Assembly: GCA_003480725.1 (NCBI GenBank) | Contig: QUJQ01000001.1 | Coordinates: 186,001 to 250,000 of the forward strand | Length of the DNA stretch: 64,000 bases | Source: Clostridiaceae bacterium AM27-36LB | Lineage (GTDB): Bacteria; Bacillota; Clostridia; Lachnospirales; Lachnospiraceae | Direction: 5' to 3' | Shown here: piece after piece, positions 1-64,000 of the stretch | Layout of the letters: each line of letters begins with the position of its first letter | Numbering within the stretch: the stretch's first letter is position 1 | Notes under the pieces: model-generated | Told to the model about the DNA's origin: nothing | The model's input: only the letters and a program-made list of their open reading frames with translations | The model's database searches: none | Made by a program: the position numbers and the translations under genes

Positions 1-1637
1 AAGTGAAGCGGGTAACAGAGCTAGGCGAGGCGGAAAGCATTTTTGCAAAGGCAGCAGACCAGGATCGCCTGGCGTTTGAAATCTGTCAGTCCAAGGATGA
101 ATTTGGCATCTCTCTGGCACTGTCCGAACAGGAAGTTTATTATTTGGCAGCAGAAGGATTTCTGACCGAGGAATACCTGACAGATCATATGACACAAGTG
201 GTGGAACAGGTGCCTTTGTGTGCGGCTTCGGACGTGAAAAAACTGTTGAAAATGGTTCATCCGGTACACAGAGAGCATTTCTTCGATATTGAAATTGCAG
301 CATATCTGATCAATCCGCTGATCAGCAGCTACGCACATGAGGATCTGGGAACACCTCATGCGGCATTGACCACGTTGAAAAAACTGCCGGAATTATTGAA
401 TAAGCTTGATGAAATGGAAATGCGCTCTTTGTTTGATGAGGTTGAGATGCCATTGGTATTTACCTTGTTTGATATGGAGCAGGAAGGGATGCGAGTCAAT
501 GCAGAAGAACTGAAAGCATATGGCGAAGCACTGGTGGACAAGATCAGTGCATTGGAAAAGAGCATTCATGAGGCAGCGGGAGAAGAATTCAATATCAATT
601 CCCCAAAGCAGCTTGGTGTGATCCTGTTTGAAAAGCTGGGCATGAAGGGTGGTAAGAAGACCAAGACCGGTTATTCTACTTCTGCGGAAGTGCTTGATAA
701 ACTGGCACCGGAACATCCGATAGTTCGGGATATTCTGGAATACCGACAGCTTACCAAATTAAAATCCACCTATGCAGATGGCCTGGCAGGATGCATTGCA
801 GCAGATGGTCGGATTCATAGTAGTTTCAATCAGACGATTACGGCAACCGGTCGGATCAGCAGTACAGAGCCGAATCTTCAGAATATTCCGGTTCGTATGG
901 AACTGGGACGTCTGATCCGAAAGGTATTTATTCCATCGGATGGTTATGTATTTGTGGATGCAGATTACTCTCAGATCGAACTGCGTGTGCTGGCACATAT
1001 GTCAGGTGATGAGAAGCTGATCGAAGCTTATAGACAGGCAGAGGATATTCACCGGATTACAGCTTCTCAGGTATTTCATGTGCCGTTTGATGAAGTAACA
1101 CCACTTCAGAGAAGAAATGCAAAAGCAGTAAATTTTGGAATTGTTTATGGCATCAGTTCCTTTGGCCTGTCGCAGGATCTGAGCATTTCTACGAAGGAAG
1201 CAAAGGAATATATTGACCGGTATTTTGAAACTTATCCTGGAATCAAGGTATTTCTTGATAAGCTGGTACAGGATGCAAAAGAGCAGGGATATGTGACTAC
1301 CATGTTTGGAAGACGCAGACCGGTGCCGGAACTGAAATCTTCTAATTTTATGCAGCGTTCCTTTGGTGAACGTGTAGCTATGAACTCTCCGATCCAGGGT
1401 ACGGCTGCAGATATTATCAAGATTGCCATGAACCGGGTTCATGACCGTCTGCTAAGAGAAGGGCTGGAGTCCCGCCTGATCCTTCAGGTGCACGATGAAC
1501 TTTTGATAGAAGCAAAATTGTCGGAAGCAGATCAGGTGGAGCAGATCTTACGGGAAGAGATGCAGCAGGCGGCAGATCTTCAGGTTCCGTTGGAAATTGA
1601 TCTGCATAGAGGAAATAACTGGTATGAGGCGAAATAA
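1..1637 (+). CDS. polA: DNA polymerase I, C-terminal part (5' end outside window)
   Basis: Replicative repair and Okazaki-fragment polymerase, cut by the left edge: about 544 residues of a family usually near 880. Polymerase motifs are intact: motif A DYSQIELRVLAH about 320 visible residues in, the O-helix RRNAKAVNFGIVYG about 370, and motif C QVHDELLIE about 495. The stretch before the polymerase domain corresponds to the 3'-5' exonuclease fold but looks degenerate: where active enzymes have a D-x-E start (FDTET) I read AFEICQ, so proofreading is probably lost, as in Bacillus-type Pol I. The 5' nuclease domain would lie upstream. The frame is open to base 1, so the GTG at base 3 is an internal codon. 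coaE starts at the next base after the stop. Confidence 0.96.
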   Translation, partial: VKRVTELGEAESIFAKAADQDRLAFEICQSKDEFGISLALSEQEVYYLAAEGFLTEEYLTDHMTQVVEQVPLCAASDVKKLLKMVHPVHREHFFDIEIAAYLINPLISSYAHEDLGTPHAALTTLKKLPELLNKLDEMEMRSLFDEVEMPLVFTLFDMEQEGMRVNAEELKAYGEALVDKISALEKSIHEAAGEEFNINSPKQLGVILFEKLGMKGGKKTKTGYSTSAEVLDKLAPEHPIVRDILEYRQLTKLKSTYADGLAGCIAADGRIHSSFNQTITATGRISSTEPNLQNIPVRMELGRLIRKVFIPSDGYVFVDADYSQIELRVLAHMSGDEKLIEAYRQAEDIHRITASQVFHVPFDEVTPLQRRNAKAVNFGIVYGISSFGLSQDLSISTKEAKEYIDRYFETYPGIKVFLDKLVQDAKEQGYVTTMFGRRRPVPELKSSNFMQRSFGERVAMNSPIQGTAADIIKIAMNRVHDRLLREGLESRLILQVHDELLIEAKLSEADQVEQILREEMQQAADLQVPLEIDLHRGNNWYEAK

Positions 1638-2228
1638 ATGAAGATCATTGGAGTGACCGGAGGCGTAGGAGCAGGGAAAAGCACGGTGCTTGATTATTTG
1701 AAGGAAACCTATCATGCCCACCTGATCCTGGCTGATCTGGTGGGACATGAAGTCATGGAGCCGGGGCTTTCGGCTTATGATGCGATTATAGAAACCTTTG
1801 GCAGAGAGATTCTGAGTGAGGATCAGACCATTGACCGAAAGAAGCTTGGAGATATTGTATTTCATAAGGAAGAGATGCGCCAGAAGCTTAACGCCATCGT
1901 TCATCCGGCTGTAAAACAGGAGATTCTCAGGAGGATTGAACAGGCAAAGTTGGAGAATGTGTCATATACAGTGGTAGAAGCCGCATTATTTCTGGAAGAA
2001 AATTATGATGCATTTTGTAATGAAACATGGTATATTTATACGAGCGAAGATAACCGGAGGCTTCGATTGAAAGAGAGCCGTGGTTATAGCGATGAGAAGA
2101 TCGACCGGATGTTTGCAGCACAGAAAAGTCATGAAGAATTTCTGGAACGTTGTCAGTTTGTGATTGATAACAATGGCAGTGCCGAGGAGACGCACCGGCA
2201 GATCGACAGAAGGATGAGACATACATGA
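1638..2228 (+). CDS. coaE: Dephospho-CoA kinase
   Basis: Catalyses the last step of coenzyme A synthesis, ATP-dependent phosphorylation of dephospho-CoA at the 3'-hydroxyl. The P-loop GGVGAGKST occupies residues 8-16. The CoaE core follows, with LADLVGHEVMEPG and the HPAVKQEI substrate region about residues 90-100. At 196 residues it has the usual family length. The ATG directly abuts the polA stop, so the two are probably cotranscribed; polA-coaE is a common order in Clostridia. The next gene starts 4 nt inside its 3' end (ATGA overlap), suggesting translational coupling. Confidence 0.95.
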   Translation: MKIIGVTGGVGAGKSTVLDYLKETYHAHLILADLVGHEVMEPGLSAYDAIIETFGREILSEDQTIDRKKLGDIVFHKEEMRQKLNAIVHPAVKQEILRRIEQAKLENVSYTVVEAALFLEENYDAFCNETWYIYTSEDNRRLRLKESRGYSDEKIDRMFAAQKSHEEFLERCQFVIDNNGSAEETHRQIDRRMRHT

Positions 2229-3022
2229 GATTATGCAGTATTGCCAGTGGAAGCAGTGGAAACTGCATCTATACAGGCACCGATGACACCCATTTACTGG
2301 TAGATGCGGGAGTCAGCGCGAAGAAGATAGAGGCAGGACTGAAGGATTTGGAGCTGGAAGGCCATGATATCCAGGGACTTCTGATCACCCATGAGCATTC
2401 AGATCATATCAAAGGTGTGGGAGTGCTTGCCAGAAGATATGGATTTCCCATCTATGCCACACAGGGAACGATTGATCAGATGAAGGGCATGAGCAGCCTG
2501 GGAGCAATTGATGAAGGGCTGTATCATACAATCAGACCGGATGAGACATTTTCCATAGGGGATGTGGAGGTAGAACCCTTCCATATTTCTCATGATGCAG
2601 CGGATCCGGTGGCATACCGGTTTGAGAGCAACGGAAAAAGTGCCGCAGTCGCCACAGACATGGGAATTTATAACGATTACATAGTAGAGCATCTAAAAGG
2701 ACTGGATGTAGTATTGCTGGAGGCAAATCACGATATCCAGATGCTTCAGGTGGGACCGTATCCTTATCCGTTGAAGCAACGGATCCTTGGAGAGCGGGGA
2801 CATCTGTCCAATGAGAGTGCGGGACAGCTTTTATGCAGAATCCTGCACGATAATATGAAAAAGATATACCTTGGCCACCTGAGTAAAGAGAATAATTATG
2901 CACAGCTGGCTTATGAAACGGTGAAGCTGGAGATTCAGCTGGATCCGGTGGAATACATGCCTCAGGATTTTGATATTCAGGTAGCAGAGAGGGATTGTAT
3001 ATCCGGTATATGTAACTTTTAA
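2225..3022 (+). CDS. MBL-fold metallo-hydrolase, WalJ/YycJ-like
   Basis: Metallo-beta-lactamase-fold hydrolase of the WalJ (YycJ) group, 265 residues. The metal-binding signature THEHSDH is near residue 55, with further ligands in HISHDAADP and in LEANHDI. WalJ-like proteins in Bacillus and Streptococcus are implicated in coordinating cell division with replication and mutation avoidance; whether this one is an exonuclease is not shown by sequence. It overlaps coaE by 4 nt and precedes the ACT-domain gene by 16 nt, in one apparent operon. Confidence 0.88.
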   Translation: MRLCSIASGSSGNCIYTGTDDTHLLVDAGVSAKKIEAGLKDLELEGHDIQGLLITHEHSDHIKGVGVLARRYGFPIYATQGTIDQMKGMSSLGAIDEGLYHTIRPDETFSIGDVEVEPFHISHDAADPVAYRFESNGKSAAVATDMGIYNDYIVEHLKGLDVVLLEANHDIQMLQVGPYPYPLKQRILGERGHLSNESAGQLLCRILHDNMKKIYLGHLSKENNYAQLAYETVKLEIQLDPVEYMPQDFDIQVAERDCISGICNF

Positions 3023-3038
3023 GACGGAGGAGAAACCT

Positions 3039-3311
3039 ATGAAAAACAAATTTGTCATTACAGTAGTAGGCCGCGATACAGTAGGTATTATCGCAAAAGT
3101 CTGCACCTATCTGGCTGATCACCAGGTAAATATCCTGGATATTTCCCAGACGATTGTAGATGGGTACTTTAACATGATGATGATCGTCGATGCAGCAAAT
3201 GCAGGTGACGTAACTGAGATGTCCGGAGATCTGGCTGCACTTGGACAGGAGATCGGTGTGGTGATCCGGTGCCAGCATGAAGATATCTTCAATATGATGC
3301 ATAGAATTTAG
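3039..3311 (+). CDS. ACT-domain protein (UPF0237 type)
   Basis: A 90-residue stand-alone ACT domain. It begins with KFVITVVGRDTVGIIAKV, the characteristic first strand and helix, and carries a second strand in NILDISQTIVDGYFNMM. ACT domains bind small ligands, usually amino acids, and regulate enzymes. The start has a clear RBS (GGAGGAG). It is followed 12 nt later by a UPF0210 gene. This ACT-UPF0210 pair is conserved across Firmicutes, so the ACT protein plausibly regulates or partners the larger protein. The ligand is unknown. Confidence 0.9.
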   Translation: MKNKFVITVVGRDTVGIIAKVCTYLADHQVNILDISQTIVDGYFNMMMIVDAANAGDVTEMSGDLAALGQEIGVVIRCQHEDIFNMMHRI

Positions 3312-3323
3312 GAGGCGGAAAGC

Positions 3324-4688
3324 ATGATAAATATTAATGAAGTGCTGGAAACCAATAAGATGATCGAGGAAGAGAATCTGGACGTGAGAACCATCACACT
3401 GGGTATCAGTCTGATGGATTGTATTGATACAGATCTGGAGACTCTGAAGAAAAATATTTATAATAAGATCACAACGGTAGCAAAAGATCTGGTGAAGACC
3501 GGTAAAGAGATCGAGGCACAGTATGGAATTCCCATCGTAAATAAACGAATCTCTGTGACTCCGATCGCATTGATCGGCGGATCTGCCTGCAAGACTCCGG
3601 ATGATTATGTGGAGATTGCAAAGGTATTGGATCAGGCAGCGAAGGAAGTGGGTGTGAACTTCCTTGGAGGATTTTCTGCACTGGTATCAAAAGGAATCAC
3701 GAAGAGTGACGACCTTCTGATGCATGCGATCCCGAAGGCATTGGCAGAGACGGAGAGAGTCTGCAGTTCTATTAATGTGGGTTCCACTAAGACGGGTATC
3801 GACATGGACGCAGTTAAATTGATGGGTGAGATCATTAAAGAGACTGCAGAACTTACGAAAGAAAATGATTCTCTTGGCTGTGCAAAGCTGGTTGTCTTCT
3901 GCAATGCGCCGGATGACAATCCATTTATGGCAGGTGCATTCCACGGAGTTACTGAAGGGGATGCAGTAATAAACGTAGGTGTCAGCGGACCGGGTGTTGT
4001 GAAGACTGCACTGAGCAAAGTCCGTGGGGAGAATTTTGAAGTTCTTTGCGAGACCATCAAGAAGACAGCTTTTAAGATCACCCGTGTAGGTCAGCTGGTT
4101 GCACAGGAAGCATCCAGAAGAATGGGAATTCCATTTGGAATTATTGACCTTTCTCTTGCACCGACTCCGGCTATTGGAGACAGTGTGGCCGAAATCCTGC
4201 AGGAGATTGGACTGGAGCGCGCAGGTGCACCGGGAACTACCGCAGCCCTTGCATTACTCAATGACCAGGTGAAAAAGGGCGGTGTTATGGCATCTTCCTA
4301 TGTAGGTGGTTTGAGTGGCGCATTTATTCCGGTCAGCGAAGATCAGGGTATGATCGACGCAGTTCAGGAGGGTGCATTGACAATTGAAAAACTGGAAGCA
4401 ATGACTTGTGTTTGCTCCGTAGGACTGGATATGATCGCAATTCCGGGAGATACTCCGGCAACCACAATTTCCGGTGTGATCGCGGATGAGATGGCCATCG
4501 GTATGGTGAATCAGAAGACCACAGCTGTTCGTCTGATTCCAGTGATCGGAAAAGGTGTAGGTGAGATGGTAGAGTTTGGTGGACTTCTTGGATATGCACC
4601 GGTTATGCCGGTAAACAAATTTGCATGTGATGCATTTGTAAATCGTGGCGGAAGAATTCCAGCACCGATCCATAGCTTTAAGAATTAA
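3324..4688 (+). CDS. UPF0210 / DUF711 family protein
   Basis: A 454-residue protein of the UPF0210 (DUF711) family, often labelled PFL family protein because of structural relatedness to glycyl-radical enzymes. Glycine-rich stretches [22 protein letters not shown] and [20 protein letters not shown] are the family hallmarks. I see no glycyl-radical RVSGYA-type motif, so it is unlikely to be a radical enzyme itself; the biochemical role is not established. The ATG has an RBS (GGAGGCGG) in the gap after the ACT gene. No terminator is visible directly after the stop; the next element is the promoter of the cobalamin riboswitch RNA. Confidence 0.9.
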
Positions 4689-4724
4689 AGTACATAAAAG
4701 TGCACAAAAAATTGAGGCTGATGC

Positions 4725-4753
4725 TTGACAGTATGCACAGAATGATATAAAAT
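4725..4753 (+). promoter_or_regulatory. Sigma-A promoter of the cobalamin riboswitch transcript
   Basis: TTGACA (4725-4730), 17-nt spacer, TAAAAT (4748-4753). It is near-consensus, predicting a start about base 4760, some 16 nt before the first riboswitch helix. It fires away from the UPF0210 gene toward the structured RNA and the 5155-5215 terminator. Confidence 0.8.
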
Positions 4754-4775
4754 AAAAATGTGCAAAGAATGCTGT

Positions 4776-4951
4776 GTCAAGTGCGTATCGACAAGTTTGA
4801 TACGAAAAGGGAATCAGGTGTAAGTCCTGAGCGATCCGGTCACTGTGTTCGGAGAGTCTGTTTTCAATATCCCATTGCATAACCCAATCATGATACATGT
4901 GAGAAGGGGAGGACAGACGTTTGTATCCGTAAGTCAGGAAACCTGCTTGGC
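4776..4951 (+). ncRNA. Cobalamin (B12) riboswitch
   Basis: Hallmarks of the cobalamin riboswitch are visible. The conserved core GGGAATCAGGTG.AAGTCCTGAGCG and CCGGTCACTGTG is at about 4810-4850, a GAGAAGGG peripheral element at about 4901, and the B12 box AAGTCAGGAAACCTGC at 4931-4946. Closing helix P1 pairs GTCAAG (4776-4781) with CTTGGC (4946-4951). A CGTATC/GATACG hairpin sits just inside P1. It would normally control cobalamin synthesis or transport genes, but no protein gene follows on this strand before the terminator at 5155-5215. Confidence 0.9.
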
Positions 4952-4954
4952 ATA

Positions 4955-5110
4955 TGAGATGAGCTTCCGAGCAAAGCTTAACATCCGACAGCCGGGAACG
5001 AATGGCGCGTGCCCGACTTGAAACGTCGACTTGTGGGTTAAGGCGGCATTTTTGATGAGAATCTCTAAGCAGTGATGCACAAACATATATTGTCGGATGA
5101 TCATGCATAG
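4955..5110 (+). ncRNA. Structured RNA tail downstream of the B12 riboswitch
   Basis: Non-coding stretch between the riboswitch and the terminator. A long-range 8-bp helix joins CATCCGAC (4982-4989) to GTCGGATG (5092-5099). Inside or near it are GAGCTT/AAGCTT, CGGG/CCCG, CGAC/GTCG and GCAT/ATGC helices, consistent with a multi-branched RNA. The longest ATG frame is 20 codons (from 4959) with no good RBS. From memory, this sequence resembles a conserved element that gives spurious short ORFs in many clostridial genomes, but I cannot name the family from sequence alone. Confidence 0.6.
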
Positions 5111-5154
5111 CCTCCATAAAACATTTGCATGAGAATGGCGCATCTGACAGCTTC

Positions 5155-5215
5155 ACGTAAAACCCCTCCGGGCGCAGGTTTCCTGAACACCCTGCCTCCC
5201 GGAGGGGTTTTACGT
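5155..5215. terminator. Bidirectional terminator
   Basis: Long perfect inverted repeat: ACGTAAAACCCCTCCGGG (5155-5172) and its complement ending at 5215, with an inner GCAGG/CCTGC hairpin. A TTTT run follows the stem on each strand. It ends the riboswitch RNA on plus and the KdpE-like gene on minus. Confidence 0.9.
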
Positions 5216-5920
5216 TTCATCTTCATCCACCATCCGGTACCCAACTCCGATTTCTGTAAAGATATACATCGGCTCTGAAGGATTAGGCTCCAGCTTTCGT
5301 CGGATATTTGCCATATGTACACGGAGACTGGTGGTATCATTCTCGGAATAGGGTCCCCACACATGGACAATGAGCCGGTCATAAGTGAGCACCTGTCCGC
5401 AGTTTTGAGCTAGTAGAGAGACAATCTTGAACTCATTCTGGGTCAGGTGAATCTCAGCACCGTCCCGGGTGATGAGCCGCTTCTGAAAATCAATGATAAG
5501 TCCATGACTCCGATAAGGATGGTTAGTTTGTCCAGTATCAGTCTTCAGACGGTTTACATGGCGAAGCGCAGTACGGATCCTGGCTAACAGTTCTGAATTG
5601 CCGAAGGGTTTGGTAATATAATCATCGGCACCGGAATCCAGCGCCAGCACTTTATCATCCTCCTGAACCCGGGCAGAGATTACAAGAATCGGTGTATCAG
5701 ACCACTCGCGGATCTTGCGGATAATCTCCATACCATCCATATCAGGGAGGCCGAGATCCAACAGGATCAGATCAGGAGAAGCGGAAGCTGCCTGACTGAG
5801 CCCGTCCCGTCCGGTTAGGGACGAGATGACCTGATAGTGCTGGGAATTCAGCACAGATGTAATAAAGTTCTGAATATTTTTCTCATCTTCGATGACCAGA
5901 ATCCGAATGTTCTGACTCAT
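5210..5920 (-). CDS. KdpE-like response regulator (OmpR family)
   Basis: A 236-residue OmpR-type regulator. The receiver domain starts IRILVIEDEKN, has the phospho-acceptor in LILLDLGLPDMDG (about D53) and the conserved Lys in DDYITKPFG. A winged-helix DNA-binding domain follows (HLTQNEFKIVSLLA, RVHMANIRRKLE, GVGYRMVD). The closest family is KdpE, which controls potassium transport genes. The start is the ATG at 5920 with a strong RBS (AAAGGAGGCG); an upstream in-frame ATG at 5971 lacks one. It overlaps the kinase gene by 38 nt, so the two are coupled. No kdpFABC transporter genes lie in the window. Confidence 0.88.
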   Translation of the reverse strand: MSQNIRILVIEDEKNIQNFITSVLNSQHYQVISSLTGRDGLSQAASASPDLILLDLGLPDMDGMEIIRKIREWSDTPILVISARVQEDDKVLALDSGADDYITKPFGNSELLARIRTALRHVNRLKTDTGQTNHPYRSHGLIIDFQKRLITRDGAEIHLTQNEFKIVSLLAQNCGQVLTYDRLIVHVWGPYSENDTTSLRVHMANIRRKLEPNPSEPMYIFTEIGVGYRMVDEDET

Positions 5921-7046
5921 GTGAAATCGCCTCCTTTGGTAAATTGAAGAAAAATTCTGCACCATCCGCATGATTTATGGCATGGATCTCGCCATTGTGG
6001 GCGGTGATGATCGCTTTACAGATAGACAGTCCGATGCCCATGCCGCGTTTGGTGTCTGCGGCGGAGGATGGAGCAGAAGGTGCAGCATCGAAGATACTTT
6101 TCAGCCGGTCTGGTGCAATTCCATTTCCATGATCCCGAATATGAACCTGGATCTGGGCATCGTCTCCGGTGAGATAACACTGAACAGGCTGTTCACTTCT
6201 GGCATGGAAATAAGCATTTTCCAGAAGATTGATGATGACCTGCTTGATCAGCAGTGGATCCATGGGAACCACATAGAAATCACCGGGTACAGAGACCTGG
6301 ATCTGATAATCCGGATAGCGTTTGCGGATGGTGGAGACTGCATCGAAAAGCACTTCTTCAGCGACTTCCGGCGTCTCTTTTAACGTGTTGGAAATACCAT
6401 CTGTGATCCTTGTAACAGACAAAAGATTTTCAACCATATGAAGCAGCCAGTTGGCATCCTCGTAGATGTGGGAGACCAGATCCCGCTTTTCCGGAGAAGA
6501 GAGGGTGGTTTCATTTTCCAGATAAGAGGAACTGGCTCCGATCATACTGGTCAGTGGTGTGCGTAGATCGTGGGACACAGCCCGCAGCAGATTGGCGCGG
6601 AGCTTTTCCTTTTCTGCTTCTGCCAGCAGCTTTTCTGTCTCATTGATCTTCTGAGCCTGATCCTTCATGCGGAAGACGGTAGCACTGCTTAGGATAGAGA
6701 TAAAATACATAACAGCAAATGTAAATGGATAACCTGCTGTGGAAAAACTGAACTGTCCAAATGGATAGGTAAACATATAGTTAATGAAAAAGACACTGAT
6801 AATTCCGGAGATGATGCCATAGCGGTATTTATCTGTGTGGTAAGAGATCATAATGATGGTCAAAATATAGATCAGCGCGATGTTGGCTGAGCCAGTGGGA
6901 GTGATCTGGTGAAAAAACAGCGACAGTGCCGTGGCGAAGGTCATGGCACCGATGGTAAACAACAGGCTGAAATGGGCATGAAAGGTATGTGCCTGAGAGA
7001 TCGCATCCACAAACCGGGTAAATCGATTCCATATAAAATTTTTCAA
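5883..7046 (-). CDS. KdpD-like sensor histidine kinase lacking the N-terminal Kdp/Usp domains
   Basis: A 387-residue kinase with four membrane helices in the first 130 residues (DUF4118 type), a HisKA helix with phospho-acceptor His in RAVSHDLRTPLTSM (about residue 159), and a HATPase_c domain (NLLENAYFHA, DHGNGIAPD, GMGIGLSICKAI). Full KdpD proteins are about 900 residues with an N-terminal KdpD/Usp sensor; that part is absent. I chose the TTG at 7046 because AGGAGG lies 6 nt upstream. An ATG at 7067 overlaps the tmcAL stop but has no RBS. It partners the KdpE-like regulator; the signal sensed is unknown. Confidence 0.86.
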   Translation of the reverse strand: MKNFIWNRFTRFVDAISQAHTFHAHFSLLFTIGAMTFATALSLFFHQITPTGSANIALIYILTIIMISYHTDKYRYGIISGIISVFFINYMFTYPFGQFSFSTAGYPFTFAVMYFISILSSATVFRMKDQAQKINETEKLLAEAEKEKLRANLLRAVSHDLRTPLTSMIGASSSYLENETTLSSPEKRDLVSHIYEDANWLLHMVENLLSVTRITDGISNTLKETPEVAEEVLFDAVSTIRKRYPDYQIQVSVPGDFYVVPMDPLLIKQVIINLLENAYFHARSEQPVQCYLTGDDAQIQVHIRDHGNGIAPDRLKSIFDAAPSAPSSAADTKRGMGIGLSICKAIITAHNGEIHAINHADGAEFFFNLPKEAISHESEHSDSGHRR

Positions 7047-7063
7047 AGTCGTTCCTCCTGTGG

Positions 7064-8248
7064 TCATACGACCAGCATTTTTCTGCGAAATTCATTCTGG
7101 TAGGGAGTCTGCTGCAAGATAGAGCGGACAGACTCATATAATTGGTCGGGATAGAGGCTGGTTCTATCCAAAGGGCTTCTGGTCAGAGAAGTAACAACAG
7201 GCAGTGTGCCTTGTTCTGACAGGGCTGTCAGTACTGCACGGGAGTCCTTTCGGAATCCAAGAACGCGGAACATGCATGCAGGCTGCGATGCTCTGATATC
7301 CAGTAGAATATGGAGCAGTGCCCGGCTGATGGCAGTTCTGGTCTGATTGCGGGTTTTCATAAGATCCGTAAATGCAGAAAATCCGGTAAACTGATCCAGT
7401 GCGCCAGAGATCCGGTTTGCCAGATCTTCGGAGATCCCTTCGTATTGAGACAGTGGCTCGTCTGTCAGAGAGAGTCTTCGCAGTTTTTCTAATAGAAGAA
7501 GAGAAAGGGCATCTTCTGTCACAGGTGGATGATCTGCGTAAGATATATAGAGTTCCGGGTGAGGAAGCTGTGCCAGCAGTTCTTCTGAAAAATGTCCGCC
7601 GGAACGGATCAGTTCGGCACGAATGGCGCTGGCAGAACTGTACTGTCCGGAAGATACATCCGTATCATGGTATCCGGATCCTTCCCGCTGAATAGTAAAC
7701 GGCCGGATAGAACTTCCATACAGGTGAAGAGCTTTCAGATATTCCAGTCCCAGCAGGTTATTAGGCATTCCCAGAAGTTCTGCAGGGAGAGATGGATCAC
7801 TGAACCTCACCGCCTGTTCTCTGGCGGCTGGAAAAGAAAGTCCCTGCTTTAAGCCATCTTGTAGATGCAGCTTATAGTCTGTTGGTTCCTCAGCGAGAAA
7901 TGCAGCCAGCCGCTCAAGAGAAGACAGATCTCCACACTCGCTTCCAAAGCACAGATCAGTGACAATACCTGTATCATGAAGCAGTTTGACGCCGCCTCTG
8001 GCAAAGGCCTCTGCGCTTCCGGTGGCGATGGAGACAGGAAGCTCCAACACCAGATCAGCGCCTGACAGGAGGGCTGCATGGGCTCTGGTGTATTTATCAA
8101 ACATGGCAGGAGCACCGCGCTGTACAAAATTACCGCTCATGGACACTAGGATGAAGTCTGCCTGAGTCAGTTCCCGGACTTTTTTGATCTGATAGGCATG
8201 TCCCTGATGAAAGGGATTATATTCTGCAATGATACCGACAATGCGCAT
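7064..8248 (-). CDS. tmcAL: tRNA(Met) cytidine acetate ligase TmcAL
   Basis: Nucleotidyltransferase-fold enzyme of the TmcAL (YlbM) family, which uses ATP and acetate to form N4-acetylcytidine at the wobble base of elongator tRNA-Met. The 394-residue product opens with MRIVGIIAEYNPFHQGHAYQ, containing the NPFHxGH nucleotide-binding motif, followed by SGNFVQRGAPA and the LELPVSIATGSAEAFA segment. RBS AAGGAGAA precedes the ATG. It is first in a minus-strand operon with the KdpDE-like genes and is transcribed divergently from topB. Confidence 0.92.
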   Translation of the reverse strand: MRIVGIIAEYNPFHQGHAYQIKKVRELTQADFILVSMSGNFVQRGAPAMFDKYTRAHAALLSGADLVLELPVSIATGSAEAFARGGVKLLHDTGIVTDLCFGSECGDLSSLERLAAFLAEEPTDYKLHLQDGLKQGLSFPAAREQAVRFSDPSLPAELLGMPNNLLGLEYLKALHLYGSSIRPFTIQREGSGYHDTDVSSGQYSSASAIRAELIRSGGHFSEELLAQLPHPELYISYADHPPVTEDALSLLLLEKLRRLSLTDEPLSQYEGISEDLANRISGALDQFTGFSAFTDLMKTRNQTRTAISRALLHILLDIRASQPACMFRVLGFRKDSRAVLTALSEQGTLPVVTSLTRSPLDRTSLYPDQLYESVRSILQQTPYQNEFRRKMLVV

Positions 8249-8279
8249 GAAATTCTCCTTGCTCTAAGATTTACTATCG

Positions 8280-8308
8280 TGGACATTATATCACAAACAT
8301 GCTATAAT
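8280..8308 (+). promoter_or_regulatory. topB promoter
   Basis: TGGACA (8280-8285), 17-nt spacer, TATAAT (8303-8308). It is the only good promoter in the 109-nt gap divergent to tmcAL. Confidence 0.7.
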
Positions 8309-8357
8309 TGTACACGATGTCCTGTGGGGCATATATTGGAAAAGAGAGAAGTTGTGC

Positions 8358-10397
8358 ATGAGCAAATCTTTATATATTGCGGAAAAACCAAGTGTTGCCC
8401 AGGAATTCGCCAAGGCGCTGCATCTGGATTTCAGCAGAAAAGACGGCTATCTGGAAGCCACGGAAGCGGTGGTGACCTGGTGTGTGGGTCATCTGGTGAC
8501 TATGAGCTACCCGGAAGCCTATGATGAAAAATACAAGCGATGGTCCCTGACTACCTTGCCATTTTTGCCAAAGGAATGGAAGTACGAAGTGATCAGCAGT
8601 GTGAAAAAGCAGTTTCAGATTGTAAGTTCTCTTCTGAACCGGCCGGATGTGACCTGCATCTATGTCTGTACTGACTCGGGGCGGGAGGGAGAATATATTT
8701 ACCGTCTGGTAGAACAGATGGCAGGTGTAAAGAACAAGGAACGCCGTCGTGTGTGGATCGATTCACAGACAGAAGAGGAGATTCTCAGAGGTATCCGGGA
8801 AGCAAAAGATCTGTCTGCTTATGATAATCTGTCCCATTCCGCTTATCTGCGGGCCAAGGAGGATTATCTGATGGGAATCAATTTTTCCAGACTGCTGACT
8901 TTGCAATATGGAAAAGCTGTTTCAAATTTTCAGAATAGCAAGTATACGGTGATCTCCGTAGGCCGTGTCATGACTTGTGTGCTTGGCATGGTGGTGCGCA
9001 GAGAACGTGAGATCCGAAGTTTTGTGAAGACACCATTTTATCGGGTGCTTTTGACACAGGAACTGGAAGCAGAGCAGTTTGAGGGAGAATGGCGTGCAGT
9101 AGAGGGAAGCGATTATTTTCAGTCTCCTCTTTTATATAAGGAAAATGGATTTAAGAAAAAGGAAGATGCGGAAGCCTTTATTCAGAAGATGAAAGCACTG
9201 GAACAGACGGAAGCAGAGGTTTGTTCCATTGAACGGAAGAAGGAGACCCGTTATGCGCCACTGCTGTTTAACCTGGCAGAGCTTCAGAATGAATGCTCCA
9301 GACGGTTTAAGATCAGCCCTGATGAGACGCTGAAGATCACGCAGGAGTTATATGAGAAAAAGCTGGTCACCTATCCAAGAACAGATGCCCGCGTGCTGTC
9401 TACAGCTGTGGCAAAGGAGATCTATAAAAATATCCGAGGACTTGGTAATTTTCAGCCGGCGGCAGCATTTGCAGCAGAGATTCTGGAGAAAGAGTCCTGG
9501 AAAGGGATCGGCAAGAGCCGTTATACCAATGACAAGCAGATTACCGATCACTATGCAATCATTCCGACCGGGCAGGGATTTGGTGCTCTTCGCAGTGTAT
9601 CAATGGTTGGACAGCAAGTATATGAGGTAATCGTACGCCGGTTTTTGAGCATCTTTTATCCACCTGCGATCTATCAGAAGGCATCGTTGATCACCTCTCT
9701 TGGAAAGGAAAAGTTCTTTGCAAATTTCCGTATCCTGATGGAAGAAGGTTATCTGAAGGTGACGCCTCAGCCAGAGTCAAAGAAGAAAAAGGATGACGGC
9801 GAGGAAGAGGAAAACAGTGGAGATGCTGCCATGCTGGAAGCACTGATGAAGCTTAGAAAGGGCATGAAGCTTCCGGTAAAGGGTATGAAGATCAAAGAAG
9901 GAGAGACCTCTCCGCCTAAGCGATACAATTCTGGTTCTATGATTCTTGCCATGGAAAATGCGGGACAGTTGATCGAAGATGAGGATCTGCGTTCACAAAT
10001 CAAAGGAAGTGGTATCGGCACCAGTGCGACGCGTGCGGAGATTCTGAAAAAACTGGTCAATAATAAATATATTGCATTAAATAAAAAGACACAGATCATC
10101 ACACCGACTCTTCTTGGGGAAAATATATTTGATGTTGTGAATGTGTCGATCCGGTCACTTCTGAATCCAGAGCTGACAGCAAGCTGGGAGAAGGGCCTGA
10201 CGTATGTGGCTGAAGGACAGATCACACCGGATGAATATATGCAGAAGCTGGAACATTTTGTGACGTCCAGAACGGAGCAGGTTCTGCACAGCAATCAGCA
10301 CTATGCCATGCGGCCATATTTTGAAGCGGCGGCAGTTTATTATAAAACACCTGAAAAACAGACACAGAGACGTGGAAAAGGAGACACAAAACAATGA
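8358..10397 (+). CDS. topB: DNA topoisomerase III (type IA)
   Basis: ATP-independent type IA topoisomerase that relaxes and decatenates DNA through a 5'-phosphotyrosine link. The 679-residue product has the TOPRIM start YIAEKPSVAQEFAKAL, the acidic metal site CTDSGREGEY (about residue 105) and the catalytic-tyrosine motif TYPRTDAR (about residue 338). The C-terminus lacks zinc-ribbon cysteines. The ATG at 8358 fits the family; an in-frame TTG lies two codons upstream. It overlaps the next gene by 4 nt. Mobile-element topB copies exist, but the neighbours here are chromosomal. Confidence 0.93.
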   Translation: MSKSLYIAEKPSVAQEFAKALHLDFSRKDGYLEATEAVVTWCVGHLVTMSYPEAYDEKYKRWSLTTLPFLPKEWKYEVISSVKKQFQIVSSLLNRPDVTCIYVCTDSGREGEYIYRLVEQMAGVKNKERRRVWIDSQTEEEILRGIREAKDLSAYDNLSHSAYLRAKEDYLMGINFSRLLTLQYGKAVSNFQNSKYTVISVGRVMTCVLGMVVRREREIRSFVKTPFYRVLLTQELEAEQFEGEWRAVEGSDYFQSPLLYKENGFKKKEDAEAFIQKMKALEQTEAEVCSIERKKETRYAPLLFNLAELQNECSRRFKISPDETLKITQELYEKKLVTYPRTDARVLSTAVAKEIYKNIRGLGNFQPAAAFAAEILEKESWKGIGKSRYTNDKQITDHYAIIPTGQGFGALRSVSMVGQQVYEVIVRRFLSIFYPPAIYQKASLITSLGKEKFFANFRILMEEGYLKVTPQPESKKKKDDGEEEENSGDAAMLEALMKLRKGMKLPVKGMKIKEGETSPPKRYNSGSMILAMENAGQLIEDEDLRSQIKGSGIGTSATRAEILKKLVNNKYIALNKKTQIITPTLLGENIFDVVNVSIRSLLNPELTASWEKGLTYVAEGQITPDEYMQKLEHFVTSRTEQVLHSNQHYAMRPYFEAAAVYYKTPEKQTQRRGKGDTKQ

Positions 10398-11065
10398 GTG
10401 AGATTATGATCAAAGACCTTTACAACATGAATGAGACGATTGCAGCAGAACTGTTTGACGGCCTGACCTATCCGTGGGAGGCACTTCCGAAGATCGGTGA
10501 GTTTATCAAGAAACTTGGAGAGACCCTTGATCCGGAAGAATATGATAAAGTGGGCGAGGATGTGTGGATCGCAAAATCCGCCAACGTATTTCCGTCCGCA
10601 TATGTACATGGACCGGCGATCATCGGAAAAGACGCAGAAGTTCGTCACTGTGCATTTATCCGTGGCAATGCCATTGTAGGTGAGGGTGCTGTAGTCGGTA
10701 ATTCCACAGAACTTAAAAATGTGGTGTTATTTAATAAAGTACAGGTTCCACATTACAATTATGTAGGAGATTCTATTCTTGGATACAAGGCGCATATGGG
10801 CGCAGGTTCCATTACTTCCAATGTGAAATCCGATAAAAAGCTGGTGAAAGTACATACACCAGAGGGTGATATTGAGACCGACATCAAGAAATTTGGTGCC
10901 ATGATCGGAGATAATGTGGAGGTTGGCTGTGGAAGCGTGCTGAATCCGGGAACAGTGATCGGCCGTGAGAGCAATATTTATCCGCTGTCTTCCGTCAGAG
11001 GCGTGGTTCCATCCCGTTCTATCTACAAAAAACAGGGTGAAGTAGCGACAAAACATGAAGACTAA
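10394..11065 (+). CDS. Left-handed beta-helix (hexapeptide) acyl/nucleotidyl-transferase-like protein
   Basis: A 223-residue protein built mainly of hexapeptide repeats (WIAKSANVFPSAYVHGPAIIG, GNAIVGEGAVVG, GAMIGDNVEVGCGSVLNPG), forming a left-handed parallel beta-helix. It resembles the C-terminal half of GlmU-type UDP-GlcNAc pyrophosphorylases, with an N-terminal stretch (residues 1-55) that is not a full nucleotidyltransferase domain. The substrate is uncertain: a sugar-nucleotide or acetyl-transfer role is inferred from the fold only. It overlaps topB by 4 nt and the following TraX-like gene by 11 nt. Confidence 0.8.
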   Translation: MSEIMIKDLYNMNETIAAELFDGLTYPWEALPKIGEFIKKLGETLDPEEYDKVGEDVWIAKSANVFPSAYVHGPAIIGKDAEVRHCAFIRGNAIVGEGAVVGNSTELKNVVLFNKVQVPHYNYVGDSILGYKAHMGAGSITSNVKSDKKLVKVHTPEGDIETDIKKFGAMIGDNVEVGCGSVLNPGTVIGRESNIYPLSSVRGVVPSRSIYKKQGEVATKHED

Positions 11066-11792
11066 GAGAGGGCTGAATGGATGTGTGCTCAAATGGATCG
11101 CCATTATTCTTATGGCGATCGATCATTTCGGGGCATCCATTCTGGAGAACTTTCTGTTAAATGTATGGGATGTGTCCCCGCTGGGAGACCTGCTCAGGGA
11201 CTATCCTGATTACTGGGATCTGGTGCTGATGGCAGATCGTGTGATCCGGAAGATCGGACGGCCTGCATTTCCTGTGTTCTGTTTCTTTATCGTGGAAGGA
11301 TTTTGCCACACCAGAAATGTGAAAAACTATGCAGTGCGGCTGGGAATCTTTGCACTGATCAGCGAAGTACCCTTTGATCTGGCAATTTTTGGAACACCAT
11401 TTCACTGGGGACATCAGAATGTATTTTTTACATTGTTTCTTGGATTATTGCTGATCTGGTATCTGCGGGACGTAAGCACAAGTACAGAATGGAGTCTGGC
11501 TGGCGCACTGGCAGTCTGCTGTGCGGCGGAAGTGCTGCATGTGGATTATGGAGCGTTCGGCGTGGCACTGATCGGTGTCTATTATATTTTACGGGAACTG
11601 CCTGTTCTGCAGGCGGGGGCAGGAGCAATATTGAGTGCGTGGGAGATGCCCGCACCCCTTGGAAGTCTGCTGCTGTTATTCTATAACGGGGAGCGGGGCA
11701 GACAGCCCAAATGGTTTTTTTACTGGTTTTATCCGGTTCATCTGTTCCTTTACTATGTGATTGGAACATGGGTGCTTCCGGCATGGATATGA
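11055..11792 (+). CDS. TraX-family integral membrane protein
   Basis: A 245-residue polytopic membrane protein with the TraX signature: WIAIILMAIDHFGASI at the start, then a GRPAFPVFCFFIVEGF helix and a C-terminal YPVHLFLYYVI. TraX was named for F-pilin acetylation, but chromosomal homologues in Firmicutes are common and probably acylate other substrates. It starts 11 nt inside the hexapeptide gene, so the two may act together on a cell-surface molecule (inference). No conjugation genes are nearby. Confidence 0.85.
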   Translation: MKTKRGLNGCVLKWIAIILMAIDHFGASILENFLLNVWDVSPLGDLLRDYPDYWDLVLMADRVIRKIGRPAFPVFCFFIVEGFCHTRNVKNYAVRLGIFALISEVPFDLAIFGTPFHWGHQNVFFTLFLGLLLIWYLRDVSTSTEWSLAGALAVCCAAEVLHVDYGAFGVALIGVYYILRELPVLQAGAGAILSAWEMPAPLGSLLLLFYNGERGRQPKWFFYWFYPVHLFLYYVIGTWVLPAWI

Positions 11793-11806
11793 TGAGGTGA
11801 ACAAAA

Positions 11807-13303
11807 GTGGCAAAAGCGATTATGATACAGGGAACCATGTCTAATTCAGGAAAAAGCTTCCTGACAGCAGGATTGTGCCGGGTATTTAAGCAGGACGGAT
11901 ACAAAGTGGCACCGTTTAAATCACAGAACATGGCACTGAATTCCTATATTACAAAAGATGGTCTGGAGATCGGACGGGCACAGGCCATGCAGGCGGAGGC
12001 CTGTGGCATCGACCCGACGGTAGAGATGAATCCGATTCTTCTGAAACCGACCAGCAATGTGGGAAGTCAGGTCATTGTAAATGGCGAGGTCCGCGGCAAT
12101 ATGAAGGCTATGGATTATTACCGCAATAAAAAGCAGCTGGTGCCGGATGTGATGGCTGCCTATGAAAGATTAAGCGAACAGTATGATATTATTGTGATCG
12201 AAGGAGCCGGAAGTCCTGCAGAAATCAATCTTCATGACAATGATATTGTAAATATGGGAATGGCGCGCATGGCGAAAGCACCGGTACTCCTGGTGGGAGA
12301 TATTGACCGTGGTGGTGTATTTGCAGCCCTTTATGGAACGGTAAAGCTGCTGCCTGAAGATGAGCAGCAGATAATCAAAGGTCTGATCGTCAATAAATTC
12401 CGTGGGGATGTGAAGATCCTTGAGCCAGGTCTTCGGATGATCGAGGAGCGAACAGGGATTCCTATGGTAGGTGTGGTTCCTATGGAGTATCTGGATATTG
12501 ATGATGAGGACAGTCTCTCTGACCGTCTGAATCAGACTCAGAAGGGAGCTGGCATTGATGTGGCAGTGATCCATCTGCCGCATATTTCCAATTTTACAGA
12601 TTTTTCCGCATTTGAGCGGATGGACGGGGTATCCCTCCGTTATGTAAGTCAGCCGGGAATGCTGGGGGATCCAGATCTGATCCTTCTGCCGGGTACGAAA
12701 AATACCATGGATGACTGCCAGTGGCTCAGAGAGTCCGGCATGGAAGCACTGATCCTCCGCCAGGCAGAGAAGAAGACGCCGATCATCGGTATCTGTGGTG
12801 GATTTCAGCTTCTGGGTGAACAGATGGAAGATCCGCATAATGTAGAACATGGAGGAACCATGCGTGGCATGGGACTTCTGAATACAAGAACCGTTTTCTC
12901 AGAAGCAAAGACCAGAACTCAGATCCGCGGAGTGATGGAAAAGGGCGTGGGTCTTTGGAACAACTGGCAGGGAAAAGAAGTAACAGGTTATGAGATCCAT
13001 ATGGGTGTGACTGAGAATCTGGGAGGTTGTCAGGAACTGGTCCGTCTCGAGGATGGAAGAGTGGATGCACTGGCTAATGAAGACGGAAGTGTGATGGGAA
13101 GTTATCTTCATGGTATCTTTGATACGGATGGATTTGCGGAGGAAATGATCCGCAGATTGATGAAAGAAAAAGGCATGGAGTTTGAAAACTGGCATTTTGA
13201 TCTGGAAGCTCACAAGGAGCAGGAATATGACAAACTGGCAGATCTGGTCAGAAGCTCGTTTGATATGAAGAAAATATATGAAATACTGGAGGAGGGAATC
13301 TGA
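11807..13303 (+). CDS. cobQ: Cobyric acid synthase
   Basis: Amidates the b, d, e and g carboxylates of adenosylcobyrinic acid a,c-diamide using glutamine and ATP. The 498-residue product has the N-terminal dethiobiotin-synthetase-like nucleotide site ([16 protein letters not shown]), the [12 protein letters not shown] core and a C-terminal glutamine amidotransferase domain with nucleophile Cys in [12 protein letters not shown] (about residue 329). The GTG start is preceded by GAGGTGA. Its stop overlaps the next ATG (TGATG). Only this gene and cbiC of the cobalamin pathway are in the window. Confidence 0.95.
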
Positions 13304-13932
13304 TGCTGGATAAAATTGAGATTGTAAAACCTACGGAGATAGAGAAACGAAGCATGGAAATTATTACATCGGAGCTTAATGGCAGAACCTGGCCGGAGCC
13401 TGAGTTTTCTATTGTAAAACGATGTATCCACACATCCGCAGATTTTGATTATGCGGATAATCTGTGTTTTTCTGAAAATGCGGCTATGCTGGGTGTGGAA
13501 GCACTCCGCCGTGGTGCGGTGATTGTGACGGATACCCGTATGGCATGGTCAGGGATCAACAAGAAAAAACTGGCAGAGTATGGCGGCGAGGCATTCTGCT
13601 TTATGTCGGATGCAGATGTGGCACAGGAAGCGAAAGACAGAGGCTGTACCCGTGCAGCTATCTGTATGGAACGTGGAGCAGCACTGGGAAAAGAAGTAAT
13701 CTTTGCGGTTGGCAATGCGCCGACAGCACTGATCCGTCTTTATGAGCTGATAAAGGCAGGAGAGATAAAACCTGCGCTGATCATTGGTGCACCTGTAGGA
13801 TTTGTCAATGTGGTGGAAGCAAAAGAGCTGATCATGACAGCAGGGATTCCTTATATTGTTCCGAAAGGACGCAAAGGCGGAAGCAATATTGCAGCGACAA
13901 TCTGCAATGCCATGCTGTATTATAAAGGATAG
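13303..13932 (+). CDS. cbiC: Precorrin-8X / cobalt-precorrin-8 methylmutase
   Basis: Moves a methyl group from C-11 to C-12 in the corrin ring, giving (cobalt-)hydrogenobyrinate. The 209-residue product has the CobH/CbiC features: RCIHTSADFDYADNL with the conserved His, GAVIVTDTRMAWSGI, and the ALIIGAPVGFVNVVEAKE C-terminal core. Overlap with cobQ (TGATG) implies translational coupling. The CbiC name assumes the anaerobic pathway, which suits an anaerobe. Confidence 0.94.
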   Translation: MLDKIEIVKPTEIEKRSMEIITSELNGRTWPEPEFSIVKRCIHTSADFDYADNLCFSENAAMLGVEALRRGAVIVTDTRMAWSGINKKKLAEYGGEAFCFMSDADVAQEAKDRGCTRAAICMERGAALGKEVIFAVGNAPTALIRLYELIKAGEIKPALIIGAPVGFVNVVEAKELIMTAGIPYIVPKGRKGGSNIAATICNAMLYYKG

Positions 13933-13936
13933 AGAC

Positions 13937-14551
13937 ATGATAGCATTTTTAAGAGGAACTGTAGAAGATATAACAGAGAGCAGTCTGGTACTTGATGTTC
14001 ATGGCGTGGGCTATGAGGTGCTGGTACCAGGGCAGCTCTTATCATCCATTGGCGGGACCGGGCAGGAGATGAAGCTCTACACTTACATGCAGGTGAGGGA
14101 GGATGCGGTGGTCCTGTTTGGGTTTCTGACAAAGGATGATCTTTCCATGTTTAAGATGCTGATCGGTGTTAATGGTGTTGGCCCTAAGGCGGGACTTGCG
14201 ATTCTGTCAGCGCTGGGAGCAGACGATCTTCGTTTTGCGGTATTATCAGATGATGCGAAGAAAATCGCCAAAACGCCGGGGATCGGAGCAAAGACTGCGC
14301 AGAAGATCATTCTGGAGCTGAAGGACAAGCTGGATCTGCAGGATGCATTTGAAAAGAAGCTGGCAGCACCGACGGTGGGAGCAGAGGTGGCAGCAGCCGC
14401 AGGTAACAGTGTAGTGCAGGATGCAGTAGAAGCACTGGTCGCGCTTGGCTATGGAAGCACCGAATCTCTGAAGGCAGTTCGTTCCGTGAATCCGGACGAA
14501 CATATGGATGTGGAGACGGTTCTGAAAGCTGCGCTTAAGCACTTATTTTAA
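13937..14551 (+). CDS. ruvA: Holliday junction branch migration protein RuvA
   Basis: Tetrameric DNA-binding subunit of the RuvAB branch-migration motor. The 204-residue product has the N-terminal OB domain (MIAFLRGTVEDITESSLVLD), two helix-hairpin-helix motifs (LIGVNGVGPKAGLAIL, KTPGIGAKTAQKIILEL) and a C-terminal domain III that contacts RuvB (ALVALGYGSTESLKAV). I chose the ATG at 13937 because the OB domain begins there; upstream in-frame codons run into cbiC. It is 4 nt after cbiC and upstream of ruvB. Confidence 0.96.
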   Translation: MIAFLRGTVEDITESSLVLDVHGVGYEVLVPGQLLSSIGGTGQEMKLYTYMQVREDAVVLFGFLTKDDLSMFKMLIGVNGVGPKAGLAILSALGADDLRFAVLSDDAKKIAKTPGIGAKTAQKIILELKDKLDLQDAFEKKLAAPTVGAEVAAAAGNSVVQDAVEALVALGYGSTESLKAVRSVNPDEHMDVETVLKAALKHLF

Positions 14552-14628
14552 ATGTATATGCGGAGATGATTTTACAAATATGACTCTGCATGATTTATGA
14601 AACTATGGAACAAGAACAGGAGAACAAT

Positions 14629-15630
14629 ATGGGCAGCCGCAGAATCATAGCGACAGAAGAGGCGGAAGAGGATATCCGGATCGAAGGAAGTCTTCGGCCG
14701 CAGAGCCTGGACGAGTACATTGGTCAGGAAAAAGCGAAAAATAATCTGAAGATTTATATTGAGGCGGCAAAATCCAGAGGAGAAGCACTGGATCATGTGC
14801 TGTTCTATGGACCGCCCGGACTTGGTAAGACCACGCTGGCAGGCATTATTGCCAACGAGATGGGGACACATCTGAAGGTGACCAGCGGCCCTGCCATTGA
14901 GAAGCCGGGTGAGATGGCGGCAATCCTTAATAACTTGCAGGAGGGAGATGTCCTTTTTGTGGATGAGATCCATCGACTGAACCGGCAGGTGGAGGAAGTG
15001 CTGTATCCGGCAATGGAAGATTATGCCATTGATATTATGATCGGAAAAGGAGCTTCTGCCCGCAGTATCCGTCTGGATCTGCCGCAATTTACTTTAGTGG
15101 GAGCAACTACAAGAGCAGGTCTTCTGACCGCACCGCTCAGAGATCGTTTTGGCGTGGTCCATCATCTGGAATACTATACCATTGAGGAACTGAGCACTAT
15201 TATCCGCAGATCTGCAGAAGTGCTGGGTGTAGAGATTGATGCAAAAGGAGCCGTGGAACTGGCTAGACGTTCCAGAGGAACACCTCGTCTTGCTAATCGA
15301 CTATTAAAACGTGTCAGGGATTTCGCACAGGTAAAATATGATGGAAGAATTACCGAGGATGTGGCAGTATTTACACTGGATCTTCTGGAAGTGGATAAAT
15401 ATGGACTGGATCAGTCGGACAGACGGATCCTGCGAACGATCATTGAGAAATTTGCAGGAGGTCCGGTGGGACTGGATACACTGGCAGCAGCTCTTGGAGA
15501 AGATGCCGGAACGCTGGAAGATGTGTACGAGCCGTACCTTTTGAAAAATGGATTTCTGAACCGTACTGCCAGAGGCCGTGTGGCGACACAGACCGCCTAT
15601 GAGCATTTGGGGATTGCTTTTCCAGAATAA
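14629..15630 (+). CDS. ruvB: Holliday junction branch migration ATPase RuvB
   Basis: AAA+ helicase motor driving branch migration with RuvA. Walker A is [14 protein letters not shown] (about residues 60-73), Walker [11 protein letters not shown], sensor 1 LVGATTRAG, and the arginine-finger region APLRDRFG. The C-terminal winged helix ends [16 protein letters not shown]. The start at 14629 is supported by AGGAG six nt upstream and gives 333 residues; an in-frame ATG at 14590 lacks an RBS. Confidence 0.96.
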
Positions 15631-15679
15631 ATTAGGTACACTGTACTATATAGGCTAACAAAGAAGCAGGTGAGAGATA

Positions 15680-16132
15680 ATGGCAAAGAAAAATACAGCC
15701 GATGTGTTGATTAACGGAAAAGTATATACGATCAGTGGCTATGAGAGCACTGCTTACCTGCAGAAGGTTGCGACATATCTTAACGAGATGGAAGAAAAGG
15801 TAGCAGTGACGGAAGGCTATGCCCGACTGACAGCGGATGAGAAGCAGCTTCTCAAAAATATGAACCTGGCAGATGTCTATTTTAAGGCAGATGCAGCCAG
15901 AGAATCGCTGGAAAAGGAAAAAGAACAGAAAGATCGGGAACTGTACAGTCTGAAGCATGATCTGATCGATGCAAAGATGGAGAAGGAAAATCTGATGGAG
16001 CGTATTCATGAGCTGGAGACACAGCTTGAAAAAGCGCAGAAGCAGACTTCCAGACAGGGTGTAGAGAACCGTCAGCCAAGAACTGCACATCCGGCGGGAA
16101 GAAATGTGTCCCATCCGGAGCAGAAACTGTAA
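15680..16132 (+). CDS. zapA: Cell division protein ZapA
   Basis: FtsZ-ring stabilising protein, 150 residues. The N-terminal ZapA globular head (VLINGKVYTISGYES) is followed by a long charged coiled coil from about residue 50 to 125. The last 25 residues are basic and probably disordered, longer than many ZapA proteins. RBS GCAGGTGAGAG precedes the ATG. It is followed by a hairpin and then a U32 peptidase gene, an order common in Lachnospiraceae. Confidence 0.88.
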   Translation: MAKKNTADVLINGKVYTISGYESTAYLQKVATYLNEMEEKVAVTEGYARLTADEKQLLKNMNLADVYFKADAARESLEKEKEQKDRELYSLKHDLIDAKMEKENLMERIHELETQLEKAQKQTSRQGVENRQPRTAHPAGRNVSHPEQKL

Positions 16133-16157
16133 TGACAGAAATCAAACATGATACGAG

Positions 16158-16190
16158 GGGGACCAGCCATCAGTGCTGGTCCTTGTTATC
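16158..16190 (+). terminator. Hairpin between zapA and the U32 peptidase gene
   Basis: GGACCAGC and GCTGGTCC stem followed by TTGTTATC. The T-run is poor, so it may be a partial terminator or an mRNA-processing hairpin. It sits only a few bases before the RBS of the next gene. Confidence 0.5.
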
Positions 16191-16204
16191 ATAAGGAGAA
16201 GAAG

Positions 16205-18427
16205 ATGGAAAAGAAGAAACTGGAGATTCTGGCACCGGCCGGATCTTTTGAAAGTCTCAAAGCAGCCGTTCATGCAGGAGCGGATGCGGTCTATATGGGA
16301 GGCAGTCGGTTCGGAGCAAGAGCTTATGCGCAGAATCCGGAAGGAGACCGGCTTCTGGAAGCCATAGATTATGCGCACCTCTATGGGGTAAAACTGTATC
16401 TGACAGTCAATACTCTGCTGAAGGACAAGGAACTTGAAGGAGAACTTTATGATTATCTGAAACCTTGCGTGGAGCATGGACTGGATGCAGTGATTGTGCA
16501 GGATACAGGTGTGATGAAATGCATTCAGCGCTGGTTCCCGGAGCTTGATATTCATGCCAGCACACAGATGACTCTCTGCGGAGTGGGCGGTGTGGAACTT
16601 CTGAAAGAAGAAGGGGCACATCGGGCAGTACTGGCAAGAGAGCTTTCGCTTGATGAGATCCATGAGATCTACGAAAAGACAGGCATGGAGCTGGAGTGCT
16701 TTGTACATGGAGCATTATGCTATTGCTATTCGGGTCAGTGCCTGTTCAGCAGTCTCCTGGGAGGCCGAAGCGGCAATCGGGGCCGTTGTGCACAGCCATG
16801 TCGTCTGGCTTATACGGCCGCTGACCATGGAAAAAATATTTCAGGCAAAGAGCAGGATCTCTTAAGTCCCAAGGATCTCTGTGCGTTAGATCTGATCCCG
16901 CAGATTGCCGAGGCAGGTGTCTATTCCCTGAAGATAGAAGGACGCATGAAGCGCCCTGAATACACGGCAGGAGTGGTGCGGATCTATCGGAAATATGTGG
17001 ATCAGTATTTAAAGTATGGAAGAAAAGGATACAAAGTAGCAGAAGCGGATCGGAAGGAGTTGCTGCTGTTATTTAACAGAGATGGATTTTCCACCGGGTA
17101 TTATGAAAAACACAATGGAAGAGATCTGATGGCTCTTTATCAGGCACCAGCTTCAGACAGCGAGAAGAAAGCCTATGAAAAGAAAATTGCGGAACTTCAT
17201 CAGATGTATGTGGAGCAGGAGAAAAGGATCCCGGTTCATGGATATTTTTATGGAGGAGCAGACCAGCCATTACAGCTGACTCTGACAGAAGATGAGACAG
17301 GGGCATGTGTGGTAGTTACCGGCGGATGTCCGCAGGCGGCACAGAATCGCCCCACTGATCAGGAACAGGTGGAGAAGCAGTTGAAGAAGCTGGGGGGAAC
17401 GTCCTTTGTCTGGGCAAGTCTGGATGTGCAGATAGAAGATGGATTGTTCATTCCGGTACAGGAGCTGAACAATCTCAGAAGAGAAGGAATAACAGAACTT
17501 CAGAAGGAACTGCTTCGGATCGCTCTGGAAGAAAAAGCACAGAGACAGGGAACCGGTAAAGGTGTTGACGTGACTGCAAAGCGTGGAAAAAAATCCCATG
17601 GATTCCGGGAGCTCCATATTTCTGTAGAGACGGAGAAGCAATTAGCAGAAGTGCTCCGCTGGTGGGATGAGACAGGCACTCAGACAGAAGGGATGAGACC
17701 GCCTCTTGGAGCTGTTTATCTGGATGCGGAGAGTCTGGAGGCGGATCTGGAACGTCTGGTTAGACAGGTTCACAATGCAGAACTGAAAGCTTATGTGGTG
17801 CTGCCGGCTATTTTCAGAAAAACAACAAGAGCACGGTATGAGAAAAAGCTGTCTTATTGGCAGAGTCTGAGAGCAGATGGTTATGTGATCCGCAATCTGG
17901 AGGAATATGAATATGTAAGAGACAAGGAGTGGGCAGGAGAACTGATCCTTGATCACAATGTCTACACCTTCAATCAGGAGAGCCGGGAATACTGGCGGCA
18001 AAAAGGTGTGATGAGGCAGACCAGCCCGCTGGAACTGAATGGAAGGGAACTTGCCAATCTGTCGGACGAGAACAGCATTCAGGTCGTGTATGGCAGATAT
18101 CCTATGATGACTACCGCAGGCTGTGTTCGAAAGACATTGAATCTTTGCAGACATGAGCCCGGTGTGACAGAATTAAGAGATCGGAAAAACGTAAGCTTTC
18201 CTGTAAAAAATTATTGTAGGGATTGTTATAATGTGATCTACAACAGCCAGCCATTGTATCTGTTTGACAGATTTTCAGAAGTGGAAGCATTGGGAGCAGG
18301 AACCTGCAGGATCATGTTTACTACAGAAACCGTGCAGGAGACAAGACGGGTGCTTGGCCAGTGGCTGACCGGAGAAAAGAGACAGTCAGAATTTACGAGA
18401 GGACATTTTGCAAGAGGCGTAGAGTAA
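16205..18427 (+). CDS. U32 family peptidase / collagenase-like protein with DUF3656
   Basis: A 740-residue protein opening with LEILAPAGSFESLKAAVHAGADAVYMGG, the U32 TIM-barrel start. The U32 signature is at about residue 170 (ELECFVHGALCYCYSGQCL, then GNRGRCAQPCRL). The cysteine cluster and homology to RlhA/TrhP (23S rRNA and tRNA hydroxylation) suggest RNA modification as an alternative to proteolysis. A second half (from about 380) corresponds to the DUF3656 and C-terminal region, with more cysteines near residue 665 (NYCRDCYN). The start has RBS AAGGAG. The ftsW-like gene follows after 1 nt. Confidence 0.88.
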   Translation: MEKKKLEILAPAGSFESLKAAVHAGADAVYMGGSRFGARAYAQNPEGDRLLEAIDYAHLYGVKLYLTVNTLLKDKELEGELYDYLKPCVEHGLDAVIVQDTGVMKCIQRWFPELDIHASTQMTLCGVGGVELLKEEGAHRAVLARELSLDEIHEIYEKTGMELECFVHGALCYCYSGQCLFSSLLGGRSGNRGRCAQPCRLAYTAADHGKNISGKEQDLLSPKDLCALDLIPQIAEAGVYSLKIEGRMKRPEYTAGVVRIYRKYVDQYLKYGRKGYKVAEADRKELLLLFNRDGFSTGYYEKHNGRDLMALYQAPASDSEKKAYEKKIAELHQMYVEQEKRIPVHGYFYGGADQPLQLTLTEDETGACVVVTGGCPQAAQNRPTDQEQVEKQLKKLGGTSFVWASLDVQIEDGLFIPVQELNNLRREGITELQKELLRIALEEKAQRQGTGKGVDVTAKRGKKSHGFRELHISVETEKQLAEVLRWWDETGTQTEGMRPPLGAVYLDAESLEADLERLVRQVHNAELKAYVVLPAIFRKTTRARYEKKLSYWQSLRADGYVIRNLEEYEYVRDKEWAGELILDHNVYTFNQESREYWRQKGVMRQTSPLELNGRELANLSDENSIQVVYGRYPMMTTAGCVRKTLNLCRHEPGVTELRDRKNVSFPVKNYCRDCYNVIYNSQPLYLFDRFSEVEALGAGTCRIMFTTETVQETRRVLGQWLTGEKRQSEFTRGHFARGVE

Positions 18428-18428
18428 T

Positions 18429-19811
18429 ATGGTAACGATCATTACAGAATTGTCAAAATATGCCATGATTCTGTCACTGGCAATCTATACAGTTCTTGGG
18501 TTTCGTCTGGTACGAAGGGACGAGGCAGGGAAAAAGGCGGCACTGTGGCAGCAGAATGTGCTCATGTTCGGTATGCAGTTTCTGGGAAATCTGACACTGT
18601 ATCTGAGTACAGAAAATGAGAAAATCCTTCTGTTTTATATAGCTCAGCTGGTAGCATTTATTCTATTCCTTGTTTTGCAGAGAGTCATCTATCCGAATGC
18701 AGATCAGCTGCTGAATCACAATATGCTGCTGCTCTTAAGTGTGGGGCTTCTTATGCTTGCAAGACTATCCTTTGATAAGGCAGCGCGGCAGGCGGAACTG
18801 GCAGCCCTGGCGGCAATACTGACCTTTGTTATTCCGGTGATCATCCGAAAGAGTGGACGTCTCCGGAATCTGTACTGGCTATATGGAGCGGCGGGATTTG
18901 GGCTGCTGGCAGTGGTCTTTATTGCCGGAAGTATCACTCATGGAGCCAAATTATCCATTACCGTTTATGGAATTACGCTTCAGCCATCGGAGCTGGTAAA
19001 GGTTTTATTTGTGTTTTTTGTGGCGGGTATGCTTCATGAAGCGGTGGATTTCAAACGGATCGTACTGACCAGCGCATTGGCAGCAGCTCATGTACTGTTG
19101 CTGGTTGTGTCAAAAGATCTGGGAGCGGCTCTGATTTTCTTTGTGACTTATCTGGTCATGCTTTATGTGGCATCCAGACAACCTCTTTATTTTCTGGGGG
19201 GATTGCTGGCAGGAAGTGCGGCAGCCTGGGTAGCATGGAAATTGTTTGCCCATGTGCAGACTCGTGTGCTTGCCTGGAGTGACCCATTTTCTGTGATTGA
19301 CAAGGAAGGCTACCAGATTGCGCAGTCTTTGTTTGCTATTGGAACCGGAGGCTGGTTCGGTCTGGGGATCAATCAGGGAATGCCCTATAAGATTCCGGTG
19401 GTGGAGCAGGATTTCATTTTCTCTGCGATTGCAGAAGAAATGGGTATCCTGTTTGCACTCCTTTTGATTTTTATATATCTGAGCAGCTTTTATATGATTC
19501 TCAACATTGCCATAGTGTTGAAGGACTCTTACTATAAGCTGGTCGCTGTGGGACTTGGAACATTAATGATCTTTCAGGTGTTTTTGTCCATCGGAGGTGT
19601 GACTAAATTTATTCCATCTACGGGTGTGACGCTGCCATTTGTGAGCTATGGAGGAAGTTCCCTTCTGGGAAGTTTTCTGATCTGGTCGGTGATCCAGGGA
19701 ATGTATCTGAAACGAAGCGATGAGGTGACAAAAGTTGAGCGGGAAGCAGACGAAGAAAAAGCAAAAAAAGAAAAGAAATCAAAACAATCAAAACAATCAA
19801 AACAATCGTGA
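18429..19811 (+). CDS. FtsW/RodA/SpoVE family glycan polymerase
   Basis: SEDS-family peptidoglycan glycosyltransferase, 460 residues, about ten membrane helices. Family motifs include ITLQPSELVKVLFVFF, LVVSKDLGAALIFF, AIGTGGWFGLGI and FIPSTGVTLPFVSYGGSS. The C-terminus is a lysine-rich tail ending in three SKQ repeats encoded by a 9-bp tandem repeat. It overlaps the downstream transpeptidase gene by 77 nt, the usual pairing of a SEDS polymerase with its class B PBP. Which process (elongation, division, sporulation) cannot be told from sequence. Confidence 0.9.
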   Translation: MVTIITELSKYAMILSLAIYTVLGFRLVRRDEAGKKAALWQQNVLMFGMQFLGNLTLYLSTENEKILLFYIAQLVAFILFLVLQRVIYPNADQLLNHNMLLLLSVGLLMLARLSFDKAARQAELAALAAILTFVIPVIIRKSGRLRNLYWLYGAAGFGLLAVVFIAGSITHGAKLSITVYGITLQPSELVKVLFVFFVAGMLHEAVDFKRIVLTSALAAAHVLLLVVSKDLGAALIFFVTYLVMLYVASRQPLYFLGGLLAGSAAAWVAWKLFAHVQTRVLAWSDPFSVIDKEGYQIAQSLFAIGTGGWFGLGINQGMPYKIPVVEQDFIFSAIAEEMGILFALLLIFIYLSSFYMILNIAIVLKDSYYKLVAVGLGTLMIFQVFLSIGGVTKFIPSTGVTLPFVSYGGSSLLGSFLIWSVIQGMYLKRSDEVTKVEREADEEKAKKEKKSKQSKQSKQS

Positions 19812-21198
19812 GTATAGCTTTGTCCTGTATCTGTTTACCGGGCTTTTTGTGATGCTGATCGGTTATGTCAGCATGTTTCAGATCACGAAGAGCCGGGAAG
19901 TGATCAATAACCCGTACAATGCAAGGCTGGAAGCCTTTGAAAATAAAGTGATCCGCGGAAGTATTCTGGCATCTGACGGACAGCAGCTTGCCTACACAGA
20001 AGTGGATCAGAACGGCACAGAGACCCGGAAATATCCTTTTGGCTGCACATTTTCCCATGTGCTTGGATATTCAGATTATGGTAAGACCGGGATTGAGGAG
20101 CTGGGTAATTTCCAGCTGATCATATCCAATGCGTATTTTATGGAGCGGTTTTTCAATGAATTAAAAGAACAGAAAAATGTGGGAGACAGTCTGGTAACTA
20201 CGTTGGATGTGGATCTGCAGACAGCAGCTCACGATGCCTTGAGTAAGAGAAATGGAGCGGTTATTGTCATGGAGCCGTCTACAGGAAATATCCGTGCAAT
20301 GGTATCAAAACCAGATTATGACCCTTCAGAAGTAGCGTCCAAATGGGAGACCTTCAGCAGTTCTGATGATGGAATCCTGCTGAACCGTGCTACTCAGGGA
20401 CTTTATCCTCCGGGATCAGTATTTAAGACGGTGACTTTGCTGGAATATCTCAGGGAACATCAGATGGATCCGACTGGATTTTCCTATACCTGCAAAGGAA
20501 AGATCAGTACAGGAGACCGCAATATCAGTTGCTATCATGGAAAATCCCATGGAGAACTGGATCTGAAAAGTGCATTTGCAAAATCCTGCAACAGCGCATT
20601 TGCACAGATTGGAAGTGAACTGAATGTGGATTCTTATGAGCAGTTAGCCGATCAGCTTCTGTTTAACCAGGATCTTCCGCTGTCTTTTCCATACAGTAAG
20701 AGTTCTTTCGCATTGAAGGACACAGACACGGAGACCACGAAGATGCTCACAGCCATTGGTCAGGGGGATACACTGGTAACTCCTATGCATCTGGCTATGC
20801 TTATGTCGGCCATTGCCAATGATGGGGTGCTCATGACACCACGGGTGCTGGATCGTACAGAAAATTATACGGGTACGCTGGTAGAGAGGTATGAGCCACA
20901 GGAGTATGGAAGTCTGCTGACATCCGAAGAAGCAGAAAATCTGAAAGAATATCTCCGGGCAGTGGTGACAGACGGAACAGGAAGTGCGCTTCAGACGGAC
21001 TCATATACGGTTTATGGAAAAACTGGTACTGCGGAGTACTCCAATAATAAAAAAAGCAGCCATGCCTGGTTTGTGGGATGGGCATCGGGAGACAAAGAAG
21101 ATCTGGTGGTGGCTGTTCTTGTGGAAAAGGTCGGTTCCGGAAGTGAATATGCGGTACCGATCGCAAAGAGGATCTTTGATACTTATTACGGAAAGTAA
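19735..21198 (+). CDS. Class B penicillin-binding transpeptidase
   Basis: Peptidoglycan cross-linking transpeptidase, 487 residues. A lysine/asparagine-rich cytoplasmic tail leads to one membrane helix (about residues 27-50). The catalytic motifs are SxxK in PPGSVFKTVT, SxN in KSCNSAFAQ and KTG in VYGKTGTAEY. The only start that keeps the membrane helix is a TTG with AGGTG 8 nt upstream, inside the end of the ftsW-like gene. The NQN repeats at its N-terminus come from the same 9-bp repeat that encodes the SKQ repeats in the other frame. Confidence 0.88.
   Translation: MSGKQTKKKQKKKRNQNNQNNQNNREYSFVLYLFTGLFVMLIGYVSMFQITKSREVINNPYNARLEAFENKVIRGSILASDGQQLAYTEVDQNGTETRKYPFGCTFSHVLGYSDYGKTGIEELGNFQLIISNAYFMERFFNELKEQKNVGDSLVTTLDVDLQTAAHDALSKRNGAVIVMEPSTGNIRAMVSKPDYDPSEVASKWETFSSSDDGILLNRATQGLYPPGSVFKTVTLLEYLREHQMDPTGFSYTCKGKISTGDRNISCYHGKSHGELDLKSAFAKSCNSAFAQIGSELNVDSYEQLADQLLFNQDLPLSFPYSKSSFALKDTDTETTKMLTAIGQGDTLVTPMHLAMLMSAIANDGVLMTPRVLDRTENYTGTLVERYEPQEYGSLLTSEEAENLKEYLRAVVTDGTGSALQTDSYTVYGKTGTAEYSNNKKSSHAWFVGWASGDKEDLVVAVLVEKVGSGSEYAVPIAKRIFDTYYGK
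19781..19807 (+). repeat. Three tandem copies of AAAACAATC in a dual-coding overlap
   Basis: Copies at 19781-19789, 19790-19798 and 19799-19807, with a partial copy (AATC) just before. It is translated in two frames: the C-terminus of the FtsW-like protein (SKQ units) and the N-terminus of the transpeptidase (NQN units). Confidence 0.9.
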
Positions 21199-21207
21199 GG
21201 ATTCATC

Positions 21208-21236
21208 TTGTCATTTGTAAAAAAAAATGGTATCCT
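21208..21236 (+). promoter_or_regulatory. Promoter of the NUDIX gene
   Basis: TTGTCA (21208-21213), 17-nt spacer, TATCCT (21231-21236), 44 nt before the GTG start. Confidence 0.6.
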
Positions 21237-21279
21237 ATAACCAGTCTTAGAGGCACACCAAACGACAGGAGGAATTGCA

Positions 21280-21726
21280 GTGATAGAAGCAACGAGCTGC
21301 GGCGGTGTGGTGATTTTTCGAGGTAAGATCCTTCTTCTGTACAAGAATTATAAGAACAAGTACGAAGGGTGGGTACTGCCAAAGGGAACTGTCGAGGCTG
21401 GGGAGGAATATCCTGAGACAGCGCTTCGCGAAGTGAAGGAAGAGACAGGTGTTGATGCAGAGATCATCAAATATGTCGGCAAAAGTCAGTACAGTTTTAC
21501 GGTACCGGAAGATGTTGTCGAAAAAGATGTACATTGGTATCTGATGATGTCGGACAGCTATTACAGCAAACCACAGCGTGAGGAATACTTTACAGATTCC
21601 GGATACTACAAGTTTCATGAGGCGTATCATTTATTGAAATTCCCCAATGAAAAGCAGATTCTGGAAAAAGCGTACAGCGAATATCTGGAGATGAAGAAGA
21701 CGAATCTCTGGAAAAACCGCAGGTAA
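21280..21726 (+). CDS. NUDIX hydrolase
   Basis: Hydrolase of a nucleoside diphosphate linked to another moiety, 148 residues. The NUDIX box reads G-x5-E-x7-REVKEETG, from GTVEAGEEYPETALR onward (about residues 35-57). The small size and LLYKNYKNKYEGWVLPKGT opening resemble diadenosine-polyphosphate or RNA-cap type NUDIX enzymes; the substrate is not predictable. The GTG start has AGGAGG 7 nt upstream. A terminator follows directly. Confidence 0.88.
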   Translation: MIEATSCGGVVIFRGKILLLYKNYKNKYEGWVLPKGTVEAGEEYPETALREVKEETGVDAEIIKYVGKSQYSFTVPEDVVEKDVHWYLMMSDSYYSKPQREEYFTDSGYYKFHEAYHLLKFPNEKQILEKAYSEYLEMKKTNLWKNRR

Positions 21727-21730
21727 GAGG

Positions 21731-21761
21731 AGAGGTTGTTGGAAACGACAGCCTCTTTTTG
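21731..21761 (+). terminator. Terminator after the NUDIX gene
   Basis: AGAGGTTGTTG, GAAA tetraloop, CGACAGCCTCT (with G-U pairs), then TTTTT. Confidence 0.75.
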
Positions 21762-21778
21762 TAAAGGAGGATCGTGGG

Positions 21779-22117
21779 ATGAGATGGTATCGTCCTTTAT
21801 ACCTTAGTAAAAATACTGCAGACCAGATCGATAAGATCAGGGAAAAAGCGGCTGCAGGCGCATGGGTGCCCGGCATCTATTTTGTGACACTGTCCTCGGA
21901 ACCAGGACATCTTCTGGATCTGTTTCATAACACCATGCTGAAGGAATCTATTTTCAGAGATGTGCAGAGACTGGATATCGTAGGAGTAGCACAGGGACGT
22001 ATGGAGGCACTGCGCATGGTGGAGAAGATCGTAAAGGATAAATATCAGGAGACCGGTGGATTTGATGTGACCGCGTGGTTTCCGGAGGAATATTTCACAG
22101 ATAGTGAAGGAGCATAG
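21779..22117 (+). CDS. Conserved hypothetical protein (112 aa)
   Basis: I do not recognise a domain. The 112-residue protein is soluble, begins MRWYRPLYLSKNTADQI, has a hydrophobic strand (VPGIYFVTLSS) and ends with an acidic WFPEEYFTDSEGA. A strong RBS (AAAGGAGG) supports translation. It lies 8 nt upstream of the DUF2953 gene and may be in the DUF2953-gerW transcript. A phosphatase or nuclease role cannot be argued from the sequence. Confidence 0.75.
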   Translation: MRWYRPLYLSKNTADQIDKIREKAAAGAWVPGIYFVTLSSEPGHLLDLFHNTMLKESIFRDVQRLDIVGVAQGRMEALRMVEKIVKDKYQETGGFDVTAWFPEEYFTDSEGA

Positions 22118-22125
22118 GACAGCAG

Positions 22126-23118
22126 ATGCTGCATATCATCATATTTATATTGAAAATTATAGGAATTCTGCTTCTTGTGATCCTGGGACTGATCCTCTTG
22201 CTGGTAAGTTCCGTGTTGTTTGTACCGATCACCTACAAAGTCAGGGCAGAACGCAAGGATGGAGTGATCCAGGTACGAGCAGTTGCAGGCTGGATGTTTC
22301 GGCTGCTTTCAGTGCATCATAGGCTTCATACCAGTCAGGAACCTATGCAGCTATTACAGGGGCGGATCCTTGGGATACCTGTGTGGAAACCGCTGGAGCC
22401 AAAGAAAGAGAAGCCGAAGAAGGCTGAAAAGAAGTCAAAGGAAAAACAGTCCAAGCCGAAGCAGATGGAGGCGAAGCAACTGGAGCAGAAGGCAGAAGTG
22501 AAGTCATCTGACAAAGCCAAGGAGCGCCTGAAGAAGGATCTGACTCCTGGAACAGCCGTTGCAACCGTACCGCAGCCGGAACCGGAGGTATCCAGGCAGG
22601 AGCAGCCAAAGGATAAACAGGCGCAGACGAAACCGCCGCGGCAGAGCATTTTGAAAAAGCTTCTCTATGCAATCCGGCGGATTTATGGTAAGATAACTGC
22701 CATAGGAAGAGGATTATTCTCTCTGGTCGTGAAACTGCTTCATATGCCGGAGAAAGCGTCAGAGACGATAGGAACGCTGACGGACTTCTGGAATCTGGAA
22801 GAAAATGTGAAAGCCAGAGAATCCATATGGCGGGAACTGAAGTTCCTGTGGAAGCACAGCCGTCCAAGAAAAGCGGATCTGACACTTCATTTTGGATTTG
22901 AAGATCCATCCTGGACCGGACAGTGTATGGGAGTCTTGTCAATCCTGAATGTCTGGTATCCTGGAAGAATTTTTTTGAAACCGGAGTTTGAACAGGAGAT
23001 CTTTGAGGGAACACTTTATATAAAAGGTCATATGATGCTGGCAGTGCCGCTGCTGTCTATATTCCGTCTCTGGAGGGATGAGAATGTGATGAAAATATAC
23101 CGGCGCTTCAGACAGTAA
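22126..23118 (+). CDS. DUF2953 domain protein (YtfI-like)
   Basis: A 330-residue protein with an N-terminal membrane helix (about residues 3-30), a long Lys/Glu/Gln-rich low-complexity linker (about 85-165) and a C-terminal DUF2953 region (HFGFEDPSWTGQCMGVLS, then a second hydrophobic stretch). In Bacillus the DUF2953 gene ytfI is adjacent to ytfJ (gerW), and the same pairing occurs here, pointing to a sporulation role. The exact function is unknown. Confidence 0.82.
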   Translation: MLHIIIFILKIIGILLLVILGLILLLVSSVLFVPITYKVRAERKDGVIQVRAVAGWMFRLLSVHHRLHTSQEPMQLLQGRILGIPVWKPLEPKKEKPKKAEKKSKEKQSKPKQMEAKQLEQKAEVKSSDKAKERLKKDLTPGTAVATVPQPEPEVSRQEQPKDKQAQTKPPRQSILKKLLYAIRRIYGKITAIGRGLFSLVVKLLHMPEKASETIGTLTDFWNLEENVKARESIWRELKFLWKHSRPRKADLTLHFGFEDPSWTGQCMGVLSILNVWYPGRIFLKPEFEQEIFEGTLYIKGHMMLAVPLLSIFRLWRDENVMKIYRRFRQ

Positions 23119-23134
23119 CAGGAGGTTTTTATTT

Positions 23135-23530
23135 ATGAGCGAAAAAAATAATAACAGCTTTGAATCTACCGTATCTTCTCTTTTTAAAGGAATGGATCAA
23201 TTTATCTCCAGCAAGACTGTAGTAGGAGATGCAATCACTGTAGGTGATACCATCATTCTTCCACTGGTGGATGTATCCTTTGGCGTAGGCGCAGGCGCAA
23301 GCTCCGCAGAGAAGAAGGACAATGGTGCCGGTGGTCTTGGAGGAAGAATATCCCCGAGTGCAGTGCTGGTCATCAAGGATGATAACATCCGTCTGGTCAA
23401 TGTAAAGAACCAGGATGCTGTGACTAAGATCCTGGATATGGTTCCTGATTTTGTCAATAAGTTTACAGCCGGCAAAAAATCTGACCCGGAAGTAGATAAG
23501 GCAGTGGATGAGATTGTGAATCCAAAATAA
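23135..23530 (+). CDS. gerW: GerW family sporulation protein (YtfJ)
   Basis: A 131-residue GerW/YtfJ protein, associated in Bacillus with spore germination. Recognisable by SKTVVGDAITVGDTIILPLVDVSFGVGAG split around residues 25-55, a glycine-rich centre (GAGGLGGRISPSAVLVI) and a C-terminal amphipathic segment. A strong RBS (CAGGAGG) lies upstream. It follows the DUF2953 gene by 16 nt, conserved with Bacillus ytfI-ytfJ. Confidence 0.9.
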   Translation: MSEKNNNSFESTVSSLFKGMDQFISSKTVVGDAITVGDTIILPLVDVSFGVGAGASSAEKKDNGAGGLGGRISPSAVLVIKDDNIRLVNVKNQDAVTKILDMVPDFVNKFTAGKKSDPEVDKAVDEIVNPK

Positions 23531-23563
23531 TACAAAATAACACAAAAAAAAGTAAAATTTTAC

Positions 23564-23592
23564 TTGCATTATTTATATAATTCTGATACAAT
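23564..23592 (+). promoter_or_regulatory. rpmB promoter
   Basis: TTGCAT (23564-23569), 17-nt spacer, TACAAT (23587-23592). A small TGAGTC/GACTCA hairpin lies in the leader before the RBS AAGGAGGTG. Confidence 0.8.
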
Positions 23593-23642
23593 AACAAAAG
23601 TTGTGAGTCTCCCGACTCAAATAAGCCTAAGGAGGTGCAATG

Positions 23643-23828
23643 ATGGCTAAATGTGCAGTTTGTGAAAAGAGTGTTCACTTTGGAAACAATGTGAGTCATT
23701 CCAATAGAAAATCCAGCAAAATGTGGAAATCCAATGTAAAGTCCGTAAAAGTTAAAATGGACGGTGGAGCAAAGAAAATGTATGTGTGCACTTCTTGCTT
23801 AAAATCTGGCAAAGTTGAGAGAGCTTAA
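23643..23828 (+). CDS. rpmB: 50S ribosomal protein L28
   Basis: Ribosomal large-subunit protein L28, 61 residues: MAKCAVCEKSVHFGNNVSHS with a zinc-type CxxC, and a second Cys pair position reduced to CTSCLKSGKVERA, also CxxC. Two ATGs are adjacent (23640, 23643); I prefer the second because GGAGG is 7 nt away and the family begins MAK or MAR. It is monocistronic with its own promoter and terminator. Confidence 0.95.
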   Translation: MAKCAVCEKSVHFGNNVSHSNRKSSKMWKSNVKSVKVKMDGGAKKMYVCTSCLKSGKVERA

Positions 23829-23863
23829 CTGACCGGTAATTATTTAATTGGAATGGATAGGAG

Positions 23864-23892
23864 GGTTGTCGCTGTGCGATGACCCTTTTTTC
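23864..23892 (+). terminator. rpmB terminator
   Basis: 10-bp stem GGGTTGTCGC / GCGATGACCC, 3-nt loop, then TTTTTT. Confidence 0.9.
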
Positions 23893-23914
23893 GCGAAAGA
23901 AGGCTGACAGATCT

Positions 23915-24061
23915 CTAGCAGAGGAAACAGCACTGGTACCCGCAGATGATGAGAACAGCAGACAGCAAGATGCGGATAAACACATGATCAGTGGGAAGAA
24001 AAAGTGTCAGGAAGATTCCGATTCCGATGAAAAATATGGCAAATCCAAGCTTTCTCTTCAT
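23915..24061 (-). CDS. Small membrane protein (48 aa)
   Basis: A short minus-strand gene with a strong RBS (AAAGGAGG, 7 nt before the ATG) and a clean stop. The protein starts MKRKLGFAIFFIGIGIFLT and has two hydrophobic helices (residues 5-22 and 29-42) joined by a short polar turn LPTDHVFIR, ending GYQCCFLC. Similar tiny two-helix proteins with a Cys-rich end occur in clostridia; no function is known to me. It lies between the convergent rpmB terminator and the divergent asp23 promoter region. Confidence 0.7.
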   Translation of the reverse strand: MKRKLGFAIFFIGIGIFLTLFLPTDHVFIRILLSAVLIICGYQCCFLC

Positions 24062-24184
24062 GGGCTGTCCTCCTTTGCGGAGAGATTCTTGGTTTATTAT
24101 ATGAAATATAGAAATATTTATTTCTTTTTTACCTGTTATCGGGTATAATAATTACAATTATGATTATGATTGGGAGGTATTTGT

Positions 24185-24541
24185 ATGCAGGGACAGATTC
24201 ATACAGAACTTGGCAGTATATTAATTGATGCGGATGTGGTGGCTACTTATGCAGGTTCCGTTGCACTTGGCTGTAGTGGTATCGTGGGCATGGCATCCCT
24301 GGATATGCGTGATGGACTGATGAAACTTCTGAAGAAGGACAGTATCAAGCGCGGTATTGAGGTGGCAATCGAAAACAATGAGATCTACCTCGGCTTTCAC
24401 GTGATCGTTGCTTATGGTGTAAATATCCCGGTCGTATCTGAAAATCTGATCGATTCTGTCAGATATCAGGTAGAGGAGTTTACCGGTATGAAGATCGGTA
24501 AGATCGACATCTTTGTCGAAGGCGTGAGAGTGATAGATTAA
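24185..24541 (+). CDS. Asp23/Gls24 family envelope stress protein (YloU-like)
   Basis: A 118-residue Asp23 domain protein, starting GQIHTELGSILIDADVVATYAG. Family features include ALGCSGIVGMA and the closing GKIDIFVEGVRVID. I chose the ATG at 24185 with GGGAGGT six nt upstream; upstream a consensus TATAAT (24144-24149) gives a likely promoter, with a weak -35. It is followed 18 nt later by the FakA-like kinase gene, the conserved yloU-yloV pair. A membrane or envelope role is inferred from family members. Confidence 0.9.
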   Translation: MQGQIHTELGSILIDADVVATYAGSVALGCSGIVGMASLDMRDGLMKLLKKDSIKRGIEVAIENNEIYLGFHVIVAYGVNIPVVSENLIDSVRYQVEEFTGMKIGKIDIFVEGVRVID

Positions 24542-24559
24542 CGAGGGAGGAGCTTCACT

Positions 24560-26224
24560 TTGATTAAGACGATTGATGCCCAGATGGTTGCAAAAATGTT
24601 TCTGGGCGGCGCAAAAAATCTGGAATCCAACAAAGAGTGGATTAATGAGCTGAATGTATTTCCGGTACCGGATGGAGACACAGGTACCAATATGACAATG
24701 ACGATTACAGCTGCAGCAGCAGATGTAAGTAAGCTGGACAACCCGGATATGTATACCCTTGGAAAATGCATTTCTTCCGGTTCTTTAAGAGGCGCAAGAG
24801 GTAACTCCGGTGTTATTCTGTCCCAGCTTTTAAGAGGATTTACCAAAGGCATCCGTGACCATGAGGAGCTGGATGTGATCGATCTGGCAGGAGCTATGCA
24901 GAAAGCTGTAGAGACTGCGTATAAGGCTGTTATGAAGCCGAAGGAAGGAACAATCCTTACAGTGGCAAAAGGAGCTGCTGACAAGGCAGCAGAGCTCTCT
25001 GAGAGTGTAGAGGATGTGGAAGAATTCGCACGCCTTGTTATCGAAGAGGCAGAAGCAGTGCTTGCAAAGACTCCGGATATGCTTCCGGTACTGAAAGAAG
25101 CAGGAGTGGTAGACTCCGGCGGACAGGGACTTGTGCAGGTGCTCAAAGGCGCATATGACGTTCTGACGGGCAAAGAGGTGGATTATTCCTTCGAAGGTCA
25201 GAAGAAGGCTGAACCGGTCAAGATCAGTGCGCAGACAGAGGCTGAGATCAAGTTTGGCTATTGTACAGAGTTTATTATCATGCTGGACAAGGAATTCAGT
25301 GAAAAGGCAGAGCTGGAGTTCAAGGCATATCTTGAGTCCATTGGTGATTCTATTGTAGTCGTGTCTGACGGCGAAGTTGTCAAAGTACACGTACATACGA
25401 ATGATCCAGGACTGGCGATCCAGAGAGCGCTGACTTATGGTGCACTGTCCAATATGAAGATTGATAACATGCGTCTGGAGCATGAGGAGAAGCTGATCAA
25501 AGAAGCTTCCAGGATTGCTGAAGAGCAGAAGAAAGCGGCTGAAGAGAAGAAGGATGAGCCGAGAAAAGCGATGGGCTTCATCTCTGTATCTATCGGTAAC
25601 GGTGTGGGAGAGATCTTCCGTGAGCTGGGTGTTGACTACCTGATCGAGGGTGGACAGACTATGAACCCAAGCACCGAGGATATGCTGGAAGCAATCGAGA
25701 AGGTAAATGCAGATACTGTATTTATCCTTCCGAACAACAAGAACATTATTCTTGCAGCAAACCAGGCAAGCTATCTGTGTGAGGATAAGAAGATCATTGT
25801 AGTGCCGACCAAGACCGTACCGCAGGGTATCACCGCTATGATCAGCTATAACCCGGATGAAACACCGGAAGCCAATGCAGAAGTGATGCAGGAAGAGATT
25901 CAGAATGTGAAGACCGGTCAGGTAACTTATGCAGTCCGTGATACGAAGATCGATGACAAAGAGATCCACGAAGGCGATATTATGGGAATCGGAGATGCTG
26001 GAATCCTGGCAGTAGGAAAGTGCATTGAAGCAACCACCAAAGCTATGATGGCAGAGCTGGTAGATGAGGATTCTGAGATTATCGGTATTTACTACGGAGA
26101 AGATGTGAAGGAAGAGGATGCACAGAAGCTTGGAGATGAGCTGGCAGCCCTGTACCCGAATGCAGAAGTAGAAGTACACAATGGCGGACAGCCGATCTAC
26201 TACTATGTGATCTCTGTGGAGTAA
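24560..26224 (+). CDS. DAK2/DhaL fatty-acid-kinase-like protein (FakA/YloV family)
   Basis: A 554-residue protein with an N-terminal DhaL ATP-binding domain (ELNVFPVPDGDTGTNMTMT, about residues 28-46, holds the Mg-binding aspartates) and the conserved SLRGARGNSGVILSQLLRG. The middle region and C-terminal part match FakA, the kinase that phosphorylates fatty acids delivered by DegV/FakB proteins. A charged linker (about 310-335) separates the halves. The TTG start is supported by GGGAGGAG. No FakB is present in the window. Confidence 0.88.
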   Translation: MIKTIDAQMVAKMFLGGAKNLESNKEWINELNVFPVPDGDTGTNMTMTITAAAADVSKLDNPDMYTLGKCISSGSLRGARGNSGVILSQLLRGFTKGIRDHEELDVIDLAGAMQKAVETAYKAVMKPKEGTILTVAKGAADKAAELSESVEDVEEFARLVIEEAEAVLAKTPDMLPVLKEAGVVDSGGQGLVQVLKGAYDVLTGKEVDYSFEGQKKAEPVKISAQTEAEIKFGYCTEFIIMLDKEFSEKAELEFKAYLESIGDSIVVVSDGEVVKVHVHTNDPGLAIQRALTYGALSNMKIDNMRLEHEEKLIKEASRIAEEQKKAAEEKKDEPRKAMGFISVSIGNGVGEIFRELGVDYLIEGGQTMNPSTEDMLEAIEKVNADTVFILPNNKNIILAANQASYLCEDKKIIVVPTKTVPQGITAMISYNPDETPEANAEVMQEEIQNVKTGQVTYAVRDTKIDDKEIHEGDIMGIGDAGILAVGKCIEATTKAMMAELVDEDSEIIGIYYGEDVKEEDAQKLGDELAALYPNAEVEVHNGGQPIYYYVISVE

Positions 26225-26232
26225 ATATTAAA

Positions 26233-26283
26233 GACCGATAGATATGTTTATTCATACAAGTATGATTTGCATATCTATCGGTC
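26233..26283. terminator. Bidirectional terminator
   Basis: 14-bp perfect stem GACCGATAGATATG (26233-26246) and its complement (26270-26283), between the convergent FakA-like and dipeptidase genes. Confidence 0.85.
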
Positions 26284-26301
26284 ATTTTGTATTGTTCGGA
26301 A

Positions 26302-27273
26302 TTATCCTATCGTCTTTTCCAGAACTCTGGTAAAGTTCTCTCTTGCGATCAGTTCTTTTTCGCGTTTGGTCAGTCCCAGTTTATCAAAGCACTGGAACAG
26401 CTTATATATTTCGGAACAGTCTTTCATGCCTGCTACACTCAATTCAGGATCATCTGTCATAGTTCCTACAACATCGGGAGTGCAGAATTCAAAGAAATCA
26501 AATCCACAGCCCACATGTTCAATTCCCATGATGTTGATCATATGATCAGCATGTTTTGCAAGCTGCTCGACGGTCTGCTTTGCTTTCGTGGCATGGACGA
26601 ATGGAGTGAAGGAGTTCAAGCCTACCACACCGTCCAGATCCCGGATTGCACGGAGCTGCTCATCGGTCAGATTACGCGGAACATCGCAGAGTGCGCGGCA
26701 GTTGGAGTGAGAGGCAATGATCGGGGCTGTTGCAATATCCACAATATCCCAGAAGCCATCTTCATTCAGATGAGAAGTATCTACAAGCATGCCAAGCTGC
26801 TGCATTCTCTTTACAACGTTTTTTCCGGCTTCTGTCAGACCATCTGTAAGACCGGTAGCAGCACCTGCACCCAGCAGATTTTTCTCGTTCCAGGTCAACA
26901 TGCCATGGCGGCATCCAAAATTGTAATATTCGTCAACCTTAGAGACATCATCGCCAATAGCAGCCATACCTTCGATGCCGATCCAGATGTAAAATTTACC
27001 GGCATTTCTTGCCTGTTTCATCTCAGCGACGGTATGTACGATCTGTACCTCATCACATTCGGCAGTTTCGTCAAGAATGGCCTGCTTGATCTGTGCGGTT
27101 CGGACGGCATAGTCCTGAATATCAGGTCGCTCAACCCAGATGACGAAGATGCTGCCTTCCACCTGACCGGCACGAAGCCGGTCCAGATGGTGATTCTTTA
27201 ATACATTCTTTTCTCCATGTTCTCTTTTGACCGTTACGTCGGTCCAGATATCAGAGTGTGCGTCAAAATACAT
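26302..27273 (-). CDS. Membrane dipeptidase, peptidase M19 family
   Basis: Zinc dipeptidase-like enzyme, 323 residues: MYFDAHSDIWTDV holds the HxD motif, with DTSHLNEDGFWDI, ASHSNCRAL and GSDFDG-like VGCGFDFFEF further on, in family order. I chose the ATG at 27273 because AGAGGAAG lies 6 nt upstream. Its substrate is probably a dipeptide. It follows a DUF819 transporter-like gene on the same strand, suggesting uptake and cleavage of a peptide-like compound (inference). It intrudes, with its neighbour, between two usually linked plus-strand genes. Confidence 0.88.
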   Translation of the reverse strand: MYFDAHSDIWTDVTVKREHGEKNVLKNHHLDRLRAGQVEGSIFVIWVERPDIQDYAVRTAQIKQAILDETAECDEVQIVHTVAEMKQARNAGKFYIWIGIEGMAAIGDDVSKVDEYYNFGCRHGMLTWNEKNLLGAGAATGLTDGLTEAGKNVVKRMQQLGMLVDTSHLNEDGFWDIVDIATAPIIASHSNCRALCDVPRNLTDEQLRAIRDLDGVVGLNSFTPFVHATKAKQTVEQLAKHADHMINIMGIEHVGCGFDFFEFCTPDVVGTMTDDPELSVAGMKDCSEIYKLFQCFDKLGLTKREKELIARENFTRVLEKTIG

Positions 27274-27326
27274 GAATAACTTCCTCTTTTCCTTAGTATG
27301 CAATACTTAATCATGTAATCTGGTGA

Positions 27327-28565
27327 TTACGCGCCGAGGAGACCTCCAACCACAACACCAAGGTATGTACCGATGACATAACCAAAAGTACCGATCAGCA
27401 TAACCGGTCCGACCAGCTTGGTCCATCCCTGGGAGATTGCCATTCCTGCTGCGGTTGTTGGTCCACCGATATTCGCATTGGAAGCAAGAATGATATCTTC
27501 CAGATCAAAGTGAAGCAGTTTACCAAATACAAAGCAGAACAGCATATTGGTCAGCACCATGATTCCGGTGAAGACTAACAGCAGCGGAGTCTCGGTAATG
27601 ATCTTGACAATAGAAGCCGGAACACCGATAACAAACAGGAACAGATAGATAAAATAAGTACCGATCTCCTGAGAACCGGACAGATTTTCCACCTGTTTTT
27701 CACCAACAGTAGCAGCAAACATGGCGATGGTGGTGATCCATACATACTGGCTTCCGAAGAACGTATTGAGAATCGACAGCAGAGTATTGGTGGTCGGGAT
27801 CACTGCACTGATGCCAGATGCGATCAGTTTTGCAAGGAATACAACAACAACACAGTAAGCTACGTTCATAGCGATATCTTTCAGAGAAATCTCTTTTCTG
27901 TTCCAGTATGCAGCAGCCTGTGTCTGTGCATCCTTCAGATCAGATACTTTCACTGCATCAATGTGTGGATGAGCATAATGTTTCTGGAAGAACTTCATGC
28001 CTGCAATGAAGATCAGGGCGAAGAAGTAAAGCGCCATCAACAGGTTATCAGCAACTGTAGCAGCTGCTTTGATCTCCCCTACATTAAATTCTGTTGCCAG
28101 AGCTGCAAAGTTCACGCCGCCTCCGATATAGGAACCGGTCATGATTGCTGCCACACCTGCAAGTCCTGGAATAAAGTTGTGAAGCAGGGCATATGCAAGA
28201 AATGCACCGGCAACAGTTCCGGCAGAACCGATACAGAAGATGATCATGATCCGTCCGGTCTCTTTCCAGATCTTCTTCATGTTGCACTGAAGCATCAGCA
28301 GCGGAATACCCATGGGAACTGCGAATCCCCAGATAATGTCATCATACAGGGTACAGGCGGTCGGAATAATGGACAGGTTGGAAAGTACCAGAGCAAATAA
28401 CAGGGCGATAATCGCGCCTGAGATTTTGGAGGCCCACATGTATTTCTGTTCCAGATAAATGGATATGGCAACAGCTACACACATGACCATCAGAAGCGAC
28501 CAGGTATCATCTGGCGCAACCAGTGTTTCGCGTCCTACAAGGGACATAAACAGTGAATTTAACAT
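27327..28565 (-). CDS. DUF819 family membrane protein (YjcL-like)
   Basis: A 412-residue polytopic membrane protein of DUF819, about 12 helices. Glycine-rich motifs ASNANIGGPTTAAGMAI and MTGSYIGGGVNFAAL recur in the two halves, as in transporters with inverted repeats. A transport role is inferred. The ATG is preceded by AAAGGAG. Its leader contains a terminator-like hairpin directly before the RBS, so expression is probably attenuated. The dipeptidase gene lies downstream on the same strand. Confidence 0.85.
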   Translation of the reverse strand: MLNSLFMSLVGRETLVAPDDTWSLLMVMCVAVAISIYLEQKYMWASKISGAIIALLFALVLSNLSIIPTACTLYDDIIWGFAVPMGIPLLMLQCNMKKIWKETGRIMIIFCIGSAGTVAGAFLAYALLHNFIPGLAGVAAIMTGSYIGGGVNFAALATEFNVGEIKAAATVADNLLMALYFFALIFIAGMKFFQKHYAHPHIDAVKVSDLKDAQTQAAAYWNRKEISLKDIAMNVAYCVVVVFLAKLIASGISAVIPTTNTLLSILNTFFGSQYVWITTIAMFAATVGEKQVENLSGSQEIGTYFIYLFLFVIGVPASIVKIITETPLLLVFTGIMVLTNMLFCFVFGKLLHFDLEDIILASNANIGGPTTAAGMAISQGWTKLVGPVMLIGTFGYVIGTYLGVVVGGLLGA

Positions 28566-28583
28566 AATAAACTCCTTTCTTGC

Positions 28584-28625
28584 AAAAAAAACGAGGTAAG
28601 TCCTTGTATCAAGAACTTCCTCGTT
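28584..28625 (-). terminator. Attenuator-like hairpin in the DUF819 leader
   Basis: On the minus strand AACGAGG...CCTCGTT with an inner AAGT/ACTT and CTTG/CAAG extension, then eight T, ending about 10 nt before the RBS. As it lies after the promoter and before the first gene, it should control read-through. Confidence 0.75.
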
Positions 28626-28660
28626 CAGATCGCAACCACAATGTATTGTTTCTGATATAA

Positions 28661-28688
28661 ATTATATCGTTTTTTTGCCAAAATGCAA
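28661..28688 (-). promoter_or_regulatory. Promoter of the DUF819-dipeptidase operon
   Basis: On the minus strand TTGCAT, 16-nt spacer, TATAAT. The predicted start is about 28653, giving a leader of about 88 nt. Confidence 0.75.
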
Positions 28689-28766
28689 TGCTTTTTATAA
28701 AATTTGTTAAAAAAGTATAAAAATTCAAATAAATAAAAATAAAACAGAATATATGTTCGAATATGG

Positions 28767-28795
28767 TTGATTATAGAAATGCAATCGTGTATGAT
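28767..28795 (+). promoter_or_regulatory. recG promoter
   Basis: TTGATT (28767-28772), 17-nt spacer, TATGAT (28790-28795), 30 nt before the recG ATG. Confidence 0.7.
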
Positions 28796-28824
28796 ATAAA
28801 ATAAGAAAAAACAGGAGGCATAAG

Positions 28825-30882
28825 ATGAATCTGCAATCATCCATCACAGAATTAAAAGGAATCGGAGAGAAGACTTCGCTGCCTTTTGCGAAGGTTGGCA
28901 TACATACAGTATTGGATCTGCTGGAATACTATCCAAGAGATTATGAGATTTATGAAGAGCCGGTGGAACTTACAGAGATCGAGAGCGGGAAAAAATATGC
29001 AGTTCATGGATTTGTGGAGTCTGTCTCTGAGGTGAAGCGCTTTGGAAAATATCAGATTTTCAGTGCCAGACTTCGAGTGGGAGAACAGGTGATTCAGGCT
29101 ACCTGGTTTAATGTACCGTTTTTACGAAGAGTGTTTCAGCGTGGAAGTCAGTATATTTTTCGCGGGATTATTGCGGAAAAGAATGGACAGTACCGGATGG
29201 AACAGCCGGAACATTTTACACTGGCAGACTATGACAAATTACTCTATGTGATGCAGCCAAGATATCCACTGACTACGGGCCTGACGGAAAAAATGGTGGT
29301 GAAGTCGGTTCATCAGGTCATTGATGGAGGACAGGTTTATGTGCCGGAATATCTGCCGGAAGACATGCGAAGAGAATATGATCTGGAGTCTGAGTGGGAT
29401 GCCGTACGGCAGGTGCATTTTCCAGCCAATGAGCAGGTGATGAGACAGGCGAGAAAGAGGATCGTGTTTGATGAGTTCCTTCTGTTTATATTGGGAATCC
29501 GTCGGATGAAAGAACAGCAGGAAGAACTGGTCAACGAGATGCCTATGGTGGAAGTCAGCGAGACAGCCCGGCTGATCGAGGCTCTTCCTTATGAACTGAC
29601 GAATGCACAGATGAGAGTCTGGCGGGAAATTGTATCGGATATGACCGGAACAAAGGTTATGAGCCGTCTGGTGCAGGGAGATGTGGGCTCCGGCAAGACG
29701 ATTCTTGCAGTACTGGCATTGATCATGGCAGGCTGCAATGGATATCAGGGAGCTTTGATGGTGCCCACAGAAGTGCTGGCAAAGCAGCATTACCAGTCGG
29801 TGAAGGAATTGCTGGAGACCCATCACATCCCACTTCGTCCCATTTTGCTGACAGGTTCCATGACGGCGAAGGAAAAGCGGCTGGCAAGAGAAGAGGTCGA
29901 GAGCGGCAAAACGCAGATCGTTATCGGAACCCATGCTTTGATCCAGGAAAAAGTGATCTATCGGAATCTGGGACTGGTGGTGACAGATGAGCAGCACCGT
30001 TTTGGTGTGAAGCAGCGGGAAATGCTGGCAGAGAAAGGGCGGATGCCTCATGTACTGGTTATGAGTGCCACGCCGATCCCGCGGACATTGGCCATCATTA
30101 TTTATGGAGATCTGGATATTTCTGTAGTGGATGAGATGCCGGCGCACAGACTTCCTATCAAGAACTGTGTAGTGGATGAATCTTATCGCCCCAATGCGTA
30201 TCGTTTCATGAAAAAAGAAGTGGAAGCAGGTCATCAGGTCTATATTATCTGCCCGATGGTAGAGGAAAATGAAGAACTGGAGTTGGAAAATGTCACAGAC
30301 TATACCGAAAAGCTGAAAGGGATCCTGCCGGAATTTCAGATCAGCTGTCTTCATGGAAAGATGAAGCCAAAAGAAAAAAATGAGATTATGGAAGCATTTG
30401 CGGATGGACAGATCCAGATTCTGGTATCCACTACGGTGATCGAGGTTGGTATCAATGTGCCTAATGCCACAGTTATGATGGTGGAAAATGCAGAACGCTT
30501 TGGTCTGGCGCAGCTTCATCAGCTCCGTGGCCGGGTAGGAAGAGGGAGAGATCAGTCTTACTGCATCTTTATGAGCGGCAGCAAAGGAAAAGAGACCAAG
30601 AAACGCCTGGAAGTTCTGAATCAGTCCAATGACGGCTTTTATATTGCCAGTGAAGATCTGAAGCTGCGCGGACCTGGTGATCTGTTTGGGATCCGCCAGA
30701 GTGGTGTGCTGGAGTTCCGTATGGGAGATGTATTCCAGGATTCCCGTGTGCTGGAGCAGGCAAGCGAAGCAGCAGGACGGATTCTGGAGGAAGACGCAGA
30801 ACTTGCACTTCCAAAACATGAAAAATTAAAAGAACGTCTGGAAACAGCCATGTCCAAAGGTGGGGAGAACTTAAGTCTGTAA
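28825..30882 (+). CDS. recG: ATP-dependent DNA helicase RecG
   Basis: Replication-fork remodelling helicase, 685 residues. The N-terminal wedge/OB domain covers about 1-150, then SF2 helicase motifs: Walker A QGDVGSGKTILA, DEQHRFG (DExH), motif III VMSATPIPRT, and motifs V-VI VSTTVIEVGINVPNA and QLHQLRGRVGRG. RBS CAGGAGGC. In many Firmicutes recG follows the asp23-fakA pair; here two minus-strand genes intervene. Confidence 0.96.
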   Translation: MNLQSSITELKGIGEKTSLPFAKVGIHTVLDLLEYYPRDYEIYEEPVELTEIESGKKYAVHGFVESVSEVKRFGKYQIFSARLRVGEQVIQATWFNVPFLRRVFQRGSQYIFRGIIAEKNGQYRMEQPEHFTLADYDKLLYVMQPRYPLTTGLTEKMVVKSVHQVIDGGQVYVPEYLPEDMRREYDLESEWDAVRQVHFPANEQVMRQARKRIVFDEFLLFILGIRRMKEQQEELVNEMPMVEVSETARLIEALPYELTNAQMRVWREIVSDMTGTKVMSRLVQGDVGSGKTILAVLALIMAGCNGYQGALMVPTEVLAKQHYQSVKELLETHHIPLRPILLTGSMTAKEKRLAREEVESGKTQIVIGTHALIQEKVIYRNLGLVVTDEQHRFGVKQREMLAEKGRMPHVLVMSATPIPRTLAIIIYGDLDISVVDEMPAHRLPIKNCVVDESYRPNAYRFMKKEVEAGHQVYIICPMVEENEELELENVTDYTEKLKGILPEFQISCLHGKMKPKEKNEIMEAFADGQIQILVSTTVIEVGINVPNATVMMVENAERFGLAQLHQLRGRVGRGRDQSYCIFMSGSKGKETKKRLEVLNQSNDGFYIASEDLKLRGPGDLFGIRQSGVLEFRMGDVFQDSRVLEQASEAAGRILEEDAELALPKHEKLKERLETAMSKGGENLSL

Positions 30883-30960
30883 TGACAAAATCTGACAGTG
30901 TATGATCTGCCGGTCTGCATATACTAAGGTCGTAACAAACAACCAATGGAGGGCTTTATT

Positions 30961-31164
30961 ATGGCAGGTTCTACAAACAAAGCAGCAGTACCGGAGGCAA
31001 AGGGAGCACTGGATCGTTTTAAATACGAGGTTGCGAGCGAGATCGGTGTACCGCTGAGCGACGGTTATAATGGAGACCTTACGTCCAGACAGAATGGATC
31101 TGTGGGCGGTTATATGGTCAAAAAGATGATCGAGGCGCAGGAGCGCAAGATGGCAGGAAAATAG
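30961..31164 (+). CDS. Alpha/beta-type small acid-soluble spore protein
   Basis: DNA-coating spore protein, 67 residues. It has the two family signatures: the first helix with KYEVASEIGV, cut by GPR protease in related proteins (here EVASEI), and the second GSVGGYMVKKMIEAQE. RBS GGAGGG. It proves the host is a spore former. I could not identify a convincing forespore (sigma-G) promoter; the upstream TGTATG...CATATACTA stretch fits only poorly. Confidence 0.95.
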   Translation: MAGSTNKAAVPEAKGALDRFKYEVASEIGVPLSDGYNGDLTSRQNGSVGGYMVKKMIEAQERKMAGK

Positions 31165-31209
31165 AATATGAGCGAGATCTTAGCAATTAAGATACTCCTG
31201 TGATAAAGC

Positions 31210-31249
31210 GGGTGAAAAGTCTGGGAACAGGCTTTTCACCCTTGCTTTT
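31210..31249 (+). terminator. Terminator after the SASP gene
   Basis: Stem GGGTGAAAAG / CTTTTCACCC, then TTGCTTTT. Confidence 0.85.
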
Positions 31250-31286
31250 GGTAAAGATCAAGAAAATCAGCTTCTGTATTTTTCCA

Positions 31287-31314
31287 TTGACATTTCTCTG
31301 ATACTTGTTATAAT
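31287..31314 (+). promoter_or_regulatory. Promoter of the metal-transporter operon
   Basis: TTGACA (31287-31292), 16-nt spacer, TATAAT (31309-31314). Confidence 0.85.
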
Positions 31315-31332
31315 AGCATTTGTTCTGAAAAA

Positions 31333-31364
31333 TGCAAATGATTTGCAAATGCATTGTATTTGCA
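31333..31364 (+). promoter_or_regulatory. Fur-family type operator (7-1-7 palindrome plus extra half-site)
   Basis: TGCAAAT-G-ATTTGCA (31333-31347) is a perfect 7-1-7 inverted repeat, the geometry of Fur/Zur/PerR boxes. A second TGCAAAT starts at 31344 and another ATTTGCA ends at 31364. It lies just after the predicted transcription start, ideal for repression. The Fur-family gene 1 kb downstream is the likely binder (autoregulation, inferred). Confidence 0.75.
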
Positions 31365-31404
31365 ATCTTAAGCGATATGACGGGAAATGAGAGGAGACAG
31401 ATAT

Positions 31405-32256
31405 ATGTTGATGGAAGTGATCAAAGACACAGCATTGGACAGTATAAAGCTGCTGCCATTTTTGTATATTACGTATTTACTGATCGAGCTGATCGAACAC
31501 AAGGTCGGGGAGGCAGGCAGAGCAAGGATCGGTGCAGCAAAAAAATCGGGTCCAATCTGGGGAGCATTGTTTGGAATCATCCCTCAGTGCGGATTTTCAG
31601 CGGCGGCTTCCAGCTTGTATGCAGGAAGGATCATTACCATTGGTACGTTGATGGCAGTGTATCTTTCTACATCAGATGAGATGCTTCCGATCCTGATCTC
31701 ATCCTCTGTGGGGATTACGCGGATCCTGCATCTGCTTCTGGTAAAGGCGGGAATTGCCATGGTCTCGGGTATAGCCATTGATCTGGTGATCCGGGACTGC
31801 AGAAAGACTGCAGAAGAGAAACATCATCATCATAATCATGAAGGGGAGCAGGGGTGTGAGGAACGTCTTGCACTGGCTGCTCTTCGTCACACGATGGAAG
31901 TATTTATCTATATTGCAGGTATTTCATTTTTGCTGAATCTGGGAATCGCAGCTATCGGGGAAGAAACACTGGCAGGATTTTTCACTTCTATCCCGGTGTT
32001 GGGAGAATTTCTGGCAGCGTTGGTGGGGTTGATCCCGAACTGTGCATCTTCTGTAGTGATCACGGAGCTTTATCTGTCAGATGTGATCGGAGCCGGAGCT
32101 ATGATGTCAGGTCTTCTGGTCAATGCGGGAGTCGGGATCCTGGTTCTGCTCCGGATCGATCATGACCGGAAGGAGACGGCGAAGATCGTAGCGGCACTGT
32201 ATGCCCTGGGCGTGTCCTGGGGGCTTGTCATCCATGTGCTGGGAGTGGTATTCTAA
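31405..32256 (+). CDS. Putative manganese / heavy-metal transporter (ArsP_2-like)
   Basis: A 283-residue membrane protein, about eight to ten helices, resembling the ArsP_2 putative metal exporters. The helices contain GIIPQCGFSAAASSLYAG and GLIPNCASSVVITELYL, a repeated P-x-C motif in the two halves that could bind metal. Between halves lies a cytosolic loop rich in histidine (HHHHNHEGEQGCEE). The ATG at 31405 has GAGGAGA upstream. It is controlled by a Fur-type operator and followed by a Fur-family regulator; manganese, zinc or iron export are all possible. Confidence 0.82.
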   Translation: MLMEVIKDTALDSIKLLPFLYITYLLIELIEHKVGEAGRARIGAAKKSGPIWGALFGIIPQCGFSAAASSLYAGRIITIGTLMAVYLSTSDEMLPILISSSVGITRILHLLLVKAGIAMVSGIAIDLVIRDCRKTAEEKHHHHNHEGEQGCEERLALAALRHTMEVFIYIAGISFLLNLGIAAIGEETLAGFFTSIPVLGEFLAALVGLIPNCASSVVITELYLSDVIGAGAMMSGLLVNAGVGILVLLRIDHDRKETAKIVAALYALGVSWGLVIHVLGVVF

Positions 32257-32284
32257 TAGGGGTGTCTGAGAGAGGAAGAGACGT

Positions 32285-32704
32285 ATGGCAGGAGAAAATC
32301 ATTATGCGACGGCAAGCCGCAGAAAAATACTGGAGATCTTAAAGGAAAGCAAGGATAAGACCGTTACAGCTGCTCAGATCGGGGAGCAGCTTCGCCAGAT
32401 GGACAGTGAAGTTAACATTACCACCATCTACCGGTATCTGGATCGGCTGGAGAAGGACGGAACGGTGATCCGTTATGTATCCGGGCAAGGTTCCCAGGCT
32501 GCTTATCAGTATGTGGAGCAGGGCAAAGGCTGTTGCGACCATCTGCACCTTCAATGTGTAAAATGTGGTCGGATCTATCATCTGGACTGCGCCTTTATGA
32601 AAGAAATCTCAGAACATATTGAGAAAGACCATGGTTTTGAATTACAGTGCCGGAACTCTGTGTTATATGGAATCTGTAAAGACTGCAAGACCATGAAGGC
32701 ATGA
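32285..32704 (+). CDS. Fur-family metal-responsive repressor
   Basis: A 139-residue Fur/Zur-like regulator: winged-helix domain with VNITTIYRYLDRLEKDGTV, then a metal-sensing dimerization domain with HLHLQCVKCGRIYHLDC and a second CxxC (CKDC), giving the structural zinc site. The C-x2-C pairs, H-x-H and the downstream His/Glu positions are present. Located 28 nt after the metal transporter; it probably represses that operon through the 7-1-7 palindrome at 31333. The sensed metal (Zn, Mn or Fe) cannot be assigned from sequence. Confidence 0.9.
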   Translation: MAGENHYATASRRKILEILKESKDKTVTAAQIGEQLRQMDSEVNITTIYRYLDRLEKDGTVIRYVSGQGSQAAYQYVEQGKGCCDHLHLQCVKCGRIYHLDCAFMKEISEHIEKDHGFELQCRNSVLYGICKDCKTMKA

Positions 32705-32717
32705 GGAGAGTGACTAG

Positions 32718-33335
32718 ATGGCAATGGATATTTATCTGATCCGTCATGGAGAGACGGACTGGAATAAAATGAAACGGCTGCAGGGAGTGACAGATATTCC
32801 GCTGAATGCCTGCGGGATCGAACTGGCAGAAAAGACAGCAGAGGGGCTTAAAGATGTGCCCTTTGACCGGATCTATACAAGCCCTCTGATCCGTGCAAAG
32901 AAGACGGCAGAGATCATTCGCGGAGATCGGCCTGTTGAGCTGGTGGTGACGGATGGATTGAAAGAGATCAGCTTTGGAGAATATGAAGGATTGTGTCATG
33001 AGCCGGAGCATTATACGATCCCAAAGCCTGGATTTCGAAAATTTTTTGAAGATCCGGAGCATTTCGAGACTCCGCCGGGAGGAGAGAGTCTGGCGCATCT
33101 GATCAAACGGACATCCTCTTTTGTGAAAAGTGTGATCAATGATCCGGAAAATGACGGAAAGACATTTTTGATGGCATCTCATGGAGCAGCGATCCGGGGA
33201 ATTATGTCAGGACTCCTTAACTTGCCGATTGCACAGTTCTGGAGTGGTACAGTACATAAAAACTGTGGTGTGACCTGCCTTCATGTGGAGAACGGACAAG
33301 TTACGATCACCTTTGAAAATCGGATTTATTACTAA
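32718..33335 (+). CDS. Histidine phosphatase family protein
   Basis: Phosphoglycerate-mutase-like phosphatase, 205 residues. The catalytic RHG motif is YLIRHGETDWN (about residues 6-16), the second Arg in SPLIRAKKTAE, the acid Glu in GEYEGL, and the second His in LMASHGAAIRG. Related enzymes include CobC-type alpha-ribazole phosphatases, but there is nothing to specify that here. RBS GGAGAG. It follows the Fur-family gene by 13 nt, so it may share its transcript. Confidence 0.88.
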   Translation: MAMDIYLIRHGETDWNKMKRLQGVTDIPLNACGIELAEKTAEGLKDVPFDRIYTSPLIRAKKTAEIIRGDRPVELVVTDGLKEISFGEYEGLCHEPEHYTIPKPGFRKFFEDPEHFETPPGGESLAHLIKRTSSFVKSVINDPENDGKTFLMASHGAAIRGIMSGLLNLPIAQFWSGTVHKNCGVTCLHVENGQVTITFENRIYY

Positions 33336-33348
33336 ATAGATAGAAAAA

Positions 33349-33402
33349 ATAACTGGACTGGTCGAAAAGTATAAAACTGGATATTTAATTGTAACCAGTT
33401 AT
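33349..33402 (+). promoter_or_regulatory. Candidate aptamer stem in the ECF S-component leader
   Basis: A perfect 8-bp closing helix ATAACTGG (33349-33356) with CCAGTTAT (33395-33402) encloses about 38 nt. It is followed about 26 nt later by a terminator hairpin before the ECF gene. The layout suggests a riboswitch or other attenuator, but it fits none of the classes I know. A promoter-like TTTAAT-N17-TAATAT overlaps the 3' half of the stem, an alternative reading. Confidence 0.4.
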
Positions 33403-33428
33403 AGGCTAATATAGGTTCCAGCAAGCGG

Positions 33429-33464
33429 CGGAAGACAGGAAAATGCTTGTCTTCCGTTCTTTTA
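33429..33464 (+). terminator. Terminator hairpin before the ECF S component
   Basis: Perfect 9-bp stem CGGAAGACA / TGTCTTCCG, then TTCTTTT, ending about 8 nt before the RBS. The gap is too short to hold a promoter, so transcripts for the gene must pass through this hairpin. Confidence 0.8.
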
Positions 33465-33484
33465 TTACAAGGAGGTTCAGTATT

Positions 33485-34009
33485 ATGAGCACAAGAGAAG
33501 CATCTGCTGGAAAGAGTATCACCGTATCGGAGATCGCAATTACAGGAGTATGTATTGCACTGACATTTGTGGCAACCGGATTCATCAACATCCGTCTGCC
33601 GATCGCAGCCAATGGAGGACTGGTTCATCTGGGAAATGTGCCGTTGTTCCTTGCAGCTATCATTTTCGGAAAACGGACAGGAGCGCTGGCTGGTTCTTTT
33701 GGAATGGCATTGTTTGATCTGATGGGCGGCTGGGTATTATGGGCACCATTCACCTTTGTTATTGTTGGTCTTATGGGATTCACAGTAGGAGCTATCACAG
33801 AGAATCACAAGGGATTCAGATGGAATGCACTGGCGATTGCTGCTGCATGTGTGATCAAAATTGTAGGTTATTATATTGCAGAAGGATTTATCTATGGTAA
33901 CTGGGTTGCGCCGGTAACGTCCATTCCGGGTAACCTGGTACAGATCGGTGTGGCAGCAGTTCTGGTACTGCCGATTGCAGAGGTGGTCAGAAGAGCCATT
34001 CGCAGATAA
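33485..34009 (+). CDS. ECF transporter S component
   Basis: Substrate-binding membrane subunit of an energy-coupling-factor vitamin transporter, 174 residues with six helices. The family core reads GGLVHLGNVPLFLAAIIFGKRTG, then GSFGMALFDLMGGWVLWAPF, resembling the riboflavin/pyridoxine/hydroxymethylpyrimidine group. Substrate not assignable. It would rely on ATPase and EcfT subunits encoded elsewhere. RBS AAGGAGG supports the ATG at 33485. A terminator hairpin lies just upstream, consistent with regulation by a vitamin or related ligand. Confidence 0.88.
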   Translation: MSTREASAGKSITVSEIAITGVCIALTFVATGFINIRLPIAANGGLVHLGNVPLFLAAIIFGKRTGALAGSFGMALFDLMGGWVLWAPFTFVIVGLMGFTVGAITENHKGFRWNALAIAAACVIKIVGYYIAEGFIYGNWVAPVTSIPGNLVQIGVAAVLVLPIAEVVRRAIRR

Positions 34010-34082
34010 TAGGAGAGTATGGCACGGTGGGAGCAGATGGCTTCTGCCGTGTATGCAGTTACACGAAAATGGAGGATAACAT

Positions 34083-35168
34083 ATGTACAAGATCATGACC
34101 CCGGGTCCGACCCAGGTAAGAGAAAATGTCCGCATGGCGAGAAGCCTTGCGTGCACCAATCCGGATCTGGATCCGGCATTTTATGATTATTATAAGGAGA
34201 CCTGTGAGCTGATCAGCGAATTATTGGAGACGAAGAATACCGCTTATATTCTTGACGGAGAAGGTATTCTTGGTCTGGAGGCTGCCTGCGCATCCCTGAC
34301 AGAGCCTGGCGATAAAGTGCTGGTGGTTGATAACGGTATTTATGGCAAAGGATTTGCTGATTTTGTGACCATGTATGGCGGGCAGGTGACATTCTATGAA
34401 TCCACGTATACCCAGGCGGTAGATGTGAAAGAGTTCAGAGCATTTCTGGAAGAACATCACGATTTTAAGTATGCAACACTGGTTCACTGTGATACTCCAA
34501 GCGGTGTTCTGAATCCAGTGGAGGAATTAAGCCGTGCCCTTCATGAGTATGGCATTATGACCATTGTGGATTCGGTATCTGCCATGATGGGAGAACCTCT
34601 TCATGTGGATGAAGGACAGATCGATATTGTCTGCGGCGGTTCTCAGAAAGCAGTATCAGCACCTCCTGGACTGACTTTTGTAACTGTCAGTGATGCAGCC
34701 ATGAAAGCGATGGAAGAGAGAAAGACACCGATTGCATCCTTTTACGCCAATATTCTGGTGTTCAAGGATTACTATAAAAACCTGTGGTTCCCGTATACTA
34801 TGCCGATCAGTGATATTTATGGTCTTCGTACAGCTCTGGAGAATGTAAAAGCAGATCCGGATCGTTATGAGCGTCATAAACAGATGGGTGAATTGACCAG
34901 ACGGACAGTGAAGGAGATGGGATTGTCTCTCTATCTGGAAAATGGGTATTCCAATACGGTAACAGTCATCCGTGTGCCGGATGGAATCAAAGCAGATGAT
35001 ATTCTGGAACTGATGAAGAAGGATCATAATATCATGATCGCCGGAAGCTTTGATGTACTGACAGGTCAGGTGATCCGCATCGGTCATATGGGCGAGAATG
35101 CCAATGAAGCGGATGTAGTTGAGACACTGGAAGCTTTGAAATCAGTTTTAAACAAACTGTCTGCTTAA
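34083..35168 (+). CDS. Class V aminotransferase (alanine-glyoxylate type)
   Basis: PLP-dependent aminotransferase of fold type I, class V, 361 residues. Features: MTPGPTQVRENV start typical of alanine-glyoxylate/serine-pyruvate aminotransferases, the aspartate in TIVDSVSAMMGEP (about residue 160), and the PLP lysine in GGSQKAVSAPPG (about residue 199). The N-terminal PGPT motif is shared with 2-aminoethylphosphonate enzymes, so the substrate is open. RBS GGAGG. It is 73 nt downstream of the ECF component and a terminator follows. Confidence 0.85.
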   Translation: MYKIMTPGPTQVRENVRMARSLACTNPDLDPAFYDYYKETCELISELLETKNTAYILDGEGILGLEAACASLTEPGDKVLVVDNGIYGKGFADFVTMYGGQVTFYESTYTQAVDVKEFRAFLEEHHDFKYATLVHCDTPSGVLNPVEELSRALHEYGIMTIVDSVSAMMGEPLHVDEGQIDIVCGGSQKAVSAPPGLTFVTVSDAAMKAMEERKTPIASFYANILVFKDYYKNLWFPYTMPISDIYGLRTALENVKADPDRYERHKQMGELTRRTVKEMGLSLYLENGYSNTVTVIRVPDGIKADDILELMKKDHNIMIAGSFDVLTGQVIRIGHMGENANEADVVETLEALKSVLNKLSA

Positions 35169-35252
35169 CAGATTTTTTATGATTTTAATAAAATTGACGT
35201 GGAGTAACGATTCAAGGCTATCGTGAACAAAAGTAAAGAATCCGTTCATTAC

Positions 35253-35293
35253 AAAAAAGGGGCGCTGTCATAATTGACAGCAGCCCTTTTTGA
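35253..35293. terminator. Bidirectional terminator
   Basis: AAAAAGGGGCGCTGTCA / TGACAGCAGCCCTTTTT with a TAAT loop, between convergent genes. Confidence 0.85.
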
Positions 35294-35299
35294 GGCTGA

Positions 35300-35794
35300 T
35301 TAATAAGAAGTCTGTACTTCGGTACATGGATCAGCTCCATAGTAGGGAAGTCTTCCTTCGCTGTATCCATATGCGAAATAATGTTCCAGCAGTCCCTGTG
35401 CATTCTTGCCGACTACCTTTGCAACATCCGGGTAGGTATTGTAATAGTAGATCGGATCAAGCTTCGGCAGATCAGAATCAGCATTGTTCGGGTCTGCAGG
35501 CGGGATCGTCATCAGGAATGCTTTGCGCTCTTCAGCGGTATCAACGTGTCCGGCAGCGGCACGCCACTCTGCCTGCTGATTTGCATAACGTCCTTCAGCC
35601 ATTCCACTGGTCTGGTAATGATTGAACAGTGCCTGGGGATCGAATCCAACTGCGTTAGCTACATCCGGGTATTTCCAGAAGTAGTAGTTGTAGTCGAATG
35701 CGGATTCAGCTTTTGATGGGAATGCACCGATCGTGGTTGCCAGAACAAGGGCACACATGGTACCAAGCAACATTTTACTTTTCTTGAATTTCAA
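35300..35794 (-). CDS. Secreted protein with two YPDVA-type repeats
   Basis: A 164-residue exported protein. A classical signal peptide (LKFKKSKMLLGTMCALVLA, cleavage likely near PSKAESA) precedes two copies of a about 33-residue repeat: YYFWKYPDVANAVGFD.. to EGRYA and YYNTYPDVAKVVGKN.. to EGRLPYY. This motif recurs in clostridial surface proteins. The TTG start at 35794 has GGAGGTG 6 nt upstream; an earlier ATG has none. The function is unknown. Confidence 0.82.
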   Translation of the reverse strand: MKFKKSKMLLGTMCALVLATTIGAFPSKAESAFDYNYYFWKYPDVANAVGFDPQALFNHYQTSGMAEGRYANQQAEWRAAAGHVDTAEERKAFLMTIPPADPNNADSDLPKLDPIYYYNTYPDVAKVVGKNAQGLLEHYFAYGYSEGRLPYYGADPCTEVQTSY

Positions 35795-35860
35795 ATCTGT
35801 CACCTCCATAAGGCTTATTTTCATATTCTTAGCATACCATTAAAATCGACAGGATTCAAC

Positions 35861-35890
35861 AAAAAAAGACCTGATATGCAGGTCTTTTTT
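35861..35890. terminator. Bidirectional terminator
   Basis: AAAAAAGACCTG / CAGGTCTTTTTT with a short loop. It separates the Na/Pi cotransporter from the secreted-protein gene on minus. Confidence 0.9.
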
Positions 35891-35902
35891 GTTACATCTT
35901 AT

Positions 35903-37681
35903 TTACTGTGAAGACAGATCGGCCAGTTTGTATTTCTGGGCATAATTATCGAAACATTTGAGGTATGCAGCATCCTTCATGTGACGGACACTCTTCAGAT
36001 ACTCATGAGTATCGAATTCATCACTGTCAGTCTCAATCATGGCAACTGCTACGTTGGAACAGTGAGCTGCGATACGCTCCAGGTTAGTCAGCAGATCGTT
36101 GAATGCGAATCCCTGCTGGAATTCACAGGTTCCATCCTGCAGACGACCGATGTGGCGGGTCTTCAGTTCGTTGCAAAGAATACCGATCAGCTCGCGCAGA
36201 GGCTCTACCTTAGCAGCCATCTCCAGATTATCTTCACAGAACGCATCAACGGTCAGATCAACCACTTCCTGAACTGCACTCTGAAGAATGCGGATCTCGT
36301 CCTGAGCGGATGGAGAGAAGGTGATCTTCTTCTCGGACAGCTCACTGGCAACTTTGGAAATATTGACTGCATGGTCACCCAGACGCTCAAAGTCACTTAA
36401 AGTATGCAGAAACTTGGACACCTGCTGGGTCTGCTGCGGAGACATGCTGTGTCCGGTCAGCTGCATAAGATAAGTGCCAAGCTTATCTTCGTATTTATCA
36501 ATCAGGTTTTCCTTCTGTTGGATCTTATTATATTTATCCTGGGAATAATCCTTCAGCAGGGCAAATGCACGATTCAGATTCTTGCGGGCTTTTTTTGCCA
36601 TACCGTTCATGGCGGTATGACTCTGGGTGATAGCCAGTGCCGGGTAAGCAAGGAAACGCTCCTCCAATAGATCAAAATCAGCCTGCTCTTCCAGGTCCTC
36701 CGGATCTTCTTTGATCAGCCAGAAGACCAGCTTCTCGATCTTGGAGATAAATGGTACCAGTACCAGGATGGTAGCCATACGGAAGACGCTGTTCATCAGG
36801 GCAACAGTTACCGGGCGCATGGTCATATCCATGAATGAGAAGTGAACTACAGCGTTTACACTGTAGAACACGATGGACCAGAATACCATACCGAATAAGT
36901 CATTCAGCAAGTAGATCAGGGCGGTACGTTTTCCGTTACGGTTGGTTCCGATGGAAGAGAGCAGTACCGGACATGCAGCACCAACACCGATACCCATGGT
37001 GATCGGGAGAGCAGCTGCAAAGCTGATGCTTCCGGTTACGGACAGTGCCTGCAGAATACCGACGGATGCAGAAGCACTCTGAAGAACTGCAGTAAACAGA
37101 ATACCTACAATGATACCCATGAACGGGTTTTCAAAGGTGGTAAGCAGATTTACAAAATGCGGGTTTTCTTTCAGAGGGGATACGGCGCCACTCATGGTCT
37201 GCATACCGACCATCAGGATGGCAAAACCAAGCATGATGTCGCCCACATTTTTATAGGTTGTCTTTTTGACAAACATCTTGAAGATGATACCAATGATAGC
37301 AACAATGGCTGAAATAGTTGCGGTGGACAGAAGCTGTGCAATTCCATTGGAACCCTCAATGTAGGACAGACACAGGATCCAGCCGGTGACGCTGGTACCG
37401 ATATTGGCACCCATGATGATACCGATGGCCTGGGATACCTTCATCATACCAGAGTTTACGAATCCGACTACCATAACAGTGGTTGCGGATGAAGACTGGA
37501 TAATGGCGGTTACTGCGGTTCCGAGAAGCAGTCCCTTGATAGGAGTGCTGGTAAGCTTGTACAATACAAGCTCGAGTTTGTTTCCTGCCACACTTTTCAG
37601 GCCGTCTCCCATGAGAGACATACCGAAGAGGAATAATGCAACTCCGCTTAAAAGGGTCAGGATAATCATTATGCCATTCAT
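35903..37681 (-). CDS. Na/Pi cotransporter family protein with PhoU-like domain
   Basis: A 592-residue phosphate importer-like protein. Two inverted PNaS repeats carry the QSS motifs (TAVTAIIQSSSATTVMVVGF about 55-74, TAVLQSASASVGILQALS about 200-218) in about eight helices. The C-terminal 200 residues form PhoU-like helical bundles (HTLSDFERLGDHAVNISKVA, NLERIAAHCSNVAVAM). RBS AGGAGAG is rather far from the ATG (about 14 nt), so the exact start is less certain. Confidence 0.9.
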   Translation of the reverse strand: MNGIMIILTLLSGVALFLFGMSLMGDGLKSVAGNKLELVLYKLTSTPIKGLLLGTAVTAIIQSSSATTVMVVGFVNSGMMKVSQAIGIIMGANIGTSVTGWILCLSYIEGSNGIAQLLSTATISAIVAIIGIIFKMFVKKTTYKNVGDIMLGFAILMVGMQTMSGAVSPLKENPHFVNLLTTFENPFMGIIVGILFTAVLQSASASVGILQALSVTGSISFAAALPITMGIGVGAACPVLLSSIGTNRNGKRTALIYLLNDLFGMVFWSIVFYSVNAVVHFSFMDMTMRPVTVALMNSVFRMATILVLVPFISKIEKLVFWLIKEDPEDLEEQADFDLLEERFLAYPALAITQSHTAMNGMAKKARKNLNRAFALLKDYSQDKYNKIQQKENLIDKYEDKLGTYLMQLTGHSMSPQQTQQVSKFLHTLSDFERLGDHAVNISKVASELSEKKITFSPSAQDEIRILQSAVQEVVDLTVDAFCEDNLEMAAKVEPLRELIGILCNELKTRHIGRLQDGTCEFQQGFAFNDLLTNLERIAAHCSNVAVAMIETDSDEFDTHEYLKSVRHMKDAAYLKCFDNYAQKYKLADLSSQ

Positions 37682-37785
37682 ATGTTTTTTCTTTCTCTCC
37701 TATGTGATTTTTACACGTACTTCATTATTATAAAACATTTTACACTGCTTTTACAATAATTTTACTCATTTTTATGGAAATAAAC

Positions 37786-37832
37786 GAAAAAAACTGCCGG
37801 ATAGGGACAAATTCATCCAAATCCGACAGTTA
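37786..37832 (-). terminator. purC terminator
   Basis: On the minus strand AACTGTCGGAT / ATCCGGCAGTT (one mismatch), followed by a run of seven T. Confidence 0.8.
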
Positions 37833-37854
37833 AAAGAGCTATCAAAGTTTTTGA

Positions 37855-38724
37855 TTACAGATCTTTTCCGGTCAGCATTTTATATGCCTGCAGATATTTG
37901 TCGATGGTCTTATCTACGATTTCCTGCGGCAGAGTCCAGTTGTTGTCTGGATTTGCTTTGAGCCAGTCGCGGGCAAACTGTTTATCGAAGGACGGCTGAC
38001 CATGTCCCGGCTCATAACCATCTGCCGGCCAGAAACGGGAGCTGTCCGGAGTGAGCATCTCGTCACCGATGACCAGATTACCTTCCTCGTCCAGACCAAA
38101 TTCGAATTTGGTATCTGCAATGATAATTCCTTTGCTCAGTGCATATTCTGCACATTTTTTATAAAGAGCGATGGTATTGTCCCGAAGAAGCTCTGCATAT
38201 TTCTGACCTTTTCCCGGGAAATATTTTTCTAGATGAGCAATGCTCTGTTCAAAGGAGATGTTTTCGTCATGATCTCCAATCTCAGCCTTGGTGGACGGAG
38301 TGTAGATCGGCTCCGGAAGCTTGTCGGACTCTTTCAGACCTTCTGGAAGAGTAATACCACAGACGGTTCCGTTCTCTTTGTAGCTTGCCCAGCCGCTTCC
38401 GGTGATGTATCCGCGGACGATACACTCGATCGGCAGCATCTGAAGCTTTTTACACATCATGGATTTGCCTTCGTATTTGGGCTGCTGGAAAAATTCCGGC
38501 ATATCTTTTACATCAACAGAGATCATATGGTTCGGAAGAATATCCTTGGTCATGTCGAACCAGAACTTGGACATCTGGGTCAGGACAGTACCTTTTTTGG
38601 TCACTTCATTATGAAGGATCACATCAAAACAGCTGATGCGATCTGTGGCAACCATGATCAGACTGTCGCCGTTATCATAGATCTCACGTACTTTACCTTC
38701 TTTGATCGGTTTTAATTCCTGCAT
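37855..38724 (-). CDS. purC: Phosphoribosylaminoimidazole-succinocarboxamide synthase
   Basis: SAICAR synthase: joins CAIR and aspartate with ATP in purine synthesis. The 289-residue product has ATP-binding GKVREIYDNGDSLIMVATDRIS at its start (split here: KEGKVREIY, then MVATDRIS), IECIVRGYITGSGW, and the active-site DTKFEFGLDEEGNL. I chose the ATG at 38724 with GAGGTG 8 nt upstream. It stands alone, not in a pur operon, with its own terminator. Confidence 0.95.
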   Translation of the reverse strand: MQELKPIKEGKVREIYDNGDSLIMVATDRISCFDVILHNEVTKKGTVLTQMSKFWFDMTKDILPNHMISVDVKDMPEFFQQPKYEGKSMMCKKLQMLPIECIVRGYITGSGWASYKENGTVCGITLPEGLKESDKLPEPIYTPSTKAEIGDHDENISFEQSIAHLEKYFPGKGQKYAELLRDNTIALYKKCAEYALSKGIIIADTKFEFGLDEEGNLVIGDEMLTPDSSRFWPADGYEPGHGQPSFDKQFARDWLKANPDNNWTLPQEIVDKTIDKYLQAYKMLTGKDL

Positions 38725-38751
38725 GCTTTCACACCTCTTCGTTTGTGTTAT

Positions 38752-38795
38752 CAATAATCACCGTAAACGTATCATTATTGGACCATGACTGTCAA
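38752..38795 (-). promoter_or_regulatory. purC promoter region with an inverted repeat
   Basis: On minus, TTGACA (38790-38795) with a weak ATACGT-like -10 (about 38767-38772). CAATAAT (38752-38758) and ATTATTG (38774-38780) form an inverted repeat with a 15-nt spacer overlapping the -10. I do not recognise it as a PurR box or a purine riboswitch. Confidence 0.45.
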
Positions 38796-38945
38796 TCAAC
38801 TTTTTTTAATAAGTCTTCATAAGCAGAAATGGAAAATAAAGTTAAAATAAACTAACTTTAAAATGCGAATGTTAGTATGGGACACAAAAAACACAAACTA
38901 GATATTGTGTATTGTAATAAAAAAACTGGAAAAATATACTTGGTA

Positions 38946-38973
38946 TTGCAATTCTAAATGCGAGTGTTATAAT
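38946..38973 (+). promoter_or_regulatory. pflB promoter
   Basis: TTGCAA (38946-38951), 16-nt spacer, TATAAT (38968-38973), giving a leader of about 95 nt. In that leader GTTGTA...TACAAC forms an inverted repeat near 39003-39028. The rest of the 350-nt divergent region to purC is AT-rich with no gene. Confidence 0.75.
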
Positions 38974-39075
38974 TTCAACTGGATTGTTATTGTCAGAAAT
39001 GAGTTGTATATAGCTAACAATGTACAACTGCTATATTTGGCAGATAATGAAAATATATGTCAGGAGGTATTGTTG

Positions 39076-41328
39076 ATGAAAGACTGGAAACAGTGGGATG
39101 GTTTTGAAGGCCGTCAATGGAAGGAAGAAATCAATGTAAGAGACTTCATCCAGAAGAACTACACACCATATGATGGGGATGAATCCTTTTTGGAAGGAGC
39201 AACGGAAGCAACAGATAAGCTTTGGGGAATCCTTCAGGGACTGCAGAAAGAGGAGCGTGCAAAAGGCGGCGTTCTGGATATGGATACGGATATTGTGTCC
39301 GGTATCACTTCACATGGTGCAGGATATCTTGGCGAGGATACGAAGGAGCTGGAGCAGGTTGTTGGTCTGCAGACAGATAAGCCTCTGAAGCGTGCATTCA
39401 TGCCATATGGAGGAATCAAGATGGCTGAGCAGGCATGCCAGACCAATGGCTATGAACCGAGCCCGGAGCTTCACAAGATCTTTACAGAATACTGCAGAAC
39501 TCATAACCAGGGCGTATTCGATGCTTACACACCGGAGATGAAGAAAGCACGTCACAACAAGATTATCACCGGACTTCCGGATACTTATGGAAGAGGCCGT
39601 ATTGTAGGTGATTATCGCCGTGTGGCTCTGTACGGAATTGATTTTCTGATGGAGAAGAAGGCGGAAGACTTTGCAAACTGCGGAGATGGAACCATGACCG
39701 ATGATGTGATCCGTCAGAGAGAAGAGATCAGCAGACAGTATCAGGCACTTGGACAGATGAAGAAGATGGCTGAAATCTATGGATACGATATTTCCGAACC
39801 GGCAAAAACTGCAAAAGAAGCAGTTCAGTGGCTGTATTTTGGATATCTGGCAGCTGTAAAGACCCAGAATGGAGCAGCTATGAGTGTTGGCCGTGTATCC
39901 ACTTTCCTTGATATTTATATTCAGAGAGATCTGGAAAATGGAATCATTACTGAGAAAGAGGCACAGGAGCTGATCGATCATTTCGTAATGAAGCTTCGTA
40001 TGGTAAAATTCGCAAGAATCCCGTCCTACAATCAGCTGTTCTCCGGTGACCCGGTATGGGCAACGCTGGAAGTTGGCGGAATCGGCGTAGACGGACGTTC
40101 CATGGTAACCAAGAACGATTTCCGTTTCCTGCATACTCTGGTAAATATGGGACCGAGCCCGGAGCCGAACCTGACCGTTCTGTATTCCTCCAAGCTGCCG
40201 GAGAATTTCAAGAAGTTCGCAGCAGACATTTCCATCCGTACCAGCTCTGTGCAGTATGAGAATGACGATGTGATGAAGCCGGTATGGGGCGATGATTATT
40301 CTATCTGCTGCTGTGTATCTGCAACACAGACAGGTAAAGAGATGCAGTTCTTCGGAGCAAGAGCAAACCTGGCAAAATGCCTGATGTATGCCATCAATGG
40401 CGGTGTGGATGTGAAGACCAGAGAACAGGTGGGACCGGCATATAAACCGATCACTTCCGAGTACCTGGATTATGACGAAGTCGTTGCCAAATATGATGTA
40501 ATGATGGACTGGCTGGCAGGACTGTATGTAAATGTACTGAATCTGATCCAGTATATGCATGACAAATATTACTATGAGGCAGCTGAGATGGCTCTGATTG
40601 ATACCGATGTTAGAAGAACCTTTGCTACCGGTATTGCAGGATTCTCCCATGTAGTTGACTCTTTGAGTGCCATCAAATATGCAAAAGTAAAATGCGTTCG
40701 TGACGAGACTGGTATTGTTGTTGATTACGAGACCGAGGGAGATTTCCCGAGATACGGCAATGATGATGACAGAGCAGATGATATTGCAGTATGGCTTCTG
40801 AAGACCTTCCTTGACAAGATCAAGAAGCATCACACCTATCGTGATTCTGAGCCGACTACCTCTATTCTGACCATTACTTCCAATGTGGTATACGGCAAGG
40901 CAACCGGAAGCATGCCGGATGGAAGAAAAGCAGGTGAACCGCTGTCCCCGGGAGCAAATCCGAGCTACGGTGCAGAGAAGAACGGTCTTCTGGCTTCCCT
41001 TAACTCTGTTGCAAAACTTCCTTATGAATGGGCATTGGACGGAATCTCCAATACTCAGACCATCAACCCGGATGCACTGGGCCACAGCGAGGAAGAGCGC
41101 GTGAACAATCTGGTACAGGTTATGGACGGATACTTTGATCAGGGTGCACATCACCTGAATGTCAATGTATTTGGAAAAGAGAAACTGATCGATGCGATGG
41201 AACATCCGGAGAAAGAAGAGTATGCAAACTTCACCATCCGCGTGTCCGGCTACGCTGTAAAATTCATCGACCTTACCAGAGAACAGCAGATGGATGTTAT
41301 CTCCAGAACCTGCCACACTGCTATGTAA
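39076..41328 (+). CDS. pflB: Formate C-acetyltransferase (pyruvate formate-lyase)
   Basis: Glycyl-radical enzyme converting pyruvate and CoA to acetyl-CoA and formate in anaerobic fermentation. The 750-residue product has the catalytic cysteines in [14 protein letters not shown] (about 410-414; three consecutive Cys) and the radical-bearing glycine in [10 protein letters not shown] (about G725). I chose the ATG at 39076 with AGGAGGT 8 nt upstream; in-frame codons before it have no start support. The activase gene follows 12 nt after the stop. Confidence 0.97.
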
Positions 41329-41340
41329 GGAATGACGGAT

Positions 41341-42090
41341 ATGACAGATACGGCATTGACGGGACAGGTACATTCTCTGGAGACCTTCGGCCTGGTGGAT
41401 GGTCCGGGAGTCCGGTGCGTGGTATTTTTGCAGGGCTGTAAGATGCGATGCAGATACTGTCACAATCCGGAGACCTGGAGTTTGCAGGGCGGTGAGACCT
41501 GGACAGCAGAAAATCTGTTCCGGAAAGTGTACCGCTATCGAAATTACTGGGGAAAGGACGGGGGACTCACAGTCAGTGGTGGGGAGCCCCTTCTCCAGAT
41601 GGAATTTGTAACTGAATTTTTTAAACTGGCAAAGAAAAAGCAGGTGAATACCGCACTTGATACTTCCGGCAACAGTTTTTGCCTGGAATCATCTTATCTG
41701 GAACGATTTGACAGACTGATGGATCTGACGGATCTGTTTCTGCTGGATATCAAGGCAGTGGACGCCTCTCTTCACAAACAGTTGACTGGACAGGATAACG
41801 CAGGAATCCTGGCACTGGCTCACTACCTGGCGGATCATGGGAAATCCTTGTGGATCCGAAGGGTACTGGTGCCGGGGCTTACGGATTCTGAAGAGGATCT
41901 GACGGCTCTTCGGGATCTGGCAAGATCCTTGCCGACCCTGAAACGGTTGGAAGTTCTTCCTTATCATACACTGGGAACGTTCAAATGGGAGAAGCTTGGC
42001 ATTCCGTACTCGCTGGAAGGCACACCGGTGCCAACCAAAGAGCAGGTGGCGCAGGCCGAAGCAATCCTGGAAGTGAACAAATATCAATAA
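41341..42090 (+). CDS. pflA: Pyruvate formate-lyase-activating enzyme
   Basis: Radical SAM enzyme that installs the glycyl radical on PflB. The 249-residue product has the CxxxCxxC cluster motif GCKMRCRYCHNPETW (about 35-46), and DGPGVRCVVF just before it. ISxSGGEPL-type LTVSGGEPLLQ follows. The start is the ATG at 41341, 9 nt after AAGGA; an ATG at 41332 overlaps that RBS. Cotranscribed with pflB. Confidence 0.95.
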   Translation: MTDTALTGQVHSLETFGLVDGPGVRCVVFLQGCKMRCRYCHNPETWSLQGGETWTAENLFRKVYRYRNYWGKDGGLTVSGGEPLLQMEFVTEFFKLAKKKQVNTALDTSGNSFCLESSYLERFDRLMDLTDLFLLDIKAVDASLHKQLTGQDNAGILALAHYLADHGKSLWIRRVLVPGLTDSEEDLTALRDLARSLPTLKRLEVLPYHTLGTFKWEKLGIPYSLEGTPVPTKEQVAQAEAILEVNKYQ

Positions 42091-42113
42091 AGACTCTTAT
42101 CAATAAAATTCTT

Positions 42114-42152
42114 CAACAGGAGGTTCGGAAACGCACCTCCTGTTGCTTTTTT
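42114..42152 (+). terminator. pflBA terminator
   Basis: 11-bp perfect stem CAACAGGAGGT / ACCTCCTGTTG, then CTTTTTT. The distal part of the hairpin overlaps the -35 of the eno promoter. Confidence 0.9.
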
Positions 42153-42171
42153 CTGGAAAATCTGTTATATT
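42143..42171 (+). promoter_or_regulatory. eno promoter
   Basis: TTGCTT (42143-42148), 17-nt spacer, TATATT (42166-42171). It starts inside the preceding terminator and yields a leader of almost 200 nt. Confidence 0.65.
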
Positions 42172-42179
42172 AGCAAATG

Positions 42180-43677
<1,498 letters not shown>

Positions 43678-43779
43678 AAAAATTAACGAGAACTTTTTTC
43701 AATAAAGTGAGTTAAGGGTGGAATTTTGTCGGATGAGAACGTATAATGCTGGAAAACAAAACAACTGGAGGTAAATATC

Positions 43780-44088
43780 ATGAAAAACATTTTTAGTAGT
43801 ATTGACTGGAAGAAGACTGGATTATTTGCAGCAGGTGTTGCATTTGGAACCGCAGGCATTAAAGTTCTCTCCAGCGATGATGCAAAGAAAGTATATACCA
43901 ACTGTACCGCAGCTGTTCTTCGCGCAAAGGATTGTGTAATGAAGACAGCTACTACCATTCAGGAGAACGCAGAGGATATCTATGCAGAAGCTGTTCAGAT
44001 CAACGAGGACAGAGCAGCAGAAGCAGATGCAAAAGTAGAAGAGTCTCTGGATGAAGAAGTATCTGCTGATGAAGAGGGTGCAGAATAA
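43780..44088 (+). CDS. DUF6110 family protein
   Basis: A 102-residue protein. An N-terminal hydrophobic helix (WKKTGLFAAGVAFGTAGI) precedes a helical region and an acidic C-terminus (EESLDEEVSADEEGAE) that could bind cations. RBS CTGGAGG. Its gene lies 5 nt before a P1B-type ATPase gene. This pairing, recurrent in Lachnospiraceae to my memory, suggests a small membrane accessory of the pump. Function is not experimentally known to me. Confidence 0.78.
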   Translation: MKNIFSSIDWKKTGLFAAGVAFGTAGIKVLSSDDAKKVYTNCTAAVLRAKDCVMKTATTIQENAEDIYAEAVQINEDRAAEADAKVEESLDEEVSADEEGAE

Positions 44089-44093
44089 GCATT

Positions 44094-46175
44094 ATGAAAT
44101 TCATAATCAAACATGAGATTAGGGGCCGCATTCGTATACATGCGGCCCAAAGTCGGATGAGCGCTGTTCAGGCAGATACACTTGCATATTATGTAGGAAA
44201 GCTTGAAGGCGTGACTTCTGTAAAAGTGCAGGAACGTGTACAGGACGCAGTGATCTGTTATACCGGAGACCGAGAGACACTGATCCTGGCGTTGCGGCAG
44301 TTCGCTTATGAGAATGTGGAAGTTCCGGAGCAGGTACTGGCAAGCTCCAGCCGCGCACTGAACAGTGAATACTGGGAGAAGCTGGTGACAGCCGTGGTCT
44401 TAAGAGCCGGAAGCAAGATGTTCCTGCCTTATTCCATCCGTTCTGTGATAGCAGCAGTAAAATCTGTAAAATATCTGTGGCATGGAATCTGCACACTGGC
44501 ACACGGCAAGCTGGAAGTTCCGGTACTGGATGGAACAGCCATCGGTGTATCTGTGTTCCGTGGCGATATGGAGACTGCATCTTCCGTGATGTTCCTTCTG
44601 GGAATCGGTGAAATCCTGGAGGAATGGACCCACAAGAAATCTGTGGCAGATCTGGCGCGGAGCATGTCTCTTCACGTAGAGAAGGTATGGCTGCAGCGTG
44701 ACGGACAGGAGATTCTTGTTCCATCTGAACAGATTGAACCGGGCAATAAAGTCGTTGTCCGCATGGGCAACATGGTTCCGTTTGACGGTGTAGTTGTAAC
44801 TGGTGACGGTATGGTCAACCAGGCCTCTATGACTGGTGAATCCATCCCGATTCATAAGAGCGAAGGAAGCACTGTCTATGCAGGAACTGTTCTGGAAGAA
44901 GGCGAGTTGACCGTTCTGGTCCGTGAAGTGACTGGTTCTGGAAAATTTGACAAAATCGTATCTATGATCGAAGAGTCTCAGAAACTGAAATCCTCCATGG
45001 AAGGAAAAGCAGAGCACCTGGCAGATCGTCTGGTGCCGTATACGCTGGGCGGAACGGCATTGGTCTATCTGTTGACCAGAAATGTGACCAAGGCACTGGC
45101 GGTACTGATGGTAGATTTTTCCTGTGCACTGAAGCTTGCTATGCCAATCTCGGTACTGTCAGCTATCAGAGAGGCAGGAACCTATGATGTGACCGTTAAA
45201 GGAGGCAGATATCTGGAAGCCATTGCAGAGGCAGATACCATCGTCTTTGATAAGACAGGTACACTGACCAAGGCAAAACCGACGGTTGTGGATGTGGTTC
45301 CATTCGTGGATGAAGACCCCGACGAACTGCTTCGTCTGGCAGCCTGTATGGAAGAGCATTTTCCACACTCTATGGCAAAAGCGGTTGTAGAAGCAGCGAA
45401 AGTAAGAGGGCTGTCCCATGATGAGCGTCATGCAAAGGTGGAGTATGTGGTGGCGCATGGCATTTCTACCACGATCGAAGGCAAGAAAGCTGTGATCGGA
45501 AGCCAGCATTTTGTATTTGAAGATGAGAAATGTGTGATCCCGGAGGGCATGCAGGAGAGATTCGATGCAGTTCCGGAGGAATATTCTCATCTGTACCTGG
45601 CGGTGGAAGGCAGACTGGTAGCAATCATCTGTATTGAAGATCCGCTGCGTCCGGAAGCTGTTGATGTAATCCAGGGCCTTAAGAAAGCAGGTATCAGCAA
45701 AGTAGTCATGATGACTGGAGACAGTGACCGTACCGCCCGCGCTGTGGCTTCAAAAGTAGGCGTGGATGAGTATTATTCTGAGGTCCTGCCAGAAGACAAG
45801 GCATCTTTTGTAGATAAGGAACGTTCTGCTGGAAGAAAGGTTATCATGATCGGGGATGGTATCAATGATTCACCGGCATTGTCCGCGGCTGATGTTGGAA
45901 TTGCTATCAGTGATGGCGCGGAAATTGCCAGAGAGATTGCGGATGTGACCATCAGCGCAGACAATCTGGAAGAACTGGTGAAGTTAAAACAGATCAGCAA
46001 CGGACTGATAAAACGGATCCATCAGAATTATCGTGTGATCGTAGGATTCAATATGGGTCTGATCATTCTGGGCGTGGCAGGAATCCTTCAGCCGACCACA
46101 TCTGCATTGTTCCACAATACTTCTACACTGTTGATCAGTTTGAAGAGTATGACGGATCTGCTCCCGGAAGTGTAA
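44094..46175 (+). CDS. P1B-type heavy-metal-transporting ATPase, non-CPC
   Basis: A 693-residue metal-pumping P-type ATPase. It has an N-terminal ferredoxin-like (HMA) domain without CxxC (IKHEIRGRIRIHAA), the TGE loop (SMTGESIPIH, about 247), phosphorylation DKTGTLTK (about D386), a HP-type motif altered to FPHSMAKA, and GDGINDSPAL. In the transmembrane metal site the usual CPC is SCALKLAMPI. This is like CtpC/CtpD-type or Fe/Mn-associated groups, so Mn, Fe or Co is more likely than Cu. It follows DUF6110 by 5 nt and a terminator lies after it. Confidence 0.9.
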   Translation: MKFIIKHEIRGRIRIHAAQSRMSAVQADTLAYYVGKLEGVTSVKVQERVQDAVICYTGDRETLILALRQFAYENVEVPEQVLASSSRALNSEYWEKLVTAVVLRAGSKMFLPYSIRSVIAAVKSVKYLWHGICTLAHGKLEVPVLDGTAIGVSVFRGDMETASSVMFLLGIGEILEEWTHKKSVADLARSMSLHVEKVWLQRDGQEILVPSEQIEPGNKVVVRMGNMVPFDGVVVTGDGMVNQASMTGESIPIHKSEGSTVYAGTVLEEGELTVLVREVTGSGKFDKIVSMIEESQKLKSSMEGKAEHLADRLVPYTLGGTALVYLLTRNVTKALAVLMVDFSCALKLAMPISVLSAIREAGTYDVTVKGGRYLEAIAEADTIVFDKTGTLTKAKPTVVDVVPFVDEDPDELLRLAACMEEHFPHSMAKAVVEAAKVRGLSHDERHAKVEYVVAHGISTTIEGKKAVIGSQHFVFEDEKCVIPEGMQERFDAVPEEYSHLYLAVEGRLVAIICIEDPLRPEAVDVIQGLKKAGISKVVMMTGDSDRTARAVASKVGVDEYYSEVLPEDKASFVDKERSAGRKVIMIGDGINDSPALSAADVGIAISDGAEIAREIADVTISADNLEELVKLKQISNGLIKRIHQNYRVIVGFNMGLIILGVAGILQPTTSALFHNTSTLLISLKSMTDLLPEV

Positions 46176-46210
46176 AATCGATAATGAATCAAATATAAAA
46201 TAAGCAAGAA

Positions 46211-46242
46211 GGACTGTTGGGGTGGACTCGACAGTTCTTTTT
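46211..46242 (+). terminator. Terminator after the P-type ATPase gene
   Basis: 9-bp stem GGACTGTTG / CGACAGTTC, then TTTTT. Confidence 0.8.
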
Positions 46243-46263
46243 GTATATTCTGCAAAATATTTT

Positions 46264-46292
46264 TTGACAAAAAAAACACAAGGCTCTATAAT
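46264..46292 (+). promoter_or_regulatory. rex promoter
   Basis: TTGACA (46264-46269), 17-nt spacer, TATAAT (46287-46292), both consensus. No clear TTGTTA-type Rex box overlaps it. Confidence 0.9.
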
Positions 46293-46333
46293 AAAGACAG
46301 ATTTGGGCATATAAGCAATAAGGAGGACTCAGA

Positions 46334-46984
46334 ATGGAAGAGAGACAGATCTCAAAAGCGGTAATCAAACGGCTTCCGAGATATTACCGATATCTTGGCG
46401 AGATGCTGAATAATGGAGTCGAGCGCATTTCTTCCGGTGAGCTGAGCACGAAAATGCAGGTGACGGCATCTCAGATCAGGCAGGATCTGAACAATTTTGG
46501 CGGATTTGGACAGCAGGGATATGGATATAATGTGAAATTCCTGTATGATGAGATCGGCAAGATTCTGGGTGTGGACAAGAAGCATCCTATGATCATTATT
46601 GGTGGTGGTAATTTCGGACATGCTCTGGCAAACTATGATTTTGAAAAGAACGGATTTATCACAAAGGCAATCTTTGATGTTCGTCCCAGCCTGGTAGGAA
46701 CTGATGTGCGTGGTATTCCGGTACTGATGATGGATGAGCTGGAAGATTTTGTGGCTCGTGAGCATATTGAGATCGCAGTATTGACGCTTCCGAAGGATCG
46801 TGTGGCAGAGATAGCTGATCGTCTGGTTCGCTGCGGAATCAAGGCATTGTGGAACTTTGCACATCTGGATCTGAAAGTTCCGGATGATGTGGTAGTGGAG
46901 AATGTTCATCTGGTAGACAGTCTGATGCAGTTATCTTATCGAATCAGCAGCTATGAAAATGAACACAAAAAGAAAGAAGTATAA
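46334..46984 (+). CDS. rex: Redox-sensing transcriptional repressor Rex
   Basis: NADH/NAD+ responsive repressor of fermentation genes. The 216-residue product has an N-terminal winged helix (ISKAVIKRLPRYYRYLG, QIRQDLNNFGGFGQQGYGYN) and a Rossmann domain with IIIGGGNFGHALA (about 87-99). It probably controls genes such as pflB and NADH-linked reductases elsewhere. RBS AAGGAGG. A terminator follows the stop directly. Confidence 0.95.
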   Translation: MEERQISKAVIKRLPRYYRYLGEMLNNGVERISSGELSTKMQVTASQIRQDLNNFGGFGQQGYGYNVKFLYDEIGKILGVDKKHPMIIIGGGNFGHALANYDFEKNGFITKAIFDVRPSLVGTDVRGIPVLMMDELEDFVAREHIEIAVLTLPKDRVAEIADRLVRCGIKALWNFAHLDLKVPDDVVVENVHLVDSLMQLSYRISSYENEHKKKEV

Positions 46985-46991
46985 GGAACGA

Positions 46992-47019
46992 GGGTCTGTT
47001 ATTGTATACAGACCCTTTT
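46992..47019 (+). terminator. rex terminator
   Basis: GGGTCTGT / ACAGACCC, then TTTTG. The next gene starts about 16 nt downstream. Confidence 0.85.
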
Positions 47020-47034
47020 GCTCATTTAGTTAGA

Positions 47035-47895
47035 ATGGAAGAGTATAGAAACGTAGATCAGAAGATTCTGGAAAAACTTCCTGAAAGACCGAAAAGGTCT
47101 CATAAAGGAATGTTTGGAAAAGCATTGTGTATAGCGGGAAGCGTTAACATGGCAGGCGCAGCATATTTGTGCGCGGGAGCAGCGTATCGAAGCGGTGCAG
47201 GTCTGGTGAAGATCCTGACACCGGAAGAAAACCGGGTGATCCTGCAGACACTTCTGCCTGAAGCAGTGATGACTACTTTTGAGCAGAATGAATGGGAAGC
47301 CCTGGATAACATACTGGAAGAAGCACTTTCCTGGGCGACAGTGGCAGCCATTGGTCCAGGGCTTGGAAGAAAGCCATGGGCATATCACATGATGAAGCTG
47401 ACGCTTCAGAAATTTCACGGGCCGCTGGTGATCGATGCGGATGCGCTTAATATTCTGTCAGAACATATGGAATGGTTGGAACAGCATGAAGGAAATGTGA
47501 TCCTGACACCTCATGTAGGGGAATTTTCTCGACTGACAGGTGTGGAATCCTGGGAAATCAGTAAAGATATTTCAGGATGGGCTGCTGCTTTTGCAAGAGA
47601 ACATCATTGCATCTGCATTCTGAAGGATGCCCCCTCCGCAGCAGCACTGCCAGATGGAACTTGTTATGTGAACACTACAGGCAACAGTGGAATGTCCACC
47701 GGAGGAAGCGGCGATGTGCTGACGGGAATTCTGGCAGGTCTGCTGGCTCAGAAAGTTGATCCTTCAGATGCAGCGCTTCTGGGTATGTGGATTCACGGAA
47801 GAGCCGGGGATCTGGCGATGGAGCAGGAAGGCGTATATGGTCTTCTGGCAAGGCATCTGCTGGAGTATCTGCCCGGTGCTATGAAGAAAGCATAA
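47035..47895 (+). CDS. nnrD: ADP/ATP-dependent NAD(P)H-hydrate dehydratase
   Basis: Repairs hydrated NAD(P)H, 286 residues of ribokinase-like fold: SHKGMFGKALCIAGS, AGAAYRSGAGLVKI, and the NTTGNSGMSTGGSGDVLTG ATP-binding loop. There is no N-terminal epimerase (NnrE) domain. The ATG at 47035 is the best fit but has no visible RBS and lies right after the rex terminator; the only upstream in-frame start, a TTG at 47002, is inside the hairpin. alr follows after 56 nt. Confidence 0.88.
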   Translation: MEEYRNVDQKILEKLPERPKRSHKGMFGKALCIAGSVNMAGAAYLCAGAAYRSGAGLVKILTPEENRVILQTLLPEAVMTTFEQNEWEALDNILEEALSWATVAAIGPGLGRKPWAYHMMKLTLQKFHGPLVIDADALNILSEHMEWLEQHEGNVILTPHVGEFSRLTGVESWEISKDISGWAAAFAREHHCICILKDAPSAAALPDGTCYVNTTGNSGMSTGGSGDVLTGILAGLLAQKVDPSDAALLGMWIHGRAGDLAMEQEGVYGLLARHLLEYLPGAMKKA

Positions 47896-47951
47896 GTTCG
47901 GACAGATGAAAGACGGATTTAAAATATAGGCGACAAAAGGAGAATGAGACA

Positions 47952-49133
47952 ATGAAACATTACATGAGAGTATGTGCAGAGATCAATCTGGATGCAGTGG
48001 CATATAATTTTAAAAGCATGAAAGATAATCTGACGCCGGGAACGAAGATGGTAGCTGTTGTGAAGACAGATGGTTATGGGCATGGCGCAGTGCCAATTGC
48101 TCAGATGGTGGAGGCGTATGATTATATCTGGGGATATGCAGTGGCAACCATTGAGGAGGCACTGCTGCTTCGCAAGGCAGGCATCAAAAAACCGATCCTG
48201 ATCCTTGGATTTGTATTCCCGGATGCCTATGAAGAAGTGGTGAAATACGATATCCGTCCGGCAGTATTCAAGCTGTCCATGGCCCGTCAGCTTTCGGAAG
48301 AGGCTGTTCGCCAGGGTAAGACTGTCCATGTACATATTAAAGTAGATACAGGTATGTCCCGCATTGGGTTTAAAGATAATGCTGAGAGTGCTGATATTGT
48401 GAAAGAGATCAGCCAGCTGCCCAATCTGGATACAGAAGGACTGTTTACTCATTTTGCCAGAGCAGATGAAACAGATAAGACACCGGCAGAGGTACAGTTA
48501 AGTCGTTATCTTGCATTCAGCAGACTTCTGGAGGACAGAGGCGTGAATATCACGCTCCATCACTGTTCCAACAGCGCAGGTATCTTCGATCTGAAGCAGG
48601 CAAACCTTGATATGGTCCGTGCAGGGGTATCGATCTATGGTATGTACCCGTCTGATGAAGTCAATAAGTTTGCAGTGCCGATCACACCGGTACTGTCTCT
48701 GAAGAGCCATATTGTCTATATCAAAGAGCTGGAGGCTGGTGCGGCTGTCAGCTATGGAGGTACCTTTGTAGCTGAGAAAACCATGAAGGTGGCAACGGTT
48801 CCGGTGGGATACGGCGATGGATATCCAAGATCCCTGTCCAATAAGGGCTGGGTACTGATCCGCGGACAGAAAGCTCCGATTCTTGGAAGAGTCTGCATGG
48901 ACCAGATGATGGTGGATGTATCTGCTATTCCGGAAGTGAAAGAAGGAGATCAGGTAACACTGATTGGCTCTGACGGCGGACAGGAGATCACGATGGAGGA
49001 TCTGGGAGACCTGTCTGGAAGATTTAACTATGAACTTGCCTGCGACCTTGGAAAACGGGTTCCGCGTCGGTTCTGGAAAGACGGCAGGATCGTAGCCACA
49101 CAGGATTATTTTTCATATACTGGAATAGAATAG
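47952..49133 (+). CDS. alr: Alanine racemase
   Basis: PLP enzyme interconverting L- and D-alanine for peptidoglycan. The 393-residue product has the PLP lysine in AVVKTDGYGHGAV (about K39), KVDTGMSRIGF, and the catalytic tyrosine in AAVSYGGTFVA (about 266). RBS AAAGGAG. It precedes a mazF gene, as alr precedes ndoAI-ndoA in Bacillus. Confidence 0.96.
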   Translation: MKHYMRVCAEINLDAVAYNFKSMKDNLTPGTKMVAVVKTDGYGHGAVPIAQMVEAYDYIWGYAVATIEEALLLRKAGIKKPILILGFVFPDAYEEVVKYDIRPAVFKLSMARQLSEEAVRQGKTVHVHIKVDTGMSRIGFKDNAESADIVKEISQLPNLDTEGLFTHFARADETDKTPAEVQLSRYLAFSRLLEDRGVNITLHHCSNSAGIFDLKQANLDMVRAGVSIYGMYPSDEVNKFAVPITPVLSLKSHIVYIKELEAGAAVSYGGTFVAEKTMKVATVPVGYGDGYPRSLSNKGWVLIRGQKAPILGRVCMDQMMVDVSAIPEVKEGDQVTLIGSDGGQEITMEDLGDLSGRFNYELACDLGKRVPRRFWKDGRIVATQDYFSYTGIE

Positions 49134-49190
49134 AAATAGACAGGAAATACTCTGACTGCAAAATAAAACAGATCGGAGTGAAGAAAATTG

Positions 49191-49535
49191 ATGATCAGAC
49201 GCGGTGATGTCTACTATGCAGATCTCAGACCGGTGATCGGTTCCGAGCAGGGTGGGATCAGACCAGTCCTTATCATTCAGAATGATGTGGGCAACCGTCA
49301 CAGCCCAACTGTGATCTGTGCGGCGATCACTTCAAAGATGAATAAGGCGAAGCTTCCTACCCATGTGGAACTGGACGCAGAAATCTGTCATATGGTGAAG
49401 GATTCAGTGATCCTGTTGGAGCAGCTGCGTACTATTGATAAAAAGAGACTGCGGGATAAAGTGTGTCATCTGGATGGAATTATCATAAAAAAAATCGATG
49501 ATGCGCTGAAAATCAGCCTGGAGTTGGATACATAG
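49191..49535 (+). CDS. MazF/NdoA family endoribonuclease toxin
   Basis: mRNA interferase of type II toxin-antitoxin systems, 114 residues. [22 protein letters not shown] with the RG and GSEQ motifs, [17 protein letters not shown] and [12 protein letters not shown] match NdoA/PemK. The ATG at 49191 (or TTG 49188) follows GGAGTG. The 57-nt gap to alr leaves no room for an antitoxin, unlike Bacillus alr-ndoAI-ndoA. Confidence 0.92.
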
Positions 49536-49609
49536 ACCTTGCAAAGAAGAAATCAAGATGTTACAATGTATCTTTAGGAACAAAAGAGTAGTAAAGGAGA
49601 GTTATATTT

Positions 49610-50338
49610 ATGTCAGGACATTCAAAGTTCGCCAACATAAAACATAAAAAGGAGAAAAACGACGCTGCAAAGGGTAAGGTTTTTACCATTATCGGCCGTG
49701 AGATTGCCGTTGCAGTCAAAGAGGGCGGTCCGGATCCGAACAACAACAGCCGTCTTCGCGATGTTATTGCAAAAGCAAAAGCAAATAACATGCCTAATGA
49801 TACGATTGACCGTGGTATCAAGCGTGCAGCAGGAGATGCGAATGCCGTTAACTACGAGCACGTTACATATGAAGGATATGGACCGAGCGGAATCGCTATT
49901 ATTGTAGAAGCACTGACCGACAACAAGAACCGTACTGCTTCCAATGTACGTAACGCATTTACCAAAGGAAACGGAAGTCTGGGAACCAGTGGCTGTGTAT
50001 CCTATATGTTCGATCAGAAGGGACAGATCATCATTGACCGCGAAGAGTGTGATATGGATGCTGACGATCTGATGATGATGGCTCTGGATGCAGGCGCAGA
50101 GGATTTCTCAGAGGAAGAGGACAGCTTCGAGATTCTTACTTCCCCGGATGATTTCTCAAAAGTCCGCGAGACACTGGAGAAGGAAGGCATTCCGATGGCT
50201 GAGGCTGAGATTACCATGATTCCGCAGAATTATGTGACTCTGAGTGATGAAAACGATATTAAATTCTTAAACCGTACACTGGATCTGCTGGATGAGGATG
50301 ATGACGTTCAGGCAGTCTACCACAACTGGGATGAGTAA
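49610..50338 (+). CDS. YebC/PmpR family regulator / translation factor
   Basis: A 242-residue YebC/PmpR protein starting [19 protein letters not shown], the family signature, with [14 protein letters not shown] and a centre [16 protein letters not shown]. Family members bind DNA as regulators, and some act at ribosomes on proline-rich stalls. RBS AAAGGAG. It is followed 5 nt later by the zinc-ribbon gene. Confidence 0.94.
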
Positions 50339-50343
50339 AATCT

Positions 50344-51264
50344 ATGTTTAAAGAAGGAATATGCCCGTGCTGCCATGAGAAGATCCAGGTTCCGGAAGAC
50401 AGGGATCAGATCATCTGCATGTTCTGCGGAAAAGAGATTTCTGTGGAGGAAGCACTGGAAAAACAGAAGAGTAAGATCCGTAAAGTATCGCAGGAAGAGT
50501 ATGATCAGTATATGGATACAGCAAAAGCTGTTCTTGAGAAGCTGATCAGGGAGTGTGATAATCCTATGCAGAATTTCAGAAAGAACCTGTATGAGGGTGC
50601 TTTCAATGATTTCTGCAGTATCAACAGACCACTGTTTGAGGCAGTGGATATGATCTGCGGCAATGCAGAGGATGCAGACGGTGTGACAACTGAACTGACA
50701 GATCATTTGATAAATGCTGCAAAAGAGGAACTGGCAGGTGTGAAGTTCAAAGGCCACAAGAATCAGAAGCAGATGGACTATAATTTTCTGCTGAGTATTT
50801 ATCTGGTGCCGTCGGCGGTGAAATATCCGGGTGAGTATTCGGAGCAATTTGCAGATCATCTGCTGGCAGACTGGAATCAGGCATTTGGAACCAATCTTGG
50901 GAAAGCTACCTATGAGGGAATTGCAGGCGGCTTCCGCAGAAAACTGTGTTATGTGACTACGGCTGTGTGCGAGGGCCTTGGAAAAGGAACCGACTGCTAT
51001 GAGCTGAACGTTCTGAAACGTTATAGAGATGAGTATCTGGAGCATGCCAAGGGCGGTCATGAGCTTGTGGAAGAGTATTATGACATTGCGCCGACCATCG
51101 TAAAACGTATGGAAAAAGAAGCGGATAAAGAGCAGATATACAGAGCGTTGTATGAAGACTATCTGATGCCCTGCATCAGGAAGATTGAAGCGCAGGAATA
51201 CGAAGAATGTCGTGATCTTTATGAATCTATGGTGGAAACACTCAAAGTAAAATATTTGATGTAA
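50344..51264 (+). CDS. Zinc-ribbon protein with C-terminal CFI-box type domain
   Basis: A 306-residue protein of unknown function. The N-terminus has a zinc ribbon, CPCCHEKIQVPEDRDQ followed by CMFCGKEI (two CxxC). The last 115 residues begin CYVTTAVCEGLGKGTDCYE and continue RDEYLEHAKGGHELVEEYYDIAP, a domain I recognise as recurring in clostridial proteins of unknown function. The middle (80-170) is helical. It is 5 nt after yebC, so it is co-transcribed. A terminator-like hairpin follows. Confidence 0.75.
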   Translation: MFKEGICPCCHEKIQVPEDRDQIICMFCGKEISVEEALEKQKSKIRKVSQEEYDQYMDTAKAVLEKLIRECDNPMQNFRKNLYEGAFNDFCSINRPLFEAVDMICGNAEDADGVTTELTDHLINAAKEELAGVKFKGHKNQKQMDYNFLLSIYLVPSAVKYPGEYSEQFADHLLADWNQAFGTNLGKATYEGIAGGFRRKLCYVTTAVCEGLGKGTDCYELNVLKRYRDEYLEHAKGGHELVEEYYDIAPTIVKRMEKEADKEQIYRALYEDYLMPCIRKIEAQEYEECRDLYESMVETLKVKYLM

Positions 51265-51266
51265 AA

Positions 51267-51300
51267 AACTGCCGTGGGGAAGATGCTCCACGGCAGTTCT
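51267..51300 (+). terminator. Hairpin after the zinc-ribbon gene
   Basis: 11-bp stem AACTGCCGTGG / CCACGGCAGTT; the T-run on plus is short (TT), that on minus is long. Confidence 0.6.
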
Positions 51301-51335
51301 GATATAAAACAAAAGGATCAAGGAGGATTTTACGA

Positions 51336-52619
51336 ATGAGTAAAGAGTTCAGACCAGATACCATCTGCGTACAGGCAGGATGGAAACCAAAGAAAGGTGA
51401 GCCTAGAGTACTGCCGATCTATCAGAGCACTACATTTAAGTATGATACGACGGAAGAAATGGGCAGATTGTTTGCACTGGAGGAAGATGGATATTTCTAC
51501 AGCAGACTTCAGAACCCGACCAACGATGCGGTAGCAGAGAAGATCTGTGAACTGGAGGGTGGTGTGGCTGCCATGCTCACATCTTCCGGTCAGGCAGCGA
51601 ACTTCTATACGATTGCTAATTTGTGCCAGGCAGGGGATCACATTGTATGCTCTGCAAAAGTATACGGAGGAACCTTCAATCTGTATGCAGCAACTATCCA
51701 TAAAATGGGCATGGAGTGTACGTTCGTAGATCCGGATGCTCCGGCAGAAGAGATTGACAAGGCATTTCGTCCGAATACCAAGGCTGTGGTAGGTGAGACC
51801 ATTGCTAATCCGGCTCTGACAATTCTGGATATCGAGAAGTTTGCAAAACTGGCTCATGCTCATGGCGTACCTCTGATCGTAGATAATACGTTTGCAACAC
51901 CCATCAACTGCAGACCATTTGAGCACGGGGCAGATATTGTTACTCATTCCACCAGTAAATACATGGATGGACATGCCATGGCACTGGGCGGATGTATTGT
52001 GGACAGCGGTAATTTTGACTGGAATGCTCATGCTGAAAAATTCCCGGGTCTGACCACTCCGGACGAAACCTATCATGGCGTTGTCTATACAGAACGGTTT
52101 GGCAAGAAAGCATTTATCACCAAGGCAACTGCACAGCTTATGAGAGATCTTGGCAGTATTCCATCTCCGATGAATTCCTTCCTGCTGAATGTGGGTCTTG
52201 AGACATTGCCTCTGCGTGTGGAAAAGCATTGCAGCAATGCAAAGAAGGTTGCAGAATTTCTGAAGAATCATGAGAAAGTGGAATTCGTAAACTGTGGTAT
52301 GCTGGAAGGTGACCGTTATTATGAAGTCGCTCAGAAGTATATGCCAAACGGAACCTGCGGTGTTCTCTCCTTTGGTCTGAAAGGAACCAAGGAAGATGCA
52401 GTTCGTTTCATGGACAGCCTGAAGCTTTGTGCGATCGTGACTCATGTGGCGGATGCCCGTACCTGTGTACTTCATCCGGCAAGCCATACCCATCGTCAGA
52501 TGAATGAGGAGCAGCTAAGAGAAGCGGGAGTGACCCCTGGCATGATCCGTCTGTCTGTGGGAATCGAGAATCCACAGGATATCATTGATGATCTGGCACA
52601 GGCTCTTGCAAATGTATAA
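51336..52619 (+). CDS. metY: O-acetylhomoserine (thiol)-lyase family enzyme
   Basis: PLP-dependent Cys/Met metabolism enzyme forming homocysteine from O-acetylhomoserine and sulfide, 427 residues. Features: PIYQSTTFKYDTTEEMG, RLQNPTNDAVAEKICELEGG, LIVDNTFATPINCRPFEHG and the PLP lysine in HSTSKYMDGHAMALGG (about K208). RBS AAGGAGG. The 36-nt leader has no room for an S-box or T-box. Confidence 0.93.
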   Translation: MSKEFRPDTICVQAGWKPKKGEPRVLPIYQSTTFKYDTTEEMGRLFALEEDGYFYSRLQNPTNDAVAEKICELEGGVAAMLTSSGQAANFYTIANLCQAGDHIVCSAKVYGGTFNLYAATIHKMGMECTFVDPDAPAEEIDKAFRPNTKAVVGETIANPALTILDIEKFAKLAHAHGVPLIVDNTFATPINCRPFEHGADIVTHSTSKYMDGHAMALGGCIVDSGNFDWNAHAEKFPGLTTPDETYHGVVYTERFGKKAFITKATAQLMRDLGSIPSPMNSFLLNVGLETLPLRVEKHCSNAKKVAEFLKNHEKVEFVNCGMLEGDRYYEVAQKYMPNGTCGVLSFGLKGTKEDAVRFMDSLKLCAIVTHVADARTCVLHPASHTHRQMNEEQLREAGVTPGMIRLSVGIENPQDIIDDLAQALANV

Positions 52620-52651
52620 ATCAAATACAATTTTATAAGGATACATAGAAG

Positions 52652-52703
52652 ACCGGTTTTTCTGGCATACTGAGAAAAAGTATGGCAGAAAGGCTGGTTT
52701 TTT
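52652..52703 (+). terminator. Long terminator hairpin overlapping the TepA-like start
   Basis: Extended hairpin: ACCGG..TTTCTG..CATACT pairs with AGTATG..CAGAAA..CTGGT, then TTTTTT. The T-run ends 2-3 nt before the ATG at 52706. Confidence 0.75.
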
Positions 52704-52705
52704 AT

Positions 52706-53371
52706 ATGGCAGAAAATCAAGATGAACTGGAAAAATACGGACAGCCGGAGCAAAGAAGGAGAGAGGAATCTTCTCCGATCCAGCTGCTCACGATCATCGG
52801 AGAAGTAGAAGGGCATGAATGTCTGGCCGCAAACAGTAAGACAACCAAATATGAGCATGTGATCCCCGTGCTGGCGGCAGTGGAGGAAAATCCACAGATC
52901 CGGGGGCTGCTGGTTCTGATCAATACGGTAGGCGGTGATGTGGAGAGTGGACTTGCCATTGCCGAGATGATCGCATCCATCAGTAAGCCTTCGGTGTCCC
53001 TGGTTCTGGGAGGCAGTCATTCGATTGGAGTTCCGCTGGCGGTGTCCACGGACTACTCCTTTATTGTACCAACAGGAACGATGATGATCCATCCGGTCCG
53101 GATGAATGGTCTGATTATAGGGGTGGCTCAAACCTTTGAATATTTTCAGAAGATTCAGGACCGGATCGCCGGATTTATTACAGATCATAGCCGGATTTCC
53201 AAAGAGCGTCTGATGCAGTTGATGCTGGAAACCGGGGAGTTGACCAAAGATGTAGGAAGCGTGCTGGTAGGTGAACAGGCAGTCTCTGAAGGGCTGATCG
53301 ATGAGCTGGGTGGAATCCATGATGCTTATGACAAATTGTATAAAATGCTGGATTTGACAGAAACGAAATAA
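52706..53371 (+). CDS. ClpP-like protease, TepA family
   Basis: ClpP-fold serine protease similar to TepA (translocation-enhancing protein), 221 residues. LLVLINTVGGDVESGLAIAEMI is the substrate-loop region, LVLGGSHSIGVPLAVS carries the catalytic serine, and GTMMIHPVRM the histidine. I chose the ATG at 52706, since an ATG at 52682 lies inside the terminator hairpin. The RBS is poor in either case. Likely membrane-associated quality control; no evidence for a Clp ATPase partner here. Confidence 0.82.
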   Translation: MAENQDELEKYGQPEQRRREESSPIQLLTIIGEVEGHECLAANSKTTKYEHVIPVLAAVEENPQIRGLLVLINTVGGDVESGLAIAEMIASISKPSVSLVLGGSHSIGVPLAVSTDYSFIVPTGTMMIHPVRMNGLIIGVAQTFEYFQKIQDRIAGFITDHSRISKERLMQLMLETGELTKDVGSVLVGEQAVSEGLIDELGGIHDAYDKLYKMLDLTETK

Positions 53372-53404
53372 ATAAAATTGACACTGAAAAGAGGTCAATA
53401 TGAC

Positions 53405-53434
53405 AGCTCCGGGATTCTTCCCGGAGCTTTTTTT
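53405..53434 (+). terminator. Terminator after the TepA-like gene
   Basis: AGCTCCGGG / CCCGGAGCT with TTTTTTT; perfect stem. Confidence 0.92.
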
Positions 53435-53523
53435 CAGGCATTCTTAAGATTCCTGAAGAATTTCCAAAGTCGGTATTTTTGAGAAAAAAGTATGGTAATG
53501 TATAAAAGCTACTTGAATTGTTG

Positions 53524-53552
53524 TTTACAAAACAAGACATATATGTTATTAT
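53524..53552 (+). promoter_or_regulatory. Promoter of the MacAB-type operon
   Basis: TTTACA (53524-53529), 17-nt spacer, TATTAT (53547-53552). Confidence 0.7.
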
Positions 53553-53604
53553 ACTAAGCACTCAATACAATAATTAAATAGCACAAAAAAGGAGGCGTAA
53601 GTAA

Positions 53605-54318
53605 TTGATAGAACCGTTGATCAGGGTCAGAGATCTTTGCAAAGTATATAATCCGGGGGAAAATGAAGTGCGTGCTCTGGATCATGTAGATCTGAGCATC
53701 GACAAGGGAGAACTGGTAGGTATTATCGGACATTCGGGATCTGGTAAATCTACACTGATGAATATGCTTGGATGTCTGGATGTTCCAACGTCCGGCAATT
53801 ATTATTTGAATGGTAAAGACGTGTCAAATATGACGGACGATGAACTGTCGGATGTGAGAAATGTGGAGATTGGATTTATCTTTCAAGGATTTAATCTGAT
53901 TCCCAATCTGACTGCCAAGGAAAATGTGGAATTGCCATTGATCTACAGAGGTGTTTCAAAGAAGGAAAGGGAAGACCTGGCAGTGGAGTCGTTGAAAGCC
54001 GTGGGACTGGAACATCGGATGGATCACAAGCCAAGCGAGATGTCAGGAGGACAGCAGCAGCGAGTGGCTATTGCCAGAGCCATTGCGGCCAGACCGCCGG
54101 TGATACTGGCAGATGAGCCAACCGGGAATCTGGATTCCCGTTCTACACAGGAGATCATGGAAGTGTTAAAGGAACTTCACCGAAGCGGACGGACCGTGAT
54201 CCTGATCACTCATGACGATGAGATTGCTGCACAGGTGAATCGGGTGATCCGGATCAAGGATGGAAAAGTAGAAGCAGACTTTATGAACAAGCAGACAGGA
54301 GAGAGATACAATGCATAA
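53605..54318 (+). CDS. ABC transporter ATP-binding protein (MacB/LolD type)
   Basis: ATPase of a MacAB-like system, 237 residues. Walker [10 protein letters not shown] (about 38-46), signature [13 protein letters not shown] and Walker [13 protein letters not shown], all intact, in the MJ0796/LolD subgroup. TTG start with AGGAGGCG. It overlaps the next gene by 8 nt. It powers the FtsX-fold permease encoded two genes downstream, extruding a hydrophobic drug, peptide or lipid. Confidence 0.92.
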
Positions 54319-55702
54319 ATTTTGGAGAAGGAAGAAAGAACAGAGCGAGAACACGACAGAGCTTGTAAAGGCAGAACTGACACCACAACAGAAGAAAAAG
54401 AGAAAGAAGCGGATCATCGGAGGTGTGATCGCTGCCGCACTGGTGTTATTTATTGTAAGCCGGGTACTGACACCGGCAGCACTTCCGATGGTCATGGTGC
54501 GAAGTGCCGAGAAAGGAACCGTGAAACAGACCATAGACACCAGCGGTACGGTAAAGACCGAACAGCAGAAGACCTATTTTTCACCATTAGCAGCCATAGT
54601 AGAAGCATGTAAGGTGCAGGAAGGCGATGCGGTAGAGGCAGGACAGGTGCTTCTGACCTATGATGCACAGGATCTGGAAAACCGGAAGAAAGAAGCAGCA
54701 CTGCAGAACGACGAAGCATATTATGGATATCAGAACACGATGGATAAGAACAGCAAAGATACTTCCGAGTACAGCCGTTCCAGCCATGATGTGGAGATCC
54801 TGGAGCAGCAGGTGGAGAATGCGAAAGCAGAGGTCCGTGCGTTGAAACAATATCTGACGGATATGGGATGTTTTTTGAGAGAAGCACAGAATGACAATCA
54901 CAAAAATCTGGCAGAAGAATATCAGGCCAAGATCGATCAGGCAACCAATCAGTTGGCTGTGAAGGAGGAAGAACTGGCAGAATTTCAGAGTGATCTGTCT
55001 GAACAGAAAGGAATCAAAAATTCTACAGAAAGTACGATGATGACAGCAGACGCAAAAAAGCAGGCAGAAGCTGCCAAAGAGCTGCAGGCACTGAAGTCTG
55101 CCGAGGTGACCGATGCGGTGGCACAGGTCAGTGATGGTATCAAAGCCGACTTTGCAGGTATTGTGACTGGTGTCAAAGCTGTGGATGGCAGCAACGTGGA
55201 AAATGGCGGAGAACTTTTTACCGTCAGCAGTATCGAGAAGGTGTGTGTGGATGTTTCGTTTAGTAAAAGTGATCTGGAAAAGATAGAAGAAGGACAGAAA
55301 GCTGTTGCGACTATCGCAGGAAAACAGTATGAAGGAACTGTTACAAGAATCAGTCGTGCAGCTGCCAAGAATGAAAAAGGTGCATCGATCATTCAGGGAG
55401 AGATCCATATCGATAACCCGGATGCAGACCTCTATCTGGGTGTGGATGCCAGGGTGATGGTGGAAGGCAACAAGGCAGAAAATGTTGTGATGATCCCCGT
55501 TGAAGCAATCAATATCGGTAAGGATGGAAGCTTTGTCTATGTGGTAACAGATGGCATGGTTCAGAAGCGGATGGTGACAGCAGGAATCTCTTCAGATGAG
55601 TATACAGAGATCAAGAAAGGGCTGGAAGTCGGAGAACAGGTGATCATCAGTGTGGATGCCGGCATCGAAGAGGGCATGGCAGTCAATCCGGTGGAGGGTT
55701 GA
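54311..55702 (+). CDS. HlyD-family periplasmic adaptor-like protein
   Basis: Membrane-fusion protein, 463 residues. One N-terminal helix (KRIIGGVIAAALVLFIVS), a biotinyl-lipoyl-like fold around VEACKVQEGDAVEAGQVLLTY, a long coiled coil (about 115-265) and beta-barrel domains (GIVTGVKAVDGSNVENGG, VMIPVEAINI). In Gram-positives such proteins bind the permease from outside. Overlaps both neighbours, so coupled. Confidence 0.9.
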   Translation: MHKFWRRKKEQSENTTELVKAELTPQQKKKRKKRIIGGVIAAALVLFIVSRVLTPAALPMVMVRSAEKGTVKQTIDTSGTVKTEQQKTYFSPLAAIVEACKVQEGDAVEAGQVLLTYDAQDLENRKKEAALQNDEAYYGYQNTMDKNSKDTSEYSRSSHDVEILEQQVENAKAEVRALKQYLTDMGCFLREAQNDNHKNLAEEYQAKIDQATNQLAVKEEELAEFQSDLSEQKGIKNSTESTMMTADAKKQAEAAKELQALKSAEVTDAVAQVSDGIKADFAGIVTGVKAVDGSNVENGGELFTVSSIEKVCVDVSFSKSDLEKIEEGQKAVATIAGKQYEGTVTRISRAAAKNEKGASIIQGEIHIDNPDADLYLGVDARVMVEGNKAENVVMIPVEAINIGKDGSFVYVVTDGMVQKRMVTAGISSDEYTEIKKGLEVGEQVIISVDAGIEEGMAVNPVEG

Positions 55703-55704
55703 GT

Positions 55705-56919
55705 ATGGGACAACTCTGGGAATATGTAAAAATGGCATTGACCAATATTCGCATGAACAGGGGCCGGTCATTCCTGACTATGCTGGGCATTATCATTGGG
55801 GTATCATCGGTGATTCTGATCATGTCGGTGGGCAATGGAGCCAGGATGGAGATGGAGCAGGAGCTGACAGCTGTGGCAGGCGGACAAATCTATATCTATG
55901 TCAACAGTAATCTGGAAGAAGTGCCGGTGATCACCGAAGCGGATCGGGAGGCGATCCGTATGCTGGATGGAGTGAAAGGCTGTACTTCTACGGCAGGAAA
56001 TATGCTGAATAGTGTTACAACAGGAAAAGGAACCTTTGATGCGATCGTGAATTATGCTGATCCAGATGATGAGTTTTCAAATAATTCTGTTATGGCCTGC
56101 GGACATTGGTACACCTGGGATGATTTTTATGCAGGAAATGATGTGGCTGTGATCAGCGAAGCAGATGCTGTCCGTATGTTTGGGACTACAGATGTGATCG
56201 GGCTGACCTTTGAAATGGATGATGGAGATGTTATTAAAAATATGAGAATCGTTGGTGTGAAGAAATCCATAGATGGTGCTTTTGTGGCAACCGGATATGG
56301 GGATGCTTATCTGGACATCAATGTACCTTATACTTCGGATTCTTACTGGGCACAGTTTAATGATTTTGACAATGTCTATGTATTTTCACAGAATAGTTCC
56401 GGTACGAAGGAAATCGCACAGGAGGTAAAGGGCCTGCTTGAAGCTCGTCACGGAATGACCGGTCAGGATGCATTCCTGATCGAAGACTTTGAAAGCCAGA
56501 TGGCTTCAGTGATGCAGGTGCTCAGTATGATCACCATCTTTATTATGCTGGTGGCGGCTATTTCCCTGCTGGTAGGAGGTATTGGTGTTATGAATATTAT
56601 GCTGGTATCAGTGACAGAGAGGACTCGTGAGATCGGTATTCGAAAAGCGCTGGGAGCCAGAACGAAATCCATTCTGGTTCAGTTTCTGGCGGAGTCAGCC
56701 ATCATCACCGGTATTGGAGGCGTGATCGGTATTGTGCTGGGTATCGGCGGAGCTTATGCAATCTGTGCACTTCCTATGGTGGCTTTTCCTCCGTCTGTCA
56801 GTATGGCGACTGTGTTGACTGCAACCATATTTTCCTGTGGTGTCGGTATTTTCTTTGGTATCTATCCGGCCAGAAAAGCAGCGCATTTAAGTCCTATTGA
56901 GGCTTTGCGGAGAAATTAA
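55705..56919 (+). CDS. ABC transporter permease (MacB/FtsX fold)
   Basis: Permease of the MacAB-type system, 404 residues. N-terminal helix RSFLTMLGIIIGVSSVILIMSV, a large extracytoplasmic MacB_PCD domain (about 50-270) and the C-terminal FtsX helices with GGIGVMNIMLVSVTERTREIG and PARKAAHLSPIEALR. The ATG at 55705 has GGAGGG six nt upstream. Confidence 0.92.
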   Translation: MGQLWEYVKMALTNIRMNRGRSFLTMLGIIIGVSSVILIMSVGNGARMEMEQELTAVAGGQIYIYVNSNLEEVPVITEADREAIRMLDGVKGCTSTAGNMLNSVTTGKGTFDAIVNYADPDDEFSNNSVMACGHWYTWDDFYAGNDVAVISEADAVRMFGTTDVIGLTFEMDDGDVIKNMRIVGVKKSIDGAFVATGYGDAYLDINVPYTSDSYWAQFNDFDNVYVFSQNSSGTKEIAQEVKGLLEARHGMTGQDAFLIEDFESQMASVMQVLSMITIFIMLVAAISLLVGGIGVMNIMLVSVTERTREIGIRKALGARTKSILVQFLAESAIITGIGGVIGIVLGIGGAYAICALPMVAFPPSVSMATVLTATIFSCGVGIFFGIYPARKAAHLSPIEALRRN

Positions 56920-56994
56920 TAAAATGGGTTGCTCAAACCGTAAGAAAAGTATATGCTGATGATAATGATATACGAAAAAAGGGGAGCAACAATA

Positions 56995-57771
56995 ATGGAA
57001 AGAACAGAACGGGATACGCCGGAGTGTTTTTTGCATGAGATCCTGATCATGGGAGAACTGATGCAGACCTGCGGAGCAGAGGTGTTCCGGGTGGAAGATA
57101 CTCTGGCACGAATGGGAAAAGCCTACGGCGTGGAGCGTATGAATGTGTTTGTGATCACTTCCAGTATTGTGATCACAATGGAATTAAAAGATGGAAGAGA
57201 ACTAACCCAGACCCGCAGGGTCAGGAAAGCGGGAGGTAATGATTTTACCAGGCTGGAATATCTCAATGTGCTAAGCCGGGAGTATTGTGATAATCCGTTT
57301 CCGGCAGGAGAACTTGGACGGAGGCTGGCGCAGATCCGTAAGATCAGGATTCCACAGCGGGAGCGGTATATAGGAAACATTCTGGCAGCATCAAGCTTTG
57401 CTGTGTTTTTTGGAGGTGGATGGAAAGATGCTTTGATTTCCGGAATCTTTGCAGTGGCGATCAGTCTTTTGCAGGATTATGTGGAGTTGATCTGTATGAA
57501 TACTATGGTATTTAATGTGATCGCTTCTTTTCTGACAGGGATCGGTATCCGGCTCATATGCCGGTTGGTGCCAGGGCTTGATATGGATATGATCATGATT
57601 GGTGATATTATGTTGTTGATTCCAGGTATTCCTATCACCAATGCGGTGAGAGATGTGCTGACCGGAGACACCATATCGGGAATCATGAGGTTTATTGAAG
57701 CTATGCTCTGGGCCGGATGTCTGGCATTTGGTTTTCTGAGCGCATTCTGGATTGTAGGAAAGGTGTGGTGA
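56995..57771 (+). CDS. Threonine/serine exporter, N-terminal-type subunit
   Basis: ThrE-type exporter half, 258 residues: a cytoplasmic domain (about 1-120; ILIMGELMQTCGAEVFRVEDT) then five helices. The ThrE family is one protein in Corynebacterium, but here it is split, as in YjjP/YjjB. RBS GGGGAG supports the ATG at 56995. The partner starts 5 nt downstream. Substrate is inferred from the family: L-threonine, serine or a small dicarboxylate. Confidence 0.87.
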   Translation: MERTERDTPECFLHEILIMGELMQTCGAEVFRVEDTLARMGKAYGVERMNVFVITSSIVITMELKDGRELTQTRRVRKAGGNDFTRLEYLNVLSREYCDNPFPAGELGRRLAQIRKIRIPQRERYIGNILAASSFAVFFGGGWKDALISGIFAVAISLLQDYVELICMNTMVFNVIASFLTGIGIRLICRLVPGLDMDMIMIGDIMLLIPGIPITNAVRDVLTGDTISGIMRFIEAMLWAGCLAFGFLSAFWIVGKVW

Positions 57772-57775
57772 TCGT

Positions 57776-58243
57776 ATGGGAGAAATAGCTACATGGGGGA
57801 AACTGCTGCAGCTTTTGATGGCATTTTTTGGATCGGCCGGATTTGCGATCATGTTTCATCTTCGCAGAAATTTTCTGATGATCGCATCCTTTGGGGGACT
57901 GCTGACCTGGCTGGTGTATCTGATCTGTGCACCTGTCATGCCAGGATATTTCTTCCCGTCTCTGGCGGCAAGTGCATTTGGTGCATTGTATGCGGAAGTG
58001 CTGGCGCGGTGGCTGAAAGCACCGTCCACATTATTCTTTATTGTGGCGATGATCCCGCTGATTCCGGGAAGTACATTATATTACAGTATGAGCTGTGCAG
58101 TGTACGGACAACTGGCACAGGCAAGTATCTATGGCTTACAGACTTTTCAGTGCGCACTTGGAATTGGTACAGGCATGAGCATTGTCTGGGCACTGTGTGA
58201 TTTTTCAAGAAAAATGCAGGCGTGGTGGAAGGAACGCGAGTGA
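57776..58243 (+). CDS. Threonine/serine exporter, C-terminal-type subunit
   Basis: A 155-residue membrane protein with five helices of the ThrE C-terminal/YjjB type (LIPGSTLYYSMSCAVYGQ). It complements the previous gene to form the full exporter. It has GGTGTGG near the ATG as a modest RBS. Cotranscribed with the N-terminal partner. Confidence 0.87.
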   Translation: MGEIATWGKLLQLLMAFFGSAGFAIMFHLRRNFLMIASFGGLLTWLVYLICAPVMPGYFFPSLAASAFGALYAEVLARWLKAPSTLFFIVAMIPLIPGSTLYYSMSCAVYGQLAQASIYGLQTFQCALGIGTGMSIVWALCDFSRKMQAWWKERE

Positions 58244-58255
58244 CATGCAGAAAAT

Positions 58256-58326
58256 ATATACTTTGAATATCAAAGTATATTGACAGGATGCCGCATTTGT
58301 TATATACTTTGAAAGTCAAAATAATA
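58256..58326 (+). promoter_or_regulatory. Promoter with twin FabT-like palindromes
   Basis: Perfect 11-3-11 inverted repeat ATATACTTTGA-ATA-TCAAAGTATAT (58256-58280) abuts the -35 TTGACA (58280-58285). The -10 TATACT (58303-58308) lies in a second, imperfect copy with core TTTGA-AAG-TCAAA (58308-58320). The core resembles FabT-type (MarR family) sites in fatty-acid operons. The carboxyltransferase gene begins at 58345. Confidence 0.8.
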
Positions 58327-58344
58327 TTCAGAGGTGTATGACAT

Positions 58345-59955
58345 ATGTGGAGAGACAGAATCAATGTCCTGGATAAGAAGAGAAACAGAATTTTACAGGC
58401 GGGTGGAGCTGACCGTATTGAAAAGCAGCATAAGAGTGGAAAACTTACAGCCCGTGAAAGAATCGATATGCTTTTTGATCCAGGAACTTTTGTGGAAGTA
58501 GACAGTTTTATAGAATCAAGAATTGATGATTTTGGTCTGGATAAGAAGAGAGTGCCTGGAGATGGCGTAGTGACCGGATATGGTGAGATCAATGGACGTA
58601 CAGTGTTCGTGTCTTCTGAGGACTTTACAGTTATCGGAGGATCACTGGGTGAATATCATTCCATGAAGATCGCCCGAATCCAGGATATGGCTTATGATAT
58701 GAAGGCACCGATCATCATGATCAATGACAGTGGCGGAGCCCGTATCGAGGAGGGTATCGACTCTTTGAGCGGTTATGCAAATATTTTTCTGAGAAATACA
58801 AAAGCATCCGGCGTGATCCCGCAGATCGCAGTGATCGTGGGACCTTGTTCCGGCGGAGCATGCTATTCTCCGGCAATCTGCGATTACATTTTCATGGTAG
58901 ATGATATCAGTAAAATGTTTATTACCGGACCGCAGGTAGTAAAGACTGTCGTAAATGAAGAATGTACAGTAGAAGAACTAGGAGGTGCGAAAGTGCATGC
59001 CACCAAGAGCGGTGTGACACATTTTACTTACCAAGATGAGACTTCCTGCTTTGAGGGAGTGAAGCAGCTTCTGTCCTATCTGCCTGGCAGCTACCTGGAG
59101 AAGCCTCCGGTAAAGGAATTGGCTGATGAGACTAATGGAAAGAAATCACTGTTGTATGCACTGAATACGCTGGTCAGAGGTAAAAAGATGGATACCCAGG
59201 ACTATTGTGGAGAACTGGTGGATATTGTGCCGGACAATTCCAGAAAGGCATATGATGTGCTGGAAGTGATCGAACGTATCTGCGATAAGGATAGTTTCCT
59301 GGAAGTTCAGAAGGATTTTGCAAAAAACATTGTAGTAGGATATGCAAGAATTAATGGAGAAAGCGTTGGAATCGTGGCAAATCAGCCGATGGTGCTGGCA
59401 GGAAGCCTTGATTATGATGCATCTGACAAGGCGGCAAGATTTATCCGTACTTGCGACTGCTATAATGTACCGTTGGTAGTGCTGGTAGATGTGCCTGCAT
59501 TTATGCCGGGAACTGCACAGGAACATAAAGGAATCATCCGCCACGGAGCCAAGATGCTGTATGCATTTTCTGAGGCGACTGTTCCGAAGATTTCTGTGAT
59601 TATGAGAAAAGCGTACGGTGGTGCTTATATTGCCATGAACAGTAAGAACATGGGAGCAGATCTGGTCTATGCCTGGCCAGGAGCAGAGATTGCTGTTATG
59701 GGAGCAGAAGGAGCTGTCAACATTGCGTTCCGCCGTACCATCAATGAATCAGAAGATAAAGAAGCAACACGAGCACAGCTTGTTCAGGAATATAAGGACA
59801 AGTTCATGAATCCCTATGTGGCAGCGTCTCGTGGATTTGTCACGGAAGTTATTCGTCCGGATGAGACAAGAAGCCGTCTGAAAGCAGCATTAAAAATGCT
59901 CAAAAACAAGCAGGTAGCACCTGTTCCGAAAAAACATGGAAATATTCCATTGTAA
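58345..59955 (+). CDS. Acyl-CoA carboxyltransferase (biotin-dependent decarboxylase/carboxylase beta)
   Basis: Carboxyltransferase of the propionyl-/methylmalonyl-/glutaconyl-CoA family, 536 residues. N-terminal half LTARERIDMLFDPGTFVE, INDSGGARIEEGID, GPCSGGACYSPAI; C-terminal half VPAFMPGTAQEHKGIIRHG, RKAYGGAYIAMNSK, AEIAVMGAEGAVNI. Both crotonase-like halves are intact. It would need a biotin carrier and either a biotin carboxylase or a membrane decarboxylase, none of which is adjacent. The promoter carries twin FabT-like palindromes, hinting at lipid-related control. Confidence 0.9.
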   Translation: MWRDRINVLDKKRNRILQAGGADRIEKQHKSGKLTARERIDMLFDPGTFVEVDSFIESRIDDFGLDKKRVPGDGVVTGYGEINGRTVFVSSEDFTVIGGSLGEYHSMKIARIQDMAYDMKAPIIMINDSGGARIEEGIDSLSGYANIFLRNTKASGVIPQIAVIVGPCSGGACYSPAICDYIFMVDDISKMFITGPQVVKTVVNEECTVEELGGAKVHATKSGVTHFTYQDETSCFEGVKQLLSYLPGSYLEKPPVKELADETNGKKSLLYALNTLVRGKKMDTQDYCGELVDIVPDNSRKAYDVLEVIERICDKDSFLEVQKDFAKNIVVGYARINGESVGIVANQPMVLAGSLDYDASDKAARFIRTCDCYNVPLVVLVDVPAFMPGTAQEHKGIIRHGAKMLYAFSEATVPKISVIMRKAYGGAYIAMNSKNMGADLVYAWPGAEIAVMGAEGAVNIAFRRTINESEDKEATRAQLVQEYKDKFMNPYVAASRGFVTEVIRPDETRSRLKAALKMLKNKQVAPVPKKHGNIPL

Positions 59956-60155
59956 AAAAGTGGGAAAAATTGGCATAAAAGACATGGGAATTCCATATAA
60001 AGATGTCTTGTATAATAAAATAATTCTTAAAAATTAAAAATATATAAAAAAATAAAAAAAATAGAAAAATTATCTTGTGCAAATGTAACAATAGGAACTG
60101 AGCACAACCTGTGGTATACTACATAAGACAGCATAGGAAGAAAGGAGGAAAAAAG

Positions 60156-60596
60156 ATGTTAAAGGATTTGACAAGTGAGAACCTGATCCGCCTTAATATC
60201 GAAGCTACAGACTGGGAAGATGCCGTGCGTAAAGCTGCGCAGCCGCTTCTTGAGGCTGGTAAAGTAAAACAGTCCTATATCGATGATATTATCGTTGGAG
60301 CAAAGGAATCCGGTCCTTATTTTGTTCTTGCACAGCATGTGGCACTGCCGCACGCAAGACCGGAAGCTGGCGCACTTGAGAGTGCTATCGGCGTTGCAAC
60401 ACTTGCTACACCGGTTGAGTTTGGAAGCGAAGCGAACGATCCGGTTAAGTATCTGTTCTGTTTAAGCGCAAGAAACAATACCGAGCATCTTGACGCCCTG
60501 GCAGATCTGGCCGAGAGACTGGAAGACCAGGAGTTCTTCAAAATGTTGGATCAGGCAACCGACCCGAAAGAGGTTCTGGATTACCTGAGCAAGTAG
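60156..60596 (+). CDS. PTS EIIA, fructose/ascorbate type
   Basis: Phosphocarrier EIIA-2-type domain, 146 residues. The phospho-His is in HVALPHARPEAGA (about H66), following AKESGPYFVLAQ. The ATG at 60156 has AAAGGAGG 7 nt upstream; upstream in-frame codons lack support. A -10-like TATACT lies at about 60115. First gene of the PTS-aldolase operon. Confidence 0.9.
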   Translation: MLKDLTSENLIRLNIEATDWEDAVRKAAQPLLEAGKVKQSYIDDIIVGAKESGPYFVLAQHVALPHARPEAGALESAIGVATLATPVEFGSEANDPVKYLFCLSARNNTEHLDALADLAERLEDQEFFKMLDQATDPKEVLDYLSK

Positions 60597-60632
60597 TATC
60601 TACAAAACAAATTAATCAAGGAGGATTGGATT

Positions 60633-60911
60633 ATGTACAAAGCATTAGTTTGCTGCCGTGCAGGCATGGGTTCCAGTATGCTGCTCAAGATCAAAGCTGA
60701 TCAGGTTATCAATGAGAATAACTTCCCGATCAAGACTGAGCATGGCAATCTGGATTCTATCGTAGGTTTCACTGGAGACCTGGTTATCACTATGGATGAC
60801 CTGGCTGGAGAGCTGAAGGACAAAGTTCCGTATGCGCTTGGTATCCGCAATATCGTAGATAAAGCAGAGATGAAAGCAAAACTGGAAGAGTTCCTTGCTA
60901 CCAAACAGTAA
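60633..60911 (+). CDS. PTS EIIB, ascorbate/SgaB type
   Basis: A 92-residue EIIB with phospho-Cys in ALVCCRAGMGSSMLL (about residue 8; adjacent cysteines), typical of lactose/ascorbate-type IIB proteins. RBS AAGGAGG. It relays phosphate from EIIA to the sugar bound by EIIC. Confidence 0.9.
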   Translation: MYKALVCCRAGMGSSMLLKIKADQVINENNFPIKTEHGNLDSIVGFTGDLVITMDDLAGELKDKVPYALGIRNIVDKAEMKAKLEEFLATKQ

Positions 60912-60981
60912 TCTTATTTTTGAATGAATACGGCGGCGCATCAGGCGCTGATCGTGAATTTATGTTAGGGGAGAAAATTTA

Positions 60982-62268
60982 ATGTTAGATGCAATTTTAG
61001 CACAGTCACGTAATACGGCTCTTATTATGGGTCTTGTTGCACTGATCGGTCTGCTTCTTCAGAAGAAGAGTGCAGTAGATACTATCAGTGGAACTGTAAA
61101 AACAGTTATTGGATTCATGGTATTCAATATCGGATCCAATGCAATGTCCGCAGTAGTTAATGATTTTACAACCCTGTTCAACACCGCTTTTGGTATTGCA
61201 GGTGTTACCACTCAGGTTGAGCTTGCAACTGCTCTGGCTCTGGATACTTACGGAACCGAGGTTGCTCTGGTATTTGTTATCGGATTTATCATGAACCTTG
61301 TATTTGCAAAGTTCACACCGTTCAAATCTATTTTCCTTACCGGACAGCACTTCCTGTATTTCGCATGCGTTATCGCTCTGGTATTTATCGCTAACGATAT
61401 GCCGATGGCTGTAACCGTAGTTGTTGGTGGTATTATGCTTGGTTTCTGTGGTGCTGCACTGCCGACTCTGTGCCAGCGCTTCATGAAAGATCTGACCGGT
61501 GCAGACAACCTGTCCATGGGTCACTTCAACTGCCTTGGATATGCATTCTCCGGATATGTAGGATTACTGTTCGAGAAAGCTGGCGGAAACAAAGAGAAGA
61601 GTGATGCAAGCAATGTAAATATGCCGAAATTCTTCGAGCTGTTCAGAGACTTCGTATTCTCAGTAGCTCTGTTCATGGTAGTTCTGTTCTACATCGCAGT
61701 AATCGCTTGCGTTGTAAACGGACATATGGATGTTGTTCTTGAGAAATCCGGAAACAATATCTGGTTCATCTATCCGTTCCTGCAGGGACTGCAGTTTGCG
61801 GCTGGTATGAGCGTTCTTATTTATGGTGTTCGTCAGTTCATCGCAGAGATCACCGCAGCATTCGTTGCAATCTCTGAGAAGTACATCCCGAACTCCAAAC
61901 CGGCAGTTGATTGTCCGGCTATCTTCCCGTTCGCACCGACTGCAGTATTGATCGGTTTTGTTGGATCTTTCCTTGGCGGACTTGTTGCTATGGCTATCAT
62001 GGTTGCTATGCACAGCAGCACTATCATGATTCCGGCAGCTGGTATCTGCTTCTTCTCCGGCGGTACTTGCGGTGTATTCGGAAACATCCATGGTGGATGG
62101 AAAGGTGCACTTGTTGGTTCCTTTATCGTAGGTATGGCTCTGACCGGTCTGCCTCTGATTCTGTATCCGGCATTTGCTGCTCTGGGAATTGCTGATGCTT
62201 CCTTCCCGAACGTTGACTACAACATTCTGGGTGCTGCATTGAACGCAATCCTTGGAATCTTTCACTAA
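60982..62268 (+). CDS. PTS EIIC, ascorbate/UlaA type
   Basis: A 428-residue permease of the SgaT/UlaA family, about 10-11 helices. Conserved stretches include VKTVIGFMVFNIGSNAMSAV, LFTGQ-like FLTGQHFLYFACVIA, and CFFSGGTCGVFGNIHGGW near the C-terminus. UlaA-type permeases take L-ascorbate; some homologues take other sugar acids or pentitols. The downstream enzymes are unlike the ula ascorbate genes, so the substrate here is open. Confidence 0.9.
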   Translation: MLDAILAQSRNTALIMGLVALIGLLLQKKSAVDTISGTVKTVIGFMVFNIGSNAMSAVVNDFTTLFNTAFGIAGVTTQVELATALALDTYGTEVALVFVIGFIMNLVFAKFTPFKSIFLTGQHFLYFACVIALVFIANDMPMAVTVVVGGIMLGFCGAALPTLCQRFMKDLTGADNLSMGHFNCLGYAFSGYVGLLFEKAGGNKEKSDASNVNMPKFFELFRDFVFSVALFMVVLFYIAVIACVVNGHMDVVLEKSGNNIWFIYPFLQGLQFAAGMSVLIYGVRQFIAEITAAFVAISEKYIPNSKPAVDCPAIFPFAPTAVLIGFVGSFLGGLVAMAIMVAMHSSTIMIPAAGICFFSGGTCGVFGNIHGGWKGALVGSFIVGMALTGLPLILYPAFAALGIADASFPNVDYNILGAALNAILGIFH

Positions 62269-62279
62269 TTAAAACATTT

Positions 62280-62313
62280 GGGCGGGGGAAACTAGTTTTT
62301 CCCTGCCTTTTTT
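62280..62313 (+). terminator. Hairpin between EIIC and the aldolase gene
   Basis: GGCGGGGGAAA / TTTCCCTGCC stem followed by TTTTTT. In an operon it would lower expression of the downstream enzymes relative to the PTS. Confidence 0.7.
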
Positions 62314-62330
62314 AGCGAGAAAATGAGAAA

Positions 62331-63092
62331 ATGATGGAACTCAAAGAGTTATGGCTTAAACAAAAATTAAAAGGTGTGTTTGTTCAGACGGTGGACAGTC
62401 CTGCCATGCCGCTGATTGCGCAGCAGGCTGGAATGGATTTTATCTTTTATGACTGCGAACATGGTTCTTTTACGTACGACAAACTGACAAACCTGATCCT
62501 GCTTGGAAATGGAAGAGGGTTTCCTTCTATTGTAAGAGTGGCACAGCTTGCGCGGGCTGACGTGTCTGGAATTCTGGACTGTGGAGCCAGCGGAGTTATG
62601 GTACCTATGATGGAGACAAAAGAGCAGGCAGAGCAGTTTGTGGGCTGGAGTAAATATCCGCCGGAGGGGATCAGAAGCTATTCTGGTGGACCTCATACGG
62701 ATTTTGGTCCAAGCGGAAACCATGAGCGCCGGATGAAAGAGATGAATCACCGTACAATGGCGATCGCACAGATCGAGACTGTCAAAGGTGTCGAAAATGT
62801 AGATGAGATCCTCAGCGTTGATGGTATTGATGCGGCAATTGTTGGCCCGTGTGATCTTGGTATTTCCATGGGAAATCCAGATAATGTCATGGACGAACGG
62901 GAACTGGCAATGATCCAGAAAGTAGCGGACTCCTGCAGAAAGCATGGAAAAGCATTTGGAATCATTGGAGGAAATCAACTGCTCAAGCATTTTTATAAAG
63001 ATGTCAATATTCTGGTTTCGGCAATTGATGCCCATATGCTCAGAGACTGCATGAAAAAAGCGGTAGAAGAGTATAACAATCTGGGAGAATGA
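62331..63092 (+). CDS. HpcH/HpaI family aldolase
   Basis: Class II aldolase related to 2-keto-3-deoxy acid aldolases, 253 residues: DFIFYDCEHGSFTYD, VRVAQLARADVSGILDCGASGVMVP, MAIAQIETVKGVENVDEI, GPCDLGISMG. It cleaves 2-keto-3-deoxy sugar acids to pyruvate and an aldehyde. Two in-frame ATGs (62331, 62334) are adjacent; no clear RBS. Next to PTS and a SIS isomerase, it likely acts on a phosphorylated sugar acid. Confidence 0.88.
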   Translation: MMELKELWLKQKLKGVFVQTVDSPAMPLIAQQAGMDFIFYDCEHGSFTYDKLTNLILLGNGRGFPSIVRVAQLARADVSGILDCGASGVMVPMMETKEQAEQFVGWSKYPPEGIRSYSGGPHTDFGPSGNHERRMKEMNHRTMAIAQIETVKGVENVDEILSVDGIDAAIVGPCDLGISMGNPDNVMDERELAMIQKVADSCRKHGKAFGIIGGNQLLKHFYKDVNILVSAIDAHMLRDCMKKAVEEYNNLGE

Positions 63093-63111
63093 CAGAAGAA
63101 AGGAACTTATT

Positions 63112-63723
63112 ATGGCAACAGATAGAGAACAGATCAAAGAATTTCTTGATATTGCTTCTGAACAGATGAAGATCTGGATGGACAGTATTGATGTAGAAGC
63201 TCTCAGCACTGCAAAAAAACTGATCCTTGATGCAGAGGCAAACAAAAATCGCGTACACGTAACAGGTATTGGCAAACCAGGCCATGTGGCAGGTTATGCA
63301 GCATCTCTGCTTTCCAGTACTGCAACTCCGGCATATGAGCTGCACGGAACAGAGGCCGTACACGGAAGCTCAGGACAGGTCCTTCCGGGAGATGTAGTTA
63401 TTGCAATCTCCAACAGTGGTGAGACCATGGAACTGAAGGCGACTGTAGAGACTCTGAAGAAAAACGGAGCAAAGATCATTGCCCTGACCGGTAAACCGGA
63501 ATCCTGGCTTGCAAAAGCAGGTGATGTAGCACTGATCGCCGGTGTTGCACAGGAAGGGGACTCTATGAACAAACCGCCTCGTGCATCCATCCTTGTTGAA
63601 ATCATGATGCTGCAGTGCTTAAGCATTCTGCTTCAGAATGAGAAACATCTTGATCCGAAACAGTATGTGAAGTGGCATCCAGGCGGATCTTTAGGAAAGA
63701 GCATCAGAGAAGGGGAAAAATAA
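63112..63723 (+). CDS. SIS-domain sugar-phosphate isomerase (KpsF/GutQ-like)
   Basis: A 203-residue SIS protein: RVHVTGIGKPGHVAGYAAS, the phosphate-binding AVIAISNSGET-type VVIAISNSGETME, and ELHGTEAVHGSSGQV. The fold matches arabinose-5-phosphate and hexulose-6-phosphate isomerases. RBS AAAGGAAC. It is part of the PTS operon and may isomerise a phosphorylated sugar or sugar acid before cleavage. Confidence 0.88.
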   Translation: MATDREQIKEFLDIASEQMKIWMDSIDVEALSTAKKLILDAEANKNRVHVTGIGKPGHVAGYAASLLSSTATPAYELHGTEAVHGSSGQVLPGDVVIAISNSGETMELKATVETLKKNGAKIIALTGKPESWLAKAGDVALIAGVAQEGDSMNKPPRASILVEIMMLQCLSILLQNEKHLDPKQYVKWHPGGSLGKSIREGEK

Positions 63724-63725
63724 TT

Positions 63726-64000
63726 ATGATGAAAATGGAAGGCATTATCACGCCAATCGTCACACCATTCCACCGTGACGCAGAGCAGAGCATTAACTAT
63801 GAGGCAACTGAAAAGCTGATCAACCACCTGATCGAGCATGGTGTAAACGGTATCTTCATCCTTGGAAGTAACGGTGAGTTCCATGTGATCGATGAGGACG
63901 AGAAGATTGAGATGACCAAACGTGTGGTTGAGATCGTTAACAAGAGAGTACCGGTATACGTAGGAACCGGATGCTGCTCTACCAGAGCAACCGTACGTCT
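63726..64000 (+). CDS. DapA-family lyase (dihydrodipicolinate synthase-like), 3' end outside window
   Basis: Only the first 91-92 codons are present: MMKMEGIITPIVTPF and NGIFILGSNGEFHV match the DapA/NanA family, class I aldolases forming a Schiff base with a lysine (beyond the window). Family members include dihydrodipicolinate synthase, N-acetylneuraminate lyase and KDG aldolases. In this operon a 2-keto-sugar-acid lyase is more likely than lysine synthesis. The second ATG at 63729 is an equal start candidate. Confidence 0.85.
   Translation, partial: MMKMEGIITPIVTPFHRDAEQSINYEATEKLINHLIEHGVNGIFILGSNGEFHVIDEDEKIEMTKRVVEIVNKRVPVYVGTGCCSTRATVR

Follow-up and report, generated by a model that had tools for sequence, protein, structure and literature searches.

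The cobalamin (B12) riboswitch found near one end of the analysed stretch of DNA (64,000 nt, hereafter the window) is followed by a conserved, structured RNA and not by a gene. Comparison among relatives established the RNA family, its structure, a U-tract after its hairpin P3 and the absence of a gene, and both the family and its structure can be regarded as nearly certain. We propose, at somewhat better than even chances, that this RNA is a riboswitch-gated, trans-acting small RNA (sRNA) of Lachnospiraceae-type bacteria, which would block the translation of a corrinoid protein when B12 is absent.

Identification of a cobalamin riboswitch without a downstream gene

The features that delimit the RNA in the window are as follows.

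4725..4753, + strand: σ70-type promoter, TTGACA-17-TAAAAT, matching the consensus at 11 of 12 positions
4762..4964, + strand: cobalamin riboswitch aptamer (RF00174, 93.7 bits)
about 5155..5215, + strand: final terminator with a strong stem in the MFE and centroid folds, flanked by an A-run and a T-run

The RNA was compared in 25 members, namely the window, 16 sequences from the nearest genus sampled (that of G002, hereafter the genus) and eight others. The promoter, which the initial annotation had called near-consensus, places the transcription start site near position 4760 by estimate. The form TTGAC[AT]-16..18-TAnnnT was present in 23 of the 25 members; the promoter of G412 deviates (TTGACG with TATAAT), and no consensus promoter was found in G394. 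The 5′ domain belongs to the cobalamin riboswitch family RF00174, and cobalamin binding is predicted for it. The match in the window covered the full model (1-189) with an E value of 5.3e-22 and a score far above the gathering score of 31.5, and all nine relatives scanned also exceeded the cut-off. The initial reading of a well-formed B12 riboswitch whose transcript ends at a strong terminator was thus confirmed.

The longest reading frame lying wholly between the end of the riboswitch and the outer terminator of the window comprises 20 codons. Of two longer frames, one (49 codons, 5129-5278) exits through the outer terminator and the other (58 codons, 4845-5021) falls largely within the aptamer. 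No conserved gene was found between the riboswitch and the terminator in any of the 25 members, in which the longest frame wholly inside the RNA ranged from 8 to 61 codons. Only short frames, or none, followed a Shine-Dalgarno-like site, apart from those in G409 (114 codons) and G403 (at least 300 codons); these two frames overrun the terminator and have no counterpart in near relatives, for example G322 and G402. The earlier statement that the riboswitch has no downstream gene therefore holds for the window and for the other members compared.

Genes encoding ACT and DUF711 proteins are located upstream of the RNA in the window. On the downstream side, in convergent orientation, a KdpE/KdpD-like pair encodes a response regulator and a histidine kinase with a DUF4118 domain, and the 3′ end of the Response_reg/Trans_reg_C gene on the opposite strand overlaps the RNA only at the terminator. 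Elsewhere in the window (11807-13932), genes for a cobyric acid synthase-like protein (GATase_3/CbiA) and CbiC were observed. B12 synthesis is thus at least partly encoded by the host.

Structure and covariation of the 3′ domain

The approximately 200 nt located 3′ of the riboswitch are, as judged by comparison of sequences, a conserved and covarying structured RNA with the following elements.

4955..4960, + strand: 5′ strand (UGAGAU) of a long-range helix, Plong (RNAalifold)
4956..4986, + strand: hairpin H1, directly 3′ of P1, with the base GAUG 4958-4961/CAUC 4982-4985 and the loop CCGAGCA
4991..5017, + strand: hairpin P2, with the loop motif GAAUGGCGC (5000-5008) and two-sided changes in 6 of 9 pairs
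5061..5065, + strand: 3′ strand (AUCUC) of Plong (helix UGAGAU/AUCUCA; RNAalifold)
5090..5150, + strand: covarying helices P4 (5090-5098/5142-5150) and, within it, P5 (5101-5107/5126-5132)
5133..5141, + strand: second copy of GAAUGGCGC, flanked by the 3′ strand of P5 on one side and that of P4 on the other (alignment)

In the window, the segment 4960-5225 (266 nt, terminator included) folded better than 200 of 200 shuffled sequences (z -4.2). The RNAalifold consensus of the genus alignment, which was built from 15 of the 17 sequences of the genus after the near-duplicates L040 and L047 had been set aside, contained 66 pairs. The partners could pair in 94.5% of the cells, compared with 36-52% when the partners were slid. 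Two-sided changes occurred in 33 of the 66 pairs, and the cells with such changes numbered 128, against 35.6 ± 5.3 in shuffled alignments and 9-20 in the slid controls.

The upper stem of H1 covaries (three of five pairs, 10 members), and its base, GAUG/CAUC, is invariant among these. Plong was kept as 5-7 bp in all 25 members without two-sided changes; it encloses H1, P2 and P3, and is followed by P4/P5 and then by the terminator. Neither the H1 base nor Plong shows two-sided changes, and the support for both comes from conservation. These two elements share one strand and are mutually exclusive. When the H1-base and Plong states were each forced on the 3′ domain, they differed by at most 3.9 kcal/mol in 12 of 12 members tested (for G181, the first AUCUC site was used), and these calculated energies suggest a two-state RNA. 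Folded freely, the 3′ domain of the window adopted neither state: the predicted structure was a third one, lower by 4.3 kcal/mol than the more favourable of the two. The pairing CAUCCGACAG/UUGUCGGAUG in the free fold of the window was rejected, since inspection by eye indicated that it is not kept in relatives.

Both copies of GAAUGGCGC in the window, one in the P2 loop and one at the P4/P5 junction, are flanked by helices. GAAUGGC in the second copy was invariant in the 15-sequence alignment, and AAUGGU replaces AAUGGC in the first copy of L047 (G403). Loops resembling GAAUUCCGCA were seen in several distant members. The apical UCCUGA of the terminator was likewise invariant in the 15 aligned sequences, and the lower stem of the terminator changes by compensation.

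Distribution of the RNA

Among 397 genomes of the family sampled, the RNA was detected in nine by BLAST followed by the H1 hairpin pattern; the reversed pattern gave no hits. A covariance model built on H1-P2-P3 was used for the genus-level counts and found the RNA, as a single copy each, in 16 of the 17 genomes of the genus, in two of the three genomes of the genus of G206, and in the one genome of the genus of G252. A class-wide search matched 2 of 391 genomes, both already members, and this count is a lower bound because stricter filters were applied. L022 was rejected as a chance match, having no riboswitch. Searches of plasmid DNA gave no match to the RNA, and those of phage DNA gave one 42-nt match to the aptamer.

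In L002, whose kinase is 78% identical to that of the window, the riboswitch adjoins the equivalent gene and the sequence after the riboswitch is 80% identical. Repeated ORFs beside the RNA of L002 (9485-11065) resemble, by eye, Rpn/PD-(D/E)XK transposase-family proteins. The copy of G394 (L030/L233) lacks the U-tract, CCUCC and the consensus promoter, and therefore appears to be decaying. G411, the only genome of the genus without the RNA, also had no ANTAR protein and no corrinoid protein match at 1e-40; it is perhaps incomplete or an outlier. No Rfam family was found for the 3′ half at E values up to 10, the seven weak matches including five miRNA models on the terminator stem. We recognized no published report of this RNA in the open-licence library that was searched.

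Inner terminator and proposed direction of the switch

5025..5054, + strand: hairpin P3 (5025-5047) and U-tract, proposed B12-controlled intrinsic terminator (comparison)

P3 is followed by ATTTTTG in the window, forming an inner terminator-like hairpin that is absent from the initial annotation. At least five T residues occurred within the 8 nt after P3 in 23 of the 25 members, the exceptions being G412 and G394, whereas only 3.6% of the 8-mers in the RNA reach this number. It is therefore likely that P3 acts as an inner terminator controlled by B12. Outside the genus, the longest match of ACAUC in H1 was with GRUGU in the 5′ strand of P3 in six of the eight members, and ACAUC/G(A/G)UGU is a plausible antiterminator there, which would exclude both the H1 base and P3. 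Accordingly, we would expect B12 to end transcription at P3, and this is the proposed direction of the switch. The same comparison of pairings across the 25 members gave no consistent antiterminator among those of the genus.

Putative anti-Shine-Dalgarno seed and its candidate target

5111..5117, + strand: proposed anti-Shine-Dalgarno seed CCUCCAU, located in the loop of P5 and without a pairing partner in the consensus of the genus

CCUCC, which is complementary to Shine-Dalgarno sites, occurs 3′ of P3 in 24 of the 25 members, all except G394. The seed of the genus is CCUCCAU or CCUCCAA within the P5 loop, and the RNA outside the genus reads AUACCUCCUU or AAUUACCUCC. A search of the genus for the B12-binding domain PF02310 gave matches in 16 of 17 genomes at 45 places, which were reduced to 30 loci; 29 of these were used, L078 (a 552-aa frame) being omitted. 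The candidate target is a corrinoid protein of approximately 211 aa whose gene adjoins that of a methyl-THF:corrinoid methyltransferase. The protein resembles MtgC/MtbC-type models below their cut-offs (TIGR02370, 213.2 against 215.3). Of the 14 corrinoid genes of the genus that matched best, 11 have AUGGAGG before the start, the exceptions being those of G400, G408 and G412, and no such sequence precedes the remaining 15 B12-binding loci that were inspected. The background was 5 of 271 genes with crudely assigned starts. These Shine-Dalgarno sites are orthologous, and common ancestry limits their independence as evidence.

A screen for AWATGGAGG before an ATG with an ORF of at least 50 aa was performed in nine of the 11 AUGGAGG-positive genomes. 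The corrinoid gene was recovered in nine of nine by construction, because the genomes had been chosen among the positives. The matches read were all those of G322, G402 and G404 and a few loci of the other genomes, among them a minority of the 60 matches of G401. In G322, 35 of 40 matches had an ORF of at least 50 aa, and of the 34 genes other than the corrinoid gene only rpsB clearly shared the site with an orthologue of the other clade among the matches read, which shows that sharing of such a site is rare; rpsB carries the pattern without a link to B12. ABC proteins of G322 and G404 also clustered and were taken for paralogues by eye. The FtcD (cyclodeaminase) genes of G402 and G404 (L105 and L194) share AUAUGGAGGAAAU before the start, and the sequence farther upstream differs. 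FtcD is a possible second target.

Outside the genus, where both partners have changed, the seed and the corrinoid gene were complementary over 11 bp in G252, 11 bp in G142 and 10 bp in G413. The G142 gene is 51% identical to the query and is therefore perhaps a paralogue. The corrinoid genes of G028, G015, G060 and G052, genomes with no RNA match, reached 5-7 with every seed. Complementarity was poor in G400 and G408 (5 bases each), G412 (6) and G206 (7), and the gene compared for G408 is possibly not the true orthologue. The corrinoid genes of G252 and G413 are each about 2 kb away from the RNA, and among the genes of the region retrieved they have the longest complement to the seed (11 against 8 for the next gene in G252, and 10 against 7 in G413). 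The four best matches of the G252 seed included the antisense strand of an sRNA locus and a [2Fe-2S]-type gene (G029). The neighbourhood of the RNA, up to about 9 kb away, contains S-methyl_trans, Pterin_bind, RACo/AcsV, FTCD_C and FolD genes. Judged by eye, a FolD or FtcD gene is no more than about 5 kb distant in five of the eight non-genus genomes, and hydrogenase-type genes adjoin the RNA in G181 and G348.

A clade-level permutation of the match between seed and target, in which 10 of 18 genomes served as representatives, gave p values of 0.042 (run) and 0.038 (energy). Inside groups, seed and target do not show a fine match: the G406 seed reached 15 with start regions of other clades against 8 with its own, and the G206 seed reached 12 with the G413 gene against 7 with its own gene. 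No corrinoid match at 1e-40 was obtained in 5 of 10 RNA-bearing genomes (G029, G348, G394, G405 and G001); therefore, either other targets exist or the target is wrong. In addition, the 64-kb window gave no tblastn match to the corrinoid protein. At the same threshold, 37 of 59 genomes without a known RNA have a match, and the gene is thus independent of the RNA. Taken as a putative target, the corrinoid mRNA is assigned with moderate confidence.

Alternative explanations

The most serious alternative, which we consider less likely than the main reading, is that the conserved, B12-switched RNA acts by another route, such as protein binding through the duplicated GAAUGGCGC or the terminator loop, or pairing with other mRNAs. 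The two invariant copies of AAUGGC and the invariant UCCUGA loop in the 15 aligned genus sequences would suit such a role, as would the presence of AUAUGGAGG at the FtcD genes of G402 and G404 and the several RNA-bearing genomes without a corrinoid gene. On the other hand, the seed and the start region of the corrinoid gene change together between groups, and genes of corrinoid and one-carbon metabolism are found linked to the RNA.

Conservation of CCUCCUUC through back-pairing with GAAGGAG of the riboswitch core is improbable. Such pairing is feasible over 7-8 bp in G348, G252, G181 and G413, and GGAGG, the partner of CCUCC, occurs in the aptamer of several genus members, but only 4-7 bp are available in the 17 genus members with the seed CCUCCAU or CCUCCAA, and AGAAGG sits in a part of the aptamer that is conserved regardless.

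Sequestration of an ANTAR antiterminator in the manner of Rli55 and EutX has very little in its favour. ANTAR proteins were found in 15 of 17 genus genomes and, as noted above, not in the RNA-less G411. However, G001 bears the RNA without an ANTAR match, and outside the genus ANTAR proteins are equally common in genomes without the RNA (44 of 48) and with it (8 of 8). Dual ANTAR hairpins are described as having a hexaloop with A1 and G4 (PMC3369931, in the passages on this motif); tandem hairpins with A..G.. hexaloops occurred in three of the 25 members, against 1.8 expected.

An equally slim chance attaches to a cis element that would influence the convergent kdpE, either through overlap at the terminator or by antisense transcription. 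Of 16 genus loci, 14 have a kdpE homologue in the downstream flank that was retrieved. The RNA nevertheless persists in G322 and G001 and at the eight non-genus loci, in whose retrieved flanks no kdpE match was found apart from a 28% identical stretch in G206, and the overlap in the window is confined to the terminator.

A relic of a lost B12 transporter gene, as offered in the initial annotation, or of any B12-regulated gene retained by chance, might be read from the missing gene and the decayed appearance of G394, but this was rejected, with hardly any probability left to it, because the site holds no conserved gene in any of the 25 members and covariation in the 3′ half is strong, as the pairing and the 33 two-sided pairs given above attest, in an RNA kept as one copy in 16 of 17 genomes.

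Proposed mechanism and comparison with known systems

The other suggestion of the initial annotation, a B12-controlled regulatory RNA, agrees with the conserved structure, the RNA's own promoter and terminator, the inner terminator and the lack of a conserved gene in the 25 members. In the mechanism that we propose for the riboswitch-gated sRNA, binding of B12 would allow P1 and the H1 hairpin to form and the P3 terminator to fold, so that transcription would end approximately 287 nt past the start, upstream of the domain that holds the seed. Without B12, read-through to the outer terminator would yield an RNA of approximately 455 nt. The P4/P5 domain of this full RNA would show CCUCC in a loop, and pairing of CCUCC with the Shine-Dalgarno region of the corrinoid-protein mRNA would block its translation. 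We infer this base pairing, its target and the resulting repression from complementarity between sequences. The outcome would be a 'cofactor-sparing' response, in which the apo-protein is not made when its cofactor is absent. In its fullest form, the proposal is a B12-sparing regulator in one molecule, combining a riboswitch with a trans-acting anti-Shine-Dalgarno sRNA, that would silence corrinoid-dependent methyl transfer (in the Wood-Ljungdahl or methionine branch) at low B12 in gut Lachnospiraceae, its seed and target varying in concert from group to group; we hold this tentatively, at close to an even chance.

To our knowledge, only a handful of riboswitches that control noncoding RNAs are known. 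Two modes of action are described in the relevant passages of PMC8079631: AspocR pairs antisense with pocR, and Rli55 titrates EutV. If the proposal is true, a riboswitch-gated sRNA family with a short pairing seed, retained across a genus (16 of 17 genomes), would represent new wiring.

According to the same passages, AspocR of Listeria is a 1,400-nt antisense RNA of pocR preceded by a B12 riboswitch, at which B12 causes premature termination; without B12, the full RNA represses pocR, probably at translation initiation, and action in trans is possible (PMC8079631). The present RNA resembles AspocR in that a riboswitch is followed by a noncoding RNA and a terminator without a gene, as found in 25 members. 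In contrast, it is only approximately 455 nt long and highly structured, and its pairing would take place through a short anti-Shine-Dalgarno loop. Furthermore, the opposite strand carries the 3′ end of the Response_reg/Trans_reg_C gene and not a pocR-like gene, so the antisense part of the likeness to the pocR-antisense RNA drawn in the initial annotation does not apply.

EutX is a noncoding output of a eut-linked B12 riboswitch at which transcription terminates prematurely with B12. The same arrangement is described for Rli55, which carries EutV-binding ANTAR elements and acts by titrating EutV (PMC8079631, passages on Rli55). The earlier likeness to the eut-linked RNAs thus stands as an idea and fails in detail, as the ANTAR hairpin pair of Rli55 and EutX is not conserved in the present RNA.

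RyhB and FsrA are iron-sparing sRNAs under the control of the protein Fur. The logic that we propose is similar, in that users of a cofactor would be repressed at scarcity by pairing at translation starts. If this is true, B12 metabolism gains a counterpart of the iron-sparing response, in the gut, where B12 is contested. The present RNA would differ from RyhB and FsrA in that the sensor lies within the RNA itself, and it differs from ordinary RF00174 riboswitches in that its output is an RNA and not a gene.
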